From assembly GCF_902713415.1 (NCBI RefSeq), contig NZ_CACTIE010000017.1:1-63695 (forward strand): 63,695 nt of DNA. Direction: 5' to 3'. The DNA is from Arsenophonus endosymbiont of Bemisia tabaci Q2 (GTDB lineage: Bacteria; Pseudomonadota; Gammaproteobacteria; Enterobacterales; Enterobacteriaceae). How positions within the stretch are numbered: position 1 is the first letter of the stretch; the number at the start of each line of letters is the position of its first letter. The notes under the pieces were generated by a model. It was not told the origin of the DNA and made no database searches. It saw nothing but the letters and a program-made list of their open reading frames with translations. The position numbers and the translations under genes are program-made. Positions 1 to 63,695 of the stretch are shown piece after piece.

Positions 1-121
1 AATCTCTACAGTTTTATTAGACCACTACATCCAAGCCTGATTCTAAAAGCTGTTGACCAACTTGAAGACCAATGCCATAATTTGCCTGAGTTTCAATTGA
101 ATCAAATGCCTGATCTGTCAT
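1..121 (-). pseudogene. fklB: FklB peptidyl-prolyl isomerase, N-terminal remnant at window edge
   Basis: Read leftward from an ATG at 121, 30 codons match the start of FklB (FKBP22-type peptidyl-prolyl cis-trans isomerase): [12 protein letters not shown], then [12 protein letters not shown] and ESGL. The frame then goes GLDVVV and stops at TAA near position 17, where the E. coli protein continues for about 170 residues. The dimerisation helices therefore begin but the isomerase domain is absent from this frame. The neighbour rplI is also close to fklB in E. coli, which supports the assignment. The window ends here, so I cannot tell a frameshift from a truncation. Confidence 0.7.
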
Positions 122-472
122 AACAGTTCCTATTTATTAAATTATAAATAATAATAAAGAATAACAGTCTCAAATAAATGGGTAAATAACTATATAAAAT
201 ATAAAATAAATCTAGTTAAAAATAATATTCTAATTTTATATCAATTCATTAATTTTATAATACTAAAAACCTAAAGGTGGAATTTCAGTTTGAAGAATAA
301 ATTTTATTCCTAAATATAAATGATAATATATGAACAGTCACAATTTCATGAATTAAAATTATCGACTACCAGCCAAAAATTCCTCTAACACTCGGCAGAG
401 ATAAAAAAGTAAAAGAATTGACTTTGTACGATTGATTAATAGCAACAATGATTTAGCTGATAGAAATCGAAA
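122..472. other. Non-coding AT-rich spacer
   Basis: About 350 bases between the fklB remnant and the terminator of the rpsF operon. It probably holds the fklB promoter. I see no gene remnant, RNA or repeat in it. Confidence 0.5.
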
Positions 473-500
473 CAAAAACCCCAGCTGATGCTGGTGTTTT
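473..500 (-). terminator. Terminator of the rpsF-priB-rpsR-rplI operon
   Basis: A short GC hairpin (CCAGC / GCTGG with a four-base loop) has T-rich sequence on both sides and starts about 28 bases beyond the rplI stop. It is a plausible rho-independent terminator and could work in both directions. Confidence 0.7.
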
Positions 501-527
501 TGTTTGTGTATAATAATCAGAAAGCAA

Positions 528-977
528 TTATTCAGCAATGATATTCACATTCAGTTTTGCAAATACATCACTATGCACTTGGAAATGAACTTCATGTTCA
601 CCAACAGTACGCAATACACCATTTGGTAAGCGAACTTCGCTTTTCATAACCTCAACACCGGCAGCAGTGACTGCCTGAGCAATATCACGAGTCCCGATCG
701 AACCAAAAAGTTTACCTTTATCACCGGCTTTAGAGGCGATGGTTACTGTTGCTAATGAATTAATTTTTTCCGCGCGCCCTTCCGCAACAGCCAGAACATC
801 GGCTAATTTAGCTTCTAATTCGGCACGGCGTGCTTCAAAAAATTCAACATTCTTTTTAGTTGCAGGAACAGCTTTTCCTAGAGGAACTAAATAGTTACGA
901 GCATAACCCGCTTTAACATCAACTTTGTTACCCAGGCTACCCAGGTTTGCTACTTTATCCAGCAGAATAATTTGCAT
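528..977 (-). CDS. rplI: 50S ribosomal protein L9
   Basis: L9 binds 23S rRNA at the base of the L1 stalk in the large subunit. The 149-residue product is the usual length. The N-terminal domain begins [16 protein letters not shown] and continues with the glycine-rich GYARNYLVP signature. A long connecting helix (about residues 45-75) and the C-terminal rRNA-binding domain follow. It is the last gene of the rpsF-priB-rpsR-rplI operon, 38 bases after rpsR, with an AGGATAAGG-type ribosome site before the ATG. Nothing looks damaged. Confidence 0.97.
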
Positions 978-1015
978 TACCTTATCCTCTTTAAGTCGTT
1001 AATGGACCGTATCAA

Positions 1016-1565
<550 letters not shown>

Positions 1566-1573
1566 AACCAAAT

Positions 1574-1966
1574 TTACTCTTCAGAATCCTCAGCAACCTG
1601 AATTCCTTCCAGGTCTTCATCAACCAAATCACGACTGCGACGATCGTCTTTCGCTTTAAGCATTGGAGAAGCTTCAGTAACCGCATGCTTAACACGCATA
1701 ATCATGCTGCGGACAACGGCATCATTGAAGCGGAAGTTTGTTTCTAACTCATCAATCACTTCTTGCGGCGCTTCAACGTTCATCAGAACATAGTGTGCTT
1801 TGTGCAATTTATTGATTGGATAAGTTAATTGACGGCGACCCCAGTCTTCCAAGCGATGGATTTGACCTTGCGCTTCGGTGATAGAACTACTATAACGCTC
1901 AATCATACCTGCAATTTGCTCGCTTTGGTCCGGATGAACCATAAAAACGATTTCGTAATGACGCAT
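1574..1966 (-). CDS. rpsF: 30S ribosomal protein S6
   Basis: S6 binds S18 and the central domain of 16S rRNA. The 130-residue product begins [17 protein letters not shown] and ends in the usual acidic tail, which in E. coli is extended with glutamates by RimK (here ending EDSEE). It is the first gene of the operon. The ATG is preceded by a strong AAGGAGC ribosome site. A hairpin in the leader (2007-2052) probably mediates S6:S18 feedback. The gene is intact. Confidence 0.97.
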
Positions 1967-2006
1967 GAGTTTTGCTCCTTACGGATTAATCAGTCTCTTT
2001 TCAGGG

Positions 2007-2052
2007 TCAGCCGCATCCCATGGAGGCAAGGAACTTATTTAAGTGCGGCTGA
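2007..2052 (-). promoter_or_regulatory. Candidate S6:S18 autoregulatory hairpin in the rpsF leader
   Basis: Nine bases (TCAGCCGCA) pair perfectly with TGCGGCTGA across a 28-base loop, about 40 bases before the rpsF start. Leaders of rpsF operons in many bacteria carry a conserved hairpin with a CCG element that the S6:S18 complex binds to repress its own mRNA. Position and the CCG in the stem fit. I have not checked the exact consensus fold. Confidence 0.6.
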
Positions 2053-2146
2053 AAAATCGACGCATAACTATACCTATCTTTTAGTTAAAACTCAAGCAAT
2101 AGATTAAATCATCACTTATCGTCATTGAATTGGGTTAAGTTAAGTA

Positions 2147-2250
2147 TAGCTAAGCGTCTTAATTTTGATTACAAAAATATATGTTTTTCTCCAATATAAA
2201 TTTACTGATATAGAGTAATTACTTGTAATCATTTTAAAGTCGCCTAGCTA
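2147..2250 (+). mobile_element. MITE copy 1 (IS630-like ends), intergenic
   Basis: A 104-bp element that begins TAGCTAAGCGTC, ends GCCTAGCTA and is flanked by TA on both sides. It encodes nothing. Its ends resemble those of the IS630 copies in this window. It lies between rpsF and rlmB and breaks no gene. This copy has one extra A in the centre compared with the 103-bp form. Confidence 0.9.
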
Positions 2251-2287
2251 TAATCTTGCCAAGATTATCAATGCTCTTACTTTTTTC

Positions 2288-3025
2288 TCAATAACTGTGC
2301 CGTTGACGTACTGCTTCGAATAAACAAACGCCGGTCGCAATAGAGACATTTAAAGACGAAACCATACCGCCCATTGGAATACTAATCAGTTCATCACAAT
2401 GTTCCCTTGTTAAACGACGGATACCTTCACCTTCAGCACCCATCACCAATGCAACCGGCCCGGTTAACTTACTTTCATATAATGTATGATTGGCGTCACC
2501 TGCAGTGCCAACAATCCAGATATGATGCTGCTGCAATTGACGTAGTGTCCGCGCAAGATTGGTAACCCGAATTAATGGCATACTCTCAGCTGCACCACAG
2601 GCAACTTTCTTAGCGATGGCATTAAGTTGAGCAGATTTATCCTTTGGTACAATAACCGCATCAATACCCGCAGCCTCTGCACTACGTAAACAAGCACCTA
2701 AGTTATGTGGATCGGTAATACCATCTAATATAAGCAAAAAGGGTGATTTTGTCTGAGAAATAATAATATCTAAATCACTCTCTTGATATTGCCGCCCGGG
2801 TTTTAGCTGAGCGATAATACCCTGATGAACAGCGTTCTGTGTCTGCTTATCCATCCATTGACGATTAGCTAACTGGATAATAATGCCCAATTTTTCAAGC
2901 TGTTGAATAATCGGCAATAAACGTTTATCTTCACGCCCTTTAAGTACATAAACTTGTTTTAAACGCGATGGATTGCGTTCCAGCAGTGCTTGCACTGCAT
3001 GAATACCATAAATAATTTCACTCAT
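2288..3025 (-). CDS. rlmB: 23S rRNA (guanosine-2'-O)-methyltransferase RlmB
   Basis: RlmB methylates the 2'-O of G2251 in the P loop of 23S rRNA using S-adenosylmethionine. The 245-residue product has the substrate-binding domain first (about residues 1-80, starting [17 protein letters not shown]). The SPOUT-fold trefoil-knot methyltransferase domain follows, with [22 protein letters not shown] and [10 protein letters not shown]. The length matches E. coli (243). It lies downstream of rnr, 78 bases away, as in E. coli. It looks intact. Confidence 0.95.
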
Positions 3026-3102
3026 AAATTTATCGATTACTTAATAACTCTCAAAGAGAGTCAATCATTGCCGATGAAGATCAGTAATAAAAATAACTAA
3101 GA

Positions 3103-5547
3103 TTATTTTTGTGTTTTTTTGATAGCCTTTTTTCCTCTCAATTTTGCGGCAATTTTTTTACTTTTATGAGAAACCTTTTTCCCTTTCTTATCTACTTTTT
3201 TAGCGTTGCCGCTGCCTTTTTTATTCGCTTTAATAAATGCACTACTGGGCTCAAAATTTTTGTCCTGGCTGTGATCTTGCTTGCTATGAGTTGAAATTGT
3301 TTTTTTAAATTGCTTTTTTGTTTTTTTTTTTGCTGTCTTACCTGGATTTTTCGCCTTACGTAAGGTTGATATCAATGCGAAATCGATCTTGCGTTCATCC
3401 ATATGTACAGCTTCAACGGTAATTTCAACTTCATCACCAAGACGATATACCATCCCCGAAGACTCACCAATAAGTCTCTGTCCTACATTATCGTAGCGAT
3501 AGTAATCATTATTAAGTGATGAGACATGCACCAGACCATCAATAAAAAGATCTTTTAAGCGGACAAAAAAGCCAAAACCCGTGACACTAGTGATAATGCC
3601 AGTAAATACATTGCCAACTTGATCCTGCATAAAATCACATTTCAACCAATCAGCAACATCTCTCGTCGCTTCATCAGCTCGCCGTTCGGTCATTGAACAA
3701 TGTTCACCCAATTGCAGCATTTCATGACTATCAGCATGCCAACCACCGGTCGGCGTCGAGCGATGTTGATTGTTTCCATGTTGTCCAGATAAAAGATATT
3801 TAATCGAACGATGTAACGCTAAATCAGGATATCGACGGATCGGTGAAGTGAAATGGGCATAAGATTTCAGTGCTAAGCCAAAATGCCCTCTATTTTCAGG
3901 ATCATAAATAGCTTGTTTCATTGAACGCAAAATCATTGTTTGCAGCAATTCATGATCCGGACGTTCAGCCACTTCATCCATAACTTTAGCATAATCAGCT
4001 GACTCTGGTTTCGTGCCACCTGGCAATCTCAAACCCAGCTCGCTAAATACCGTCCGCAAATTTACAATACTCTCTTGTTTGGGCCTATCATGGACACGAT
4101 ACAAGCTAGGTTCTTTATTCCGCTCAACAAAACGTGCGGCAGCGATATTCGCTAAAATCATACACTCTTCAATTAATTTATGCCCATCATTACGTTCAAC
4201 CGGCTCTATCCGCTCAATGCGTTTTTCTGCATTAAAAATAAATTTAGCTTCTTCAGATTCAAAGGAGATAGCCCCGCGTTTTATGCGCGCATTATCTAAC
4301 GCTTTATATAATCGATGAAGTTGTTCTAAATGCGGCACCAGGTCTTGATAATGTTGACGTAATTCTTCGTCACCCTGTAAAATTTTCCAGACTTTGGTAT
4401 AAGTCAATCTGGCATGAGAACGCATTACGGCTTCATAGAATTTAGATGAAGTAATTTTCCCTTCCGCCGATATCTGCATTTCACATACCATGCAAAGCCT
4501 CTCAACTTCAGGGTTTAATGAACATAACCCATTAGAAAGAATTTCAGGCAACATAGGGATCACTCGTGATGGAAAATAGACTGAATTTCCCCGACTAACC
4601 GCTTCACTATCCAAAGCCGTTTGTGGCCGCACATAATAACTAACATCAGCAATCGCGACCCATAAGCACCAGCCACCGTCTTCTTTCGGCATACAATAAA
4701 CTGCATCATCAAAATCTCGGGCATCTTCGCCATCAATGGTGACTAAAGGTAGATGACATAAGTCTACTCTGCCTTTTTTTGCTGACGCAGGGATCTGTTC
4801 GGACAAATCAGCAACTTGCTTCTCAACTTGTGGCGGCCAACTATACGGAATTTCATAGGTTCTTAATGCAATCTCTACCACAATGTTAGTCCCCATGCTT
4901 TCGCCTAATACTTCGACAATATTTCCTACTGCCTGGGTATGGCGCGCTGGTCGGGTTGTCATCTCAACGACAACCACATTTCCCATCCTGGCACCGTTAA
5001 CCTGCTCTTTAGGGATCAATATCTCAAAGGACAGTCGACTATCATCAGGGACTACATACCCCATCCCCGATTCTATAAAATAACGTCCTACAATATGATT
5101 ATTTCGTGGGACAAGCACTCGAACAATGCGAACTTCTGTACGTCCTCGCCGATCTTTGCCCAATGGCTGGATAAGTACAAGATCACCATGCAGCGCTTTT
5201 TTCATTTCTTCTAAAGAAAGGTAAAAATCGTCTTTCTGGCCTTCTACCCGTAAAAAACCAAAACCATCACGATGGCCAATAACTGTGCCTTTGAGTAAAT
5301 CAAGGCGTTCAGGTAAGGCATAACATTGACGACGAGTAAATACTAATTGCCCATCACGTTCCATAGCACGTAAGCGGCGCCGCAAAGCCTCTAACTCTTC
5401 TTCTTTAGTTAACTTTAATATTCGGCCGATTTCCTGTCGACTTACAGGCTTAGTAAATTTTGCTAATACCTCTAAAATATATTCACGACTTACAATTGGT
5501 GAATGATATTTCTCAGCTTCCCGGTCTTTATAAGGATCTTTTGCCAT
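3103..5547 (-). CDS. rnr: Ribonuclease R
   Basis: RNase R is a processive 3'-5' exoribonuclease that degrades structured RNA and works with SmpB-tmRNA. The order is a helix-turn-helix/cold-shock N-terminus, then the RNB domain with [13 protein letters not shown], whose aspartates bind magnesium. The S1 domain ([17 protein letters not shown]) follows, and a lysine-rich tail of about 80 residues. The length of 814 is normal. The second of two adjacent methionines (5547) fits the family start MAKDP. The long basic tail has many A runs but stays open. Confidence 0.95.
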
Positions 5548-5605
5548 CACTCACCTCCACTACCACTTTGATTAATATAACCCACTAATACACCAGGCCT
5601 GTTAT

Positions 5606-6027
5606 TTATTTTAATAGTAACTTATAAAGTAGCTTATTATTTTCTATTAGATCTGCCAGTGTATATTTATCTAATTCATTTAAAAAAAGTTCAATTACTT
5701 GATTTAATATTTTTTTAATCGACAAGCAAAAGTAATATGGCAAAAATCGCTGCAGCAATTAACTAATGCGAGAGGCTCTAATAGACGAACAACATCACCT
5801 ATCCGGATCTGCTCAGCTGGCTTGCCTAAGTAAATCCCGCCATTTTTCCTTCTCACCCCAGCAACAAGTCCACATCGGCTTAATTGATTAATAATTTTTA
5901 CCATATGGTTACGCGAGACACTGTATACATTAGGAACTTCAGTAATATTAGTTCTTTTATCCTTAGGTAATGAAGCCATATAAATTAATGCGCTTAAGCC
6001 ATAATCAGTAAAACTTGTTAACTGCAC
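5606..6027 (-). pseudogene. nsrR: Nitric-oxide-sensing repressor NsrR, one-base frameshift in a poly-A run
   Basis: NsrR is an Rrf2-family repressor whose iron-sulfur cluster senses nitric oxide. Residues 1-104 follow the family, including the DNA-binding helix region [15 protein letters not shown] and the three cluster cysteines ([12 protein letters not shown]). After RLKK the frame hits TAA at 5704. Reading an eighth A in the seven-A run near 5710 restores the conserved tail ([20 protein letters not shown] onward) to a stop at 5606. That would give 140 residues, against 141 in E. coli. All ligands lie before the break. RNA-polymerase slippage on the A run could still make some full-length protein. 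Confidence 0.9.
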
Positions 6028-6169
6028 ATTAACCTCTGGTTATAAAACAAAAATGGAAAGAGATCTTCTTGACATTAATTCATTTAGTTATATCTATTAT
6101 GTAAATTTTTATCATATTAAGCAAAATTGATCAGTAATCAGGCAATATGAATTACTAGATATAAAAATA

Positions 6170-6189
6170 ACGCCTGAATGTTGAGGCGT
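6170..6189 (-). terminator. Terminator after purA
   Basis: Six-base arms ACGCCT / AGGCGT enclose an eight-base loop. On the minus strand they are followed by TATTTTTATAT, about 30 bases after the purA stop. Confidence 0.75.
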
Positions 6190-6221
6190 CACTCTTTGAG
6201 CAATATTATTGACTGGTAAAA

Positions 6222-7592
<1,371 letters not shown>

Positions 7593-7627
7593 TCAATACC
7601 TCTTTTCATGACAATCTTAACAGATTA

Positions 7628-7648
7628 AAGCCCGCCTAATGCGGGCTT
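7628..7648 (-). terminator. Terminator after hflK-hflC
   Basis: Perfect eight-base arms AAGCCCGC / GCGGGCTT with a five-base loop, 43 bases past the hflC stop and ending in TTTAAT on the minus strand. It separates hflC from purA. Confidence 0.85.
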
Positions 7649-7690
7649 ACCGAGAGTCAATTCGCAATCATTTCATTTATCTTTAAATGA

Positions 7691-8698
7691 TCACTGTACG
7701 GCTCTTTGTTTAGTTGGTGCTCGCATATAGCGGAAAAAATCGGTATCTGGGCTTAATACCATCACATCATCACCATTTTTACTAAAGCTCTTTTCGTATG
7801 CCCGTAAACTACGAATGAAAGCATAGAAATCAGGATCTTGGTTAAATGCATCAGCAAATAGCTTAGTTGCCATCGCATCTCCTTCACCATGTAATTTCAG
7901 TGCCGTACGCTCCGCTTCTGCCAATGTCTCGGTCACTGTTTTATCTGCTGCTGCACGGATCTTCACGGCCTCTTCTTGACCTTGTGAACGATGTTGGCGT
8001 GCTACAGCCTCTCGTTCAGCGCGCATACGTTGATATATCGCTTCCGAAACTTCACTTGGCAATTCAATACGTTTGATGCGAACATCGACAACTTGGATCC
8101 CTAACGCCGCCATGCTATTTGGATTAACAACTGGCGAATTACCTTTGATCTCTTGATCAAAACGGGCTGCTGCCGAGGCAATAGCCTGATCTGCATCTTT
8201 TGTCGCTTCTGTATCTGAACCAGAACCTTTATTAAGTGCATCACGCACATCGACGGTCAAGCGCCCGCGAGAATCGGTAATAATATCTTTCACATTTAAA
8301 CGGCCAAATTCTGAACGCAGACGATCACTAAATTTACGTTTCAGTAAAGTTTCAGCTTGATAAGGATTACCGCCACCGGTCGCCACATAGTAACGACTAA
8401 AATCAGTAATTCGCCATTTTAAATAGGAATCAACCATTAAATCTTTATTTTCTCGAGTCAGATAGCGATCTGCCTGAACATCCAATGTCTGAATACGAGC
8501 ATCCAGCATTTTTACCGTTTCAATAAATGGTATTTTGAGGTTCAAACCTGGCTCATAAATAATAGGTTTATTGTCACTATCACGCACAACCTTACCAAAG
8601 CGTAGAATAATCCCTCTTTCTGTTTGTTGAACGGTGAAAATTGACATATACAACACAACTAATGCAGCAATAATAATAACAATCACTGATTTACGCAT
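7691..8698 (-). CDS. hflC: HflC, regulator of FtsH protease
   Basis: HflC is a stomatin/prohibitin-family (SPFH) membrane protein that with HflK forms a large cage around FtsH and tunes its proteolysis. The 335-residue product has one N-terminal membrane segment (about residues 5-20, VIVIIIAALVVLYMS) with the rest in the periplasm. Then come the SPFH domain (ERGIILRFGKV) and a charged alpha-helical stretch rich in E, A and R (about 225-270). It starts three bases after the hflK stop, so the pair is co-translated. Intact. Confidence 0.95.
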   Translation of the reverse strand: MRKSVIVIIIAALVVLYMSIFTVQQTERGIILRFGKVVRDSDNKPIIYEPGLNLKIPFIETVKMLDARIQTLDVQADRYLTRENKDLMVDSYLKWRITDFSRYYVATGGGNPYQAETLLKRKFSDRLRSEFGRLNVKDIITDSRGRLTVDVRDALNKGSGSDTEATKDADQAIASAAARFDQEIKGNSPVVNPNSMAALGIQVVDVRIKRIELPSEVSEAIYQRMRAEREAVARQHRSQGQEEAVKIRAAADKTVTETLAEAERTALKLHGEGDAMATKLFADAFNQDPDFYAFIRSLRAYEKSFSKNGDDVMVLSPDTDFFRYMRAPTKQRAVQ

Positions 8699-8700
8699 GA

Positions 8701-9918
8701 TTATTGTCTTCCTACACGAGTTGAATTACTGCCCGGAGCATTATCCCGCGTACCATAGCTATATGAATAAGGCGATTTAGTAGAAATATCTGATTGCTGA
8801 ATAACTTTTGGTGGTGTTATTTTCTGTATATCTGCTGCTTTATCTTTGGTTCCACTGCGTAAAATCTGCTCTAACGGCAACACTAACATACTATTGCTCT
8901 TGTCGTTAACAATAACCTTACGCGTATTACTTAGTACTCGTTCCATTGTCTCAATATATAAACGTTCACGAGTGATTTGAGGAGCAGCTCGATATTCTGG
9001 CAACATTTTGGCAAAGCTGGCTACTTCACCTTCCGCCTTGAAAACCACACTTGATTTATAAGCTTTTGCTTCTTCGATCAATTTCTGGGCATTACCGTTC
9101 GCTAATGGCAAAACTTCATTACGATAAGCTTGCGCTTCACGGATGGTCTTCTGTTCTTCTTCTCGCGCTGCAATAACATCATCAAATGCGGCTTTAACCG
9201 CTTCCGGTGGACGAGCAGCCTGGAAGTTAACATCTAATATCGTTATACCCATATTATAAGGTCTTATTGTATTTTCTAACTCTTTTTGTGTTTCATAACG
9301 GATAAAGGCACGTTTCGTCGTTAACACCTGTTCCATTGCTGATTGGCCAATAATTCCACGTACTGCGCTATCTATTGCCTGACGTAAACTGTTATCTGGG
9401 TTAGTAATATTAAATAAATATTGAGCCGGATCTGTTACGCGATACTGGACGTTCATTTCTACTTGAATAACATTTTCATCCGCAGTTAACATCATACCAT
9501 TAGTCGCTTGTTCACGAATGGTTTCAACATTAATCGGAATCACTTTTTCAATAAAATTTGGTTTCCAATTTAAACCCGGTTCAACAGTATGGCTATATTT
9601 ACCAAAACGGAAAACGACGCCACGATCACTCTCTTTTATCGTATAAAAACCACTTGCAGCCCAAATAATAACAACTGCTGCGATAATAAATACGATAAAA
9701 CGGTCGTTTATATTGACGCCATTTTGATTACTCGAACCATTTTTACCTTTATTATTCCCACCTAAACCACCAAGTTTGCGACTCAACTTGCGGAACAGAT
9801 CGTCAAGATCAGTTGTTCCCTTTTTCCGATTACCTTTATTACCACTGGAGTTGCTTCTATTGCTGCTTCCCCACGGGTCGCGGTCCTGTCCGTTATTACC
9901 GGGCTGATTCCACGCCAT
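8701..9918 (-). CDS. hflK: HflK, regulator of FtsH protease
   Basis: HflK is the partner of HflC in the FtsH-HflKC complex of the inner membrane. The 405-residue product begins MAWNQPGNNGQDRDPWGSS, followed by a Gly/Asn/Lys-rich cytoplasmic region. One membrane segment lies at about residues 75-93 (FIVFIIAAVVIIWAASG), then the SPFH domain (SDRGVVFRFGKYSHTVEPGLNW) and a coiled-coil region. The E. coli protein is 419 residues. It sits between hflX and hflC in the ancestral order and looks intact. Confidence 0.95.
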   Translation of the reverse strand: MAWNQPGNNGQDRDPWGSSNRSNSSGNKGNRKKGTTDLDDLFRKLSRKLGGLGGNNKGKNGSSNQNGVNINDRFIVFIIAAVVIIWAASGFYTIKESDRGVVFRFGKYSHTVEPGLNWKPNFIEKVIPINVETIREQATNGMMLTADENVIQVEMNVQYRVTDPAQYLFNITNPDNSLRQAIDSAVRGIIGQSAMEQVLTTKRAFIRYETQKELENTIRPYNMGITILDVNFQAARPPEAVKAAFDDVIAAREEEQKTIREAQAYRNEVLPLANGNAQKLIEEAKAYKSSVVFKAEGEVASFAKMLPEYRAAPQITRERLYIETMERVLSNTRKVIVNDKSNSMLVLPLEQILRSGTKDKAADIQKITPPKVIQQSDISTKSPYSYSYGTRDNAPGSNSTRVGRQ

Positions 9919-10003
9919 GTTATAGCTCCATTCGTTATGATTGGTTTTTCAGGGCTAAGAGCAAAATATTTTACTCTTAATTTGTTCAATTTATTGACCA
10001 CAT

Positions 10004-11302
10004 TTAATGTGTTGACTTAACAATGTACTCAAGTAAAGGTTGTTCTTGCTTGCAAAGTCTTTGCCAGTCAACAATGGGCAGCTTCACTTCAAGCATGATA
10101 CTGCCATCTTTATCCATTTCTTCATATTCGATTGCCTGAAGTTGATAGAATCGACTGCGCAAACGACCCGCTTCTGGCGGTAAACGCAATTCATAGTGTG
10201 CAATTTCACCAGAAAGGCGTTCTGTCAGCGCCTGTAATAATAATGGAATCCCTTCACCAGTTTGAGCAGAGAGCCAGACCCGAATAGGGACATTATTCTC
10301 ATCGCGATCAATACGGGGAGTAAATCCATTCAACATGTCAATTTTATTCATGACTAACAGCGCTGGAATTTCATTAGCCTCAATTTCTTCTAGTACACTT
10401 TCAACTGCGCGGATATTTTCTTCCATACGGTTATCCGCAGCATCCACAACATGTAATAATAAACTGGCTTCGCGTGTTTCCTGCAATGTTGCTTTAAATG
10501 CAGCGACCAGATTGTGAGGTAGATGGCGAATAAAACCTACAGTATCAGCCAACACTGTCACTCCAACATCATCAATATCAATACGCCGTAATCTAGGATC
10601 TAACGTCGCAAATAATTGATCTGCTGCATATACTTCAGACTTTGTCATTTGATTAAACAGACTAGACTTACCTGCATTAGTGTAACCTACCAATGATATG
10701 GTGGGAATACCCGCTTTACTTCTAGCTTGTCTACCCTGCTTTCTCTGCTTTTCTACCTTAGCCAACCGAGAAAGAATTTGTCGAATTTTACCGCGGATCA
10801 ATCGACGATCCGTTTCAAGTTGCGTTTCACCAGGTCCACGTAAGCCGATCCCTCCTTTCTGTCGTTCAAGGTGAGTCCAGCCACGTACCAAACGGGTAGA
10901 AATATGCCTTAACTGAGCTAATTCAACTTGTAGTTTACCTTCATGTGTACGTGCGCGCTGTGCAAATATATCTAAAATTAAACTCGTACGATCAATAACT
11001 CGGCACTGACATAATCGTTCAAGATTTCTTTCCTGTGCAGGGCTTAACGTATGATCAAAAAGAACCACATCGGCATTACTGTCTTTAACAGCTGCCGTAA
11101 TTTCTTCCGCTTTACCCTCACCAACAAAATATTTAGCCTGCGGTGATTTGCGATTTCCTGTGATTATCTGTACTGGCTTAATACCCGCAGAGATGACTAA
11201 TGATTCAAATTCAATTAGGTTTTCAATATCTTTTTCATTAGAGAAAAAAACATGCACAAGAACAGCTAATTCCCCACCTTCATGTCTATCAAACAAAAGC
11301 AC
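10004..11302 (-). CDS. hflX: Ribosome-associated GTPase HflX
   Basis: HflX is a GTPase that splits stalled 70S ribosomes, notably after heat stress. The N-terminal HflX domain (about residues 1-195) carries FVGEGKAEE and [18 protein letters not shown]. The G domain follows with [13 protein letters not shown] (P loop), DTVGF (G3) and NKID (G4), then a short C-terminal domain. The length is 432 against 426 in E. coli. A hairpin between hfq and hflX probably lowers read-through from hfq. No lesions. Confidence 0.95.
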
Positions 11303-11338
11303 AACTCCTTAGACTTAAAAAATATCAAACAGGAAAAA

Positions 11339-11364
11339 TACAGGTAAAAGGAACTTTACCTGTA
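11339..11364 (-). terminator. Terminator/attenuator between hfq and hflX
   Basis: Ten-base arms TACAGGTAAA / TTTACCTGTA with a six-base loop lie 27 bases after the hfq stop. T-rich sequence follows on the minus strand and an A/T run lies on the other side. Confidence 0.8.
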
Positions 11365-11390
11365 TTTTTTTGTTCAGATAATTAACTGAA

Positions 11391-11687
11391 TTATTCAGTC
11401 GCATCACTATCCTGTGGAACTGCCACATTACCTGTATTGTAATTACCTAAGCCTGTATTACCCCCTTGATTACTATGGTGAGATACAGGACGAGAAGGTA
11501 CTACAGTAGAAATAGCATGCTTATATACCATTTGGCTTACTGTGTTTTTCAGTAAAATAACAAATTGATCAAATGATTCGATTTGACCTTGTAATTTGAT
11601 GCCATTGACCAAATAAATGGAAACCGGAACCCTTTCACGACGTAACGCGTTTAGGAACGGATCTTGCAAAGATTGCCCCTTAGCCAT
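11391..11687 (-). CDS. hfq: RNA chaperone Hfq
   Basis: Hfq is the hexameric Sm-like protein that binds small RNAs and their mRNA targets. The 98-residue product starts [34 protein letters not shown]. It has the Sm1 motif ([11 protein letters not shown]) and the Sm2 motif [14 protein letters not shown]. The tail is unstructured, rich in Gly and Asn and ends in acidic residues, typical of enterobacteria (102 residues in E. coli). Its survival agrees with a retained small-RNA gene, glmZ, in this window. It sits between miaA and hflX as usual. Confidence 0.97.
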
Positions 11688-11797
11688 TCTCTATTTTCCT
11701 TATTTTGTTGTTTTTAACTAAGAACCTTTATGGTTCGAAAAAATTAACTACTCAAAAAAATTGTGCCTTTACCACCAATTGTACATAAATAGGAAAC

Positions 11798-12739
11798 CTA
11801 TGCACTAATAACATGCAATATTGTGTTAAGAATTCCCTTAATATCATCGCTATCGAGTCTATGCACGTTTTTCCATCCTCTTAACCATGTAATTTGACGT
11901 TTAGCCAATTGACGTGTTGCACATATACCACGATAAACCATTTCATCATAGCTGATTTCACCAGACAAATATGACCACATCTGACGATAACCAACAGAAC
12001 GTATAGCGGGTAGATCCCCATGGAGATCCCCTCTAGCATAAAGAGCGCTAACTTCATCCTCAAAACCGGTCTTCAACATTTTTAGGAAGCGCATCTCAAT
12101 ACGTTGGTGGAGAATTTTACGATCTTGCGGTGAAATCGCAAACTGTAACACATTATAAGGTAATTCTGCCTCTACAATTTCAGTTAATTCTGTCAGACTC
12201 TGCCCGGAAACTAAGAAAACCTCTAAGGCACGAGACAATCGTTGAGGATCATTAGGATGGATTCTAGCTGCTGATATGGGATCAACCGTTTTCAAACGTT
12301 TATGAATTGTTTCCCAACCAAATTGTTTCGCTTGCATTTCAATTTCTGCCCGAATTGTAACATCGGCAGAAGGTAAGGGTGACAACCCATCCAGTAATGC
12401 TTTAAAATATAGCATAGTCCCCCCAACGAGTAAGGGAATACGGCCCGATGCGACAATTTTTTCCATTTCTAATAAAGCATCACGGCGAAAATCTGCGGCT
12501 GAATAAGACTGTGCAGGATCCAATATGTCAATTAATCGGTGTGGGGCAATTTGTTGCTCTTCCCGTGTTGGTTTCGCTGTTCCTATATTCATACCGCAAT
12601 AAATTAAAGCAGAATCTACACTAATTATTTCAACGGGTAATTGTTGACGCAATGCCATTGCCAATGCTGTCTTTCGTGACGCCGTTGGCCCCATGATAAA
12701 AATCGCTTGGGGTTTATGTTGAAAAATTTGTTTACTCAT
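11798..12739 (-). CDS. miaA: tRNA dimethylallyltransferase MiaA, P-loop glycine replaced
   Basis: MiaA transfers dimethylallyl to A37 of tRNAs that read UNN codons. The 313-residue product is full length (316 in E. coli) and keeps [18 protein letters not shown] and [13 protein letters not shown]. Its phosphate-binding loop, however, reads GPTASRKT. The family has GPTASGKT, and the last glycine (CGA codon here) is close to invariant in Walker A loops. An arginine there should clash with the bound diphosphate, so activity is doubtful although the frame is open. Its start overlaps the 3' end of mutL by eight bases, as is common. Confidence 0.92.
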
Positions 12740-14672
12740 GAGTTAAAGCCGTTATCACCGATTCAAAATCAATTAGTTGTAGTAATTTTTTCGGTGGTTC
12801 TTTAACTAATTCAGGGTAAGCCCGCTCCAGATCCGCTAATAACTGTACCCCTTGTGCAATTGTCCACACTTTTTTTTCATTTACTAAATTATCTGCTAAC
12901 CAAACAACTAATTCCATCAACTGACAAGAAGTATTTTGAGCAAAATATTTCAATAGTTTTGGAAATAGTTCAGATAAATTTTGTGATCTCAAGGGACAAG
13001 ATACACCACTAATTGTTGCTTTGTTATGAGAAATATTTATGTCAAAACCTAAGGTACTTAATAATACCTTTACTCGATAAAAAGTTTCAATTTCCTTTTC
13101 TGTTAATGAGAGCTTTATTGGTATCAGTAAGGGCTGAGATTTTAATTCTATATCAGTAGGAATTAATTGACCTCGTTTTAAATATCGCTCAGCTTCCGCT
13201 AATGATAACAAACCTATTCCAAATGATGATTCAATAAATGCGAAATTTTTAGAATAAATTGCTAGTATTTTACCAAATGTATAATTTTTATTATTTTTTT
13301 CTATATCAACCGATTTTATTGCTATTTTTTCAGTTTTTATTGATTCTCGCTCTGGAAAAAGTGGGATTTTTTCTTGTTTAGCTGGTTCATTTTGCATCAA
13401 TTGCTGATAAAGCTCACCCTGTTTTTTGTTATAGATTTTTTTAGCTATTTTTCCATTATTGTAACAAGAAAATGATGCTGTTTTAGACGGCGAAATTTGG
13501 CTACTGGCATTTAATTCTGTTATTACTTGTTCTTCTTGCTCTTTAATAACTAAATGCTGCTTTGAATCATCTGAGGCAAAAAAATTTTCACCCGCAGCTA
13601 ACCGATTTTGTAATCCTGAAGCAAGATGAGTTTCCTGGTTTGAACTAACAGAGACTTGATTAAATTGTTTTTGGTGTTGTTGGCTTAGTACCGTGTTCAC
13701 ACCCTGATAGATAAAATCATGAACCAATCTCGCTTGGTGAAAACGGACTTCCTGTTTAGCTGGATGAACATTAACATCAACCTGATGAGGATCAATGGTT
13801 AAATAAAGCACATAAGCCGCTTGCTGTTCTTCTTGTAGACGATGAGCATAGGCCTGACGAATTGCATGATTGATTAATCGATCGCGCATTATGCGCCCAT
13901 TAACATAACAATATTGAATTTCAGCGGCCCTACCTAAATAGGGATTAGTTATCCAGCCTTTAATGGCTAAATCACCATGTTGCCAACATAATTTCACCGC
14001 ATTTTGTATAAAAGAAGTACCACAAATAGCAGCTAAGCGTCGTTCATATTGCTCTTCACTATTTGTCGCACGATACTGGCGAACTAATTTACCATTATGA
14101 TGCAAATTGATTGCAACATCGAAACGCGCTAAAGCTATTCTACGTACAATCTCATCAATATGGCTAAATTCGGTTTTTTCTGTACGTAAAAATTTACGTC
14201 GAGCCGGCGTATTATAAAACAGATCAAGAACTTCAACTGTTGTTCCTATTGGGTGAGCAGCAGGTTTTAGCGTAACATTCATCTCACGCCCTTCAGCATA
14301 AGCTTGCCAGGCTTCTGTCTGAGTCTCGACGCGTGAAGTTAGTATTAAACGAGAAACCGAACTAATACTGGCCAGCGCTTCTCCTCTAAATCCCATACTC
14401 ATAATAGCGGCCAGATCTTCTAGCGTGGCTATTTTGCTGGTCGCGTGTCGCGCCAACGCTAGTGTTAAATCTTCTTTGGCGATACCACTACCATTGTCAT
14501 GGATACGGATAAGTTTTGACCCACCACGTTCAATTTCAATATCAATACGGCTGGCGCCAGCATCAAGACTATTTTCGACTAACTCTTTCAGAACCAATGA
14601 TGGGCGTTCAACAGCTTCACCCGCAGCAATTTGATTAGCTAACTCAGGAGAAAGAATTTGTATCGCTGACAT
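12732..14672 (-). CDS. mutL: DNA mismatch repair protein MutL
   Basis: MutL couples MutS recognition to MutH and UvrD in methyl-directed mismatch repair. The N-terminal GHKL ATPase motifs are intact: [10 protein letters not shown] (catalytic Glu, Asn), DNGSGI, HATSKI and [10 protein letters not shown]. The transducer domain with [13 protein letters not shown] follows. A low-complexity linker spans about residues 330-455, and the dimerisation domain is C-terminal. I start at 14672 ([20 protein letters not shown]) because the five upstream codons are not conserved. The product is 646 residues. The linker is rich in K, N and Q codons with A runs, yet remains open. Confidence 0.94.
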
Positions 14673-14693
14673 AATGACCTCTGCCATATTTCA

Positions 14694-15998
14694 TCATTTT
14701 GGCGCTGCTTGTAAGGGGTGTTGGGTAAAATAATTGCGTAATGCTTGATGAATAGCTACTGCCAAACTTTTCTGATAATCGTCAGAAACTAAAAGGCGCT
14801 CTTCAGAAATATTACTAACAAAACCTGCTTCCACCAGAATAGATGGAATGTCGGTAGAACGAAGTACACCAAGACTGGCATGTTCTGGATCATATTTATG
14901 GATATTACCAATTTTACTTAATTCTCTCAGTACTTTTACCGCGACAGCATAACCTACACGTTGGGAATTGCCAAATTGTAAATCTAAAACAGTTTGGCTA
15001 AGATAAGGATCTGCACCATTTGCTAACGCATCACCGGCACCACCTAATAATTCAGATTGCTTTTCATGTTGTTCAAGCGAATTACCCAATTCACTATTCG
15101 CTCTTCGATTGGAAAGCACCCAGACAGAAGCACCTCGGGCACGATTATTAGGTGCTTCATCAGCATGAATTGAAACGAGCATATCAGCCGCTTTTTTTCG
15201 TGCCACTTCTGAACGACCCGCTACAGAAATAAAATAATCGCCATTACGGGTCATCACTGTCTTAAAATTGGATCTGTCTTTAAATGGTTCTTTAATTTAC
15301 GCGCAATTATCATTGTTATATTTTTTTCACGATGACCATTTTGCCCAATTGCGCCTGGATCTTTACTGCCATGTCCAGCATCAATTACCACGGCAACTTG
15401 CCGAGTACCTTTAGGTAAATTTTTATATATTGAGGGAGTTGGTGAGTTATTGGCTAACTTTTTCTCAGCTGGTGAATCAATTGATAGCAATTTATTGGTT
15501 GCTTCAGTTGCGGACTGAGATGTCTGAGGCTGCGATACCCCAGCACGATTATTCTTTAAGCTAAAAACTATTTGATAGCGATGATTTATTTGTTCAGCCA
15601 CCGCACTTGCTTTCACTGCATTTGCCAATTTGATAACAATACGTTGATACTGACTATTCGGTGGCTGACTAGTACGGATCCCTTTAACCAAATTATTATT
15701 TATAAACTTCATTGGTAATCGAGATACCTGATCAGATTGACCAAAATCGACAACCAAACGCTCAAGCTCATGAAGGGGAAAGAAGCGGTACTCTGGATTA
15801 CCGCCAGCAAAGTGTAAAGTGAGTTTTGCCTCGGATAAATTATCATTGACGCGAATATTTGGATAAAGTTGCAGCCTGTGCATTAGACAATAATAAGTTG
15901 CTAAGTAATATTGTTGTCATTAATAAATGAAATACATGAGTTTGCCATCTTTTTATTATATTAATCATTATTATATTAATCATCAAAGTCTTCATCAT
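14694..15998 (-). pseudogene. amiB: N-acetylmuramoyl-L-alanine amidase AmiB, two frameshifts
   Basis: AmiB is the periplasmic amidase that splits septal peptidoglycan during division. An ATG at 15998 opens a frame with a basic start, a hydrophobic stretch (LLMTTILLSNLLLS) and a cleavage site NAQA/A. That is a signal peptide, but the frame stops soon after. One A too many near 15858 moves the AMIN domain (NIRVNDNLSEAKLTLHF) into another frame. A second one-base shift near 15255, at DPILRQ, splits the Amidase_3 domain. IDAGHGSKDPGA (zinc ligand) ends up before the break, and the rest, starting [15 protein letters not shown], after it. Secretion and catalysis both look lost. Confidence 0.9.
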
Positions 15999-16012
15999 GA
16001 TTAGTATTCCTA

Positions 16013-16471
16013 TTATGACAATTTTTCTAATAACATTTCCCCATATGTTGATAACGCGACAAATCGTGCTTGTCTTCCATTATTGTCATATGATAGGTAG
16101 AGTTCAAGATCAGCGCATGGTAGCATCCCTTCACCTTTTTTTGGCCATTCCACCAAACATATAGCCTTCCAATCAAAATAGTCACGGATACCCATAAATT
16201 CAAGCTCTTCAGGATCAGTTAAACGATATAAATCAAAATGATAAACAGGATTAGGAGTCAACAAATAGGGTTCAACTAAAGTGTAAGTTGGACTTTTTAC
16301 ATGTCCTTGATAACCTAAACCTTGCAAAAAACCACGACAAAAAGTCGTTTTTCCCGCACCTAAGTCTCCATATAAATAAAGAATAAAATCCTGCTTACAA
16401 AGCTGAGCTAAACGCTGCCCTAAGGTTATTGTTGCCTTTTCATTAGCAAGCAATAATATAAGTTTTTTCAT
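16013..16471 (-). CDS. tsaE: tRNA threonylcarbamoyladenosine biosynthesis ATPase TsaE
   Basis: TsaE is the small ATPase that works with TsaB, TsaC and TsaD to make t6A37 in ANN-reading tRNAs, an essential modification. The 152-residue product has the P loop [16 protein letters not shown] at about residue 35, [10 protein letters not shown] and the acidic [10 protein letters not shown]. The length matches E. coli (153). It is the first readable gene left of a long desert; nnr and queG, its E. coli neighbours, are gone. Confidence 0.95.
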
Positions 16472-17798
16472 GAAAATATTGTCATTTTTTATAATTTTTT
16501 ATCTAATAATTTAATTCATAAAACATATCACAAAATACTATTACTTACCGAATATTATAGCGATATTTAATGTTATATTTATCAATAAAACTTACATCAT
16601 ATGCTTATTATTCAGCTAGTTAATCTTTTCAGTTACTTGCTTTTATCAATATTCTATCATTTGATTTTTACATATTTATATAAAAAAACAAAAATATAAA
16701 AATTTCTATTAATATCAATAAATTAACGTTTATTATGCAATATTATTGTCTTAAACGATTAAATTTATTTGGTTGCGAGAAACTTTTTTACATCATTAAG
16801 AAGGCGCTACAATATATCGAGACATAGGTAAATATCCGCTATTAAAATATTATATTGCCTTAGATAGTGTTACACCTTGAAATATATCGTTAATATGATA
16901 CTTTTATTATAAATAAAAACCTTATCAAAATAATAAATAATAATAATAGCGCCTTGCGCGCAATATCTGGTTATTAACATCAGTATTTTCTAGAATAGAT
17001 ACTTGAATTTTACTTGTGCATAAAATAAAAATGCATTGATCATAAAAAATAACCATAAAATCAATTTTTCAAAAAAATAAATATTTTTTAAAAAAATTTT
17101 CAATAAGTTAAATATTATTGATAAAGAAAAGCATCAATAGGGATAGCGATAGAAAAACGCATTTTCCTGTGGATAACTCTGTGCAAAAAAGAAAAATAGA
17201 CACTGTGTGCCATAACCAAAATTCAATTGTAAACGAATAAGTTATAAAAACATTTTAACTGAGAAACTGTAGCAGTTTTAGCCATAAAATTTCTAAGATT
17301 AATGTAAATAACAACATCAATTCACCTACAATACATTTTAAATACTAGAATAATTTCCCTGTCAAGAATGACAGCACATTGTTCACTTCACTGATAAAGT
17401 ATATGCTGTAACATCACATCTACTTCAAAATTGAGGGAATGGAATTCTATGCCTAGCAGATACGATTTGCAAGTTCTATGTGCCCAATTTTCAAATAAAT
17501 TCTATCTAGATTAGGTATATAATAATTGTTGACTACTAATCAAGACTATGACTTTTTTTAGTAGCTAATCTCCTATTTAAAAATAGACGGTTTTTATCAT
17601 AGTGTCATAGTGCAACAAAAATTTTTATTCTTATTTTTAAAGAAAACCCAAAACAGAAAAATAAAATTCATCAACAAAATAGCTATAAATTGGCCACTAA
17701 ACTTTGAGTAATTAATAAGCTGAAAGAACAAAAATATAATAAGAAACAATGAATTATATCACAGAATTTTATTCTTTTAATGATATAAAGAAGAATTT
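16472..17798. other. Gene desert, 1.3 kb
   Basis: This AT-rich stretch has no open frame of note. In E. coli the matching interval holds nnr and queG; I cannot recognise convincing remnants of either. One perfect DnaA box (TGTGGATAA, 17168-17176) occurs, without the cluster of boxes an origin would need. Several A/T runs are present. I read it as eroded genes, possibly with the tsaE promoter at its left end. Confidence 0.6.
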
Positions 17799-17873
17799 TG
17801 GGCGTGAAACCAGACTCGAACTCACGACCCCGACCTTGGCAAGGTCGGGCTCTACCAACTGAGCTATTCCCGC
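17799..17873 (-). tRNA. tRNA-Gly (GCC), with acceptor- and T-stem mismatches
   Basis: The sequence starts GCGGGAATAGCTCAG and has anticodon loop TTGCCAA, so GCC, in the place of the glyV/X/Y genes next to orn in E. coli. Compared with the E. coli tRNA it carries several changes. The 3' acceptor strand is TTCACGC, not TTCCCGC, giving a G:A mismatch. The T stem has a G:G mismatch, and position 73 is C instead of T. D arm and anticodon arm are sound. It may be a dying tRNA copy; whether another tRNA-Gly(GCC) exists cannot be seen here. Confidence 0.8.
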
Positions 17874-18029
17874 ATATTTATAACAACAATATTACGAATC
17901 ACTATGGATTGCGAATTATACGAAAAATTATCAAACAGACAAGTACTTTTAACCATAAAAAATCTATTTTCAATCTAAATGCTGATTAAAACAGCAAATC
18001 GCTCATAATCAGCATGATCATAACACGAT

Positions 18030-18575
18030 TTAAAGGTTGATAAAGTGTTGACGATAATAAGCTAATTCTGCAATAGATTCCTTTATATCTTCTAAAGCCT
18101 GATGGGTATTTTTTTTCATAAAACCGGCCAATATATCAGGCTTCCAACGGCGCGCCAGCTCTTTTAAGCTACTCACATCTAAGTAACGGTAATGAAAGTA
18201 TTTTTCCAACTCAGGCATATATTTGAATAAAAAACGACGGTCTTGAGCAACACTATTACCACAAATAGGTGAAACCCCCGCAGGTAACCACTTTTCTAAA
18301 AATGCAATTGTAGCTAATTCTGCTTTTTTTTCATCATATTGACTAGATTTAACTCTATCAATCAATCTACTTTCAGTATGAGTTTTAACATTCCACTCAT
18401 CCATAAGTGACAACTGTTGCTCTGATTGATGAATGGCAATCACTGGCCCTTCGGATAAAATAGTTAGATTGGAATCAGTGACAATTGTTGCGATCTCAAT
18501 GATACGATCCTGTTCCGGATCCAATCCCGTCATTTCCAAATCTATCCATATCAAATTGTTCTCACTATTTACCAT
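18030..18575 (-). CDS. orn: Oligoribonuclease
   Basis: Orn is the essential 3'-5' exonuclease that clears RNA dinucleotides. The 181-residue product, starting at MVNSENN (18575), has the DEDDh motifs: [23 protein letters not shown], the [18 protein letters not shown] block and the final [11 protein letters not shown] with catalytic His and Asp. The length equals E. coli. Thirteen codons upstream are open but not conserved. It runs divergently from rsgA, as in E. coli. Intact. Confidence 0.95.
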
Positions 18576-18710
18576 GTTATATCCTAGGTTCCATTCTAAA
18601 CTGATAGCATGCAATACTTACTGTATTGATAGCTGCTTAAAAGCACAACTGCGATAACTCTTGATAACGAATTCAATCAACAAACCAATAAAATTAGTGA
18701 GGTCAGGTGG

Positions 18711-19767
18711 CTAACTAAAAAGAAATTTACCAAAGGCCAACAACGCAGAATACATGCAAACCATCAAACTAAGCTAAAAAAACAATCTCAGCAAGATATT
18801 AATGATAATCAGCTTGGTATTCCCCAAGATGTGTTAGTTATTAGCCGTTTTGGTCAGCATGCAGATATAGAGAAAAATGAAGGTGACATTCAACACTGTA
18901 ATATTCGCCGAACAATTCACTCATTAGTCACCGGTGATGGTGTTAGGTGTTATTTGGCGTCCTGCGCTACATCATCAGTCTAATATAAAAGTTAATGGTG
19001 TCATAGAAGGAGTCTATGAACGAACATCGGTCTTGACTCGCCCCGATTACTATGACGGCCTCAAACCTATCGCGGCTAATATCAACCAAGCGATTATTGT
19101 CTCAGCAATTTTTCCCCAATTATCATTAAATATTATTGATCGTTATTTAGTTGCCTGCGAAACACTTAATATTGCACCAATGATTATTTTAAATAAAATT
19201 GACCTACTCAATAAAGGGAACAGAAAAGAAATACGTAAAGCAATAAAACTTTATCATAACATTCGCTATGTAGTTTTAGAGGTATCCAGTCATACTAATG
19301 AAGGAATAGATACGCTTATTGAAAACCTTATAGGAAAAATATCTATTTTTGTCGGGCAATCTGGTGTCGGTAAGTCCAGTTTGATTAATAACTTATTACC
19401 TGACAATAAAGAAAAAATCTTAATCAACCAAGTATCTGATAATTCAGGATTAGGTCAACATACAACAAGAACGGCACGTCTTTACCACTTCGCCAAAGGA
19501 GGTTATCTTATTGATTCACCAGGCATCCGTGAGTTTGGCTTAGGGCATCTGACAAAGGAACAAATAACTAAAGGATTTGCCGAATTCAGGCAATATTTGG
19601 GATACTGCAAATTTCGTGATTGCAAGCATTTAGACGATCCTGGATGTGCATTACAACAAGCGGTAATCGCTGGAAAAATAGCAAAATCACGTTTCGAAAA
19701 TTACCATCGAATTTTAGCAAGCATTGAACAAATAAAACCACGTGGATCTTTTACAGATAATAAATAG
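18711..19767 (+). pseudogene. rsgA: Small-subunit biogenesis GTPase RsgA, start lost and frameshifted
   Basis: RsgA is a circularly permuted GTPase that matures the 30S subunit. The conserved N-terminus ([12 protein letters not shown]-like) can be read from 18714, but the codon where the family starts is CTA, after a good AGGTGG ribosome site. No ATG, GTG or TTG start is in frame. Near 18940, at VTGDGV, the frame shifts by one base. The rest (277 residues from 18934) is clean: NKID (G4), GQSGVGKSS (G1), DSPGIREFG (G3) and the zinc knuckle [14 protein letters not shown]. The OB domain is thus cut from the GTPase domain. Confidence 0.87.
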
Positions 19768-19865
19768 TTATAAACATAATTCTGGAATTTATAAAAAGCA
19801 TAGGTACAATAACTATCTTTTTTTGATTACAACCCAATAACATTAGGATCAGATTAGAGGTTAAT

Positions 19866-20783
19866 GTGCTGGAAAAAATAAAGATCAAATTACAATATCT
19901 ATTACCAAAACAAGGGCTAACGCAATTAGCAGGTTGGCTTGCGGATCAAAAAGCGGCTGGGTTTACCCAATTAATGATCAAGCTTTTTGCCAAGTTTTAT
20001 AAAGTTGATATGGCAGAAGCCAAAGAAAGTGAGTTTTCCGCTTATTCTACCTTTAATGAATTTTTTACTCGCCCATTAAAACAAAATATTCGTCCTATTG
20101 TTGCAGGTAGTAATCAACTTGCTCTACCAGCCGATGGTGTAATAAGCCAATTAGGATTAATTATGGATGATCAGATCCTACAAGCTAAGGATCATTTTTA
20201 CAGTTTAGCGGCATTATTAGCAGGTAATTATATACTGGCCAAGGAGTTTCGAAATGGTTTGTTTGTAACTACTTACTTATCTCCAGGTGACTATCATCGT
20301 GTCCATATGTTTTGTGATGGCTTACTAACTGAAATGATTTATGTCCCTGGTGATCTCTTTTCTGTTAATCAACTGACTGCAACAAACATCCCTAATCTTT
20401 TCGCCCGTAATGAACGTCTCATCTGTATTTTTGAAACAGCATTTGGAAAAATAGCTCAAATTCTAATAGGCGCAACAATTGTTGGCAGCATAGATACTAG
20501 CTGGTGTGGCTGCGTCAATAATCAACGGGAAGGAATTATCAAACGTTGGACTTACCCAGAAAAAGATAAAACAGGTGCGGTTTATCTGAAAAAAGGTGAA
20601 GAAATGGGAAAATTCAAACTGGGTTCAACTGTTATCAATTTGTTTGAATCTAACCATATCAAACTCAATTCTACTCTAGAGCAAGGATCCGTCACTCGAG
20701 TAGGAGAATTATTAGCAGAATCAATTTATCCAAATACTGAGGAACAGACCCATCGACAAAATTTAATTGATGGATCTGAATAA
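19866..20783 (+). CDS. psd: Phosphatidylserine decarboxylase
   Basis: Psd converts phosphatidylserine to phosphatidylethanolamine, the main enterobacterial phospholipid, at the inner membrane. The product of 305 residues (322 in E. coli, with a shorter tail here) has [20 protein letters not shown] and the LGST motif. Self-cleavage at that serine makes the pyruvoyl cofactor ([11 protein letters not shown], about residue 255). The start is GTG at 19866, fitting [15 protein letters not shown]. It follows rsgA as in E. coli, but mscM, normally next, is missing: an IS630 copy begins 47 bases after the stop. Confidence 0.94.
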
Positions 20784-20829
20784 TTTTATCTGAGGAAATC
20801 ATATTGTCCGCCTGATAGTCGGCATCCTA

Positions 20830-21706
20830 TAGCTAAGCGACTTAATTTTGATCACATTATTTATATGAGCTATTCAATTGATTTTAGACGTAAAGTGATA
20901 TTTACGATGGAAGAAGAAGGGTTGAGTATCCGAGAAACAGCGAAGCAATTTCGGATTGGCGCTGCATCTGTATCGCGTTGGATTAATCAAATAGAGCCAA
21001 AAGCATTGACTACGCGTCAGCGAAAAATCGATAAATCCGAGTTGATAAAAGATGTTGAACAATATCCAGATGCTTACCAAAAAGAGCGTGCAGAGCGTTT
21101 TAGCGTTTTTGAGAAGGCCATTTGGCAAGCTCTTAAAAAATGGGATTGACCTATAAAAAACTTTACGTCATCCGAAAGCCGACGAAAACACTCGACAAAC
21201 GTTTCAACAAAAAACAACAGTATGAAAAAGAAGGCAAGCATATTGTTTTTATTGATGAAAGTGGTTTTTCACACGATACCCCGCGGACTCACGGCTATTC
21301 CCCGAAAGGTCAACGCGGTGTGTTGGTCTCAAGAACTGGGGAGCTAAAGGAAGAACAAATGTTATCGGCGCTTTATTGGGCACAACGCTGTTTGCTATCG
21401 GATTATTTGATATCAATATTAACAGCGATGTTTTCTATGCATGGGTCACCCAAGTCCTTATCCCAGTACTTCCTAAAAACAGTGTAATCATGATGGATAA
21501 TGCAACTTTTCACAAGAAACAGAGTATTCAACAAGTCATCATCGATGCGGGGCATATGGTGGAATATTTGCCTACCTATTCGCCAGTTCTTAATCCAATT
21601 GAACATAAATGGGCACAAGCTAAATGCAAAAAAATAGCGTTCGGATGCGAAAAAGATATTTTGTTCGCACTCAATATGATGTAATCAAAATTAAGTCGCT
21701 TAGCTA
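20830..21706 (+). mobile_element. IS630-family element, copy 1 (transposase frameshifted), at a rearrangement junction
   Basis: The 877-bp element has TAGCTAAGCGACTTAA at the left end, its inverted copy at the right end, and TA on both sides. The transposase starts at 20865 (MSYSIDFRRKVIFTMEEE, helix-turn-helix with SIRETAKQFRIGAASVSRW). It is split into frames 20865-21149, 21140-21487 and 21376-21684 by short indels in A runs and by two extra bases near 21320. The DDE triad is visible across frames: VFIDESGF, IMMDNATFH, NPIEHKW. Left lies psd and right yigL, which are far apart in E. coli. Confidence 0.92.
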
Positions 21707-21707
21707 T

Positions 21708-21779
21708 ATAAAGGGGTAAAGTGTGGTCAGGAGACAGTAAAGTACCATCTAAATCTGAAGCAACAACAGAATACGTCAT
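21708..21779 (-). pseudogene. yigL: YigL sugar-phosphate phosphatase, N-terminal stub
   Basis: Only the first 24 codons remain (MTYSVVASDLDGTLLSPDHT), matching the start of the HAD-family phosphatase YigL including the DLDGT nucleophile motif. The IS630 element cuts the frame right after PLY. Its ATG overlaps the pldB stop (ATGA), as expected of the pldB-yigL pair. The remaining 240 or so residues are not found on the other side of the IS, so they were carried away by a rearrangement. Confidence 0.92.
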
Positions 21780-22792
21780 TGTTTTTCCTTGGTTAATAAA
21801 TGTTGATCAAAAAAATCACAAATTGCATTAAGTGCCATAGCACGTAATGCATCGTTTTCAAATAATATTTCATGGTCTGCCCCTTCAATAATTAAAGGTA
21901 ACTTTTCCTCTCTTCCCCTCTGCATTTTTTGCCGAGCGACACAAAATCTCTGGATGTCCCGATTACTAACGACCTTATCTTCACTCGCTTCTAATACCAT
22001 CAGCGGGACCGCGATCTCTGTCGCTTTTTCAATTAAGCTAGCACCAAACTGCAGACTCTCCCTAATCCAATGATAAGTTGGACCACCAAGGCGTAATTCA
22101 GGATAATCGGCATAATAACGTAAATAACGCCGATAACGTTCATAACTATGGGTCAACACATTAATAATAAAGGGTAATGGCTGCCATCTACCGGTTGATA
22201 CTGCATAATCATCACGGGTATTGGATCTCGCCTCAGCACATTGAATGATAAAATTTGCCAACCAACGTGAAACCGGTAAATTAATGCCTATCATTGGAGC
22301 ACATAAAACCGCAGCATTAAAGGTCAGACTATCTCTCAGCAAATAACCCGCAAGAATAGCCCCTCCCATTGAATGGGAGAGTGCATAACAACGTGAATAG
22401 TGTTGTGACTTGATCTCAAAAGAAATAAAAGATTCAAAATCATCAATATAATCAGTAAATTTTTCGACGTGCCCCTTTTGCGGATCGGCCAACATTCTTC
22501 CCGAAAGGCCTTGCCCACGATGATCTATGATAAAAATATCATAACCAAGATGATAAAGATCATAAGCGACTTCAGGATATTTTACATAGCTTTCATTACG
22601 CCCGGGCAAAATAACAATTGCTTTATCATGCTGAGCAGAACAAATTTTTACATAACGAATAGGAATATTATCAACGCCAATAAATTCTGCTTCATCATGC
22701 ATCTTCCAAAAATCTAAAAGCGGACCATTAGCAAACGCTAAAAACTGAGATTCACGTGTCAGCCAACTCGCTTTTAGTATGTCAGACGTCAT
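21776..22792 (-). CDS. pldB: Lysophospholipase L2
   Basis: PldB hydrolyses lysophospholipids at the inner membrane. The alpha/beta-hydrolase fold is clear: IVILPGRNESYVKYPE, DHRGQGLSGR and the nucleophile elbow LSHSMGGAIL (Ser in GxSxG). An aspartate follows in VLEASEDKVV and the histidine in GADHEILFEND. I start at 22792 because AGGAG lies six bases before this ATG; the upstream in-frame codons overlap recQ. That gives 338 residues, near E. coli 340. Between recQ and pldB, rhtB and rhtC of E. coli are missing. Confidence 0.93.
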   Translation of the reverse strand: MTSDILKASWLTRESQFLAFANGPLLDFWKMHDEAEFIGVDNIPIRYVKICSAQHDKAIVILPGRNESYVKYPEVAYDLYHLGYDIFIIDHRGQGLSGRMLADPQKGHVEKFTDYIDDFESFISFEIKSQHYSRCYALSHSMGGAILAGYLLRDSLTFNAAVLCAPMIGINLPVSRWLANFIIQCAEARSNTRDDYAVSTGRWQPLPFIINVLTHSYERYRRYLRYYADYPELRLGGPTYHWIRESLQFGASLIEKATEIAVPLMVLEASEDKVVSNRDIQRFCVARQKMQRGREEKLPLIIEGADHEILFENDALRAMALNAICDFFDQHLLTKEKQ

Positions 22793-22806
22793 AATTACTC
22801 CTAAAC

Positions 22807-23766
22807 TCATTCAAAATCTGCCAGATGATCGCGAATCAATGTCATAAATGCCTCACCAAATCGTGCTAATTTTCTTTGACCTACACCATTAATCAACAGT
22901 AGTTCATTCGACCCGACAGGGCATCGCTCCGCCATCTCTATTAAAGTGGCATCGTTAAAAACCACAAAAGGTGGAATATTTTCTTCATTAGCAATCACTT
23001 TTCTTAATTGACGTAATTTAGCAAATAATTTTTTATCATAATGGCCTTGGTAGTTTTTATTTTGCTGATTACGGCTTTTTTTTGATAAAATTCTAGCAAA
23101 AGCCAATTGTAATGGTACCTCGCCGCGCAATATCGGCCTAGCTGCTTCTGTCAATTGTAATGCTGAAAAATGAGCAATATTTTGGTTCACTAAACCCATA
23201 TGAATAAGTTCCCGACACACACTCACCCAATGCTCATGATTCTGTTCTTTACCCAAACCATAAACTGGCAACTTATCATGATCAAATTCACGTATACGTT
23301 GATGATTTTCACCGCGCAAAATGTCAACAATATAGCCAATACCAAAACGCTGCCCTGTCCGATAAATACAAGAAAGTACTTTCTGAGCATCAATTAGGCC
23401 ATCATACCGTTTCGGTGGATCTAAAAAGATATCGCAGTTACCACAAGGTTGCTGCTGATTTTCACCAAAATAATTTAACAATAATAGACGGCGACAGGTT
23501 TGTGTCTCGGCAAAAGCATTCATGGCATTTAGTTTATGGCGCTCAATTTCTTGTAATTGTTCGGCAGACTTTTCCGCCAAACAACGACGCAACCAAGATA
23601 AATCAGCGGGATCATAAAATAAAATAGCTTCTGGAGCTAAGCCATCGCGTCCAGCTCTACCGGTTTCTTGATAATAAGATTATATATTACGGGCAATATC
23701 AAAATGGACGACAAAACGGACATTAGATTTATTAATTCCCATACCAAATGCCACCGTTTCAACCAC
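22807..23766 (-). pseudogene. recQ: RecQ helicase, C-terminal remnant with internal stop
   Basis: The piece covers the end of the helicase domain (VVETVAFGMGINKSNVRFVV), the zinc domain, the winged helix and the HRDC domain. A TAA replaces the Glu codon in NIESYYQETGRAGRD (near 23680). One zinc ligand is also changed: CGNCDIF where E. coli has CGNCDIC. The N-terminal half with the Walker motifs is absent, because a MITE and an IS630 copy follow directly at 23769 and 23874. The open frame left of the stop (22807-23592) still encodes winged-helix and HRDC parts but no ATPase. Confidence 0.93.
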
Positions 23767-23768
23767 TA

Positions 23769-23871
23769 TAGCTAAGGGTCTTAATTTTGATTACAAAATA
23801 TATGTTTTTCTCCAATATAAATTTACTGCTATAGAGTAATTACTTGTAATCATTTTAAAGTCGCCCAGCTA
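23769..23871 (+). mobile_element. MITE copy 2, truncating recQ
   Basis: A 103-bp element, TAGCTAAGGGTC to CCCAGCTA, flanked by TA. It shares its right-hand TA with the left flank of IS630 copy 2, so the two elements lie head to tail with only two bases between them. The recQ remnant ends at its left TA. Confidence 0.92.
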
Positions 23872-23873
23872 TA

Positions 23874-24769
23874 TAGCTAAGCGACTTAATTTTGATGACA
23901 TTATTTATATGAGCTATTCAATTGATTTTAGACGTAAAGTGATATTTACCATGGAAGAAGAAGGGTTGAGTATCCGAGAAACAGGGAAGCAATTTCGGAT
24001 TGGCTCTGCATCTGTATCGCGTTGTATTAATCAAATAGAGCCAAAAGCATCGACTACGCGTCAGCGAAAAATCGATAAATCCGAGTCGATAAAAGATGTT
24101 GAACAATATCCAGATGCTTACCAAAAAGAGCGTGCAGAGCGTTTTGGCGTTTGTCAGAAGGCTATTTGGCAAGCTCTTAAAAAAATGGGATTGACCTATA
24201 AAAAAACTCTACGTCATCCGAAAGCCGACGAAAACACTCGACAAACGTTTCAACAAAAAAACAACAGTATGAAAAAGAAGGCAAGCATATTGTTTTTATT
24301 GATGAAAGTGGTTTTTCACACGATACCCCGCGGACTCACGGCTATTCCCCGAAAGGTCAACGGTGTCTTGGTTTCAAGAACTGGGGAGCTAAAGGAAGAA
24401 CAAATGTTATCGGCGCTTTATTTGGCACAACGCTGTTTGCTATCGGATTATGTTTGCTATCGGATTATTTGATATCAATATTAACAGCGATGTTTTCTAT
24501 GCATGAGTCACCCAAGTCCTTATCCTAGTACTTCCTAAAAACAGTGTAATCATGATGGATAATGCAACTTTTCACAAGAAACAGAGTATTCAACAAGTCA
24601 TCATCGATGCGGGGCATATGGTGGAATATTTGCCTACCTATTCGCCAGATCTTAATCCAATTGAACATAAATGGGCACAAGCTATATGTAAAAAAAGAGC
24701 GCTCGGATGGCGACACAGATATTTTTTTCGCACTCAATATGGTGTAATCAAAATTAAGTCGCTTAGCTA
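23874..24769 (+). mobile_element. IS630-family element, copy 2 (inactive)
   Basis: The 896-bp copy has matching ends and flanking TA. The transposase starts at 23909, reads through the helix-turn-helix and KKTLRHPKADENTRQTFQQK, then shifts frame at an A run (seven A, near 24256). The DDE part includes GKHIVFIDESGF and QRCLGFKNWGAKGRTN. It is broken again by a perfect 17-bp tandem duplication (24434-24450 and 24451-24467). A TGG-to-TGA change lies in YAWVTQ, and a further indel lies near the last catalytic region. Confidence 0.92.
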
Positions 24770-24787
24770 TACTAAGTATGACTAAGT

Positions 24788-25079
24788 ATGGGTATCTTTT
24801 ATGGTGGTATTGCCCAGATTATTGCCGGTATTTTTGAATATAAAAAAGGAAATACCTTTGCCGCAACGGCATTCTCATCTTATGGCTTGTTTTGACTCAG
24901 TTTAGTTGGTTTATTAATGCTGCCTGAAATAGCGTCGGTGCAAGTAACATCCGCAGATTTTCTGGCAGTTTACTTGGCATTGTCGGCTATCTTTACCTTA
25001 TTTATGTTTGTTGGCACGTTAAAGGCTAATCGCGCACTACAATTCGTTTTTGCTAGTCTGACCGTACTTTTTGCGCTGT
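24788..25079 (+). pseudogene. satP: Acetate/succinate transporter SatP (YaaH), internal fragment
   Basis: About 97 codons match the middle of SatP, a six-helix acetate-succinate:proton symporter: [32 protein letters not shown], then FLAVYLALSAIFTLFMFVGT and LQFVFASLTVLFALL. A TGA sits where E. coli has Trp (SYGSFWLTL). Both ends are cut by mobile elements (IS630 copy 2 left, MITE 3 right). In E. coli satP lies near dnaK, so this is a fragment moved from elsewhere. Confidence 0.9.
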
Positions 25080-25081
25080 TA

Positions 25082-25185
25082 TAGCTAGGCGACTTTAAAA
25101 TGATTGCAAGTAATCACTCTATATCAGTAAATTTATATTGGAGAAAAACATATATTTTTGTAATCAAAATTAAGTCGCTTAGCTA
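25082..25185 (-). mobile_element. MITE copy 3 (reverse orientation), between satP fragment and IS630 copy 3
   Basis: 104 bp, TAGCTAGGCGAC to CGCTTAGCTA, flanked by TA on both sides. Its right TA coincides with an internal TA of the IS630 sequence (GACG-TA-AAGTG), so it landed inside an IS630 copy. The part of that copy which should lie on its left is replaced by satP. Confidence 0.9.
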
Positions 25186-26025
25186 TAAAGTGATATTTAC
25201 GATGGAAGAAGAAGGGTTGAGTATCCGAGAAACAGGGAAGCAATTTTGGATTGGCTCTGCATCTGTATCGCGTTGGATTAATCAAATAGAGCAAAAAGCG
25301 TCGACTACGCGTCAGCGAAAAATCGATAAATCCGAGTTGATAAAAGATGTTGAACAATATCCAGATGCTTACCAAAAAGAGCGTGCAGGGCGTTTTGGCG
25401 TTTGTCAGAAGGCTATTTGGCAAGCTCTTAAAAAAATGGGATTGACCTATAAAAAAACTCTACGTCATCCGAAAGCCGACGAAAACACTCGACAAACGTT
25501 TCAACAAAAAAACAACAGTATGAAAAAGAAGGCAAGCATATTGTTTTTATTGATGAAAGTGGTTTTTCACACGATACCCCGCGGACTCACGGCTATTCCC
25601 CGAAAGGTCAACGCGGTGTGTTGTTCTCAAGAACTGGGGAGCTAAAGGAAGAACAAATGTTATCGGCGCTTTATTTGGCACAACGCTGTTTGCTATCGGA
25701 TTATGTTTGCTATCGGATTATTTGATATCAATATTAACAGCGATGTTTTCTATGCATGGGTGTCACCCAAGTCCTTATCCCAGTACTTCCTAAAAACAGT
25801 GTAATCATGATGGATAATGCAACTTTTCACAAGAAACGCAGTATTGAACAAGTCATCATCGATGCGGGGCATATGGTGGAATATTTGCCTACCTATTCGC
25901 CAGATCTTAATCCAATTGAACATAAATGGGCACAAGCTAAATGCAAAAAAAGAGCGCTCGGATGCGACACAGATATTTTGTTCGCACTCAATATGGTGTA
26001 ATCAAAATTAAGTCGCTTTTAGCTA
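25186..26025 (+). mobile_element. IS630-family element, copy 3 (left end missing)
   Basis: The sequence starts inside the transposase (KVIFTMEEEGLS, 25187) and runs to a complete right end TTTTAGCTA plus TA. The first roughly 60 bases with the left inverted repeat are gone, replaced by MITE 3 and satP. It has the same 17-bp tandem duplication as copy 2 (25687-25703 and 25704-25720), the same seven-A run, and an extra GT in the YAWV region. It cannot move on its own. Confidence 0.9.
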
Positions 26026-26027
26026 TA

Positions 26028-26251
26028 AGTCGAATAACTTCATTGTCAAAAGAAGCGCTCAAAGAGCGTTTATCAGCCTTTGCGACCATCGATTTAAATA
26101 TTAATTACTTGCGTCCAGGTCGTGGTAAAAATTTATTGCAAGTGGAAAAATCATTCGCACTGGTAATAAGATTTCTGTTGCCCGGGCCGAATTGCATAAT
26201 AACGAAAATAAACATATCGCAACAGGCATAGCCACTTGTTTCGTGGGTTAA
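26028..26251 (+). pseudogene. yigI: YigI thioesterase, C-terminal remnant with frameshift
   Basis: The frame reads SKEALKERLSAFATIDLNINYLRPGRG, matching the second half of the hotdog-fold thioesterase YigI. A shift in the GGAAAAATC run near 26146 follows, after which another frame ends IRTGNKISVARAELH...ATCFVG at 26251. The N-terminal half was lost to IS630 copy 3. Its place between corA and recQ, on the opposite strand to both, is as expected from E. coli, where rarD and pldA also lie; neither is found here. Confidence 0.85.
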
Positions 26252-26371
26252 ATATAAATAACCAAGCTAAGAACATAATAAAAATCTATTTTAAATAAAC
26301 GTTATATGAAGCTTATGTTATTAAGCTGGCCTTTCTACTTGACTCAAGTTATCTTTATTTATCTGATAAAT

Positions 26372-27325
26372 TCAAAGCCAATTCTTACGTTTAAAATAAA
26401 GATAAGGTGCCAGCCCGGCAATAATCATCAATATAATTGCTGCCGGATAGCCAAAAAGCCAGCCTAATTCAGGCATAAATTCAAAATTCATACCGTAACT
26501 AGACGCCACCAGCGTTGGCGGTAAAAAGACCACAGAAACAAAGGAGAAAATTTTAATAATTCGACTTTGCTCAATATTAATAAAACCTATTGCCGCTTGC
26601 ATAAGAAAATTTACTTTTTGAAATAGTGATTCATTATGAGGTAGCAGTGATTCAATATCACGTAAAATGTCTCTCGCTTGCTCTAATTGACCTGCCGGCA
26701 ATCTTGCTCGGCGAATCAAAAAATTTAATGCTCGTTGACTGTCCATCAAACACAACCGCACTTTCCAGCCAATATCTTCTTGTTCCGCTAAATTAGAAAG
26801 TGCGCTATCGAGTTCACCAGCTTGTTTGCCTTCCAAAATAATCCGGCTTAACGATTCCAATACGCTATAAATATTTTCTATTACATCAGCAAGTTGTTCA
26901 ATTTTGGTTTCAAATAAATCTAAAAATAACTCATAAGCATTAGCATCGATCAGCTTTTGGCTTTTTGAACGCATACGATACAAATGAAAAGCCGGCAGAT
27001 CACGTTCCCGTAAGGTATATAAACGGCCATCACGAAAAGTGAAAGCAACCGTCGAATTACTAACATGCTCATCACTATCTTGATAATAAAAAAACGAATG
27101 AATATGTAAACCATCCTCATCCTCAAAAAAACGAGCCGATGCTTCAATATCGGTTAATTCAGATGGGGTTACTAATAATTGTTTCAATTCAGTTTGCACT
27201 GTTTGCCGTTCTTTTTCATCAGGTTCCATTAAATCAACCCATACCGCATCGGTTATTTTTTGACCTTCATCAAGCTCAAGGCGAGACAAACAACGGTGGT
27301 TGTCTAATTTAAATGCCAGCAGCAT
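26372..27325 (-). CDS. corA: Magnesium/cobalt transporter CorA
   Basis: CorA is the constitutive pentameric Mg2+ channel of the inner membrane. The 317-residue product has a long cytoplasmic funnel ([19 protein letters not shown]). Two C-terminal membrane helices span about residues 255-275 and 290-310. The signature [11 protein letters not shown] between them forms the selectivity loop, and the basic end is KRKNWL. Length and order next to uvrD match E. coli. Intact. Confidence 0.95.
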
Positions 27326-27409
27326 ATTATGGCGCCTCCTTCAAAACCCCAAATAGCAAAATAATAGCCAGTTAATTAGTAATAAAAATTCCCATACTTC
27401 AAGCGTTCT

Positions 27410-29572
27410 TTATTGCAACTCTAATTTAGCATAAGCTGCAACAAACCATTTGATCCCCTCTCCCTGAAAAGCTATCTGCAAGCGGCAACGCTCACCATCC
27501 CCTTCCAAATTAATAATAGTTCCTTCACCAAACTTAGGATGACGAATCCGTTGGCCTAATGCATAGCCACTATCATTTCGATTAATTGGGGTACCAAGTC
27601 GCTGATGACTAATAGGGCGAGAAACTGTTGCACGCAAACGGACTTCTTCAATACATTCAATCGGTAATTCGGCAATAAAACGCGAAGGACGATGGTAGAC
27701 TTCTTTACCATATAATCGACGGCTTTCCGCATAAGTCAGCGTCAATTTCTCCATCGCTCGTGTCAACCCAACATAAGCCAATCGCCTTTCTTCTGCCAGC
27801 CCTCCGCTCTCTTCCGCACTCCTTTGGCTTGGAAACATACCTTCTTCCATACCAACAATAAAAACAAATGGAAATTCTAAACCTTTTGCCGAATGTAGCG
27901 TCATTAACTGAACGGCATCTTGATGTAACTCCGCCTGCCCTTCGCCGGATTCCAACGCAGCATGAGACAAAAATGCTTGCAGTAGGATTAAATCTTGATC
28001 TTCTTCTTCATAACTAAATTGACGAATAGCAGTGACTAACTCCTCAAGGTTTTCAATCCGCGCTTGCGCTTTTTCGCCTTTTTCTTGCTGGTACATCGAC
28101 CGCAGACCTGAGTCGCGGATCACGCGATCAGTTTGAACATGTAACGGCATATCCGTCGTTTCTTTAGCTAATGCATCAATTAGCTCGAGAAACCGTTCAA
28201 TCGCCCTGGCCGCGCGACCTCCAATGACTTTTTCAGCTAATAAATATTCACAACTTTCCCAAAGCGTGAGTTGTTTTTCACGCGCGGCCTGACGAACAGT
28301 TTCTAAAGTTCGTTCACCGATACCTCGACTTGGTGTATTAACAACTCGCTCAAATGATGCATCATCATTACGGTTAGCAACCAAACGTAAATAAGAGAGC
28401 GCATCTTTAATTTCCTGCCGCTCAAAAAAGCGTTGGCCACCATAAATACGATAAGGCATTGAAGACTGTAATAAGGCTTCTTCAAGCACTCGTGATTGTG
28501 AATTGCTGCGATAAAGAATTGCGCACTGCTTTAAAGCGCCCCCTTTCTCATGCCATTGTTTAATGCGACTAGCAACATAACGCGCTTCATCTAACTCGTT
28601 AAAGGCACAATAAAGTGAAATAGGTTCACCATCAGCCCCTTCTGTCCAGAGATTTTTTCCTAACCGGTTATTATTATTGGCAATCAGTGCATTAGCCGAC
28701 TTCAAGATATTGTTAGTCGAACGATAATTTTGTTCTAGCCGAATAGTTTCCGCCGCCGGAAAATCTTGCAAAAAACGTTGAATATTTTCTACCTGTGCGC
28801 CACGCCAACCATAAATTGATTGATCGTCATCACCAACAATCATCACCTTGCCAGTATCACCGGCCAAAATACGTATCCAGGCATACTGGATACTGTTGGT
28901 ATCTTGAAATTCATCAACCAGAATATTGGTAAAACGTTCACGATAATGTTGTAGCATATGCGGTTTCTTCAGCCACATTTCATGGGCACGCAATAAAAGT
29001 TCAGCAAAATCAACTAATCCGGTCCGATCACACGCTTCCTGATAAGCCTGATAAACTCGCAGCCACGTCGCCTCTGTTGGATTGCCATAACTTTCAATAT
29101 GCTGTGGCCGCAAGCCTTCATCTTTTTTTGCATTGATGTACCACATAGCCTGAGGTGGTGGCCACTTACTTTCATCCAGATTGATGGCCTTCATAATTCT
29201 ACGCAATAAACGATATTGATCATCACTATCTAAGATTTGGAAATCTTGCGGTAAATTGGCATCCAAATAGTGAGCCCGCAATAGACGATGCGCCAGGCCA
29301 TGAAAAGTTCCTACCCACATACCGCCTTGATCCCTACCTAATAACGTATTAATACGATGACGCATTTCAGCCGCTGCTTTATTGGTAAATGTCACCGCCA
29401 TAATCGAGAAAGGCGAAACCTTATCAATCGTCAATAACCAGGCAATTCGATGAACCAGTACCCGTGTTTTACCACTACCTGCGCCAGCAAGTATTAACAT
29501 ATTCGTTCGAGGAGCAGCAACAGCTTCGCGTTGCTTATTATTTAAGTTTTCAAGTAAATATAAGGCGTTCAT
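27410..29572 (-). CDS. uvrD: DNA helicase II, UvrD
   Basis: UvrD is the 3'-5' SF1A helicase used in mismatch repair with MutL and in nucleotide excision repair. All helicase motifs are present: NKQREAVAAP (Q motif), LAGAGSGKTRVL (Walker A), VDEFQDTNSIQYAW (Walker B), VGDDDQSIYGWRGA (III), LEQNYRS (IV), LMTLHSAKGLEF (V) and VGLTRAMEKL (VI). A Tudor-like C-terminal domain follows. I use the ATG at 29572 (MNALYLLENLN), giving 720 residues as in E. coli. With mutL it shows that part of mismatch repair is retained. Confidence 0.96.
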   Translation of the reverse strand: MNALYLLENLNNKQREAVAAPRTNMLILAGAGSGKTRVLVHRIAWLLTIDKVSPFSIMAVTFTNKAAAEMRHRINTLLGRDQGGMWVGTFHGLAHRLLRAHYLDANLPQDFQILDSDDQYRLLRRIMKAINLDESKWPPPQAMWYINAKKDEGLRPQHIESYGNPTEATWLRVYQAYQEACDRTGLVDFAELLLRAHEMWLKKPHMLQHYRERFTNILVDEFQDTNSIQYAWIRILAGDTGKVMIVGDDDQSIYGWRGAQVENIQRFLQDFPAAETIRLEQNYRSTNNILKSANALIANNNNRLGKNLWTEGADGEPISLYCAFNELDEARYVASRIKQWHEKGGALKQCAILYRSNSQSRVLEEALLQSSMPYRIYGGQRFFERQEIKDALSYLRLVANRNDDASFERVVNTPSRGIGERTLETVRQAAREKQLTLWESCEYLLAEKVIGGRAARAIERFLELIDALAKETTDMPLHVQTDRVIRDSGLRSMYQQEKGEKAQARIENLEELVTAIRQFSYEEEDQDLILLQAFLSHAALESGEGQAELHQDAVQLMTLHSAKGLEFPFVFIVGMEEGMFPSQRSAEESGGLAEERRLAYVGLTRAMEKLTLTYAESRRLYGKEVYHRPSRFIAELPIECIEEVRLRATVSRPISHQRLGTPINRNDSGYALGQRIRHPKFGEGTIINLEGDGERCRLQIAFQGEGIKWFVAAYAKLELQ

Positions 29573-29636
29573 GGTTACCATTAAATTAAGAGAGCAGTCA
29601 ATAAATCACTACTGTATTTTTAACCAAATGAGAAGA

Positions 29637-30457
29637 TTATATCAGCGCAATGAGTGAAGCTAAACCGGTGACCTCAATATGAGGTAATATGTCATTCTCA
29701 TTGGTGCCTAGTAAGTTGCTACTGTTAGTATTTATCCAACAAGCTTGCATGCCACTGTGTAAAGCACCTTGAATATCGGTTATTAAATCATCACCGGCAT
29801 GTAAAATTTTATCCACTACAATATAAATTTCTGCGCAGCAAGATAATATAGCTAAGCGTCTTAATTTTGATTACAAAATATATGTTTTTCTCCAATATAA
29901 ATTTACTGATATAGAGTAATTACTTGTAATCATTTTAAAGTCGCCCAGCTATACATATCACTAAACGGTTTAGCGCGTCCATCTGGGCCCGCTTTAAAAA
30001 CAAATTGAAAATAATCGCCTAATCCACAAGCATACGGATCTGCATTGGCATTAGTAATAACCGCTAGTGGGAATTTTTCCGCTAAGGTAGATAAGATTTT
30101 ATGGGTCACGTCTGGGACTACGATTTGACTACGCGAATAAGAAAATTGTGCCATTATATCGTCAGCACCACCAGCAGATCCTTCTCGATCGTAACCATAC
30201 TGACAAAGTAACGCCTTGACTGCTAACCAACGCCACTGTGTAACATCATGATAAATTTTAGGATATTGATTAACAATTAACGTTTGATAGTTTTTCAAAT
30301 CGGCAAATTGAAGTTTATTAAAGCGATCGTCATAGCAACGAATAAAATTTAATAATTCCTGTTCAGTTTTAGCAATAACAGGGCGATTATCATACAGTGT
30401 ATCATCCAAATCAAAGGTAATCTCTGCAATAGAAGTTAATTGCCGATAAACATGCAT
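29637..30457 (-). pseudogene. yigB: HAD phosphatase YigB, split by a MITE and a frameshift
   Basis: YigB dephosphorylates 5-amino-6-(5-phospho-D-ribitylamino)uracil in riboflavin synthesis (also called FMN phosphatase). The N-terminal 170 codons are clean with TFDLDDTLYDN (nucleophile) and VITNANADP, up to GPDGRAKPFSDMY. MITE 4 then interrupts the gene. Beyond it the tail continues (LAAQKF, then after a one-base shift VVDKILHAGDDL and GMQACW) to a stop at 29637. The GDD magnesium-binding motif lies after both lesions. The gene is between xerC and uvrD as in E. coli. Confidence 0.92.
29849..29951 (+). mobile_element. MITE copy 4, inside yigB
   Basis: 103 bp from TAGCTAAGCGTC to CCCAGCTA with TA on both sides. 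Removing the element and one TA rejoins the yigB reading at KPFSDMY. Confidence 0.93.
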
Positions 30458-31373
30458 TCAAGGTTTCTCCCTTTTTTCCCTTGGATGAGCCACATCATAA
30501 ACCTTGGCTAAATGTTGAAAATCTAGGTGAGTATAAACTTGAGTGGTAGAAAGATTAGCATGTCCTAGTAACTCTTGAACTGCCCTTAAATCGCGACTTG
30601 ATTCCAGGATATGAGTGGAAAAAGAGTGACGAAGTTTATGAGGATGAATATGACTTCTCACATTCTGACGAATTCCCCATAATGCAAAACGCTTTTGTAC
30701 ATTCCGAGCGGAAATACGTTTTCCTCTTTCCATTGAGATAAAAACAGCTTCGTCTTGCTTAACATATTGCTGGCGCATCTCAAGCCAACGGATTAAAAAT
30801 GCTACCGCAATACGTCCTAATGGTATCTTCCGTTCTTTACTACCTTTTCCCATAACCCAAACTTCACCATTAGGTAAATCCAGATGTTGGCAATTCAAAT
30901 TAACTAGTTCCGATAAACGCAATCCTCCGCCATACATCACTTCCAACATGGTTCTGTTACGTACAGATAGCGGATCTGCTAAATCAATATTTAACAATTG
31001 ATTGACTTCATCTACATCGATATTTTTTGGTAAATGGCGTTTATTTTTCGGCGTTCTAACGGTTTTAGCTGGATTAGCGGTTAATATGCCCTGCTCAACT
31101 AAGCAATTTAAAAAACTTCTTAATGACGAAAGACGTAGAGCGAGAGTCGCTGCCTGTGGATCCTTGTCGGCGACATTTTGCAACCATCATACGAACATGT
31201 GATGTTTCTAATTGCCTCGAATCATTGATGTTCATATTTATAGCCATGTCCATTAACATGACTAATTGGCGTTGATAATTAATAATCGTCACGGGGCTTA
31301 GCTGCTGTTCTACACGTAAGTAACGCAAAAAGTCCTCAATTCGCTGCTGCAAGCTTTGCCGTATTGAATTCAT
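30458..31373 (-). pseudogene. xerC: Tyrosine recombinase XerC, one-base frameshift
   Basis: XerC with XerD resolves chromosome dimers at dif. The N-terminal SAM-like domain (LRYLRVEQQLSPVTIINYQRQL) runs from 31373. It leaves frame near 31155, where seven bases stand between RRQG and [14 protein letters not shown] and six are expected. The second frame holds the full catalytic domain: GGGLRLSEL (Arg), [17 protein letters not shown] (His, Arg), [15 protein letters not shown] (His, Tyr). It starts at an ATG at 31183. No homopolymer is at the site, so slippage rescue is unlikely. Order yigA-xerC-yigB is conserved. Confidence 0.88.
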
Positions 31374-32074
31374 GCACGAGTTACCCAGCGTAACAGCAAA
31401 TCGGGCAATAATTTGGCTAAGTGGTCAAGCATTGTCGTTCCCATCCCTTTTTGATAATGCTGAGTATCGCGGCTACTAAAGATCACCATCCCTAAATTAC
31501 CATAAAGGCCTAATAAAGAAATAGCCACCGAACCGACATGATTTGCGTCTGGCATTAATAATAATATTTCTGGATTATTTAACGTACTAAGATAATGATT
31601 TTTTTTACCAAATCGCTGAATACGAACAGGCTCAAATGCCTGACGAGAAATCATAACTTTTTGCGCATCAATTGGTATGCTTAGCTGCCAACAATCACTA
31701 AACAAGCGAATATAAGCACCGCTCAAACCAAAACTTCTTGACCAGGCATATAAACGTCGCTGAAAATCGGCAAAATCATCTGCTGTTGATAGCTGAATAA
31801 CCAATTTTAACAGTAGATTAAATAGTATTTCATTATTGTGCGCCTGCTCAACCAATAGTTGCATATCCTGTTCCAGATTTTGGATATAAACTCGTTGACG
31901 TTTCATCGACCATTCAACTAATGAAACCGCATGATGAACCGGATGAGGAACCCGTATCTGTTCAACAGCAGCTGCATTGCGAATAAAAAAATGAGGATTG
32001 CTTTTTAGATATTTTACGACTGTCTGATCATCTAACAGAGGTTTAGGATCAAATGCTGCTTCTTTTTTATCCAT
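31370..32074 (-). CDS. yigA: DUF484 family protein YigA
   Basis: A protein of unknown biochemical role, always found between dapF and xerC in enterobacteria. The 234 residues (from MDKKEAAFDP, 32074) show the family features: FFIRNAAAVEQIRVPHPV, LVEWSMKRQRVYIQNLEQDM (probable coiled coil) and a GAF-like C-terminal half with RLFSDCWQL and FSSRDTQHY. Upstream in-frame codons overlap dapF and are not conserved. The stop overlaps the xerC ATG by four bases. Intact. Confidence 0.88.
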   Translation of the reverse strand: MDKKEAAFDPKPLLDDQTVVKYLKSNPHFFIRNAAAVEQIRVPHPVHHAVSLVEWSMKRQRVYIQNLEQDMQLLVEQAHNNEILFNLLLKLVIQLSTADDFADFQRRLYAWSRSFGLSGAYIRLFSDCWQLSIPIDAQKVMISRQAFEPVRIQRFGKKNHYLSTLNNPEILLLMPDANHVGSVAISLLGLYGNLGMVIFSSRDTQHYQKGMGTTMLDHLAKLLPDLLLRWVTRA

Positions 32075-32102
32075 AATAAAAGACCTCTTAACCAAACAAA
32101 AC

Positions 32103-32927
32103 TTAGAAATGAATAACACCATCATAAACATGTGTCGCAGGGCCTGTCATAAACAGTGGATGACCCAGTCCATTCCAACGAATTTTTAGCATGCCACCAG
32201 GTAAATCAACACGGACATTTTTTTTTAATAAACCTTGCTGAATACCGATAGCAACAGCAGCACAGGCACCACTTCCACAAGCCTGTGTTTCTCCTACACC
32301 ACGTTCATGTACACGTAATCGAATGTGTTCATGATCAATAACCTGCATAAATCCTATATTAGCTCGCTCAGGAAAACGTTCATGCTTTTCAAGCATCGAC
32401 CCTAATAAAGCAACTTCAGCCGTGTCAATATTTTCAACCTGTAATACACAATGAGGGTTGCCGATAGAAACCACGCCGCATAATATTATTTGTTGCTGAG
32501 TTCTAATTATATAAGTTTTCTCAGCTTTTTGCGCTTTAAATGGTACTTTATTTGCCTCAAACTCAGGAACTCCCATATTGACATAAACATCTTCATTTTT
32601 TGCTACTGATAATGTTAACCTGCCAGATTGAGTACTTACCTTGATATCGCGTTTATTGGTCAATTTTTTAAGGCGAACAAAACGAGCAAAACAACGAGCA
32701 CCATTACCACATTGAGCCACTTCACTACCATCGGCATTAAAAATACGATAATGAAAATCAAGATCGGGATCATAAGGTGCTTCAACAACTAAAAGCTGAT
32801 CAAATCCAATTCCCTTATGTCGATCTGATAAACGACAAATAAGTTCAGGAGAAAAATAAACATTCTGAGTAACGGCATCTACCACCATAAAATCGTTACC
32901 CAAACCATGCATTTTGGAGAATTGCAT
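32103..32927 (-). CDS. dapF: Diaminopimelate epimerase
   Basis: DapF converts LL- to meso-diaminopimelate for peptidoglycan and lysine. The 274-residue protein equals E. coli in length. It keeps both catalytic cysteines, in [13 protein letters not shown] and [14 protein letters not shown], and the N-terminal [10 protein letters not shown]. It lies between lptM and yigA as in E. coli. Intact, fitting a cell that still builds a wall. Confidence 0.96.
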
Positions 32928-32944
32928 TTTCTACTCCATCTTAA

Positions 32945-33148
32945 TCAATTGGCTATTTTATCATTACTCGATTTTTGCAATGTTTCGGTTTGTATCGATT
33001 GATGTTCTGTCTCTTTAGACGATATGGTACTTTCAGTCTTTTGCTCCGCTGTTGCTTTTGCTGGAAAATAGAGTGGCCCTTTCAAACCACAAGCAGAAAG
33101 TAAGGTTAAAGATATCGATGTCATAAATAGCCAAAGTAATTTTTTCAT
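32945..33148 (-). CDS. lptM: Small lipoprotein LptM (YifL)
   Basis: LptM is a short outer-membrane lipoprotein that helps the LPS translocon LptDE mature. The 67-residue product has a lysine-led signal sequence, the lipobox LLSAC at about residues 16-20 and the family hallmark CGLKGPLYFPAK directly after the cysteine. The tail is polar and unconserved. It lies just upstream of dapF, as in E. coli. Intact. Confidence 0.9.
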   Translation of the reverse strand: MKKLLWLFMTSISLTLLSACGLKGPLYFPAKATAEQKTESTISSKETEHQSIQTETLQKSSNDKIAN

Positions 33149-33240
33149 TATGTTAACGCTTGCATCTTTAAATCATTATCCTTTATGATTTATAATCTAT
33201 AATCGCAGTTAGGCGTAGAAAAGCAAATAGGAAATTGACG

Positions 33241-33367
33241 ATGACAGACACAGAATTTCATCAAAATAGACAATTGGTATTGTACTCGCAGTAATAAAAA
33301 TTTTATCCAAATACTAGCCTATGCTATTAGTGAACAAAGTGGTGAACCATTTTCATTTGATCTCTAA
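33241..33367 (+). pseudogene. cyaY: Frataxin-like CyaY, internally deleted relic
   Basis: CyaY is the bacterial frataxin that modulates iron-sulfur cluster assembly. An ATG at 33241 gives MTDTEFHQN, the family start (E. coli MNDSEFH). The frame soon stops. About 75 bases on, ILAYAISEQSGEPFSFDL and TAA match the C-terminal end (E. coli LLEQAATQQAGETVSFR). The core of about 65-70 residues, with the acidic iron-binding ridge, is deleted. Position between lptM and cyaA, on the opposite strand, is exactly that of cyaY in E. coli. Confidence 0.82.
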
Positions 33368-33396
33368 CTGCGAAAAAAAAATATCATTCTTTATTA

Positions 33397-35964
33397 TTAA
33401 TGCATATAAAAACTAATACCTGATTCTTCTCGACAGACATTCTTATTGAAGGGTGAGTTTGAAAATGAGCCAGACAAATAAGGAATGACTTGATTTTTAT
33501 CTTCTACTTTTATTATCTGATAAAATTGCGGTAAATTGAAATTGATTAAACTTGCACGGTAGGTAGAATGATAATGTGAGGATGAGTAAAAACGGCTAAC
33601 ATCCCTAACAAGTTCTTCTTTGTTTCCTTCACAATGTGAATAAATTTCCACCCGGTTTTTTTTATCTAAAATATAGATATTAAAACCATGATTCTCTTCT
33701 GTATCCTCAAAGAAAAATTGTACAATCCCTTCACTGGCATAACCATCAACAACTAAAGGTAAATGATAAGTTTCTTTGATATGCAGTTTTATCGGCAAAC
33801 CATGTAATTTATTATTAGATATTGCACCATAAAATTCGACTGCATTTTCCAATTTCTGCACTGAAACATTCAAACGCTCAAAAAAAAATCCCCAGGTCTG
33901 ACCTGCAATACGTAGTGCCTTAAAACGCCCTGAGTCATTACAACTGCTTGATAGACGTAATTCAATACATTCTGAAACCAGCTGTTGAATTCGTGTACCG
34001 ATCAGCCCTCTCATATGTTGGCTATAGCAAAAAACTTCAACCACATCTGGCAGTTCAGCATCTTGATGCATTTTGCCCAGGATCGTTTTTAATGCTTCCA
34101 ACATAGATTGCTCACCGAAGAAATGCAGTGTTCTTACCTCATTCCAAGAGTTACGATACAGTAGATCAATACTACTCACTAAGCATTGCGGTGGATCACC
34201 AAAACTCAATATGTCTAATTTACGTAAATCAAAATGAATAATTTGATCAGAAAACACCGCTGTCGGATCTTTCTCTAAATTAACAATAATGGCTAAATGG
34301 CGAATTTCACAGGGACTATATAAAGCTTTTGGTGTGGGTGCTAGTAATCGAATAGGAAAATTTGTGGTTATATCATTAATAAATTGATGTAATTTATTCT
34401 CATCACATTGTGAACCACCATCATGAATATAAATATGGGATTGTTCTGTCAATAAACCATTGAAGTAAGTCCATGCCACTAATTTACTAAGATAACGGTT
34501 ATATTCTAAAGGTTGGTGTCCAATAATAGAATCTATAGTTGGCACCTTATTATATAAGTACCAACCACTGCGATTGGGGCGACCAGCTGGAACATAAATA
34601 AAAGTGAGATGACTTTCAGATAGATCTGGTGAAATTTGCGGATTAACTAAAGTGACTTTCCCGGGTAATACTTCAAAGGCTGCATACAATTTCCGCGTCA
34701 ACACACCAATATCTTGTGGGTTTGCACTAATCCGTAAATTATTACGACGGGAAAAGCGAATAAGATTACGATAACTTTGCATCATGGTGTCAAGTAATTC
34801 ATTATGTGCATCTCGAACCTGCGCTATTTTCCAATAATTTCGTTTGTCGAGGATGCTTAATCGCTCTGTATTCCACTCCCATGAAGTAACAAGCTGTGAT
34901 AACACCTGCCTGCGCCAACTACCACTCACCGAGGTACTCTTTTCATCAGACAATTTTTCACAAACTTTGAGGTAAAAACAGCGACGAATCAAATCAAGGC
35001 GTTTAAAATCACCGATTTCCATTAAATAACGGGTAATGCGTTCTAACATTAAACAATAGGCATCCAGACCATAGGAAACAATTTCCCCGGCATGCAAACG
35101 TTTCTTAAATTCCATTGCCAGCAACATACCATGCGGATAATTCCACGAATAAGCTTCCAGTAAAATACTTTTCAGCACCGCTTTATAAGGAGAATCAACA
35201 CTTTTATACAATTGCCACAAGCTAGCACCAAAATACTCTTCAGCCGATAATTCACCTAAGCCGCCTAAATCCAACCAGTCATTTGGCGTTAATACTCCCC
35301 GCGCGTACAAAAATAAAACATATTCATCATAATTGGCTTCTTCTTCTGCGGGTACCATCATCCATAGCAAACGTTTCCCAGCTATACGAACCGCTGTACG
35401 ATAAAATTCATCCAATAGCAATATATGTTGTGTTGTTCCGCAATCTTCATCGCTCAAACTACCACTCGTATGGTGGCGAAAACGATTTTCATCAATTAAA
35501 AAGAAAGTAACATCTATACCAAGCCAGGACGCCCATTGCGCAATTAATGTACATTTTTTTTGTAGCAGTTGTCTTTCTTCTTGATCTAACCATGATTGAT
35601 GACATACCCAAATATCTAAATCAGAAACATCACTTTGCCCGATTGATGATGTACTTCCCATGGAATAAATACCTGTAATAGCTAATTCACCATTGGTTTT
35701 TTGTGAAGATAGTTCACAAAAAAGATATGCCTCAAACTGCTTTAACGAATTAATTTGCTGAGCATCAGGCGCAAAAAAACAGACACCAGCAGGTACATTA
35801 CCTTCTATATAACCAGGTAACATGGGATGATGATAATTTAATAAAACTGGCAGCAATCCATATACATGCTTGAACGCTTCATTCATAGAAGATGATGCTC
35901 GTTCCAGTCGTAATTGATTGATCGCATCCAATCTTTGCTTTAGTCTCTCAATGTAAAGATACAA
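33397..35964 (-). CDS. cyaA: Class I adenylate cyclase
   Basis: CyaA makes cAMP from ATP and is activated by phosphorylated EIIA-Glc. The 855-residue product (848 in E. coli) starts [19 protein letters not shown]. It holds the catalytic nucleotidyltransferase motif [21 protein letters not shown] at about residues 103-123. The regulatory C-terminal domain runs through [18 protein letters not shown] and [13 protein letters not shown]. The start codon is TTG, the weak start also used by E. coli cyaA, which limits translation. A CRP-type site lies 112 bases upstream. Intact. Confidence 0.95.
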
Positions 35965-36075
35965 AAGTTTTGCCTGAATTAACTTTAAAAAATAAATAAC
36001 CTTAACTCAGCCATTGGTTCCTTGAGTATTGGGGAACGATAACAGCGATAAGCTTTTTGAATAGGTTGCTAGAAA

Positions 36076-36091
36076 CGTGATCAATTTAACA
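36076..36091 (-). promoter_or_regulatory. CRP-binding site upstream of cyaA
   Basis: TGTTAAATTGATCACG on the minus strand matches the CRP consensus (TGTGA-N6-TCACA) well in the right half. As I recall, it is the same sequence found at the main cyaA promoter of E. coli, where cAMP-CRP represses. It implies that cyaA feedback control is kept. Confidence 0.7.
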
Positions 36092-36460
36092 TTTTGTACC
36101 AAAAGGGTAAAGTACATTACACCTACATTAACTGTTTATTTTTCACACTAAATTCTTTCCATTCTTTTACCTAAAAAATCTTTTTCGTTTCTAAGAATTT
36201 CAAATAGATGATCTGTATAAAAAAAGGAAATAATTGGTTAAATTTTCTTATCAAAATTTTATAGTTACCTCCATTAATAAATATTCAGAAAAATATAAAA
36301 AAATTAATTGAATATGTATTTATTTGCTTTAATTTAATGATAAAAAATCACGTTGCAACTGTTATAAACCATTTTTTCCTGTTTGCAAATTGAATTATGC
36401 ATTAGCTATATTTATTCAGTGCTCAGCTACAACTGGAAAAAATTTACCAAAATGTTAAAA
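36092..36460. other. Intergenic region between cyaA and hemC
   Basis: About 370 bases of AT-rich DNA between the cyaA control region and the hemC promoter. Apart from long A/T runs I see no gene, RNA or repeat. Confidence 0.5.
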
Positions 36461-36488
36461 TTGTCTACCTTTCCTTTATATATATAAT
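36461..36488 (+). promoter_or_regulatory. Candidate sigma-70 promoter of hemC
   Basis: TTGTCT and TATAAT separated by 16 bases, with the -10 ending 36 bases before the hemC ATG. The -10 is perfect; the -35 has four of six consensus bases. In this AT-rich DNA other fits are possible. Confidence 0.5.
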
Positions 36489-36524
36489 TCACTCATAATC
36501 TAATGACGTAAGAAAAATAAAAAT

Positions 36525-37466
36525 ATGTCAACACAAACACTGCGTATCGCAACAAGGAAAAGTCCATTAGCAATGTGGCAAGCGATTTTCATAAAAACAC
36601 AATTAGAAAAGCATCATCCAACACTAACGATTGAACTTATTCCGATGAGTACTCAAGGTGATATCCTACTTGATACTCCCCTGGCTAAAATTGGTGGAAA
36701 AGGACTTTTTGTCAAAGAATTAGAAAATGCACTACTAGAAAACCGAGCTGATATTGCTGTTCATTCTATAAAAGATATTCCCGCAACTTTTCCTAATAAC
36801 TTAGGATTAATGGCTATTTGCGAGAGAGGAGATCCTCGTGATGCTTTTGTATCCAATCAGTATGATTCCCTTGATGCGCTTCCAGCTGGGAGTATTATAG
36901 GAACATCAAGCCTGCGCCGCCAATGCCAACTACGTCATACCTATCCCCACTTGGTTATTCGAGATCTGCGTGGTAATGTCGGAACACGGTTGAGTAAATT
37001 AGATAATGCTGAATACGATGCTATTATTCTTGCTGCAGCTGCCTTAAAACGTCTAAGTTTAGAAACACGCATACGTATGCCGCTGGCACCAGAGCAGTCA
37101 TTACCAGCAGTTGGGCAAGGTGCAATTGGTATTGAATACCGTCTAGATGACTATCACACACAACATTTTCTAGCGTCATTACATCATCATGATACTGCTA
37201 TCTGTATTGAAGCAGAACGAGCCGTCAACAATCGATTGGAAGGTGGCTGCCAAGTGCCAATAGGTAGTTATGCTATTTGGCAAAATAAACAAATTTGGCT
37301 TAGAGCGCTAGTTGGTGCGCCCGATGGTAGTCAAATTATTCGTGCAGAAAGGTATTTTAAGCCTGAAGACGCTCAACAAGCGAGTATTGAACTTGCGGAG
37401 GAGTTACTCAATAACGGTGCCAAACAAATTTTTAACAAAATTTCGCCAGGAGCATTTTCTCGATGA
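36525..37466 (+). CDS. hemC: Hydroxymethylbilane synthase
   Basis: HemC links four porphobilinogens into hydroxymethylbilane. The 313-residue product has [15 protein letters not shown] at the start, the catalytic aspartate region [13 protein letters not shown], and [11 protein letters not shown]. The cofactor-binding cysteine is in [14 protein letters not shown] (about residue 242). The length matches E. coli. It overlaps hemD by four bases (ATGA). It is divergent from cyaA as in E. coli. Intact. Confidence 0.96.
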
Positions 37467-38200
37467 GTATATTGGTCACGAGACCAAACCCCAGCGGTGA
37501 AAAACTTGTTCAACGTATTAGGTCATTAGGAAAAATGGCATTTCATGCTCCACTGATTGAAATTATGCCAGGTAATGAACTAGCCCTTTTGCCGGCTAAA
37601 TTAGCCAGGCTAACTAATGGTGATCAGGTTTTTTTCTTATCGCCAAATGCGGTATGGCATGCTAATTCAGCACTTTATTTAGCAGGACGAAAATGGCCTG
37701 ATACGCTATCCTATTATGGTATAGGACACTCAACAGCATCGACTTTTCACCGATTAACTAATTTGCCTATTCAACTATCTCAAGCTGGTGAAACTAGTGA
37801 GACATTAATTGAATTACCTGATTTACAATCAATATTAGGCAAAAAATCTTTGTTATTACGGGGTAACGGTGGACGTGAACTACTCGCCGCAACGTTAAAA
37901 TCGCGCGGAAGTCATATTGATTATTGTGAGTGTTATCAACGTCAACCAATAAAATATGATCGACAAACTTTCCAGTTGCAATCGCGGCGGGCAAATATTA
38001 AAACAATTATTGTTACCAGTGGCGAAATGTTACATTTATTATTTAACTTAATTGCAGATGATGTTAAACCTTGGTTGCTTTCTCGCCACTTGATTATTGT
38101 CAGTGAACGTTTGGTCAATACTGCTTACCAATTAGGATGGCAATCAGTCAAAGTAGCCAAAAGTGCTAATAATGATGCTTTAATTCAGGCATTAATGTAA
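37463..38200 (+). CDS. hemD: Uroporphyrinogen-III synthase
   Basis: HemD closes and flips ring D of hydroxymethylbilane to give uroporphyrinogen III, the branch point to haem and sirohaem. The 245-residue product (246 in E. coli) begins [19 protein letters not shown]. It has the two alternating lobes with [28 protein letters not shown] and CYQRQP. Sequence conservation in this family is low, so the operon position right after hemC carries weight. The frame is open. Confidence 0.93.
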
Positions 38201-38224
38201 ACCGATATTGAGATAATATTAATT

Positions 38225-39489
38225 ATGACGGAACAGAATAAACCGAATGAGGTGAATGAAAACCCATCAAATGCCTCAAAAACAGCAGCGCAATCTACGG
38301 CCAAAAATGGTAACCCCCATAGGCAAAAGCGTTCTGGTCTGTTTGGTAGTATAATTACTATCGTTCTTATTATCATACTCGGTGGTGGCTTCTATTATTA
38401 TCTTCATCTAAAACATCAACAAATAGTCAATGACAGCAGTGCATTAGAACAACAAATAAATGAATTACTACGTCAACAAGAAACAGAAAAACAGCAAATT
38501 AACCAATTGGTTGAATCCCAGCGTATTAGCCAGTTAGATAAGAAAGAATATGAGCAACAACTTGAACAACGCGTCGAAGAATTACAAGCAAAAATCACAA
38601 CACTTTCAAGTACAGATGTGAAACGCTGGTTACTTGCCAAAGGTGATTTCTTAGCCAAAATAGCTGGCCGAAAACTTTGGAATGACTATGATCCCGTTAC
38701 TGCGGTTGCCTTATTAAAAAGTGCTGATGCAAGTCTAGCAGAAATGAATGATCCTAATTTAATTGAGATCCGAAAAACACTTAATAATGATATCAGTGGG
38801 CTATCAGTTATTACCCAAATTGATTATGACGGAATTATTTTAAAGCTTAATCAACTGAGCAGTGATATCGATAATTTACGCATAAATGATAGTGCTCCCG
38901 CATAAATGATAGTGCTCCCGATGGTAACCTCATGGATAAGGATAGCACGGAACTTTCCAATAATATTCCTGATTGGAAACAAAATCTTAGCCAAAGTTGG
39001 AAAAGTTTTAGTAAAAATTTTATTACTATTCGTCGTAGGGATTTTCATGAAACTCCTTTACTTGCACCAAATCAGGACATTTACCTACCCGCCAATATTC
39101 GAGCACAACTGCTTATTGCCGCCCAAGCCATACCTCCTCATCAAGAGCAAATTTACAAACAATCTTTAGAGCAAGTTTCAACCTGGATTCGAATTTACTT
39201 TAATACCAACGACGCGGCAACAAAAGCCTTCCTTACCGAAGTCGATAAACTGATTGAACAACCGATTACAATGGATATTCCCAGCGAGTTAAAAAGTTTA
39301 TTACTACTCGATAAAGCGTTGCAAAAGCGTATTCAAGGGAAAATCCCTTCTTCTCCAACACCGAAACCACAAAAAACGCAACCAACCAACGAAAAGAGAA
39401 CAAATCATCACATAAAAATAGTTCCCCCTGCTCCAACAGAAGAAGCGGTAAAACCTAGCAATAAAACTGCCCAGGAGGGAACGGCATGA
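38225..39489 (+). pseudogene. hemX: HemX membrane protein, frame broken by a 20-bp tandem duplication
   Basis: HemX is an inner-membrane protein of uncertain role, once called a uroporphyrinogen methylase. The frame has a cytoplasmic start, one membrane helix (about residues 40-58, [19 protein letters not shown]) and a coiled coil ([16 protein letters not shown]). It stops at 38905. There a 20-bp unit is repeated exactly (38881-38900 and 38901-38920). Deleting one unit joins RINDSAP to DGNLMDKDSTEL and restores the second open piece (38932-39489). The coding potential is otherwise clean, so the lesion is young. Confidence 0.92.
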
Positions 39490-40685
39490 TAAAAGTACTG
39501 ATCCTTTTTATTGTACTGATTGCTGGCATCATTATTGGTCACATTGTCGCCGGGCACCAAGGTTATGTACTGATCCAAACCAACAACTACGATATTCAAA
39601 CCAGTGTAACTGGTTTAGTCATCTGTTTTATTATTTTACAATTTATTTTCTGTTTGCTTGGCTGGTGCTATCGTCGTATTCGCGGCACCTCATCATTTAC
39701 CCATAATTGGCTAAAAGGCCGTAAATATCATAAAGCGCACAGTCAAACACAAAAAGCATTACTAAAATTAGCGGAAGGTGATTTTTCACAAGTCGAAAAA
39801 CTACTGACAGATCATGCTGACTATGCAGAACAACCGGTTGTTAACTATCTGCTGGCAGCAGAAACTGCTGAACAACGCTGTGATGAGTATCGTACCAATC
39901 AATATCTTGAGCGCGCAGCAGAAGTCGCGGGTAGTAACCATCAACTTCCTGTTGATATTACACGTGTGCGTATACAACTTGCTGAAGGTAAAATTCATGC
40001 AGCATGCCACGGTGTTGATAAATTACTGGATCAGGCACCACACGGCACCCTGAAGTCTTAAGAATGGCAGAAAAAGCCTATCAACGTTCAGGAGGTTATC
40101 AAGCGCTTATTGAACTTTTGCCTATTATGCAAAAAGAAAAGTTATATAGTGCAGAAGAGATCGATAAATTACGTAAAGACGCCTATAAAGGTTTGATTAA
40201 TCAATATATGGCTGAAGGTGGCAGCGAAAATTTAAAAAATTGGTGGCAGTCTCAAGGACGTAAAATACGTCATGATCTGGTACTACAATCGATCATTGCT
40301 GCTTGCCTTATTGAATGCGACGATAGCGAAGCAGCAGAAAAAATTATTATTACAGGCTTAAAACAGCAATATGATCAGCATCTTTTATTGCTGGTTCCTC
40401 GTTTACAAATTAACGATAGCAAAGCAATGAATAAAATCCTGATCAATCTAATAAAACAGTCAGGTGGCGCTACTCCCTTACTAAATAGTACATTAGGTCA
40501 ACTTGCATTACAGCATGGCGAATGGGCAAGAAGCGGAAAAGTATTTTAAGTCTGCTTTAGCACAACGTCCTGATGCTCACGACTTTGCTTGGCTTGCTGA
40601 TGCTTTAGATAAACAACATAAAGTGGAAGAAGCAGCACAAATTCGCCAACATGGCTTACTTTTTTTATTAAAGCATGAAAATTGA
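39486..40685 (+). pseudogene. hemY: HemY membrane protein, two frameshifts
   Basis: HemY is a TPR-type inner-membrane protein encoded last in the hemCDXY operon. The frame has two membrane helices (VLILFIVLIAGIIIGHIVAG and a second at about residues 40-60) and tetratricopeptide-like repeats. A CA duplication at 40039-40042 (CCACACGG for CCACGG) moves QAPRHPEVLRMAEKAY out of frame. An extra G in GGGC near 40525 shifts HGEWQEAEKYFKSAL. The end, RQHGLLFLLKHEN, reaches 40685. Both lesions are small and the rest is well preserved. Confidence 0.9.
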
Positions 40686-40715
40686 TGACTCCCTATTCTC
40701 TATTGTCTTGATCCC

Positions 40716-40740
40716 GCCTCTAACTTATGGAGGCTTTTTT
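40716..40740 (+). terminator. Terminator of the hemCDXY operon
   Basis: GCCTC / GAGGC arms with a nine-base loop, directly followed by six T, 31 bases after the hemY stop. Confidence 0.85.
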
Positions 40741-40860
40741 ACCTTTATCGATTGATTTGACATTTTTAACGTAAAACTTTTGGATCAAATAGCATGAATA
40801 ATACTATTTAATAATTACCTGTTGAATAAAATTTTAGCTTTGTTAAATAATTAACAAAAC

Positions 40861-41072
40861 AAAAAACACCTATCTTTTGATAGGTGTCAAAATACAATCT
40901 GTTCTACAGACGGATTGTGCCTCACTCAACGTTGCGTCCGGTTGGTGATGGATATTTATGCATCGATAACGTGGACAATAGGCACATCAAATTGGCTCTG
41001 CGTCATCCAATAGTTTATAGTTTATAGTTTATGAAGCTTAAAGCTATCACAAGAAGCAGGATGAGCATTTAC
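40861..41072 (-). ncRNA. glmZ: Small RNA GlmZ
   Basis: GlmZ is the Hfq-dependent small RNA that activates glmS translation and so sets glucosamine-6-phosphate supply; RapZ and RNase E process it. Recognised by several blocks matching the E. coli RNA as I recall it: a start GTAAATGCTCATCC (E. coli GTAGATGCTCATTCC), CATAAACT, then GGATGACGCAGAGCC, TATCGTCCA-like TATTGTCCACG, and CAACGTTGAGTGAGGCAC. It ends in the hairpin ACACCTATC / GATAGGTGT followed by T residues. About 212 nt, close to 207-210 in E. coli. Position between hemY and the argX tRNA cluster also fits. A heptamer ATAAACT is tripled inside (41012-41032). Confidence 0.9.
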
Positions 41073-41085
41073 ACTCTATCTTAGA

Positions 41086-41100
41086 GCATAATTCATGCCA
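41086..41100 (-). promoter_or_regulatory. Sigma-54 type promoter of glmZ
   Basis: TGGCATGAATTATGC on the minus strand has GG and GC ten bases apart, as in the -24/-12 consensus TGGCACG-N4-TTGC. The predicted start (12 bases after the -12 C) is 41074, within two bases of the expected GlmZ 5' end. Enterobacterial glmZ and glmY genes are known to use sigma-54, often overlapping sigma-70 promoters. Confidence 0.8.
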
Positions 41101-41237
41101 AATATTACTTTTTACTCAAAGATAATCTTTTTTCGCCCACTATTAAATAAATATTCACCAATTAACTATTGTTTTCTTTTTAACAAAATAATTTTATTTA
41201 CTTTAATTGCCACAATTCACGATACACATTATCAAAC

Positions 41238-41255
41238 TGTCTTTTATTAGAGACG
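41238..41255 (-). promoter_or_regulatory. GlrR (QseF) binding site 2 upstream of glmZ, one mismatch
   Basis: TGTC-N10-GACG, one base off the TGTC-N10-GACA palindrome bound by the sigma-54 activator GlrR. It lies about 165-180 bases upstream of the glmZ start. Confidence 0.6.
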
Positions 41256-41300
41256 TTATAGCAATATTTATATTTTTTCTTTATTTTTCATGAAATAAAA

Positions 41301-41318
41301 TGTCTCTATATTGAGACA
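41301..41318 (-). promoter_or_regulatory. GlrR (QseF) binding site 1 upstream of glmZ
   Basis: A perfect TGTC-N10-GACA palindrome (TGTCTCTATATTGAGACA) about 230-245 bases upstream of the glmZ start. This is the known upstream activating sequence for the response regulator GlrR of the GlrK/GlrR (QseE/QseF) pair. Confidence 0.75.
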
Positions 41319-41755
41319 TCAATTACTAGCTTTGTTGTTAAAACACGACAAACTTTTAAAAATAGATAAAAACAATATCTTAAATACAATTGTGCTATTT
41401 TTTCGCTATAAAAATGGGGAAGTCGATGTTGACAGATAACGCGTATAAATTAATTTATTCACACTTACTTGTTTAACTAAATATAATGGGTATAATTAGC
41501 ATAGCTCTTTATTAGCCGCTTATTACGCTCTCTCTACTGGCTTCTCACTCAGGCTTTTACCACCACCCTTTGAAGGCGCGTTAGGTGAAATCTCTCACGA
41601 AGTAAAAACGCATTATTCTTCATCACACAATCACCGCATTTATGCTATTTCGCATTGATAATGAAAGTCTTGTAGTTTTTAGTACATTCCGGCTTGCTTG
41701 GCTGCGCCTGCTATACATGAGCTCATGACTTACGCTACACGCTTACTCCCATATT
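41319..41755. other. Non-coding spacer between glmZ control region and tRNA-Pro
   Basis: About 440 bases. In E. coli aslA and aslB lie in this neighbourhood; I see no recognisable remnant. It should hold the 3' trailer and terminator of the tRNA operon, but I found no convincing hairpin. Confidence 0.5.
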
Positions 41756-41832
41756 TGGTCGGCGAGAGAGGATTTGAACCTCCGACCCACTGGTCCCAAA
41801 CCAGTTGCGCTACCAGGCTGCGCTACTCGCCG
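41756..41832 (-). tRNA. proM: tRNA-Pro (TGG)
   Basis: A 77-nt cloverleaf with encoded CCA, starting CGGCGAGTAGCGCAG. The anticodon loop TTTGGGA gives TGG; the acceptor stem CGGCGAG / CTCGCCG is perfect. Last of four tRNAs in the conserved argX-hisR-leuT-proM order. Confidence 0.96.
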
Positions 41833-41910
41833 AAAAAATCTCTATTTAACGATGTTTCTTATGTTATGTAGTTTCTTATGTTATGTAATTTTTAAAACTT
41901 ATTTATATTA

Positions 41911-41997
41911 TGGTGCGAAAGGGGAGACTTGAACCCCCACATCCGTAAGAATACTAACAGCTGAAGCTAGCGTGTCTACCAATTTCACCACCCTCGC
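41911..41997 (-). tRNA. leuT: tRNA-Leu (CAG), with C at position 37
   Basis: An 87-nt class II tRNA with a long variable arm and encoded CCA, starting GCGAGGGTGGTGAAATTGG. The anticodon loop is TTCAGCT, so CAG with C37. In E. coli this tRNA has G37, which TrmD methylates to prevent frameshifting. Two G-T pairs weaken the acceptor stem. Position third in the cluster fits leuT. Confidence 0.93.
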
Positions 41998-42016
41998 AAA
42001 CTGCATAAAATAAATA

Positions 42017-42093
42017 TGGGGTGACTAATGGGATTCGAACCCACGACAACCGGAATCACAATCCGGGGCTCTACCAACTGAGCTATAGCCACC
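42017..42093 (-). tRNA. hisR: tRNA-His (GTG)
   Basis: A 77-nt cloverleaf with encoded CCA and the extra 5' G paired with C73, the histidine identity element. It starts GGTGGCTATAGCTCAG, with anticodon loop TTGTGAT. One acceptor pair is G-T where E. coli has G-C. Confidence 0.96.
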
Positions 42094-42164
42094 ATAAAAT
42101 CTTTAAAAATTCAATTTATTTTTACAACATTAATCTACTACACCGTAGTAAAGCAAGCATTAAA

Positions 42165-42241
<77 letters not shown>

Positions 42242-42262
42242 TTAACGCCGTTGCGGGCGAGG

Positions 42263-42291
42263 ATAGTACGGATTTAATAGCATGCTGTCCA
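42263..42291 (-). promoter_or_regulatory. Promoter of the argX-hisR-leuT-proM operon
   Basis: On the minus strand, TGGACA and TACTAT lie 17 bases apart. A GC-rich discriminator (CCTCGCCCGC) follows, the mark of stringently controlled stable-RNA promoters. The -10 ends 21 bases before the tRNA-Arg 5' end. Confidence 0.8.
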
Positions 42292-42480
42292 GTGATTTTT
42301 TAAATAAAAAGATTATTTGCTTATGCTTTATCCATTTCAATCATAAAATTAACCTTACCATCATTTTTCAATCAGTAAAAAAAGTTATGGCTAATCATTT
42401 TTTCATTGTTTTATGACGGAAAAGACGATTCAAAAAATAGAGCACAGAAGCAATCAATAAAAACACGCCGCCAACAATTA

Positions 42481-43469
42481 TAGCTAAGCGACTTAATTTT
42501 GATTACACCATATTGAGTGCGAACAAAATATCTGTGTCGCATCCGAGCGCTCTTTTTTTGCATTTAGCTTGTGCCCATTTATGTTCAATTGGATTAAGAT
42601 CTGGCGAATAGGTAGGCAAATATTCCACCATATGCCCTCCATCGATGATGACTTGTTGAATACTCTGTTTCTTGTGAAAAGTTGCATTATAGCTAAGCGT
42701 CTTAATTTTGATTACAAAATATATGTTCTTCTCCAATATAAATTTACTGATATAGAGTAATTACTTGTAATCATTTTAAAGTCGCCCAGCTATATCCATC
42801 ATGATTACACTGTTTTTAGGAAGTACTGGGATAAGGACTTGGGTGACCCATGCATAGAAAACATCGCTGTTAATATTGATATCAAATAATCCGATAGCAA
42901 ACAGCGTTTTGCCCAATAAAGCGCCGATAACATTTGTTCTTCCTTTAGCTCCCGAGTTCTTGAGACCAACAAACCGTTGACCTTTCGGGGAATAGCCGTG
43001 AGTCCGCGGGGTATCGTGTGAAAAACCACTTTCATCAATAAAAATAATATGCTTTCCTTCTTTTTCATACTGTTATTTTTTGTTGAAAGGTTTGTCGAGT
43101 GTTTTCGTCGGCTTTCGGATGACGTAGAGTTTTTATAGGTCAATCCCATTTTTTTAAGAGCTTGCCAAATGGCCTTCTGACAAACGCCAAAACGCTCTGC
43201 ACGCTCTGCACGCTCTTTTTGGTAAGCATCTGGATATTGTTCAACATTTTTTATCAACTCGGATTTATCGATTTTTCGCTGACGCGTAGTCGATGCTTTT
43301 GGCTCTATTTGATTAATCCAACGCGATACAGATGCAGAGCCAATCCAAAATTGCTTCGCTGTTTCTCGGATACTCAACCCTTTTTCTTCCATCGTAAATA
43401 TCACTTTACGTCTAAAATCAATTGAATAGCTCATATAAATAATGTCATCAAAATTAAGTCGCTTAGCTA
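42481..43469 (-). mobile_element. IS630-family element, copy 4, in yifK (carries a nested MITE)
   Basis: 989 bp, about 884 bp without the inserted MITE. Both ends are present and TA flanks it. Removing it with one TA rejoins yifK in frame. The transposase begins at 43434 and has a 9-bp in-frame duplication (AERAERF). The first A run is shortened to five, which puts the following part out of frame, and MITE 5 splits the IMMDNATFH region. It is inactive. Confidence 0.92.
42690..42792 (+). mobile_element. MITE copy 5, nested in IS630 copy 4
   Basis: 103 bp with TA on both sides, inserted in the transposase at the TA of GCAT-TA-TCCATC. Copies 1-3 and 5 of the IS lack it at this site. One base differs from the common form (GTTCTTCTCC). 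Confidence 0.94.
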
Positions 43470-45031
43470 TAATGATAAACGCGTATCTGGATTAATTGCC
43501 ATACCAACAAGTACACATGCCAAAAAAAGCAGGGTCAAATAATTCACGTAAGGAAATAATACTGATTTAAAAGTATGTTGGGGTAATTGCTGTTGATGTA
43601 CTTGCCGAAAAGGCAATTGACTCAATAAAATAACAAACCAGGGTATCATTCCAGGCAATACACTTGCACTATAAACATATACAAAAACCGCTTATGGATC
43701 AGGGATAATATAGTTGAGACCTGAGCCAACAATAAGGCACAAAATTGTTAGCATAATACATCGTGCAAGCACACCATTTGCAGTCACTTTCAATAAAGAT
43801 TTTGGCAGTTGACCATTCTGTGCTAAAGCATAGATCATGCCCCCGCCACACTATACATGCCACTATTACAGCCTGATAATGCCGCTGTAAGTACCACAAA
43901 ATTAATTACCGCAGCTGCCGATACAATACCTACTTTGGCAAAAATTAGCACAAATGGACTACCATTTTGACTAATCTCTGTCCAAGGAAATAACGTTACA
44001 ACAATAAAAATGGCACCGACATAAAAAATCAAAATTCGCCATAAAATATTATTAATAGCTTTCTTTAATGGGACCTGGTGATTTTTTGCTTCTCTCGCAG
44101 TAATACCAACTAATTCAACGCCTTGATAAGAGGCAATCACAATACAAAGCGCAAATAAAAAGCTTTGCCAGCCACCGGCAAAAAAACCACCATGCTCAGT
44201 CAAATTAGCTAAATCAATCGGTTCAAAGTTATTGCCAATACCAACAAAAATCAACCCTAATCCAATCAAGATCATCACAATAATCATGGTAACCTTAATC
44301 ATAGCAAACCAGAATTCCAATTCACCGTACAAGCGTACTGCGGCCAGATTAGCTAATGTAACAAGTACAACTGCAATCAACGCAAAAATCTATTGTGGAA
44401 CCTCAGGAAACCAGAATTCCGCGTAAACACCAATCGCTGTGATCTCTGATATACCAACAGCGACCCACATGAACTAATAACTCCATGCTGTTAAACATTC
44501 CCAATAATGGCTCAAATATTTATAACCAAACGAGGCAAAAGCGCCAGTAACAGGTTCAAGAAACAGCATTTCTCCCATTGAACGCATAATAAAAAAACAA
44601 ATAATCCAGCAACAATATAAGCCAGTAATACAGAAGGTCCTGCCCACTTTAACGTATTGGTAGAACCCATAAATAAACAAACACCAATTGTTCCACCTAA
44701 TGCAATAAGTTCAATATGTCTCGCTTCAAGGCCACGAATGAGACCTTGTCTCCGGTTTCCCCATAGCAATTTCTTGCCCTTTCAATAATCACTTAATACC
44801 ATATGATCTTCATGGTCAAAAATGACAGATAATAGTGCCATAATGAAAACATGTTTTTAATAATAATGAAATAAAAATTTATAAATGTAATCAAAATAGT
44901 GTTAATTGCTCAACAAGGAAAAAACAGTTGTCAGCCAAAAACCCTATTTAAAAGAAGACATAGCAGATAGAATTGAAATTTACTACTTTTAAAACAAACC
45001 TTTACGATAGAAATAATATAAAAATAAAAAA

Positions 45032-45769
45032 CTACAGTTTGCCACTATAATAGTAACCCAGAAAGCGTAATAATTTTATCTGTCGTTTGATACGACTCGG
45101 TTGAGAAAGCAATCTATATAACCATTCCAATCCTAATTGTTGCCATAATTTAGGTGCTCGTTTTACATGTCCGGTAAAAACATCGTAAGTACCACCTATT
45201 CCCATATAAAGTGCATCTGGATATACTTGCCGGCAATCCCGGATAAAAATTTTTTGCCTTGGGGAATCCATTGCTACCGTAACAATTTTTGCTCTACTAG
45301 CCTTGATGTGCTCAAATAATATTTCACGTTGTTCCGGCTTAAAATAACCGTCCTGGCTACCAACAATATTTACCTGCCACTGAGTACGAAGCTTATTTTC
45401 AGTCTGTTTAAGAATTTTCGCTTTTCCAGAAAGCAGAAACACAGGTACAGCTTTTTGACCTGCAATTGCCATCAATGCTTCCAACAAATCAGAACCCGCA
45501 ATACGTGAAACCTTTGCTTGTGGGTATTTACCACGAACCGCTCTGACAATACTGATACCATCAGCATAGAGATATTTTGTTTCAGCTAGCAACGAATTTA
45601 AGTTACGGTCTTGCTCTGCTGTTAGGACTTTTTCCGCATTGATAGCCACCAATGCTCCATGCTTAACTTCTTGATCTGAAAATAGGTAATTAAGGAAATG
45701 GGTTATATCATGAAAACCCCAAATAAGATGACCTCGAATATCATATTTCGCGATCACTTGTTGCTTCAT
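45032..45769 (-). CDS. wecG: UDP-ManNAcA transferase WecG, full length but with motif changes
   Basis: WecG adds N-acetylmannosaminuronic acid to lipid I, forming ECA lipid II (GT26 family). The 245-residue frame is open: [50 protein letters not shown] and [15 protein letters not shown]. One conserved motif is altered: AMGSPKQEIF in E. coli is [10 protein letters not shown] here, so a Gly became Asp and the family's Glu became Lys. With every upstream ECA gene damaged, the open frame probably reflects chance rather than selection. It is the last gene of the ECA cluster. Confidence 0.9.
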
Positions 45770-45797
45770 ACATTACTCCAGTAAGCTATTATTTAGC

Positions 45798-47145
45798 TTA
45801 TTTTTTACAATCATTCGTGGTATATATGCGAATTAAACCGGCTTTGGCAAATAACCAATAAACCAGTTTGGCAACAAACAAACAAAGCACAAATACCAAG
45901 CCAAAAAACACCACCCGCGATACGAAAGAGTCTACCCCTTCACGAACCAGGACAATAATATTAAAAATAGCGCCAAAACAGAAAACTTGCAGAATAACGG
46001 CTTTATAATGATTAATTTCAATCTTACTTTTTTCATAAAGCCAATCAAACCATTTAATAATTAAGCCAACGTCAATTGCACCGATAGGAATAAACATAAC
46101 CCCATCCATAACCACTAAAGAACCAATTAATGTGGGCGATATAGCTAAACCAGAGTGATTATCAAGCACTTGCCAGGTAAAATAATTGGCTGAATTCAAT
46201 ACCGTATCAGGTCGTTCAGGTCATAACCAAGTGGGAATAAAAACATAAAAATCACGTACAATAGGCCCTAATCCTTGGAATTCGATTTTGTGATACTTAT
46301 CAAGTAACAGAGCCAAATTTTCCCATGGCGAAAAGGTATCACGTGTTAAATAGAGAAAAGTATAAAAAACTTCCGCACCACTAACATCTAATCCATAACG
46401 CTTTAATGCTAACCAAAACATACCAATAATACTAATAACACCAGCGATAATTAGCATCCATAAATTAATCCAGCCATGGACGATGCCGATAAATAGGAAA
46501 AGCGCAAAGGCGATAATAATATTAGCCCGTGTTCCAGCGACAACCAGATAAGTGAGTACCCCAAAAGCAACTGTGCTAAAGAGAAAAAATAACCAGCGAT
46601 ACTGGGTCGGCTTTAAAAAATAGACAATTAACATTGCCGGAATGAAAAAAATAAAAAAAACGTTTTAATGCTACACTTGAAACTTCACTAGAAAAAATCT
46701 GTCTATAAGACTGTAAACGAAACAGTAAAAAGCCATTTTGTAAGAAAAATATTGCTACTGTCACTATAGCAATGAGCATCAACAAGAGACAAGTTAGCCG
46801 CGTTTCTACCCCATTCATAGTGAATAACGACTGTTCAGATTGTTGGACACCCGTTCGCAAGCGGGTTTTGTAAGCGATATAATAAACAATATAAAAACTG
46901 ATGGATGATAGCAGCGCATTAAATAATGCATTGGTTGATACCACATTAACATCAAATTGAAAAACAAGTAATCCCGTTAATGGAAAACCAAAATAGAACG
47001 TTAATAAATAAAGTAGAGAGAAAAAGATATTAAAATTGAAGCGTACTCGTCGAAATTCACGATATGCACGATATGTTAGTGCCAAAATTAATATCAGAGA
47101 GATAAAATAGGCAATCGATAAGCCACCAAATTCCATCATAGTCAT
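45798..47145 (-). pseudogene. wzyE: ECA polymerase WzyE, frameshift and nonsense
   Basis: WzyE polymerises ECA repeat units at the periplasmic face of the inner membrane. The gene starts at 47145 ([10 protein letters not shown]), sharing one base with the wecF stop. Many membrane helices follow ([19 protein letters not shown]). After ALKRFFYFF an extra T in a T run near 46650 shifts the frame; IPAMLIVYF lies in the next one. In PTWLWPERP the second Trp codon is TGA (near 46222). The remaining tail starts [13 protein letters not shown] and ends at 45798. Confidence 0.92.
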
Positions 47146-48228
47146 TACTGCTCTCCTATCGATGTTAATGCAGCTTGCCATCCTTTAATAAAATTAGGGT
47201 TAAAAAAAGCTATTTCGCTTCTATCCGTTAACATCATTTTCTGTCGGAGGGTATCCAGTTGCCGTTCATCTAATTGATCATCATAAAATAGAAAAGCTAC
47301 AGACTGCTCAATAAGATCCTGCCAAAAGTAATTTTGCCGGCTAATAATAAAAGGAATGCCAAACTGAATTAATAAGCACAATGTGCCTATACCTTGCTGT
47401 CGTTTGAAAATAAAGTAACCTAAATCAGAACAAACGCAGTAAAGTGAGATAATCATCAAAAACCATTTTTTCCTTAATAATTGTCAGGTCTCCATTAGGA
47501 AAATAATTTCCTGCCGCTTGGGCAACTTCGGCAATATATACTTCATTATTAGCGGGATATCCCATAGAAACAAAAATTTCGACCGGCTGAAAAGCAAACT
47601 GCTTTTTAATAGCTTGTAACGCTTCAATATGTCGATTGGATTTATCACCTGAGTTACCAAGAAAAATTGTCACTTTATCCGTTTGATTAATCGATTTTTC
47701 ATAGACGGTTAAGGCTGGATCCATTTTCGTTGGAAAATAGAGTAGTGATGTTGGTATAGCTGGATTTAACTGAAAAAAATAATTTAAATCCCCTCGGGTA
47801 GCAAAAACATGCCCTACCCGTTTAAATGCCAGACGCTGAAAATAATAAAATAATTTAAATTTCAATGCAGCTGAGTCTTCATAGAGATCAGCTCCCCAAA
47901 TATGCCATAAAAATTGTCGTCGACGGATCTTGCCAAACAATAATGCCAACCAAATTGATACATTAAATTGACCATGAAAAAAGAATTGGCAATTTCTATC
48001 TGTTTTTGCTTGTATAGCGATAACTTTAGCAATCGCTTTTTTATTATCAAATTGGTTAATGTGTAGTCGTGGATAGCGTGATGCTAGAGTGAGATCACGG
48101 CTAACAACCATAAACTGTCTTTTTTCTGGTGATGGTATTGACGAAAATAAAACATCATTAAAAAATGCTAACACTGTCTGATTATGATGTGAGATATCAG
48201 AGCCTAATACATGAATTAAGGTTTTCAT
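47145..48228 (-). pseudogene. wecF: Fuc4NAc transferase WecF, one-base frameshift
   Basis: WecF adds the third ECA sugar, 4-acetamido-4,6-dideoxygalactose, making lipid III. The frame from 48228 (MKTLIHVLGSDISHHNQTVLAFFND) is good through FFFHGQFN, FLWHIWGADLYED, ATRGDLNYFF and LGNSGDKSNRHIEAL. It stops after [11 protein letters not shown] at about 47425. One extra T there displaces [23 protein letters not shown], which contains the conserved end of the catalytic domain. The start overlaps the wzxE stop (ATGA). Confidence 0.92.
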
Positions 48229-49480
48229 GTGCGTCTGCGGTAAAGATAGAATATGCCACTACAAAGCATAAAATAAACAATATAAGTTGCCATATAAGCC
48301 TGGGCAGCACCTAACGCGCCGTAAGCTTCTGGTTATTAACCAATAAGCAAACCCTGTTAACAGCGCAAATTGAGTCACCTCCGTTAAAATGTAAAACCGT
48401 AATGCCGGCCTTAGCAATAACTAAATAACCAAATACATAAGCGCCTACTTTCAATACATCACCAATCAACTGCCAAGCAAAGAGATCGCGCATTGCAATA
48501 AACTTATCGGAAAAAAGCAGCCAAATTGCGAGATCTCCTAATAGCCATACGGTAAAACTGCCTAACGCAACCGCCCGTAAAACAAACTTCAAAGCTTTAA
48601 AAATTTCTGCACTAATCTCATCTCTATGCTGCAATTTAGCTAAAGTTGGCAATAAATAAACACGGTAAAAGATGCGGTAATAAACTGTAAATAGGCATCT
48701 GAAATACTACTCACTGCCTGCCAAATACCCACTTCATCCCAACTATAACGCTCAGCCAATAAATTTCTCATCATAATATAAGCAACCGGCAACGTGACTG
48801 AGGTTATTAACGTCATTAAGGTGAATTTAGCTAAGTAATGACCAATGGTACTATTCCACCTTGGTTTAAAATATGATAAATTCAGCTGTTTATGACGTAA
48901 GATCATGAACGCGGCTGGTACAACAATTAATGCAGGAACTAAAGCCAATCCTATTAGCGCCCCTTGATAACCATTTAATCTAAAAAAAATAGTAAGCAAT
49001 CACGCCTGCTAAGCTACCAACGATAATCGATAGTGCATTACCTTTCGCATCACAGTAACCTTTTAGTATCGCCAAAAAATAATTCGGATAAGCGATCCCC
49101 ATTTGTATCAATCCTAAGGCACAAATAACCATTTGATAATGGGTATGACCAAATAGCGCCAGACTGATAAATGAGCTAAATAGTAAAAAAATAAACGCTA
49201 ATAGGGTTGAAAAACCCAAAATAATTAATGATGAGGTACCTAATACAGCACCTAGTTTTGTTGGTGTCTGATGATATTCAGCGACATATTTAGTTACGCC
49301 ATTGAAGATCCCTGCACCAGATAAAGCACCAAGTACAGTAATTAGTTGACGGAAATTTCCCGCCTGACCAACACCGCTCGGACCAAAAGTGACTGCCAAT
49401 AATTTGATAACAACTAACCCTGCCCCAATTTTTATTAAGGTTGAAATAGCTGTCCAAACAGACGCTTTAGCTAATGACAT
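48225..49480 (-). pseudogene. wzxE: ECA flippase WzxE, at least four frameshifts
   Basis: WzxE flips lipid III across the inner membrane. It starts at 49480 (MSLAKASVWTAISTLIKIGAG). The first break is one T too many in the T run at about 48985, after VIAYYF. A second, net +2, lies near 48652 in FTVYLLPTL, a third near 48397 after VIAKAG, and a fourth near 48325 before YGALGAAQAYMATYIVYF. The last piece ends LYRRRT at 48225. All regions can still be aligned, so decay is recent. Confidence 0.9.
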
Positions 49481-49481
49481 A

Positions 49482-50613
49482 TTAAGCAAAAAAACATTGG
49501 ATTTGATTGATCACTTGTTGCTGCTCTTCACCGGTAAGATTATAAAACATCGGTAAACGAACTAAACGATCACTTTCCTTCGTCGTATAACAATCATCAC
49601 CATGAAAACGGTCAAATTTATGACCTGCTGGACTAAAGTGTAAAGCAACATAATGAAATACTGACAAAATATTTGCTGCTTGCATATGCTTATTAAACGC
49701 GGTTCTTTGTTCAATATCTTTTAATTTGATATAGAACATATGGGCATTATGTTCTATATCTGCCGGTATAACCGCCAAATCTAATTTACCTACTTCAGCG
49801 AAAGGTTTAAGCCGCTTGATAATATTTTTTCCATAACGCTAGCCTACGCTGATTAATTTTATTCGCCTGCTCCAATTGCGCCCATAAATAAGCGGCTTGT
49901 AGATCTGACATTAAGTAATTAGAACCAATGTCTCGCCAAGTATATTTATCAACTTGGCCACGGAAAAATTGACTGCGATCCGTGCCTTTTTCCCGCACAA
50001 TTTCTGCTCGCTCGATAAATGACGGTTCATTAATCAGTATCGATCCTCCTTCACCACCGCAAGAGTAATTTTTTGTTTCATGAAAACTATAACAACCAAT
50101 ATGCCCTATCGTTCCAAGCGCTTTCCCGTTATAAGTGGACATAACACCTTGAGCCGCGTCTTCAACAACATAGAGATGGTGTTTTTTTGCCAATGCCATA
50201 ATGGTACCCATCTCACAAGCCACACCAGCATAGTGAACAGGGACAATAGCGCAAGTTTTTGCCGTGATCGCCGCTTCAATTTTAGTCTCATCCATATTCA
50301 TGGTATCAGGCCGTATATCCATAAAGACAATCGTTGCGCCCCTTAGCACAAAAGCATTAGCAGTAGAAACAAAGGTAAAACTTGGCATAATGACTTCGTC
50401 GCCAGGTTTAATATCAAGCAAAATCGCCGCCATTTCCAAAGAGGCGGTACAAGAAGGTGTCAACAGCACTTTCGGACACTGGAAATGCTTTTCCATCCAC
50501 TCTTCACAACGCTGAGTAAAGTGCCCATCACTACATAATTTGCCACTCTGCATGGCTTCTTGCATGTAACTTAATTCAGTACCAATAATCGGTGGTTTAT
50601 TAAATGGGATCAT
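49482..50613 (-). pseudogene. wecE: dTDP-4-amino-4,6-dideoxygalactose transaminase WecE, frameshift
   Basis: WecE is the PLP-dependent sugar aminotransferase that makes dTDP-Fuc4N for ECA. From 50613 (MIPFNKPPIIGTELSYMQ) it is clean through TPSCTASLEMAALLLD-like sequence, VVEDAAQGV and SFHETKNYSCGGEG, which has the PLP lysine. An extra G near 49812 then ends the frame at WKKYYQAA. The displaced end (KPFAEVGKLDLAVIP, AHMFYIKL, RLVRLPMFYNL) closes at 49482. About the last 120 residues are lost. Confidence 0.92.
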
Positions 50614-50614
50614 G

Positions 50615-51321
50615 TCATCCTCGATATAACCAATAAGCTGTGCTTTCAATTTGTGCACCCATTTGTGAATAGAGACGCATAGCAAAAATATTGCTGATTT
50701 GAGTCGCTATCCTTAATCGCTCTACCCCTTCCTGCTCACACCATTGATAGGCAGCTGCTAGTAATTGTTTACCAACCTCTTTTCCCTGATGGGCTGGAGC
50801 GGTGGCTAATAAACCAATACGCGCCTCTTTTCAGTTGGCAGTTTCCTTATGGTGACAAAACCTTGAATATTTCCTTGCTTATCGTTAACTAATAAACAAA
50901 GATCATCAAAAGTACCCTTAACTGCTTTTTCAAGCCAAACAGAATAAAAACGGGCATTATCTGTTAATTGATACCAGGGCGGGCGAAAACAACTATATGA
51001 AAAAGCCTTAGCCGCAATACTTTTCAATATTTCAATATCCTGTTCCGTCGCCACAGCTAGATCTAAACTGTGATTTTTTTGCCCTACTGGCAATATCTAG
51101 ACAAAAATCGATTTCACCTTCTACCAGCCAAAACCCATCGCCAATATTGCATCAATCTGTTTAGTATCAGCGGTAGCAATTTTAGCTTGCACAATATCGT
51201 AGTCAACTAGTTGATCTAATGAGACAATTGTTGCATCGAGCGCAAAATGTAACTTGGCCGTTTTACGCTTAAAGAAAGCACTTTCCCAACTGAGTATTTC
51301 AATATTCGCGTGGATAGACAT
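50615..51321 (-). pseudogene. wecD: dTDP-Fuc4N acetyltransferase WecD, three or more frameshifts
   Basis: WecD (RffC) is the GNAT acetyltransferase that completes dTDP-Fuc4NAc. It starts at 51321 ([17 protein letters not shown]), overlapping the end of rffH. A missing T near 51126 ends the frame at MGFGW. A second shift separates FCLD from LPVGQKNHSLDL, and a third lies near 50820 in PTEKRREARIGLL. The acetyl-CoA loop region and the end, STAYWLYRG, are in the last frame and stop at 50615. Confidence 0.9.
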
Positions 51322-52181
51322 GCAGAAAATCCTGTAAATATTGCCCATAACCGGTTTTCGCCAGTTTTTCCGCTGATTTTTTAACCTGTTCATCCGTCAA
51401 CCAACCGTTACGCCATGCTATTTCTTCCAGACAAGCGATTTTAAATCCCTGCCTTTTCTCAACGGTTTGCACAAACATACTCGCTTCAATCAAACTGTCA
51501 TGGGTGCCGGTATCTAACCAAGCAAATCCGCGTCCCAACAGCTCAACATTTAGCTCTCCACGCTCAAGATACATTTGATTCAGACAGGTGATCTCAAGTT
51601 CTCCACGTAGCGAAGGTTTAATTTTTTAGCAAAGTCAATTACTTGATTATCATAAAAATAGAGGCCAGTAACCGCCCAGTTAGATTTAGGTTGCTGAGGT
51701 TTTTCTTCAATAAACAGTACTTTGAACTTTTCATCAAATTCAACTACGCCAAAACGTTCAGGATCCATCACCTGATACGCAAAAATTGTTGCTCCCGACT
51801 GACGAGCCACCACAGATTTCAATTTATCGCTAAAAGCCTGCCCAAAATAAATATTATGTCACCTAATATCAAACAGCAAGCATCATCACCTATAAAACTT
51901 TCACCGATCAAAAACACCTGCGCTAATCCGTCCGGCAAAGGTTGTGCGGCATAACTGAAATGAACACCAAAGGCATCACCATCGCGAAGTAACCGTTGAT
52001 AATTAGGCAGATCTTCAGGCGTGGAAATAATCAATATTTCTCGGATACCGGCCAACATCAGTACCGAAAGGGGATAGTAAATCATCGGTTTATCATAAAT
52101 AGGTAACAGTTGTTTAGAAACTCCTCGTGTAATAGGGTACAAACGAGTTCCAGAGCCACCAGCAAAAACAATGCCTTTCAT
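51299..52181 (-). pseudogene. rffH: Glucose-1-phosphate thymidylyltransferase RffH, two frameshifts
   Basis: RffH (RmlA2) makes dTDP-glucose for ECA. From 52181 the catalytic start [22 protein letters not shown] is intact. A +2 indel near 51855 breaks [15 protein letters not shown], at the metal-binding aspartate. One A too few in a run near 51628 separates FAKK from [11 protein letters not shown]. The last piece ([18 protein letters not shown]) is sound to 51299. Its ATG overlaps the rffG stop by one base. Confidence 0.92.
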
Positions 52182-53302
52182 CACCTCTCCTCGTTTCCTA
52201 TTTTTGTCGCGATGCCTAGACGTTCACCTGCATATGAACCGTCTTGCACATGGCGCCACCAGGTTTCATTGTTCAAATACCATTCAACGGTTTTACGAAT
52301 ACCCGATTCAAAGGTCTCTTGTGGTTTCCATCCTAACTCTTGTTCTATCTTGCTAGCATCAATAGCATAACGAACATCATGGCCTGGACGATCCGCGACA
52401 TAGGTAATTAAATCACAATAGTGAGCCACACCTTCAGGCTTAACCGGACGTAACTCTTCGAGCAAGCAGCAAATTGTCTTTACTACATCAACATTTTTAC
52501 GTTCATTATGGCCACCAATATTATAAGTTTTACCTCCATCGGCTTGACTGATGACTAAATGTAATGCACGGGCATGATTTTCAACATACAGCCAATCACG
52601 TATCTGTTCACCTTGACCATAAACAGGCAATGATTTACCAGCTATGGCGTTCAAGATCATCAAAGGAATTAATTTTTCAGGGAAGTCATAAGGGCCATAA
52701 TTATTTGAGCAATTGGTCACCAAAGTCGATAAGGGATAAGTACGCTGCCAGGCTCTAACTAAATGGTCACTGGAAGCCTTCGAAGCTGAGTAAGGGCTAC
52801 TCGGTGCATAAGGGGGGTTGTTTCGGTAAATAGCCCCTCAGTGGTATGCAGATCGCCATAAACTTCATCGGTAGAAATATGATGGAAACGAAATGACTGT
52901 TTTTTCTGCGGGTTCAAATGATTCCAATAATTGCGAGCAGCCTCCAATAAAAGATAAGTACCGACAATATTGGTTTCGATAAAGGCGGCTGGCCCATCGA
53001 TCGAGCGATCAACATGACTTTCTGCCGCTAAATGCATAATAGCATTAGGTTGATATCGCTGAAAAATTTCATTAATTTCCGGTCGATCACAAATATTTAT
53101 TTTGGCAAAAGCATAGCGAGGACTTTCTCTCACTGACGCTAACGATTCCAGATTACCAGCATAAGTCAAATTATCAGCCACTAGCACACTATCGTTAGTA
53201 TGCTCAATGATATAACGAACAACCGTTAGTATGCTCAATGATATAACGAACAACTGCCGAACCAATAAATCCAGCCCCACCAGTAATTAAAATACGTTTC
53301 AA
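52181..53302 (-). pseudogene. rffG: dTDP-glucose 4,6-dehydratase RffG, 31-bp tandem duplication and frameshift
   Basis: RffG is the NAD-dependent SDR enzyme that makes dTDP-4-keto-6-deoxyglucose for ECA. The start is TTG at 53302, overlapping the wecC stop (TTGA); [19 protein letters not shown] has the GxxGxxG loop. A 31-bp unit is then repeated exactly (53193-53223 and 53224-53254), breaking the frame. A second lesion is two extra C in a C run near 52815, between TETTP and [14 protein letters not shown], which holds the catalytic Tyr and Lys. From [17 protein letters not shown] on it is clean to 52181. Confidence 0.93.
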
Positions 53303-54571
53303 CGCCAAACTCCTTTGGTATCAACTACCCATTTTTGTCGGATTTGTTCACCCTTAATCGCCTTAAATTTTTTATGATCAACCAGTAACAAAATAATATC
53401 TGCATTAGCAACGGCAACTTCAGTAGAGACCAATTGACAAAGACCTTTCAGTACATTTGGCAATTTATTAATATTAGGTTCTACTACATAAGTGATACCA
53501 GTATGCCAATTTGCAATCATTTTAGTGATTTGCATAGAGGGGCTTTCTCGTAAATCATCAATATCCGGTTTAAAGGCTAAACCGAAGACCGAAGCAGGCA
53601 ATTTTAATTTCATTTGCCCGTTTGCTTGTTTCGGTTAAACAATCAGCTAATATTGTCTTGACCTGATCGAACATCCAAATTGGCTTTCTGTCATTAACCA
53701 AACGGGCTTTCTGGATCAAACGAGATTGCTTTGGATTCTGAGCAACAATGAACCAAGGATCGACTGCAATAAAATGGCCTCCAACACCTGGACCTGGCTG
53801 TAAAATATTGACCCGTGGGTGACGATTGGCCAAGTTAATCAACTCCCAAACATTAATCCCTTGTTCTGCGCAAAATAAAGAGAGTTCATTGGCAAAAGCA
53901 ATATTTATATCGCAAAAACTATTTTCTGTTAATTTACACATTTCTGCCGTTTTGGCATTCGTGATCACACACATTCACCCGGTAAGGAAAATACGATATA
54001 ACTCACTGGCTCGTTGGGATGATTTCATCGTCATGCCGTCGATTACCCGATCATTTTTGATCAACTCAACCATGACTTTGCCTGGTAAAACCCGCTCAGG
54101 GCAATAAGCAATATCAATATCTGAGTTTTCACCCTGTTGCTGTGGAAATGTCAGATCAGATCGCATAGCTGCTAGCCGCTGTGCGATTTGCTCCGTCGCT
54201 CCAGTTGGCGAGGTAGACTCTAGAATAATCAAATCGCCTTTTTTCAATAATGGCGCTATTGATTCTGCCGCTGCCATGACATAAGAGAGATCAGGCTGAT
54301 GATCATCTTTAAACGGTGTAGGAACCGCAATTAAAAACGCATCTGCCCTTTGCGGTGTAGTAAACGCTTTTAAATAGCCAGCTTCTACGGCTGTTTTTAC
54401 CGTTTTATCTAAATCGGGTTCAACAATATGAATTTTACCTTGATTAATCGTATCCACCGCATGTTGATTAACATCAACCCCAATTACTTTTTTCTGCCGA
54501 GCAGCGAAAGCGACAGCAGTCGGTAAACCGATATAACCTAAACCAATAACAAAAATAGTTTCAAAACTCAT
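53299..54571 (-). pseudogene. wecC: UDP-ManNAc dehydrogenase WecC, broken and lacking its catalytic cysteine
   Basis: WecC oxidises UDP-ManNAc to UDP-ManNAcA. The NAD domain (VIGLGYIGLPTAVAFA) reads from 54571 to FLTG, where an extra G and an extra GT produce a TGA near 53975 but return to the same frame. The catalytic motif GVGGHCIAVDP reads GVGGHFIAVDP, Cys to Phe. A perfect 7-bp duplication (53581-53587 and 53588-53594) then breaks FGLAFKPDIDDLRESP. The end, VVDTKGVWR, is in the last frame. Three independent lesions leave no doubt. Confidence 0.95.
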
Positions 54572-55698
54572 AATGTCACCTGATTTTTCTTCAACGCTTC
54601 AAGAATTCGCTGGCATGCTTTACCATCACCATAAGGATTATGCGCCCGGCTCATTTTCTCGTATGCATGGTCATCTGTAAGTAATTGTGTTACGGCTTGA
54701 ACAATATTTTCTGTTTGCGTACCCACTAAACGTACCGTAGCAGCTTCAACCGCTTCAGGTCGCTCAGTAGTATCACGCATCACTAATACTGGCTTACTTA
54801 AAGCTGGCCCTTCTTCTTGAATACCCCCTGAATCTTTCAGGATCAAATAAGCGTTATTCATTAAATAAATAAAAGGTAAATAATCCTGTGGATCAATCAG
54901 GTTTATATTATTAATACCCTGCAAAATGCGTTGCACTGGTTCAGTGACATTAGGATTAAGATGAACCGGATAGAAAACTTGAACATCAGGATGATTTTTG
55001 GCAATTTCAGTTAATGCATGACAAATACGTTCAAATCCGCTACCAAAACTTTCCCGCCTATGCCCTGTAACCAGTAGCATTTTTTTATTTTGGTCAAGAA
55101 AAGGGTATTGCGCGGCAAGGCTTGATCGTATTTTGGCATCATTGATAACCTTATCACGCACCCAAAACAACGCATCGATTACAGTGTTACCAATAACAAA
55201 AATACGATTAGCAGGGATCGATTCATGCTGTAAATTTTTTCGTGAATACTCGGTAGGCGCAAAGTGATACGTTGCCAGATGGCTGGCAATTTTATGATTG
55301 GCTTCTTCCGGCCAGGGAGAATATAAGTTACCAGTACGCAATCCTGCTTCAACATGACCAACCAGAATACGCTGATAAAAAGCAGACAGGCTGGTTGCCA
55401 TCGTGGTAGCAGTATCACCATGAACCAATACCACATCGGGTTTAAAAGATAACAATACGGGTTTCATTCCTTCAAGAATACGACAGGTAATATCCGTTAA
55501 ATCTTGTCCCGGTGTCATAATATCTAAATCATAATCAGGTGTTATCTCAAAAAGATGCAATACCTGATCCAACATTTCTCTATGTTGAGGAGTTACGCAA
55601 ACTTTCGACTCAAAAGCCTTATCGTTTGTCAAAGCATGTACCAGTGGAGCCATTTTTATGGTTTCAGGACGAGTACCAAACACAGTCAACACTTTCAC
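54568..55698 (-). CDS. wecB: UDP-GlcNAc 2-epimerase WecB
   Basis: WecB converts UDP-GlcNAc to UDP-ManNAc, the precursor of the second ECA sugar. The 376-residue frame is complete, the same length as E. coli: [63 protein letters not shown] and [24 protein letters not shown]. Some conserved positions differ: EEANR is EEANH, and [10 protein letters not shown] is [10 protein letters not shown]. It overlaps wecC by four bases. It is one of two unbroken ECA genes. Since WecC is dead its product has no obvious use in ECA. Confidence 0.93.
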
Positions 55699-55817
55699 AG
55701 TGACTCTTTTTTTATTGTAACCTCATCTACTAATGAGATGTATCATCAATAATGATTTTACCTTCAACATATTAATAGTTTGTTGAAGTCATCTATTGCT
55801 ATATGTTTAGCAAATAA

Positions 55818-56990
55818 TTAGGTATTACGTCTTAACAACACAATACCTATTCCACTTAAGGCACCAATCATTCCCCAAATGACCATCATTAATGCTCGAC
55901 GAGGGCTATCACGTTTAACGGGATCTTCTGGTGTTCTTAAATAGCGATAAGTTTGAAAATTATTCTTGAGAGCGGGTTCTAAATTTAATGTCGTTAACAT
56001 CGCTATATTTTGATCATAGCTTTCATCATAATTAGGCCCTGTTGCCTGTAATGTCTCAATTTCTGCTTGTAATAATGAAGTACTTAATAGAAACATTTCT
56101 GAATCAGGCAGCTGATCGATGGGAACATCAACTTTATTACGTAAAATACCTTGCTTTTGCGCAACTTTGAACGATTGCTGTAGGTTATTTAAACGCCGTT
56201 CATAATTTGCCTTTGCGACCAATTTCCTGGCGTTTAATTAATGCTTTTAAAGACTGTGCCTTTGCTGCCCACGCGCCTTTAATCTGTTCATTAAGATTAA
56301 AACTAGTTCGTTTGTTGGCAAAAAAATATATTCACGTAGTAATCGGTTTGTATCAGTAGCCGTCTCAGCAACTAATTTTACATTATAGCTAGGCGACTTT
56401 AAAATGATTACAAGTAATTACTCTATATCAGTAAATTTATATTGGAGAAAAACATATATTTTTGTAATCAAAATTAAGACGCTTAGCTATATTATGAAGT
56501 ATCTTATTATCATCTTGGGGGAGTGAATTGAATATCATCAATTAATTCATCAAGTAATGCAGCATCAGCCTTAGCATTTCTTTCCATGCGGGTTTTATAG
56601 TAATCACTATTTAACCAAAACTCTCGCCGGGTATCATAAGAACCTACTTGAGTAGTAAATTCTTGATAAACCTGATTCGAAATTGTTGGCAACTGATTAT
56701 CCTGTCTTTCATTAATATGAATATGCGAATCCAAATTTCGCAAAAATTGCTGCTGGGAATAATATGCACCTAAATTATTAACTGTAGGTAAATCAGTGAC
56801 AGCATTAGCACTCCATTTTTGTGGCATCATGGTAAGAAACGATCAATGCAACAGCTGAAAAAATAAATGCTAAAGAGATAATTCATATTTTTCCCTGCCA
56901 TAGCGCACAAAATAAACTTCTAATATCTAGCTCATATTCAAGAGACTGTCAGTGAGAATTAGGTTTGGGTTGTGTTTCTGATTTTGTCAC
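55818..56990 (-). pseudogene. wzzE: ECA chain-length regulator WzzE, heavily degraded
   Basis: WzzE is a two-helix membrane protein that sets ECA chain length. A GTG at 56990 starts TKSETQPKPNSH, then a TGA; LEYELDIRSLFCALWQGK ends at a TGA where E. coli has Trp. Further breaks: near TKMEC; five C instead of four near 56518; MITE 6; a missing T near 56326 (EYIFF); and another shift near 56217. The last piece starts MVAKANYERRLNN and ends with the second membrane helix to 55818. IS630 copy 5 sits four bases before the start codon. Confidence 0.9.
56386..56489 (-). mobile_element. MITE copy 6 (reverse orientation), inside wzzE
   Basis: 104 bp from TAGCTAGGCGAC to CGCTTAGCTA, flanked by TA. The wzzE sequence continues on both sides. 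Confidence 0.93.
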
Positions 56991-56995
56991 TGCTA

Positions 56996-57977
56996 TAGCT
57001 AAGCGACTTAATTTTGATTACACCATATTGACTGCGAACAAAATATCTGTGTCGCATCCGAGCGCTCTTTTTTTGCATTTAGCTTGTGCCCATTTATGTT
57101 CAATTGGATTAAGATCTGGCGAATAGGTAGGCAAATATTCCACCATATGTCCCGCATCGATGATGACTTGTTGAATACTCTGTTTCTTGTGAAAAGTTGC
57201 ATTATCCATCATGATTACACTGTTTTTAGGAAGTGCTGGGATAAGGACTTGGGTGACCCATGCATAGAAAACATCGCTGTTAATATTGATATCAAATAAT
57301 CCGATAGCAAACAGCGTTGTGCCCAATAAAGCGCCGATAACATTTGTTCTTCCTTTAGCTCCCCAGTTCTTGAGACCAACACACCGTTGACCTTTCGGGG
57401 AATAGCCGTGAGTCCGCGGGGTATCGTGTGAAAAACCACTTTCATCAATAAAAACAATATGCTTGCCTTCTTTTTCATACTGTTGTTTTTTGTTGAAACG
57501 TTTGTCGAGTGTTTTCGTCGGCTTTCGGATGACGTAGAGTTTTTTTATAGGTCAATCCCATTTTTTTAAGAGCTTGCCAAATGGCCTTCTGAAAAACGCC
57601 AAAACGCTCTGCACGCTCTTTTTGGTAAGCATCTGGATATTGTTCAACATCTTTTATAGCTAAGCGTCTTAATTTTGATTACAAAATATATGTTTTTCTC
57701 CAATATAAATTTACTGATATAGAGTAATTACTTGTAATCATTTTAAAGTCGCTCAGCTATATCAACTCGGATTTATCGATTTTTCGCTGACGCGTAGTCG
57801 ATGCTTTTGGCTCTATTTGATTAATCCAACGCGATACAGATGCAGAGCCAATCCGAAATTGCTTCGCTGTTTCTCGGATACTCAACCCTTCTTCTTCCAT
57901 CGTAAATATCACTTTACGTCTAAAATCAATTGAATAGCTCATATAAATAATGTCATCAAAATTAAGTCGCTTAGTTA
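56996..57977 (-). mobile_element. IS630-family element, copy 5 (carries a nested MITE)
   Basis: 982 bp, about 877 bp without the MITE, with TA on both sides. It lies between wecA and wzzE. The transposase starts at 57942. MITE 7 splits the N-terminal part, and an A run near 57495 is two A short of the reading frame. From GKHIVFIDESGF on, the frame is continuous through QRCVGLKNWGAKGRTNVIGALLG, IMMDNATFHKKQ and NPIEHKWAQAK to 57018, so the DDE domain is whole. The right end has one mismatch (TAGTTA). Confidence 0.92.
57657..57759 (+). mobile_element. MITE copy 7, nested in IS630 copy 5
   Basis: 103 bp flanked by TA, inserted in the transposase between SELI and KDVEQYPDAY codons. The other IS copies are continuous here. 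Confidence 0.94.
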
Positions 57978-58005
57978 TATGAAACTCCTTTAAACATTTG
58001 TTTAT

Positions 58006-59095
58006 TTATTTTGCTATACGTTGCATCCGACGTTTAACACGTTTTACAAAACGCGCCACTTTCCAAGCACGTTTAATACAGTAGCCATAAGATAGCAAAT
58101 ATAAGCAAAAATAATGCCAACATCACCCATTCAGGAATAAAATTTGAACGTTCACCCATCATACCTACCGCTGCTAAAATAGCTGCCGACACTGTAATCA
58201 AGATAAAAGCCTGACTTGAGGTAAAACCTGAACGCATAATTAAATGATGAATATGTTGTCTATCTGGTGAAAAAGGACTCATTCCTTTACTTAGACGCCG
58301 ATACATAATGGCAATCATATCCATCAGAGGAATAGCAATAATCCAAAGGGCAGTTCACTGGTTTAATCGATGGTTGCTCACCTTGTGTCGACTTCAATAG
58401 CAACCAAAGAATAGTAAAACCAATTAATGTACTACCCGCATCCCCCATAAACACTTTATAACGCTTTCCTAATAAACCTAAATTCAGGAATATAGAATAT
58501 ATAAGGGAGAATGGCAGCAATAAGAGCAAAACACCAAAAAGCTAATGCCATATTGCCATTTTGATAAAGCAAAATCTCTAATGTAGCAAAGGAGACACAA
58601 GAAAGCCCACCAAGCAGACCATCAATACCATCAACCATGTTAAAAGCATTGACTGCGCCCCAAACAGCAAATAATGTCATTAAATAGCTTAAAGGCCCCA
58701 ACGTTACATGCCATGGCCCAAAAGCATAACCTAAGTTATCTGACGTTAGACCAGCAAAATAAATCATGACCAACGCAACAATAGCTTGAATAGTTGCTCG
58801 AATTTTAACACTAATATCAAAGCGATCATCTAATACTCCAACAAATACCAAAACCCCAGCACAAATCAAATACAACCATTTATGAAGAATATATTCGGGC
58901 GTAATCATGAATGCTAAACCGATACCAAAAAACCGCAATACCACCAACCAAAGGAATTTCTCCTTGGTGTTTTTTTCGATGATTAGGTTCATCTACTAGA
59001 GCAAATCTTTTTGCCACTTTTCTCGCAATAAATATGAAAATCAGAGAAAACAAGAAAACCCAAAAAACGTCGATTAGTAAATTTAGTGTGTCCAC
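58006..59095 (-). pseudogene. wecA: UDP-GlcNAc:undecaprenyl-phosphate GlcNAc-1-P transferase WecA, four lesions
   Basis: WecA makes lipid I, the first committed step for ECA and for many O antigens. A GTG at 59095 starts VDTLNLLIDVFW, followed by ARKVAKRFALVDEPNHRKKHQGEIPLVGGIAVF. Lesions: one extra T near 58945; a perfect 7-bp duplication (58488-58494 and 58495-58501) after ILPYIF; an extra A near 58354 in KPVTALWI; and an extra T near 58090 in FAIYGYCIKRAWK. Conserved AFNMVDGIDGL, FMGDAGSTLIG and SPFSPDRQHIHHL are all still readable but in different frames. Confidence 0.93.
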
Positions 59096-59343
59096 AATAT
59101 TTACATTTACTCTCTTATAATTTTTTTTAGAAATCATCCACTGCACCCATTTCCATGTATAGACTATAAGTGTACTTTAAGTTAGCGTATATGTAACAAT
59201 AACGAAACATTTCCATTATCTTGCACTGCTTATTAGTAAGCAAAATCTATACCAAAACAGATACTATTGGATAACAAAAACGAACAAAATAAAACGCCAC
59301 ATAAAAGTGGCGCTTTTCAATAACTCATTAAACAAACAGCAAT

Positions 59344-60603
59344 TTAAGAACGCTTCATAAAATCGAAAAATTCATCGTTCGTTTTCGTCATTGCCAATTT
59401 ATTAATTAAAAATTCCATTGCATCAATTTCACCCATAGGATGAATAATTTTACGCAATATCCACATCTTCTGTAACTCATCCGGTAAGGTTAATAATTCT
59501 TCCTTACGAGTACCAGAACGATTATAATCAATCGCCGGAAAAACACGTTTTTCCGCTATTTTCCGCGACAAATGTAGCTCCATATTGCCGGTGCCTTTAA
59601 ACTCCTCGTAGATTACTTCATCCATTTTGGAACCGGTATCAACTAATGCTGTAGCAATTATCGTTAGGCTTCCACCTTCTTCTACATTACGTGCAGCACC
59701 AAAAAAACGTTTCGGACGGTGCAAAGCATTTGCATCCACCCCACCAGTCAATACTTTTCCAGAGGAAGGAACCACTGTGTTGTAAGCACGAGCAAGACGC
59801 GTAATCGAATCTAAAAGAATGATGACATCTTTTTTGTGTTCAACTAAGCGCTTAGCTTTTTCTATTACCATTTCAGCAACCTGAACATGACGAGATGCAG
59901 GTTCATCAAAGGTTGATGCAATGACTTCACCTTTAACCAGGCGTTGCATTTCGGTCACTTCTTCTGGTCGCTCATCAATTAGCAACACCATCAAAACACA
60001 GTCTGGATAGTTATTGGCAATATTAGCTGCAATATTCTGCAATAACATGGTTTTACCTGCTTTTGGTGGAGCAACAATTAAACCACGCTGCCCACGCCCA
60101 ATCGGTGCGGCCAAATCCAGAACACGAGCAGTCAAATCTTCTGTTGAACCATTGCCACGCTCCATACGTAGACGGTTATTAGCATGCAGCGGTGTTAGGT
60201 TTTCAAACAGGATTTTACTACGGGCGTTTTCAGGTTTATCAAAGTTGACTTCATTAACTTTTAGTAGGGCAAAATAGCGTTCGCCTTCCTTAGGAGGACG
60301 AATTTTTCCTGATATGGTATCTCCTGTTCGTAGATTAAAGCGACGAATCTGACTAGGAGAAACATAAATATCATCAGGACCTGCTAGATAAGAGCTGTCA
60401 GCAGAACGAAGGAATCCAAATCCATCCTGCAAAATTTCTAGCACGCCATCACCAAAAATATCCTCCCCACTTTTCGCATGCTGCTTCAAAATCGAGAAAA
60501 TAATATCCTGTTTTCTCATGCGGGCTAGGTTCTCTAGCCCCATACTTTCGCCAAGAGTAATCAATTCAGATACCGGCGTATTTTTTAATTCGGTAAGATT
60601 CAT
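59344..60603 (-). CDS. rho: Transcription termination factor Rho
   Basis: Rho is the hexameric RNA helicase that ends transcription of untranslated RNA. The 419 residues equal E. coli. The N-terminal domain starts [19 protein letters not shown]. The primary RNA-binding site has [15 protein letters not shown], and the P loop is [12 protein letters not shown]. Walker B is [14 protein letters not shown], the Q loop region [20 protein letters not shown], and the C-terminus [10 protein letters not shown]. No lesion is visible although the adjacent wecA is ruined. Efficient Rho may matter here because many transcripts are now untranslated. Confidence 0.97.
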
Positions 60604-61119
60604 AATGGTGGGTTCTTAAACTCGGGGTATATTTTTTGAACTATGAACAATAAAACTATGAACAATAAATAATATAGCAATCTCTAAGTGCCTATTTAAA
60701 TAAAAATACAAAACCTTAACGATTCTTGATGAATATATCAATTTCATTAGGATATAAATTCATGTAGTCGCAGTAATTTGTTAATTTACTACCTTAGATA
60801 ACACTCTTTATACAGAAAAGACAGAATAAGACTATAAGAATTCATCTCAAATTTGATGAGAAAATCTTACTTTTTTACTTGTTAGGCCGTATAAAACAGC
60901 ACCAAGCAAATAACAAATGGAACATGTCATTCTCTAAAAGAATTATTTCTATGAGAGTCAATAGAATTTAAACCATTGTAGGATATAGATTATTCAGAGA
61001 TAACAAATATGTTTATACAATAACATATTCAGTATGTACACATTAAGATAAAAACGCGTATCATATTAAATAGTGTTAAATATTGTTAAATAGTGACCCT
61101 AAATTACAATGCTTCAAAG
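60604..61119. other. rho leader and spacer to trxA
   Basis: About 500 bases upstream of rho, where enterobacteria have a long autoregulated leader with rut-type sequences. I see no clear rhoL peptide and no gene. Confidence 0.5.
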
Positions 61120-61168
61120 CAGACGTCTAATAGCAAATTGAGAAAAATATTAGCCTACTAAACGTCTG
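61120..61168 (-). repeat. Inverted repeat downstream of trxA
   Basis: Fourteen-base arms (CAGACGTCTAATAG and CTACTAAACGTCTG) pair with only G-T exceptions around a 21-base loop, starting 21 bases past the trxA stop. No T run follows in the trxA direction, so it may stabilise the mRNA end rather than terminate. Confidence 0.6.
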
Positions 61169-61189
61169 TTGTTAATATTTTACGGGAAA

Positions 61190-61516
61190 TTAGATGTTTT
61201 TGTCTAAAAATTCTTTTAATTGAGTTTTAGACAAAAGACCAACTTGCTTATTAATCAGCTCACCGTCTTTAAAAAGTGCTAAAGTAGGAATGCTACGAAT
61301 ACCATATTTAGTCGCTGTTTCACGATTATCGTCAACATTCAATTTTCCAATAATCAATTTAGCTGCATATTCATCAGCAATTTCGTCTAAAATGGGAGCA
61401 ATCATTTTACAAGGGCCACACCATTCTGCCCAAAAATCAACTAATACTGGCTTTTCTGCCCCTAAGGCTTTTGTATTAAAATCTCCATCAGATAGATGAA
61501 TAACTTTGTCGCTCAT
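61190..61516 (-). CDS. trxA: Thioredoxin 1
   Basis: TrxA is the general cytoplasmic disulfide reductant and electron donor to ribonucleotide reductase. The 108-residue product has the active site [16 protein letters not shown], the cis-proline region [13 protein letters not shown] and the end [10 protein letters not shown]. coli has 109 residues. It is divergent from rhlB and upstream of rho, as in E. coli. Intact. Confidence 0.97.
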
Positions 61517-61637
61517 TGCGATACTCCAAGGATAAAATTTTTATGCTCTTTCAGTCTAACATTAATTTAACCATGTTTGCTTTATTTCAAACAATCTTCT
61601 TTCATAAAGCAACCGTTAACTGATATTCTAACACACT

Positions 61638-62924
61638 ATGAGTAAAACACATTTGACAGACAAGAAGTTTATAGACTTCGCCTTACACCCTAAAGTTATT
61701 GAAGCCCTTAATAAAAATGGCTTTCATAACTGTACGCCGATACAAGCGTCAACATTGCCTTTTACTGTCGAAGGCCGTGATGTTGCGGGGCAGGCACAAA
61801 CAGGAACGGGTAAGACATTGGCTTTTCTTACCTCAACATTTCATTATTTACTAACACATCCAACAAATTCAGAACGACAAGTTAACCAACTCAGAGCTCT
61901 AATTCTGGCTCCTACACGAGAATTAGCGGTTCAGATATATACTGATGCAAAAGAATTAGCCGCTATAACGGGCCTAAAAATGGGTTTAGCTTATGGTGGT
62001 GATGGCTACGACGAACAACTGCATGTGCTCCAGTCGGGTGTAGATGTTCTTATCGGTACGACCGGGCGTTTAATCGATTATACCAAACAAGGCGACGTTC
62101 ATTTAGGTCTCATTCAAGTGGTTGTACTTGATGAAGCTGACCGTATGTATGATCTTGGTTTTATTAAAGATATTCGCTGGCTATTTCGTCGAATGCCACC
62201 CGCCACTCAACGCTTGAATTTACTCTTTTCCGCAACACTTTCTTATCGTGTTCAAGAACTGGCATTTGAACAAATGAATCAACCCAAATATATTGAGGTA
62301 GAACCTCAACAAAAAACAGGTCATCGCATTAAAGAAGAACTTTTCTATCCTTCTAACGAAGAAAAAATGCGTCTGTTACAAACGTTAATCGAGGAAGAGT
62401 GGCCCGAAAAATGTATAATTTTTGGTAATACCAAACATCGCTGTGAAGATATCTGGGCTCATCTTGCTGCTGATGGTCACCGCGTTGGCTTATTAACTGG
62501 CGATGTAGCACAAAAAAAACGGCTACGCATTCTTGAACAGTTTACTCAAGGCCATTTAGATATCTTAGTTGCAACAGATGTTGCCGCCAGAGGTTTACAT
62601 ATCCCATCTGTCACTCATGTATTTAATTATGACCTACCTGATGATTGTGAAGATTATGTTCATCGTATTGGTCGTACCGGCCGCGCCGGTGAGAGTGGTC
62701 ATTCAATTAGTCTGGCTTGTGAAGAGTATTCTTTAAATTTACCTGCTATTGAGGAGTATATTCAGCATCAAATCCCTGTCAGCAAATACAACAGTGAAGC
62801 ATTATTACAAGATTTACCTACACCAAAACCACGTCGTCGTCCACGTACTAATGGAACACGTCGTAACAATAATAGCCAATGCCGACAGAATAATTCACGC
62901 AACAATCGTAAACGTCCGAGCTAA
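61638..62924 (+). CDS. rhlB: ATP-dependent RNA helicase RhlB
   Basis: RhlB is the DEAD-box helicase of the RNA degradosome. Motifs: Q motif ([10 protein letters not shown]), AQTGTGKT (I), APTRELA (Ia), GTTGRLID (Ib), VLDEADRM (II), FSATL (III), [16 protein letters not shown] (V) and [10 protein letters not shown] (VI). A basic RG/N-rich tail follows. The 428 residues compare with 421 in E. coli. It runs divergently from trxA. The tail is richer in Asn than in E. coli but open. Intact. Confidence 0.96.
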
Positions 62925-62948
62925 TAAATATTATGTTAAAATCATGGC

Positions 62949-63659
62949 TTTTACGCAGCAATCGATCTTGATTGTAACAGCTTTCATATGTTAGTAGTAC
63001 GAGAAATTTCTGGTTATGTACAGACCCTTCCTCGCATCAAGCGTAAAGTCAGACTGGCCGCGGGTCTCGATGAAAATAACTATTTATCTCAACAAGCCAT
63101 GGATCGTGCCTGGCAATGTCTGCATCTTTTTCCGAGTATTTACAAGATATTCCTACTGAACAAGTACAAATTGTTGCTACAGCAACACTTCGTCTCGCTA
63201 AGAATGCCGACTGCTTTATTAAGCAAGGAGAAAATATTTTAGGGCATTCCATCAGAATCATTACTGGAGAAGAAGAAGCTCAACTCATTTATTAGGGAGT
63301 AACATATACCACTGGCGGTTCAGATAAACGACTAGTGATAGATATTGGGGGTACTACTGAAATTATTAACGGTACTAATGTTAAAAATAATTAACTTTTT
63401 AGCCTTAATATGGGTTGCGTTACTTGGCTTGAACATTATTTTAAAGATCGTAATCTAACCGAAAAAATTTTGCGCAAGCTAAAACTGCCGCGCATAAGAT
63501 CATTAAACCTATCGCGAACCAACTTATAGCTAAGCGTCTTAATTTTGATTACAAAATATATGTTTTTCTCCAATATAAATTTAGTGATATAGAGTAATTA
63601 TTTGTAATCATTTTAAAGTCGCCCAGCTATAACTGCCGAATAACTTGGGAAGTACGCTT
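62949..63659 (+). pseudogene. gppA: Guanosine pentaphosphatase GppA, truncated and broken
   Basis: GppA converts pppGpp to ppGpp. The N-terminal part is readable: FYAAIDL, then [10 protein letters not shown] where the family has [10 protein letters not shown], changing the phosphate-binding loop. No start codon is in frame. [15 protein letters not shown] follows; a missing base near 63134 shifts [19 protein letters not shown] ends at TAG (near 63293). A further shift precedes [17 protein letters not shown] 8 and then an IS630 copy interrupt it at 63527 and 63661. In E. coli gppA also follows rhlB. Confidence 0.9.
63527..63629 (+). mobile_element. MITE copy 8, inside gppA
   Basis: 103 bp from TAGCTAAGCGTC to CCCAGCTA, flanked by TA. 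A short gppA-like piece (TWEVRL) separates it from the IS630 end at 63661. Confidence 0.92.
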
Positions 63660-63660
63660 A

Positions 63661-63695
63661 TAGCTAAGCGACTTGATTTTGATTATATACCATAT
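63661..63695 (-). mobile_element. IS630-family element, copy 6, end only (window edge)
   Basis: TAGCTAAGCGACTTGA followed by sequence like the transposase 3' end of the other copies, with TA on its left. Only 35 bases are in the window, so orientation (minus) is inferred from similarity to the ends of copies 4 and 5. Confidence 0.75.

Follow-up and report, generated by a model that had tools for sequence, protein, structure and literature searches.

An arginine in place of the P-loop glycine in a full-length Arsenophonus MiaA: a candidate for missense inactivation in an open reading frame

The stretch of DNA analysed here (the window, 63,695 nucleotides) comes from a draft genome of the genus Arsenophonus (1.86 Mb in 328 contigs) and contains an uninterrupted miaA gene (Table 1). 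The genes mutL, hfq and hflX surround it in an order matching that of the relatives G001, G003, G004 and G007, and mutL-miaA-hfq-hflX is the usual order of this neighbourhood in enterobacteria. The translated product scores 367.1 bits against TIGR00174, the NCBIfam miaA equivalog (cut-off 148.65, 5.7e-110, profile positions 1-287 of 288), and 291.2 bits against PF01715, the Pfam IPPT family (cut-off 23.6, 8.9e-87). With its 313 residues and no internal stop, the enzyme is thus otherwise full-length, as the original prediction had stated. E. coli MiaA (2zm5) aligns with residues 9-312 of the window protein with zero offset; residue 22 here is therefore residue 22 of the E. coli enzyme. A search of the whole draft assembly returned only this one match and no second miaA. 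Judged from its sequence the protein is MiaA by descent, its activity being a separate matter.

Table 1. Coordinates and description of the features discussed (positions refer to the window)
Feature	Position or locus	Strand	Description
miaA	11798..12739	-	tRNA dimethylallyltransferase orthologue, 313 aa, uninterrupted ORF; PF01715, TIGR00174, 2zm5 alignment
P-loop (Walker A)	12668..12691	-	residues 17-24, GPTASRKT; GPTASGKT in 86/86 homologues
Codon 22	12674..12676	-	CGA (Arg); GGA (Gly) in 7/7 genus relatives with miaA
Codon 48	12596..12598	-	TGC (Cys), private; R/K/Q/H in 86/86 homologues
Private MiaA changes			G22R, R48C, D51N, G143E, A144T, Q150K, A151T, K180Q, Q220K
mutL	12732..14687	-	upstream neighbour, overlaps the miaA start
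hfq	11391..11687	-	downstream neighbour, 99-100% identical in G001, G003, G004 and G007
16S contigs C31, C20, C32, C100, C84	L127, L132, L135, L138, L141; L169-L173		

The P-loop of this MiaA is not intact. It reads GPTASRKT instead of GPTASGKT, and the Arg22 codon lies within the interval 12660-12710 for which this replacement had been predicted. The proposed single-base origin of the codon, from GGA to CGA, agrees with the GGA found in every genus relative that has the gene; the private site is 12676, a C>G change on the plus strand and G>C on the sense strand. Thr19, Lys23 and Thr24 of the loop are unchanged, as are Asp42 and Ser43. We infer that Asp42 corresponds to the Asp of the DSMQ motif, which, together with Thr19, is assigned a role in MiaA in the available part of PMC7200024. 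The protein still passes the equivalog cut-off, so that the change is, as had been anticipated, easily missed by annotation.

That the residue preceding the Walker lysine is nearly invariant was also borne out, since all 86 distinct homologues, mostly enterobacteria and vibrios according to the record titles, carry glycine there; the remaining seven loop residues are likewise invariant. This count leaves out the genome's own copies, one duplicate A. nasoniae record and loci that served other parts of the analysis. Prior to these exclusions, glycine occurred in 87 of 88 rows, the 88th being the window's own MiaA. Eighty of the homologues are the best 80 matches in the genome collection and hence nearer relatives, with Arsenophonus nasoniae as the closest named locus among the matches listed (92% identity). 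Seven of the eight genus relatives gave a miaA match, at 95-96% identity for G007 and G004, 91-92% for G001 and G003, 88% for G006 and 72% for G005 and G002, while the eighth, which is 72% complete, gave none. The GGA codon is also kept by three reduced genomes of the genus, of 0.66-0.85 Mb. The pattern GPTA-x-RKT, which detects this version of the motif only, was matched by two genomes among 295 of the family and by four among 369 of the class, all genomes being counted and not just miaA carriers. Both sets of matches include the window's genome itself, and the four further hits, when checked, proved not to be MiaA. In a leave-one-out comparison at positions conserved to at least 97%, departures occur in 31 of the 86 homologues, and reduced symbionts have up to 16 of them. 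It is therefore not unusual for a conserved site to be changed; what is unusual is a change inside the invariant loop.

With respect to G004 and G007, the gene has accumulated nine private amino-acid changes (Table 1) and three silent ones. Two of them, near the P-loop, had not featured in the original prediction: R48C, at the position described in Table 1, and D51N, at a site that is D in 83 and N in 3 homologues. The window protein thus resembles MiaA as represented by TIGR00174 and 2zm5 in its length, its score and its neighbours mutL, hfq and hflX, but it differs from it in having Cys at residue 48 and in departing at 1 of the 137 positions conserved to at least 97%, namely by the replacement of Gly22 with Arg. 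None of the eight other private replacements falls on these 137 positions. The probability of one or fewer such conserved-site changes is 0.045 at the 97% threshold, 0.147 at 90% and 0.179 at 100%. This avoidance of conserved sites is a weak hint that miaA was still under constraint, which would speak against long-standing decay. The ratio of private amino-acid to silent changes (N:S, 9:3) is compatible with neutrality and also with the level found across the lineage.

This level was estimated from codons altered at one base only and identical in the other three genomes. In 28 hand-picked ORFs of the window, of which at least one (39486-40061) looks like a piece of a split gene, the private N:S is 159:89 in the window lineage, 74:59 in G004 and 143:167 in G007. 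For 26 genes of the ribosomal-protein operons the values are 79:70 in the window genome, 33:30 in G004 and 8:64 in G001. It follows from these strict counts that the window lineage and G004 both filter amino-acid changes weakly. Looser counts, which take in broken or doubtful ORFs, gave 142:53 for the window lineage, 79:48 for G004 and 138:127 for G007 in the first 20.8 kb, and 113:80 for the window genome, 61:33 for G004 and 20:89 for G001 on the ribosomal-protein contig. The lineage also shows an excess of C<->G substitutions, the class to which G22R belongs. Between positions 247 and 20830 they account for 56 of 265 private substitutions, compared with 4 of 163 in G004 and 21 of 330 in G007, and their share is similar across the whole window.

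The glycine preceding the Walker lysine is what lets a P-loop wrap around phosphates. We favour the explanation that G22R is a genuine and recent missense mutation that has probably inactivated a vertically inherited miaA, to which we give a rough probability of 0.55. According to this scheme, one private missense change of the Arsenophonus gene, Gly22Arg, would have struck the loop in which the diphosphate of dimethylallyl diphosphate is held, and an arginine just ahead of the Walker lysine should distort this loop and thereby block or much weaken substrate binding. The enzyme would then be inactive, or almost so, with neither a stop codon nor a frameshift, in other words a cryptic pseudogene. 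Fixation could have been favoured by the weak amino-acid filtering of the lineage, as in bottlenecked symbionts, together with its unusually many C<->G changes. On this analysis the loss of MiaA activity is likely, and the change appears to be a common case of early gene decay, in a symbiont genome that is degenerating. A37 of the UNN-decoding tRNAs would be left unmodified and the product of the open miaB gene would find little or no substrate. The consequences of lacking this modification for frame maintenance and for sigma-S are known from E. coli; for the symbiont, we infer both the state of its tRNAs and any such effects.

Two other readings are serious rivals of a missense knock-out. The true codon might be GGA and the enzyme normal, the arginine stemming from a sequencing or assembly error. 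The assembly is a draft in many contigs, and the same 16S match recurs on three of them, two being identical over the 6000 bases compared, so it contains some redundancy. Moreover, the C<->G excess concerns exactly the class of G22R, and in the window ORFs these changes are close to random with respect to coding effect (51 N:9 S, a share of 0.85 versus 0.90 at random, P=0.12). The tendency of the remaining private replacements in miaA to avoid the most conserved sites would also fit an error at codon 22. However, in the ribosomal genes the C<->G changes are depleted in amino-acid replacements (21 N:11 S versus a random N share of 0.89, P=0.0003, uncorrected and for one of several classes); many of them must therefore have passed through selection, so that errors do not account for all, which weakens the idea that sequencing error lies behind every private change. 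Clustered low-quality stretches are not indicated, as the private substitutions are unclustered, 9.1% having a neighbour within 6 bases where 7.5% are expected. It also argues against poor sequence that miaA and its neighbours are unbroken here, with the exception of amiB, in which a private deletion of one base splits the frame (window 15254-15267; the base is present in G004, G007 and G001). The private changes are possibly a mixture of errors and mutations, and we consider an error at this particular codon doubtful.

A real but tolerated change, with the R22 enzyme retaining useful activity, seems to us rather unlikely. It may be argued that MiaA binds a small diphosphate and not a nucleoside triphosphate, so that the loop glycine would be less needed. 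The intact frame, the open miaB and the small number of other conserved sites changed are all in keeping with this view, and a P-loop mutant can stay folded. The example comes from CFTR, in which G1249 is presumably the residue preceding the Walker lysine, and G1249R would be the same kind of glycine-to-arginine replacement; CFTR is, however, an unrelated, ATP-binding protein, and G1249R is known from patients rather than as a fixed change of a lineage. In the available part of PMC9735543 this mutant is described as near wild-type in conformation and functionally defective. Tolerance fits poorly with a glycine present in every one of the 86 homologues and with the lack of any other arginine-bearing MiaA among the pattern matches from the 295 and 369 genomes. 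It is also at odds with the cost of a different change in the same loop: the T19A replacement in E. coli MiaA lowers kcat 600-fold and the equivalent changes in Tit1 and TRIT1 are inactivating (quoted in the part of PMC7200024 available to us). No MiaA mutant at Gly22 came up in a literature search for P-loop mutants of the enzyme or in the accessible part of the same article, T19A and CFTR G1249R being the nearest tested cases found. A gain of function, in which the arginine would provide MiaA with a new substrate or role, is highly improbable; beyond the open frame nothing speaks for it, and just 9 of 313 residues are privately changed, in a lineage that filters weakly wherever examined.

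If MiaA is indeed knocked out by missense, the remainder of the ms2i6A pathway has not clearly followed. The miaB gene of the same genome is open, its product scores above the family cut-off and keeps six of six cluster cysteines, and there is thus no clear sign that the pathway as a whole has been abandoned. Its private N:S is 9:8, with two of the nine replacements at genus-invariant sites, C213Y and L321F, position 213 being Cys in 6 of 6 relatives. C213Y, like the private deletion in nearby amiB, is in keeping with gene decay. G006 (0.66 Mb) likewise shows decay in this neighbourhood and in this pathway but presents the reverse situation, an open miaA with Gly22 but a mere remnant of miaB; near its miaA, hflX, amiB and hflC are broken. 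In G007, mutL (L095, about 3019-3032) gave two overlapping tblastn pieces and is probably frameshifted, the window mutL being open; rplP gave no match in that genome.

Decay of miaA has a precedent among insect symbionts: the available part of PMC5322561 lists the gene as lost in Portiera, a whitefly symbiont, with a pseudogene in one strain. Unlike what is recorded there for Portiera, the window gene has no stop, frameshift or deletion and would be affected by missense, its ORF staying open. The main text of a paper on whitefly Arsenophonus (PMC6167482), in the part available, does not contain the term 'miaA'. If the inactivation is real, it provides a clean case of a gene that is intact by the equivalog standard while its activity is probably lost, and it contrasts with a genus in which three reduced genomes retain a Gly22 MiaA. 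Gene-content inventories of degenerating symbionts may then overcount functional tRNA-modification enzymes. What is known of MiaA itself is not altered by G22R.

A stranger lead than the miaA change is a strand-biased G>A excess in the rRNA genes of this genome. Five distinct 16S genes are found on seven of its contigs. They differ by 8-16% from one another and by 3-15% from G004, of which the three copies compared are 99.9-100% identical. Relative to G004, the sense-strand ratio of G>A to C>T changes is 31:1 for C31, 46:12 for C20, 105:5 for C32, 115:11 for C100 and 144:21 for C84, while the comparison of G001 with G004 gives 3:3; the excess extends into the 23S parts of the rRNA genes. With 1546.1 bits in Rfam, the C31 copy scores as high as that of G004 (1545.9) and looks sound, the other four ranging from 727 to 1239 bits. 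Erosion thus does not seem to affect every assembled rRNA gene. In protein-coding genes, private sense-strand changes give a G>A:C>T ratio of 74:25 for contig C109 (L153), which holds the ribosomal-protein operons, and of 140:69 for minus-strand and 19:17 for plus-strand genes of the window. The bias may follow either transcription or replication. The overall ratio amounts to about 1.8 for window ORFs and 3 for C109, and it ranges from 4 to 31 among the five distinct 16S genes.

It is conceivable, although we regard it as unlikely, that G22R is a symptom of a lineage-wide, G-directed and sense-strand-biased shift in mutation, perhaps through poor repair of O6-alkylguanine by an altered Ogt. 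Such a shift would silently kill conserved translation genes by missense and erode all but one of the five distinct 16S genes assembled, with the frames of protein genes left open. The ogt gene (L160, C183:3240-3470) is open and keeps its PCHR motif, but RAVG has become RAVR and the C-terminus is shortened; the Ogt of G004 likewise has an altered C-terminus. Simple loss of ogt as the cause of the mutation spectrum does not fit an open gene with PCHR present, though altered, and an altered Ogt is a possible cause of the G>A change.

Other features of the window deserve a brief mention. The tRNA gene at 17801-17873 carries four private substitutions (17801, 17805, 17824 and 17848) and scores 48.6 bits in Rfam. 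An ORF that looks like a transposase is present in several broken copies (21140-21684, 23909-25645, 42805-43434 and 57018-57326), and between 43835 and 58992 many genes that by their look are surface-polysaccharide genes are split into short adjacent ORFs.
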